Assembly: GCA_030590585.1 (NCBI GenBank) | Contig: JAUUYD010000156.1 | Span: 1 to 6,106, forward strand | Reading direction: 5' to 3' | From: Spirochaeta sp. | GTDB lineage: Bacteria > Spirochaetota > Spirochaetia > Spirochaetales_E > Spirochaetaceae_B | DNA length: 6,106 bases | In this document: positions 1 to 6,106 of the stretch, in pieces | Numbering within the stretch: the stretch's first letter is position 1 | Layout of the letters: the number at the start of each line of letters is the position of its first letter | Notes under the pieces: model-generated | Seen by the model: the letters and a program-made list of their open reading frames with translations, nothing else | What the model was told of the DNA's origin: nothing | The model's database searches: none | Position numbers and translations under genes: made by a program

Positions 1-100
1 ATCAGTCATGAAATGTCTCACCGTCAATTACAGAGGGGGACACCCAGGTTTGTATTTCCTGCCCGGGACGGTCTAAGCATCCGGGTATCAGAAGAAAAAA

Positions 101-328
101 CTAAGCTTTGGTAATTTTCCCTGCTTTAAGACAGCGGGTACATACCTTGAGGGATTGGGGTTTTCCCCCCACCAGAGCTTTGACTTTTACGAGGTTGGGC
201 TTGAAAAGCCTCTTGGTTTTAACACCGATATGCTGACCGGCGCCGCCTTTTTTCTTGGGAAGACCTTTCCGGGGCACATTGTTACCGGATATGGTACCTT
301 TTCCGCAGATTTCACATTTTCTGGACAT
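101..328 (-). CDS. rpmB: 50S ribosomal protein L28 (zinc-ribbon form)
   Basis: L28 is a small basic protein of the large ribosomal subunit. The 75-residue product starts MSRKCEICGKG and has the family's central basic stretch ending in KRLFKPNLVKVK. Two cysteine pairs, CEIC near the N-terminus and CTRC near the C-terminus, form the zinc-ribbon seen in the cysteine-containing (C+) type of L28. An in-frame GTG at 349 would add seven residues, but the ATG at 328 has AGAAGG about seven bases upstream and gives the usual N-terminus and length, so I chose it. The gene stands alone with its own likely promoter (368-396). The cysteine-containing form is often zinc-dependent and can be paired with a cysteine-free paralogue elsewhere; none is visible here. 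Recognition is secure. Confidence 0.97.
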   Translation of the reverse strand: MSRKCEICGKGTISGNNVPRKGLPKKKGGAGQHIGVKTKRLFKPNLVKVKALVGGKPQSLKVCTRCLKAGKITKA

Positions 329-367
329 ATTTCGCCTTCTTATGAACACATAGCTTTGAGCGGGACA

Positions 368-396
368 ACATTAGCGGAATCCCATGGTCATGTAAA
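368..396 (-). promoter_or_regulatory. Candidate sigma-70-type promoter of rpmB
   Basis: On the minus strand TTTACA (396-391, five of six matches to TTGACA) is followed after 17 bases by TAATGT (373-368, a weak -10). It lies just after the stop of the upstream gene and about 40 bases before the rpmB start. The spacing is ideal but the -10 is poor, so this is a suggestion. Confidence 0.4.
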
Positions 397-412
397 CCCC
401 TTAAAAAAGTCT

Positions 413-1186
413 TTAGGGATTAAGGGCAAAAACCCCTCGTGCCAATAATTCGGCAATCTCTCTCTTACGGTCTGAGGGGAGTTCGGCATCATCCCTGAGA
501 AGGCTCCCCCAATTGGCCTGAAAGCCTTCCGGAAGAGTTTCAAGAAGGGCCAGGGAAGCGGTGAAATCCCTTGGGCCAGGCTCAAATACATGATTGACAG
601 CAAAGAGTACTTCGATAACAGATTTCATGAATCCGGACAGTGACAGGTTGAAATACAAGGCATCCTCCTTGAAGGAAGCCGCCCCGAGGTCACTTAGGAA
701 ATGATCAATACGCCGATGACAGGACTCAACCCATTGAGTCCAGAATGAATCGGGTAGATTATCCAGTTTATTCAGAATACCGTTTATCCACTCCCCCCGC
801 GACCATACAAGGCTGCCGGTTGCGATACGGTGGAACAGATAAGTCCCCCGTTCCTTTGAAAGCCAGCTGTCACCACCGGTAGCGGCCAGGACCGCGTCAA
901 CACGTTCAGTATTCTTGTAGGAAATACGTACAGGAAGGTCATCCAGTATAAATCTGTCTTTATTCTTTACCCTCGAAGATTCGAAATACAAAGCGCCTGG
1001 AAAGGCATTTGCCCTGATGTCTCTATCGGGAATATCACCATCTCTGAATACATCCAGAGTGATGGAAAAATTTGGATCGTATATATCCTTTTCAACAAAA
1101 TGCTGCAGAACAACAGCCTGCACTCCATCCCATTTATTCAGTACTTCAACGATTTTATCGACAACTTTCCTGACTTTTACTTTCAT
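413..1186 (-). CDS. Hypothetical protein, possible degenerate nucleotidyltransferase (DUF4037-like)
   Basis: This 257-residue soluble protein has no signal peptide or membrane segment. Residues about 1-50 look like the first strands of a minimal nucleotidyltransferase fold: a helix, then GVQAVVLQHF where active members have a Gly-Ser motif, then FSITLDVF where they have a metal-binding acidic pair. The C-terminal half (about 115-257) is helical, and VLFAVNHVFEPGPRDF followed by LETLP resembles the 'falN..Y.PG.K...L..Lp' segment of DUF4037-type proteins. The Gly-Ser signature is missing and only D45 is evident in the acidic position, so catalysis is doubtful. The ATG at 1186 has AAGGA about nine bases upstream. 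It diverges from the 1235 gene across only 48 bases. The reading frame is convincing; the family link is from recalled sequence patterns and is tentative. Confidence 0.72.
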   Translation of the reverse strand: MKVKVRKVVDKIVEVLNKWDGVQAVVLQHFVEKDIYDPNFSITLDVFRDGDIPDRDIRANAFPGALYFESSRVKNKDRFILDDLPVRISYKNTERVDAVLAATGGDSWLSKERGTYLFHRIATGSLVWSRGEWINGILNKLDNLPDSFWTQWVESCHRRIDHFLSDLGAASFKEDALYFNLSLSGFMKSVIEVLFAVNHVFEPGPRDFTASLALLETLPEGFQANWGSLLRDDAELPSDRKREIAELLARGVFALNP

Positions 1187-1198
1187 ACTGTTATGTCC

Positions 1199-1228
1199 TT
1201 ACCCATTTTCATCAATTTCAGGTATAAG
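1199..1228 (+). promoter_or_regulatory. Candidate promoter of the 1235-4019 operon
   Basis: TTACCC (1199-1204, four of six) and TATAAG (1223-1228, five of six) are separated by 18 bases in the narrow divergent gap. Transcription would start about 1234-1235, at the A of the ATG, which would make the message leaderless. The downstream gene lacks a good ribosome binding site, in agreement. The -35 is weak. Confidence 0.35.
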
Positions 1229-1234
1229 TCTAAC

Positions 1235-1855
1235 ATGAGCGCCAACAAAACGTCACCGATCAAACGGACTTATCTCATCACCCTCAGCCCTCCGCAGGGA
1301 ATTGTGCAGACTGCTATGCAGCTGATGGCCGAGTTCAGGCGCAGGGGCCTGTTAACTTCACCCATTCCACCTGCTGTCCCGATTCTGGAAATAATAAAGG
1401 AACCAAAACCCCCTGTAGCCGGTCTACTACCCGTCTGCACCGAAGCGTTGGAAGCCATGAAGTTTCTATCCCTGTCAGAGGGCGGCTGGGTTTACTGGCC
1501 GGTTGAATCCGAAGGCTGGTTTGAAAAACTGGCGGCAGCCCTTTCTCAAGGTAATACGCAAGGAAAGAATGAGTCACAGCCAAACAGCCAAACACCGCTT
1601 TATCCGAATTGCCCGGGATTACCCCTGGCCCGGTTTGAAGGAAGCAGTTCCGAAGCCGGATTCATGTCACAGGAGATAATAAACATTCTCAAAACGAACC
1701 ATGGATGGCGGGCATTAAACCTCAGCTGCTGGTATATTGAATATCTGGCCCATCGTCCCTGGTATAAATCCACCATGTGGTATCCGATCTGGCAGCGGCG
1801 GTTGAAAAGAGCTCCTGTATCAACTAACAAAAATAAGCAATCTAAGCTTGCTTAA
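1235..1855 (+). CDS. Hypothetical protein, possible 2H-phosphoesterase-like fold without catalytic motifs
   Basis: I do not recognise this 206-residue protein with certainty. Its order of segments recalls the LigT/ThpR 2H phosphoesterases: a first strand ending in a double proline (TYLITLSPP, 12-20), a helix, a strand ending AVPILEI where a first HxT motif would lie, another strand (MKFLSLSEGGWVYWPV), an amphipathic helix, CPGLPLARF (126-134) in place of a second HxT, and a final aromatic strand and helix (WRALNLSCWYIEYLAHRPWY). Both HxT motifs would read VPI and GLP, so it would not be an active member. The frame stays open upstream to 1100, but that part lies antisense to the divergent gene; ATG 1235 is the first start beyond it. 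There is no clear ribosome binding site. A DtxR-family gene follows after 27 bases, probably in the same operon. Confidence 0.7.
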   Translation: MSANKTSPIKRTYLITLSPPQGIVQTAMQLMAEFRRRGLLTSPIPPAVPILEIIKEPKPPVAGLLPVCTEALEAMKFLSLSEGGWVYWPVESEGWFEKLAAALSQGNTQGKNESQPNSQTPLYPNCPGLPLARFEGSSSEAGFMSQEIINILKTNHGWRALNLSCWYIEYLAHRPWYKSTMWYPIWQRRLKRAPVSTNKNKQSKLA

Positions 1856-1865
1856 CCTTACCTAA
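1847..1865 (+). promoter_or_regulatory. Possible DtxR-type operator (one good half-site)
   Basis: The right half, CTTACCTAA (1857-1865), fits the CTWACCTWA half of the DtxR/IdeR box exactly. The left half (1847-1855) matches only five of nine positions. It lies 17 bases before the start of a DtxR-family gene, so autoregulation is possible. It overlaps an inverted repeat, TAAGCAA (1834-1840) and TTGCTTA (1848-1854), with a 7-base loop, which includes the stop codon of the preceding gene. Confidence 0.3.
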
Positions 1866-1882
1866 TCTGTTATTTTTTTTCC

Positions 1883-2314
1883 ATGAGTACAGCTGAGAAG
1901 CTCACCCCGAGCATGGAGGATTATCTGGAGACGATACTCCTTCTGGAGCAGAAGAATCGTGTCGCCCGAGTTAAGGATATTGCCGGGAAACTCTCGGTGC
2001 AGATGCCCTCGGTTACCGGGGCACTCAAGTCGTTGAAAAGCCGGGATCTGGTGGAGTATGAGAAAAACTCCTTTATCAACCTCACCCCGAAGGGATTAAA
2101 ACTGGCAAAAGCCATACTTCAGCGGCATGAAATTCTCGTTGAGTTTTTCAGTCTGGCCCTGGGGCTCGAAGGAGAACATGCCGAAGAGCAGGCCTGCAGT
2201 GTGGAACATGCCATCGATCAGGATACCGCCGGAAGATTTCAAAACCTCACTCGGTGGATTAAGTCCAATAACAAAGATTCCGCAGCTCCCGGCAGCATCC
2301 CGGACAGCCAATGA
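1883..2314 (+). CDS. DtxR/MntR-family metal-dependent transcriptional repressor
   Basis: The product has 143 residues, the length of MntR and lacking the SH3-like domain of DtxR/IdeR. Residues 8-75 form the winged helix (SMEDYLETILLLE, recognition helix about MPSVTGALKSL, wing to INLTPKG). Residues 77-120 form the dimerisation and metal-binding domain. Aligned by eye to MntR and DtxR, the ligands are D13, E16, H82, C105, E108 and H109. D13 and E16 are as in MntR, while C105 sits where MntR has Glu99 and DtxR has Cys102, so the metal (iron or manganese) cannot be assigned. The ATG at 1883 follows a run of T with no ribosome binding site. The stop overlaps the pyrK start as ATGA, implying translational coupling. 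Regulating metal uptake elsewhere, this operon, or both is possible. Confidence 0.9.
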   Translation: MSTAEKLTPSMEDYLETILLLEQKNRVARVKDIAGKLSVQMPSVTGALKSLKSRDLVEYEKNSFINLTPKGLKLAKAILQRHEILVEFFSLALGLEGEHAEEQACSVEHAIDQDTAGRFQNLTRWIKSNNKDSAAPGSIPDSQ

Positions 2315-3111
2315 ACCCGATAGGACCTCATACCCGGGGTATTGCCCGAATATTCGAACAGCAATGTATTGCCCGGGGATACCGGGAGATAAGTCTGTCT
2401 TATGCTCAAGGTCCTGAAAAGCTTCAGAAACCACTGCCCGGACAATTCTTCACCATTCTGCCCCAGCGCTATCCACTGAGTGTGATGAGGCGTCCATTTG
2501 CCTATTCCAACGCCGATGAAAAAGGTTTTACCTTTATTTATGAAATCAGGGGAAATACGACTTCAAACCTGGCTGATCTGGATGACGGTTGTCCGGTGGA
2601 CTGGATAGGACCTCTTGGTTCATCTTTTCCCAATCCGCCTGAAGGTTCAAAACCCGTCCTGGTTGCAGGCGGTATCGGTGTCGGTCCCATACATTACCTG
2701 GCCCGACTTTTATCCGAAACCGGTATTGACTCTGTGGTTATCCTGGGTGCCGGAAATGCCGCCCTTGTGGCCCAGCTGGATTGGCCTGAAAGGGTTGAGC
2801 TTCGGATCTGTACCGATGACGGGTCTCTCGGCATTCATGGGACAGCATTGGATGGGCTTGATGGTTTGGATGTTGATAATGCCGTTTATTACAGTTGCGG
2901 GCCCCGGCCGATGATGGCAGCTGTACATCAGCATGCCGTAGAGAATAATCGTCCATGCTGGGTTTCCATGGAGGAAATGATGGCCTGCGGTGTAGGGGCA
3001 TGTCAGGGCTGCGCGGTTCAGGTTATTGATTCAAGTGACCTCTCACGCCCTGTGTTTAAACGGGTTTGTGTGGAAGGCCCGATATTTGATTCCCGGGAAA
3101 TTGTATGGTAA
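2311..3111 (+). CDS. pyrK: Dihydroorotate dehydrogenase B, electron-transfer iron-sulfur/FAD subunit
   Basis: PyrK passes electrons from the FMN subunit PyrD through a [2Fe-2S] cluster and FAD to NAD+ (or another acceptor) in class 1B dihydroorotate dehydrogenase, a cytoplasmic enzyme of pyrimidine synthesis. The 266-residue protein has an N-terminal FAD-binding barrel with MRRPFAYS (59-66), a ferredoxin-reductase-like nucleotide-binding domain with AGGIGVGPI (119-127), TDDGSLGIHGT and SCGPRPMM, and a C-terminal cluster motif C226-x4-C231-x2-C234-x18-C253. All four cluster cysteines are present. The start overlaps the regulator gene by 4 nt and the end overlaps pyrD by 7 nt, so the three genes should be translated in a coupled way. 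No other pyr gene is in the window. Identification is firm. Confidence 0.96.
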   Translation: MNPIGPHTRGIARIFEQQCIARGYREISLSYAQGPEKLQKPLPGQFFTILPQRYPLSVMRRPFAYSNADEKGFTFIYEIRGNTTSNLADLDDGCPVDWIGPLGSSFPNPPEGSKPVLVAGGIGVGPIHYLARLLSETGIDSVVILGAGNAALVAQLDWPERVELRICTDDGSLGIHGTALDGLDGLDVDNAVYYSCGPRPMMAAVHQHAVENNRPCWVSMEEMMACGVGACQGCAVQVIDSSDLSRPVFKRVCVEGPIFDSREIVW

Positions 3112-4019
3112 AAACACCGGACCTGTCGGTAAATATCGCCGGGAAAACATTACCCAACCCTGTCGGTGCGGCATCCGGAGCCTTCGGTTTCGGAGAAGAA
3201 TATTCAGGGCTTACCGACATCGAGTCCCTGGGAGCCGTTTACACCAAGGCCCTCACTCCTGAGCCGCGAGCCGGTAACCCGGTACCAAGACTGGTGGAGA
3301 CCCCTGCGGGAATGATTAACGCCATCGGCCTGGCCAATCCGGGTCTGGAAAGATTCTTAAGTGAAAAAGTTCAAATCCTGGAACAGCTGGCCTGTCCTGC
3401 CATAGTCAATGTCGCCGGTGCCGTAAAAGCGGATTATCTGAAAGTTGCCGAAGCTATGGAGGAAGTTGATGCGGTATGGGGAATAGAGCTCAATGTATCA
3501 TGCCCCAATGTCGACCACGGAGGTATGGCATTCGGTACCGATCCGAAAGTACTTGAAGATCTCACATCCTCTGTCAGAAAGGTATTTTCAAAACCACTGA
3601 TTGTTAAACTTTCTCCAAATGTCACCGATATAGCCGAAACTGCCCGAGCCGCGGAATCCGCCGGAGCTGACGCTATTTCCTGTATCAATACCCTGACGGG
3701 TATGAAAATAGATATTGACAGAAGACAGCCGGTGATACCCCGGGGAACAGGCGGACTCTCAGGTCCCGCGATACGCCCGGTGGGCGTGGCCTCGGTATGG
3801 AAGGTGTCTAAAGCTGTAAGCATACCTATTATCGGGCTGGGGGGCATTACAAGCGGGGATGATGCCCTGGAATACCTGCTGGCAGGTGCATCGGCGATTC
3901 AGGTGGGAACAGCCATCTTCAGTCATCCGGATGTTCCCGGCAGAATTCTGAAAGGAATCAGGGACTACATGATACGTGAAGGTTTCAATCGAATCAGCGA
4001 TCTACACGGATTTTTTTAA
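3105..4019 (+). CDS. pyrD: Dihydroorotate dehydrogenase, catalytic subunit (class 1B)
   Basis: This FMN enzyme oxidises dihydroorotate to orotate, the fourth step of UMP synthesis, and pairs with PyrK. The 304-residue TIM barrel has the usual length. Key features are K48 in YTKAL, the substrate-binding NAIGLANPG (72-80), the active-site NVSCPNVDHGG with base C133 (cysteine, as in class 1 rather than the serine of class 2), N194 in CINTLTGM, the phosphate-binding GGLSGPAIRPVGV (216-228) and GLGGI with VGTAIF near the end. The ATG lies inside the last codons of pyrK. GGGA about nine bases upstream may serve as a ribosome binding site. The 3' end overlaps the convergent nth gene by 26 bases, with no terminator between them. 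Confidence 0.97.
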   Translation: MVKTPDLSVNIAGKTLPNPVGAASGAFGFGEEYSGLTDIESLGAVYTKALTPEPRAGNPVPRLVETPAGMINAIGLANPGLERFLSEKVQILEQLACPAIVNVAGAVKADYLKVAEAMEEVDAVWGIELNVSCPNVDHGGMAFGTDPKVLEDLTSSVRKVFSKPLIVKLSPNVTDIAETARAAESAGADAISCINTLTGMKIDIDRRQPVIPRGTGGLSGPAIRPVGVASVWKVSKAVSIPIIGLGGITSGDDALEYLLAGASAIQVGTAIFSHPDVPGRILKGIRDYMIREGFNRISDLHGFF

Positions 4020-4680
4020 TCCCTGCAACACCTTTTTTCGGACAGATATCATTCAAAGGGCATTCGGAACAATTCGGCTTTCTTGACATGCAATAACGCC
4101 GTCCATGGAAATTCACTGTCATGGAAAAATCATGCTGCAGATATTCTGGAATAATTGCCGCGATTTCTTTTTCCACTTTTTCAGGATTTTCCGCCGCCGT
4201 CAGTCCAAGTCTGCGGCAAACCCTGCCGAAATGTGTATCCACAATGATTCCCGGCAGGTTCCAGAGATGTCCCCGTATGACATTGGCGCTCTTACGGCCG
4301 ATTCCAGGCAGAGATGTAAGCTCTTCCATTTCTTTGGGAATCTCACCGCCGAAATCCTCTTCAATCCTCAGAGCGGCGGCACGCAGGTTGCGGGCCTTTT
4401 GATGATAGAACCCCAGTGAATGAATCACTTCCTCAAGTTCGTTAAGATCAGCCGCCGCCAGTGAAGCATGATCAGGCCATCGCCGGAACAGATCGGGACT
4501 TACCCTGTTCACACCCGCATCGGTGGTTTGTGCTGAAAGTGAGACAGCCACCGTCAATTGATAGGGATTTTCGTAGTTCAGCATTGAATCCCTGCCGGGA
4601 TACTCTTTATCAAGACGGTTGATAATATCCCCGAGGGGAACCAATCCATGCAATAAAGATTCTGTACCGGTTTTTTTCAT
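3994..4680 (-). CDS. nth: Endonuclease III, DNA glycosylase/AP lyase
   Basis: Endonuclease III removes oxidised pyrimidines from DNA and cuts the abasic site by beta-elimination. Counting from the ATG at 4680 (228 residues), the helix-hairpin-helix LPGIGRKSANVI carries the Schiff-base lysine K130, and VDTHFGRVCRRLGL carries the catalytic aspartate D148, 18 residues later as in E. coli. The C-terminus has the [4Fe-4S] ligands C197-x6-C204-x2-C207-x5-C213. Homology begins around LLHGLVPLGDIINRL, so the start is uncertain. ATG 4731 and 4710 would give 245 and 238 residues but none of the three has a good ribosome binding site. I prefer 4680, which is closest to the family length and has TATTAT (4694-4689) just upstream. 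The function is certain, the start is not. Confidence 0.95.
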   Translation of the reverse strand: MKKTGTESLLHGLVPLGDIINRLDKEYPGRDSMLNYENPYQLTVAVSLSAQTTDAGVNRVSPDLFRRWPDHASLAAADLNELEEVIHSLGFYHQKARNLRAAALRIEEDFGGEIPKEMEELTSLPGIGRKSANVIRGHLWNLPGIIVDTHFGRVCRRLGLTAAENPEKVEKEIAAIIPEYLQHDFSMTVNFHGRRYCMSRKPNCSECPLNDICPKKGVAGIKKIRVDR

Positions 4681-4739
4681 CACCACAGATAATACCCGAT
4701 GAAAACTCATGTGAGGTGAAAAAGGTTGCATTCAGATGA

Positions 4740-4768
4740 TTGACCCCCATCCACAAACCAAATAAAAT
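4740..4768 (+). promoter_or_regulatory. Sigma-70-type promoter of the tRNA operon
   Basis: TTGACC (4740-4745, five of six) and TAAAAT (4763-4768, five of six) are separated by exactly 17 bases. The expected start is about 4775, a few bases before tRNA-Pro at 4781. This is the best promoter in the window, and lies in the divergent gap between nth and the tRNA. Confidence 0.8.
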
Positions 4769-4780
4769 GCTGATTCACTG

Positions 4781-4853
4781 CGGAATGTAGCCCAGCGGCT
4801 AGGGCACCTGCTTTGGGAGCAGGAGATCGGAGGTTCGAGTCCTCTCATTCCGA
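4781..4853 (+). tRNA. tRNA-Pro (anticodon TGG)
   Basis: A complete cloverleaf of 73 nt: acceptor CGGAATG/CATTCCG, D stem GCCC/GGGC, anticodon stem CCTGC/GCAGG with loop TTTGGGA (anticodon TGG at 4814-4816), T stem GGAGG/CCTCT with loop TTCGAGT, and discriminator A at 4853. The first acceptor pair C-G and A73 are identity marks of bacterial tRNA-Pro. CCA is not encoded and must be added by nucleotidyltransferase. The last 23 bases (4831-4853) recur exactly at 5018-5040. Confidence 0.97.
4831..4853 (+). repeat. Direct repeat 1, tRNA-Pro 3' end (native copy)
   Basis: These 23 bases, covering the end of the T stem through the discriminator base, are repeated without mismatch at 5018-5040, 187 bases downstream. 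The flanking bases differ on both sides, so the match is bounded at both ends. Confidence 0.95.
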
Positions 4854-4858
4854 ATAAA

Positions 4859-5040
4859 ACATCCTGCTTATCGGGATTCATTGTACCTGGTTATTGGTCT
4901 CGGAGGGCTCGAAGCTCCGGAACGAGCGCCGAGCTGAGGCGAGGATCAGGCAACAGGATGTTGCCGGAAGCGAGTGGAGGCGGCCTGGAAGGAGTCAACA
5001 GGATGTTGACGACTGAAAGGTTCGAGTCCTCTCATTCCGA
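4859..5040 (+). ncRNA. Candidate structured RNA element A (tRNA-Pro-linked, CsrB-like hairpins)
   Basis: This spacer between the two tRNAs has no coding sense but strong structure. Hairpin 0 is CTCGG-agg-GCTCG (4899-4911) paired to CGAGC-g-CCGAG (4923-4933), with an 11-base loop ending GGAA. Hairpin 1 (4949-4965) is GGCAAC-AGGAT-GTTGCC. A GGA-rich linker follows (4976-4992). Hairpin 2 (4994-5010) is GTCAAC-AGGAT-GTTGAC. The element ends in a 23-base copy of the tRNA-Pro 3' end. Both pentaloop hairpins display CAGGATG, the CsrB-type CsrA-binding repeat. Lying between a promoter and a terminator, with a tRNA on each side, it should be transcribed and could be cut out by 3'-tRNA processing and RNase P as a fragment of about 4854-5046. 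AACATCCTG (4858-4866) is complementary to CAGGATGTT in both hairpins. The role is inferred. Confidence 0.7.
5018..5040 (+). repeat. Direct repeat 1, second copy of tRNA-Pro 3' end
   Basis: Exact 23-base copy of 4831-4853, the T-loop and 3' acceptor strand of tRNA-Pro, without any 5' tRNA half of its own. It could pair with the acceptor 5' strand of tRNA-Pro in place of the native copy. It ends six bases before tRNA-Arg. Confidence 0.95.
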
Positions 5041-5046
5041 TATCGA

Positions 5047-5120
5047 GCGCTCATAGCTCAGCTGGATAGAGCATCGGCCTTCTAAGCCGAGGGTCGCAGG
5101 TTCGAGTCCTGCTGAGCGTA
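5047..5120 (+). tRNA. tRNA-Arg (anticodon TCT)
   Basis: A complete cloverleaf of 74 nt: acceptor GCGCTCA/TGAGCGT (first pair G-T wobble), D stem GCTC/GAGC, anticodon stem TCGGC/GCCGA with loop CTTCTAA (anticodon TCT at 5081-5083, reading AGA/AGG codons), T stem GCAGG/CCTGC with loop TTCGAGT, and A at 5120. CCA is not encoded. It is probably cotranscribed with tRNA-Pro and ends directly at a terminator. A copy of its 3' end lies at 5284-5299 and an inverted, diverged copy at 5159-5180. Confidence 0.97.
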
Positions 5121-5154
5121 AAAAAAGGGAGCTCATCAGAGCTCCTTTTTTTTT
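5120..5154 (+). terminator. Strong intrinsic terminator after tRNA-Arg, likely bidirectional
   Basis: GGAGCTC (5128-5134), loop ATCA, GAGCTCC (5139-5145), then nine T. A run of A (5120-5126) on the left side extends the stem and supplies a U-tract for minus-strand transcripts, so it may also end readthrough from the short-chain dehydrogenase gene at 5306-5959. Confidence 0.93.
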
Positions 5155-5158
5155 ACTC

Positions 5159-5180
5159 TCTGCTCAGCAGAACTTGAACC
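5159..5180 (-). repeat. Inverted diverged copy of the tRNA-Arg 3' end
   Basis: On the minus strand this matches the 3' end of tRNA-Arg (5099-5120) at 18 of 22 positions, including nine contiguous bases CTGCTGAGC. It lies just past the terminator and faces the direct copy at 5284-5299, with which much of it can pair to close a long stem around element B. Confidence 0.75.
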
Positions 5181-5283
5181 GAATTCCCGGCGCGAATACT
5201 TGGAGCGCAAACCGACAGGATGTCGGGTTAGGGACGAAGGCGGCCCGGAAGGTGCCGACAGGAAGTCGGCATCTGAAGGGCGG

Positions 5284-5299
5284 GTCCTGCTGAGCGTAA
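5284..5299 (+). repeat. Direct repeat 2, copy of tRNA-Arg 3' end
   Basis: Sixteen bases identical to 5106-5121, the 3' acceptor region of tRNA-Arg plus the next base, 178 bases downstream of the original. The T-loop part further left is recognisable but diverged, so this copy looks older than the one after tRNA-Pro. Confidence 0.85.
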
Positions 5300-5305
5300 C
5301 AAGGT

Positions 5306-5959
5306 TCATCTCCGGCCCTTCTTTTTCACCCCGGCTCTCTGAGGGCGGATAGTGAGATCGGTTATTACGCCTTCCGACTGTAAAACTGTCAGTACCGCCT
5401 GGGCTGCATCTTCGGGATTTAGATAACAGGAAGGTTCATCTGAAGGTCCAAAGGTCAGATTATTAAAAAATGCTGTGTTAGTAATATCCGGATTGATTGA
5501 AGAGACCCTCACCCCGGATTTTCTTAATTCTTCAAACAACGACAGGGAAAAATCTCTTAAACCCGATTTTGTTGCCGTATAAAGCGCTGAGAATTTCGAA
5601 TGACGCGTTGCCTCGATAGAACTGATATTGATGATATGACCGTTGGTTTTCTTCAATGATCGCAGGCATAGATTCACCAGGATTATAGGGGCGGTGAGAT
5701 TCACCTCTACCATTTGCTGAATCTGTAATACAGGGATCTCTTCGTGGGGGCGGAAAATACCGAAGCCGGCACAGTTGATAAGAACATCAATATCATTATT
5801 TTCGAGGATTCTCCTCACTTCCGACTCAAGAGATTTTATATCCTCCAGCCTGCTTTTAAGTGGGAAAACACGATAATCCGAGGCCTCCAATACATTGGTA
5901 ATCGCGGAACCGATACCCCCGGTACTACCGCTGAGAATGACATTTTTCAGTTTTTTCAC
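5306..5959 (-). CDS. Short-chain dehydrogenase/reductase (SDR family)
   Basis: This is an NAD(P)-dependent oxidoreductase with a single Rossmann domain of 217 residues, somewhat shorter than the usual 230-280. From the GTG at 5959, residues 5-17 hold the first strand and the glycine motif GSTGGIG, NCAG is at 62-65, and the catalytic tetrad is N87, S114, Y127 and K131 (YxxxK within LYTATKSG). The usual PG after strand 6 reads PD (INPDITNT), and the C-terminus is a basic tail, KKKGRR. GTG 5959 has AAGGGGA six bases upstream and gives the standard VKKLKNVILSGS start; a TTG at 5983 would lack this. The substrate cannot be told from sequence. Its start overlaps an apparent upstream gene by 35 bases. 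It ends 7 bases from element B. Confidence 0.93.
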   Translation of the reverse strand: MKKLKNVILSGSTGGIGSAITNVLEASDYRVFPLKSRLEDIKSLESEVRRILENNDIDVLINCAGFGIFRPHEEIPVLQIQQMVEVNLTAPIILVNLCLRSLKKTNGHIINISSIEATRHSKFSALYTATKSGLRDFSLSLFEELRKSGVRVSSINPDITNTAFFNNLTFGPSDEPSCYLNPEDAAQAVLTVLQSEGVITDLTIRPQRAGVKKKGRR

Positions 5960-6106
5960 GAATTTTCCCCTTGTAATGACCAATCATGGCGGTTTCAAAT
6001 TCTTCATTGTCGGAGTATTCATACCCGAAGACATCAGTCCATAAACCGGCATCTTCCATGCACATGTAAAAAAAGACCCGGTTATGCCAGTTTGAGAAAG
6101 AGTCAT
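5925..6106 (-). CDS. 3' end of an unidentified gene (truncated by the window edge)
   Basis: One minus-strand frame is open from the window edge to a TAG at 5925-5927, giving about 60 residues: DSFSNWHNRVFFYMCMEDAG, then LWTDVFGYEYSDNEEFETAM and a charged tail IGHYKGKIREKTEK. The mix of aromatic and acidic residues looks like real coding sequence, and no other gene accounts for 5984-6106. The 35-base overlap with the dehydrogenase start is longer than usual but possible. I do not recognise a family. A second minus frame is also open from 6106 to a TGA just before the dehydrogenase but reads less like a protein. Confidence 0.5.
   Translation of the reverse strand, partial: DSFSNWHNRVFFYMCMEDAGLWTDVFGYEYSDNEEFETAMIGHYKGKIREKTEKCHSQR

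What the first reader, a model, noticed from the sequence alone, without database searches (positions are those of the whole stretch)
4859..5299. Two homologous non-coding elements, each downstream of a tRNA, with covarying hairpins and conserved AGGAW loops
Elements A and B share hairpin order, spacing and a 17-nt linker (15 of 17 identical). Hairpin 2 stems are GTCAAC/GTTGAC in A and GCCGAC/GTCGGC in B: two base pairs changed with compensation while the pentaloop stayed AGGAT or AGGAA. Hairpin 1 also differs in stem and keeps its AGGAT loop. This is what selection on RNA structure produces. I do not know a named RNA family matching this tRNA-linked layout, though one may exist (two-hairpin GGA-loop motifs have been described computationally).
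Basis: partly seen in the sequence, partly recalled or inferred. Interest (0 to 1): 0.88.

Follow-up and report, generated by a model that had tools for sequence, protein, structure and literature searches.

The report
Spirochaete tRNA-linked repeats with CsrA-type hairpins
Behind many tRNA genes of some spirochaete bacteria sits a small structured RNA element that ends in a copy of that tRNA's own tail and displays hairpin loops of the kind that trap the global regulator CsrA; it is a far-off version of a little-understood E. coli repeat class and may tie that regulator to tRNA production.

Summary
Elements A and B are real, homologous and larger than reported. Each lies downstream of a tRNA (Pro, Arg), ends in a direct copy of that tRNA's own 3' end and starts with an inverted copy of its T-arm; the two close a stem around the hairpins. 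A covariance model found 4-13 copies in each of 7 seed spirochaete genomes and hits in 20 of 198 genomes of the phylum; 27 of 28 pairs show compensatory changes over 95 copies. In 81 of 88 copies tested, the own upstream tRNA's 3' end matches better than any other-isotype tRNA of the set (median exact copy 18 nt). That is the hallmark of E. coli 'tRNA-linked repeats' (TLRs, including RtT), so a named kind exists, though no Rfam family matches the window elements. Loops are mostly A(N)GGAX closed by C-G, the CsrA/RsmE target (H1 104 of 120, H2 84 of 120). In E. coli, CsrA binding is shown only for rRNA-operon TLRs; 19 tRNA-operon TLRs are predicted not to bind. Best explanation: tRNA-coupled RNAs that bind CsrA. 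RNA structure is near certain; CsrA binding is inferred (about 0.65). Unresolved: how copies acquire tRNA-specific ends, and a predicted alternative fold that invades the tRNA.

The parts
4740..4768 (+). sigma-70-type promoter-like site (TTGACC-17-TAAAAT) just before tRNA-Pro; possible start of the transcript carrying tRNA-Pro and element A
   Evidence: 10 of 12 consensus bases; 1 found, 0.3 expected in shuffles. Consensus match only.
4781..4853 (+). tRNA-Pro (TGG)
4902..5040 (+). Element A, tRNA-linked repeat of tRNA-Pro
   Evidence: model R1 118.4 bits over 4902-5031 (A is among R1's seeds); 3' end copy
4902..4915 (+). A: inverted copy of the tRNA-Pro T-arm; holds the 5' strand of closing stem P1 (4905-4910)
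   Evidence: near-identical relative L003 reads GGAGGACTCGAACCTCC there
4929..4944 (+). A: hairpin H0 (CCGAGC-UGAG-GCGAGG, reads as tandem G.A pairs between G-C pairs)
   Evidence: H0 cells paired 91.3% in 95 copies but only 66.7% in the 8 seeds; B's counterpart 5191-5206 breaks the pairs
4949..4965 (+). A: hairpin H1, loop AGGAU closed by C-G
4983..5021 (+). A: stem P3 (4983-4986 with 5018-5021) and purine-rich internal loops carrying hairpin H2 (4994-5010), loop AGGAU
5018..5040 (+). A: direct copy of the tRNA-Pro 3' end, 23 of 23 identical; holds the P1 3' strand (5024-5029)
5047..5120 (+). tRNA-Arg (TCT)
5127..5153 (+). terminator-like A-tract/GC stem/T-tract between tRNA-Arg and element B
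   Evidence: read from sequence; the consensus scan lists the site only on the other strand, probably because A-T pairs extend the stem through the T-tract on this one
5162..5302 (+). Element B, tRNA-linked repeat of tRNA-Arg
   Evidence: model R1 104.7 bits over 5167-5289 (B is among R1's seeds); fold z-score -4.87 for 5160-5299
5162..5180 (+). B: inverted copy of the tRNA-Arg 3' end (T-arm and acceptor), P1 5' strand
   Evidence: 19 nt, 89% complementary to 5099-5117
5210..5229 (+). B: hairpin H1, loop AGGAU
5254..5270 (+). B: hairpin H2, loop AGGAA, inside P3 (3' strand 5278-5281)
5281..5302 (+). B: direct copy of the tRNA-Arg 3' end, 91% over 22 nt; holds the P1 3' strand (5282-5287)

Best explanation
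A and B are spirochaete tRNA-linked repeats (TLRs): structured, non-coding RNAs made as the 3' tail of a tRNA transcript, in about half of the copies apparently only by read-through of an intrinsic terminator. The tRNA-like 3' end (a copy of the upstream tRNA from the T-loop to its end) closes a stem with an inverted T-arm copy at the 5' side and probably sets the RNA's 3' end through tRNA-type processing. H1 and H2 show A(N)GGAX loops closed by C-G, one or two CsrA sites per RNA. The RNA most likely binds CsrA dimers and lowers free CsrA in step with tRNA transcription. Shown here: the architecture, covariation, tRNA linkage, tRNA-specific ends and loop consensus. Inferred: transcription, processing, CsrA binding and the regulatory effect.
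For: Covariation in 27 of 28 pairs over 95 copies and 15 of 28 in 8 seeds. 91 of 145 copies have a same-strand tRNA ending within 100 nt upstream, over 17 isotypes. The own tRNA's 3' end beats every other-isotype tRNA of the set in 81 of 88; median exact copy 18 nt, equal to the 18-19 bp that marks E. coli TLRs (PMC8144298, passages). Of 120 copies, A(N)GGAX loops closed by C-G occur in H1 of 104, in H2 of 84, in both of 73 and in at least one of 115, while nearly every stem pair is free to change. A(N)GGAX on a C-G closed stem is what RsmE binds in the RsmZ stem-loops; hexaloop ANGGAX is high affinity and the pentaloop without N is lower (PMC4005645, passages). csrA is in 24 of 26 carrier genomes. 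The E. coli TLR RrB, which binds CsrA in vitro with Kd around 100 nM and shows no shift when three GGAs are changed (PMC8144298, passages), contains GGGC-AGGAC-GCCC after CGGCCCGGAGGGTG, close to B's CGGCCCGGAAGGTG and H2; 1 of 500 shuffles of RrB reaches that alignment score. G.U outnumbers A.C 46 to 19 in the stems, as expected for RNA of this strand.
Against: No expression or binding data for any spirochaete copy. csrA is near universal in the phylum sample (189 of 198), so its presence tells little. In the family of G005, 5 of 39 genomes show no csrA; all 5 carry the element, and H1 keeps GGA in 15 of 15 distinct copies read from four of them and in 10 of 10 of G005. FliM is found in three of the five, so these may be real losses, although assembly gaps are possible (G002 has csrA but no FliM hit). 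22 of 120 H2 loops are AHGAN, without GGA. AGGAX pentaloops, the weaker class, are the commonest. E. coli's 19 tRNA-operon TLRs scored below 0.01 as CsrA binders. CsrA does not explain the tRNA-copy ends, H0 or the P3 internal loops. A does not align to RrB above shuffles (371 of 500 reach it). Folding energies of single copies are mixed: of six elements or parts folded, z ranged from -4.16 to -0.31 (the last is part of E. coli RtT).
Confidence: 0.62

Rival explanations
1. Selfish or non-autonomous mobile DNA. The element inserts at the T-loop of tRNA genes, and the 3' copy is an attachment-site duplication like those left by tRNA-integrating elements; the hairpins are recognised as DNA or serve replication.
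For: Of 72 copies with an exact 3' copy of 12 nt or more, 52 begin at the same T-loop place (C-R-A-N-Y-C). 17 isotypes are used. Nearest neighbours sit at another tRNA of the same genome in 36 of 111 copies against 5.6 expected, so copies spread or are homogenised within genomes. Tandem arrays of 189 and 194 nt occur.
Against: Nearest neighbours are also at the same tRNA in other genomes in 15 of 111 against 4.3 expected, so some sites are inherited vertically. The 5' inverted copy is tRNA-specific too (own tRNA best in 45 of 88, top 5% in 67 of 88), which insertion alone does not make. G.U over A.C and apparent tandem G.A pairs suit RNA. No transposase or integrase gene was seen among the window ORFs (read by eye).
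Confidence: 0.15
2. Cis-acting precursor switch. The inverted T-arm invades the upstream tRNA's T-arm, and the distal 3' copy takes over the acceptor 5' strand, giving two exclusive folds that control tRNA maturation or signal its failure.
For: Predicted precursors gain a median 7.1 kcal/mol from tRNA-element pairing against 0.7 with a tRNA of another isotype (more than 5 kcal/mol in 65 against 7 of 89); in 72 of 89 the MFE pairs at least 5 of the 7 acceptor 5' bases beyond the tRNA (element A shown). GAA next to P1 is kept in 83 of 95 copies though unpaired in the element; it is complementary to UUC 54-56 of the tRNA.
Against: Folding energies ignore tRNA tertiary contacts, modifications and co-transcriptional folding order. 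Direct and inverted copies give such alternatives for free. In 45 of 91 copies a terminator-like site lies between tRNA and element, so many transcripts may never hold both parts. In the window's B the MFE leaves the first acceptor bases unpaired rather than swapped.
Confidence: 0.13
3. Spacer or processing debris: a by-product of unequal recombination in tRNA operons, its 3' tRNA copy merely serving processing or termination.
For: Tandem duplications occur; in E. coli the 3' copy of RrB was suggested to be an RNase E recognition site; deleting rrA, rrB and rrF had modest effects.
Against: Strong covariation and loop conservation across divergent genomes.
Confidence: 0.1

Closest known systems
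E. coli tRNA-linked repeats (TLRs; Egan & Landy 1978, Rudd 1999, both as cited in PMC8144298)
   Same: Immediately downstream of a tRNA (or rRNA) gene; 18-19 nt of the 3' end identical to that gene's 3' end; tandem copies; several loci per genome. Of 20 E. coli tRNAs that I tested at six loci, five (argV, argZ, argQ, tyrT, tyrV) have such a copy (18 of 18) in non-tRNA sequence behind them; the other 18-of-18 hits are simply the next tRNA gene.
   Different: Another phylum; up to 22 model hits in a genome (G240) and 17 isotypes; most copies have A(N)GGAX hairpins, whereas E. coli tRNA-operon TLRs are predicted by that paper not to be CsrA binders.
RtT / rttR (Rfam RF00391), the tyrT member of the TLRs
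   Same: Closing stem between an inverted and a direct tRNA 3' end; a GAGCGAAAGCGAG-type hairpin; H1; junction in the T-loop. With filters off, model R2's four best of 21 hits in the tyrTV locus overlap the four RtT copies, three of them in the expected register (9.4-12.5 bits).
   Different: RF00391 does not match the window; RtT H1 has no GGA loop; R2 scores are weak (E 0.016-0.1); R1 with default filters gave no hit there at E up to 10.
RrA/RrB/RrF, TLRs between two terminators behind 5S rRNA in E. coli
   Same: CsrA-binding RNA made by read-through of a first terminator; AGGAC loop on a C-G closed stem; linker like B's.
   Different: rRNA-linked; 3' copy from 5S; R2's 15.8-bit hit is not in the expected register.
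CsrB/CsrC/RsmZ-type CsrA-sequestering sRNAs
   Same: GGA hairpins; A(N)GGAX loops closed by C-G as in RsmZ.
   Different: Two sites per RNA; no own promoter seen between 4854 and 5400; tRNA-like 3' end; many genomic copies.
TwoAYGGAY motif (PMC2864571)
   Same: By its name, two hairpins with AYGGAY loops, which falls inside ANGGAX.
   Different: No match in the window or the seed loci; the one passage I saw, a table row, names no tRNA link.

Membership tests
tRNA-linked repeats (TLR) | lies directly downstream of a tRNA or rRNA gene, same strand | tested here: met
   2 of 2 in the window; 91 of 145 copies within 100 nt, 118 of 145 at any distance in the fetched stretch; of the 54 others, 27 have a tRNA further up and 15 have under 150 nt of upstream sequence
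tRNA-linked repeats (TLR) | 3' end carries 18-19 nt identical to the upstream gene's 3' end | tested here: met
   A 23 of 23, B 91% of 22; family median 18 nt exact, n = 88, with 7 of 88 having none of 8 nt or more
tRNA-linked repeats (TLR) | sequence homology with E. coli TLRs | tested here: inconclusive
   RtT copies are the top four R2 hits in tyrTV but weak; arg-operon TLRs appear only at background scores or out of register; B aligns with RrB (1 of 500 shuffles), A does not
tRNA-linked repeats (TLR) | transcribed with the tRNA and processed | not testable with these tools
   no RNA data held
RtT (RF00391) | match to the Rfam covariance model | tested here: not met
   no match at E up to 1 in the window or in 7 loci
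TwoAYGGAY | match to its Rfam model | tested here: not met
   no match at E up to 1; that this Rfam copy holds the family was not checked
CsrA-sequestering sRNA | several A(N)GGAX loops on C-G closed stems | tested here: met
   H1 104 of 120, H2 84 of 120, both 73 of 120
CsrA-sequestering sRNA | host encodes CsrA | tested here: met
   24 of 26 carrier genomes incl. G002, which holds the near-identical relative L003; 34 of 39 in the family of G005, the 5 without it all carrying the element; the window's own genome is not held
CsrA-sequestering sRNA | binds CsrA and relieves its targets | not testable with these tools
   experiment needed

The most novel reading that the evidence does not exclude
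Each copy is a two-state tail. When the upstream tRNA folds and matures, the distal copy pairs with the inverted arm and the GGA hairpins are released as a CsrA-binding RNA. When tRNA folding or processing fails, the inverted arm captures the tRNA T-arm and the distal copy becomes the acceptor end. Several to a score of such tails on many isotypes would let a spirochaete report tRNA output to CsrA.
Probability: 0.1. Interest if true: 0.88.

Novelty: new variant of a known kind. Interest (0 to 1): 0.64.

Why it matters
[quoted passage not shown] Evidence for CsrA binding in E. coli is limited there to the three rRNA-linked copies. A family in a distant phylum, most of whose tRNA-linked copies carry CsrA-type loops, suggests that CsrA binding may be common in this class, and gives a covariance model and test cases. 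It would also add spirochaete candidates for RNAs that bind CsrA; the listings of my searches showed no paper on tRNA-linked repeats in spirochaetes.

Tried and rejected
Own-genome search: no genome is held for the window, so relatives were used. Viral pattern scan: one hit, L001, a phage-type contig without tRNA in the stretch held, rejected as chance. Of the 10 genome hits, three (L004, L006, L007) read as one protein-coding stretch, by eye metK, and were dropped; R2 finds nothing at E up to 0.01 in those three genomes. Controls: phylum of the Paenibacillus locus 1 of 199 (28.5 bits, no tRNA at the locus); phylum of the Sulfurovum locus 0 of 150. These searches and those scored only 17-23 candidates per genome, so all these counts are lower bounds. 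No Pseudomonadota genome could be searched with the model beyond the E. coli stretches fetched.

Seed bias: the scan pattern demanded ACAGGANGT twice, so loop conservation in the seeds is built in. The loop counts come from model hits; a copy scoring 60 bits or more should survive the loss of the loop score (my estimate, not computed), but some bias may remain. R2 was trained on R1 hits, so one search's loop counts (GGA in H1 of 54 of 54, H2 of 46 of 54 distinct pairs) are not independent. 20 of 145 elements without two ordinary hairpins and 5 redundant ones were left out of the 120. L009 copies and the near-copies L003B and L008b were left out of the R1 seeds.

CsrA presence/absence as a test: uninformative, because csrA is almost universal. 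Upstream anti-hairpin AACATCCTG of A as a general feature: 1 of 91, rejected. Terminator-like sites after the element: 35 of 86, no control run. The Rfam hit Plastid-ycf2 (27.1 bits, below gathering 65.7) is antisense to the tRNA and was disregarded. E. coli locus L169 was a misplaced fetch (23S only).

Full report
Observation. The window carries tRNA-Pro(TGG) 4781-4853 and tRNA-Arg(TCT) 5047-5120. B folds far better than its shuffles (z -4.87), as does 4930-5040 of A (z -3.30), but 4854-4990 of A does not (z -1.18). Rfam finds only the tRNAs, plus one sub-threshold antisense match.

Finding relatives. The window's genome is not held. One pattern scan over the genome collection gave 10 loci; 7 are titled as spirochaetes, among them L003, a near-identical relative with both tRNAs and both elements, and three read as one protein-coding stretch and were dropped. 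Eight sequences (both window elements and six from those loci) were aligned and given a hand-read structure: closing stem P1, hairpin H0, hairpin H1, and stem P3 with internal loops carrying H2. Already there 15 of 28 pairs have changes on both sides and 94% of cells pair, H0 being the weakest helix at 66.7%. The model R1 finds 4, 13, 4, 13, 10, 9 and 4 copies at E up to 0.01 in the seven seed genomes and hits in 20 of 198 genomes of the phylum with strict filters. 95 hits gave R2: 27 of 28 pairs covary, 95.2% of cells pair, no shuffle comes close, and sliding the partners destroys it. That alignment is fitted to the structure and so leans towards it; the MAFFT seed alignment was not model-fitted. 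R2 hits 27 of 39 genomes in the family of G005, up to 22 copies in one, and 20 of 198 in the phylum at E 1e-5, but 1 of 199 and 0 of 150 in two other phyla.

tRNA linkage. After removing duplicates there are 145 copies. 118 have a same-strand tRNA upstream in the fetched stretch and 91 within 100 nt, over 17 isotypes. Of the other 54, 27 have a tRNA further up (tandem arrays among them) and 15 have under 150 nt of upstream sequence in the stretch. For the 88 copies with a tRNA within 90 nt and at least 40 nt after the element, the own tRNA's 3' end beats all other-isotype tRNAs of the set in 81; the inverted T-arm at the 5' side is best for the own tRNA in 45 and in the top 5% in 67. The longest exact 3' copy has median 18 nt; 7 of 88 have none of 8 nt or more; of the 72 with 12 nt or more, 52 begin at C-R-A-N-Y-C of the T-loop. 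In 45 of 91 a terminator-like site lies between tRNA and element, against 5 in one shuffle of each gap.

Loops. Over 120 non-redundant copies with two ordinary hairpins, H1 loops are AGGAN in 56 and ANGGAN in 53; H2 loops are AGGAN in 78, ANGGAN in 8 and AHGAN in 22; a GGA in at least one loop is present in 118. Counting A(N)GGAX and a C-G closing pair together gives H1 104, H2 84, both 73, at least one 115 of 120. The pairs below change freely. The structural literature on Csr/Rsm proteins describes A(N)GGAX on a stem closed by C-G (next pair U-A or G-C in RsmZ), the hexaloop high in affinity and the pentaloop without N lower (PMC4005645, passages). csrA is present in 24 of 26 carriers, but also in 189 of 198 genomes of the phylum sample, so that adds little. 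Five of 39 genomes in one family show no csrA, yet carry the element with GGA kept in H1: 15 of 15 distinct copies read from four of them and 10 of 10 in G005. FliM, used as a check on completeness, is found in three of those five, not in two, and not in G002, which has csrA, so these absences are not secure; still they count against CsrA as the only reason for the loops.

What is known. The layout is that of E. coli tRNA-linked repeats: 22 copies at ten loci, with 18-19 bp of the 3' end identical to the upstream gene's 3' end, and no known function. Three of them, RrA, RrB and RrF behind 5S rRNA, are made by read-through of a first terminator and interact with CsrA and Hfq in vitro, while the 19 in tRNA operons score below 0.01 as CsrA binders (PMC8144298, passages). 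RtT is the tyrT member; [quoted passage not shown] RtT-family RNAs near Asn and Lys tRNAs have been reported in Actinobacillus (PMC4986893, passages). I checked E. coli directly at six loci: 5 of 20 tRNAs tested (argV, argZ, argQ, tyrT, tyrV) have an 18 of 18 copy in non-tRNA sequence behind them. RtT shares with the spirochaete element the inverted tRNA end, a GAGCGAAAGCGAG-type hairpin and the T-loop junction. With filters off, R2's four best of 21 hits in that locus overlap the four RtT copies, three in the expected register, but at only 9.4-12.5 bits; R1 with default filters found none. RrB has a GGGC-AGGAC-GCCC hairpin after CGGCCCGGAGGGTG; B aligns to it with a score that 1 of 500 shuffles reaches, A does not stand out (371 of 500). 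Common descent with E. coli TLRs is therefore suggested, not proven; membership in the kind rests on the layout.

Mechanism. The best-supported reading is a structured RNA produced as the tail of tRNA transcripts, with a tRNA-like 3' end and one or two CsrA sites. It would lower free CsrA in proportion to tRNA transcription. Only architecture, covariation, linkage and loop consensus are shown. Two facts are not explained by this: the ends are specific to each tRNA on both sides, and the precursor's predicted MFE fold prefers an alternative in which the inverted arm pairs with the tRNA T-arm and the distal copy takes the acceptor 5' strand (72 of 89; median gain 7.1 kcal/mol against 0.7 with swapped tRNAs). 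Element A shows it; in B the MFE has the invaded T-arm but leaves the first acceptor bases unpaired. A GAA strip beside P1, kept in 83 of 95 copies and unpaired inside the element, would fit such invasion.

Spread. Excluding copies at the same tRNA of the same genome, a copy's nearest neighbour is at another tRNA of the same genome in 36 of 111 (5.6 expected) and at the same tRNA of another genome in 15 of 111 (4.3 expected): both vertical inheritance and within-genome spread or homogenisation occur. Tandem arrays of 189 and 194 nt units are present.

Verdict. Real, structured and conserved; a new variant of a known but obscure kind. The CsrA connection is plausible and cheaply testable.

Noticed in passing
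L010 67-139: Group II intron-like match (RF00029, 34.3 bits, below the gathering score) ending just before the 5' edge of an element copy (140 onward), as if an intron had inserted in front of it.
   Followed up: no
L026 1276-1477, L075 872-1073 (minus), L085 728-926 (minus): Three copies carry an insert of roughly 75 nt in the loop of H1, similar to one another.
   Followed up: no
window 4858-4866: AACATCCTG upstream of A is complementary to CAGGATGTT in A's own H1 and H2; the one copy among 91 tested that has such a complement is the A counterpart in G002.
   Followed up: partly
L170 (E. coli NC_000913.3 2817200-2819400): The serV-argVYZQ operon, with three TLR-type 3' copies, lies directly downstream of csrA on the same strand.
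   Followed up: no
L001 790-1696: Viral contig with many TTACA...TGTAA palindromes around its small genes.
   Followed up: no
L005 5954-6232 (minus): In a relative with, by eye, the same downstream gene, the place of B holds two copies, one of them shortened to a single hairpin.
   Followed up: partly
L190 3768-3891: Marginal R2 hit (20.1 bits) in a viral contig.
   Followed up: no
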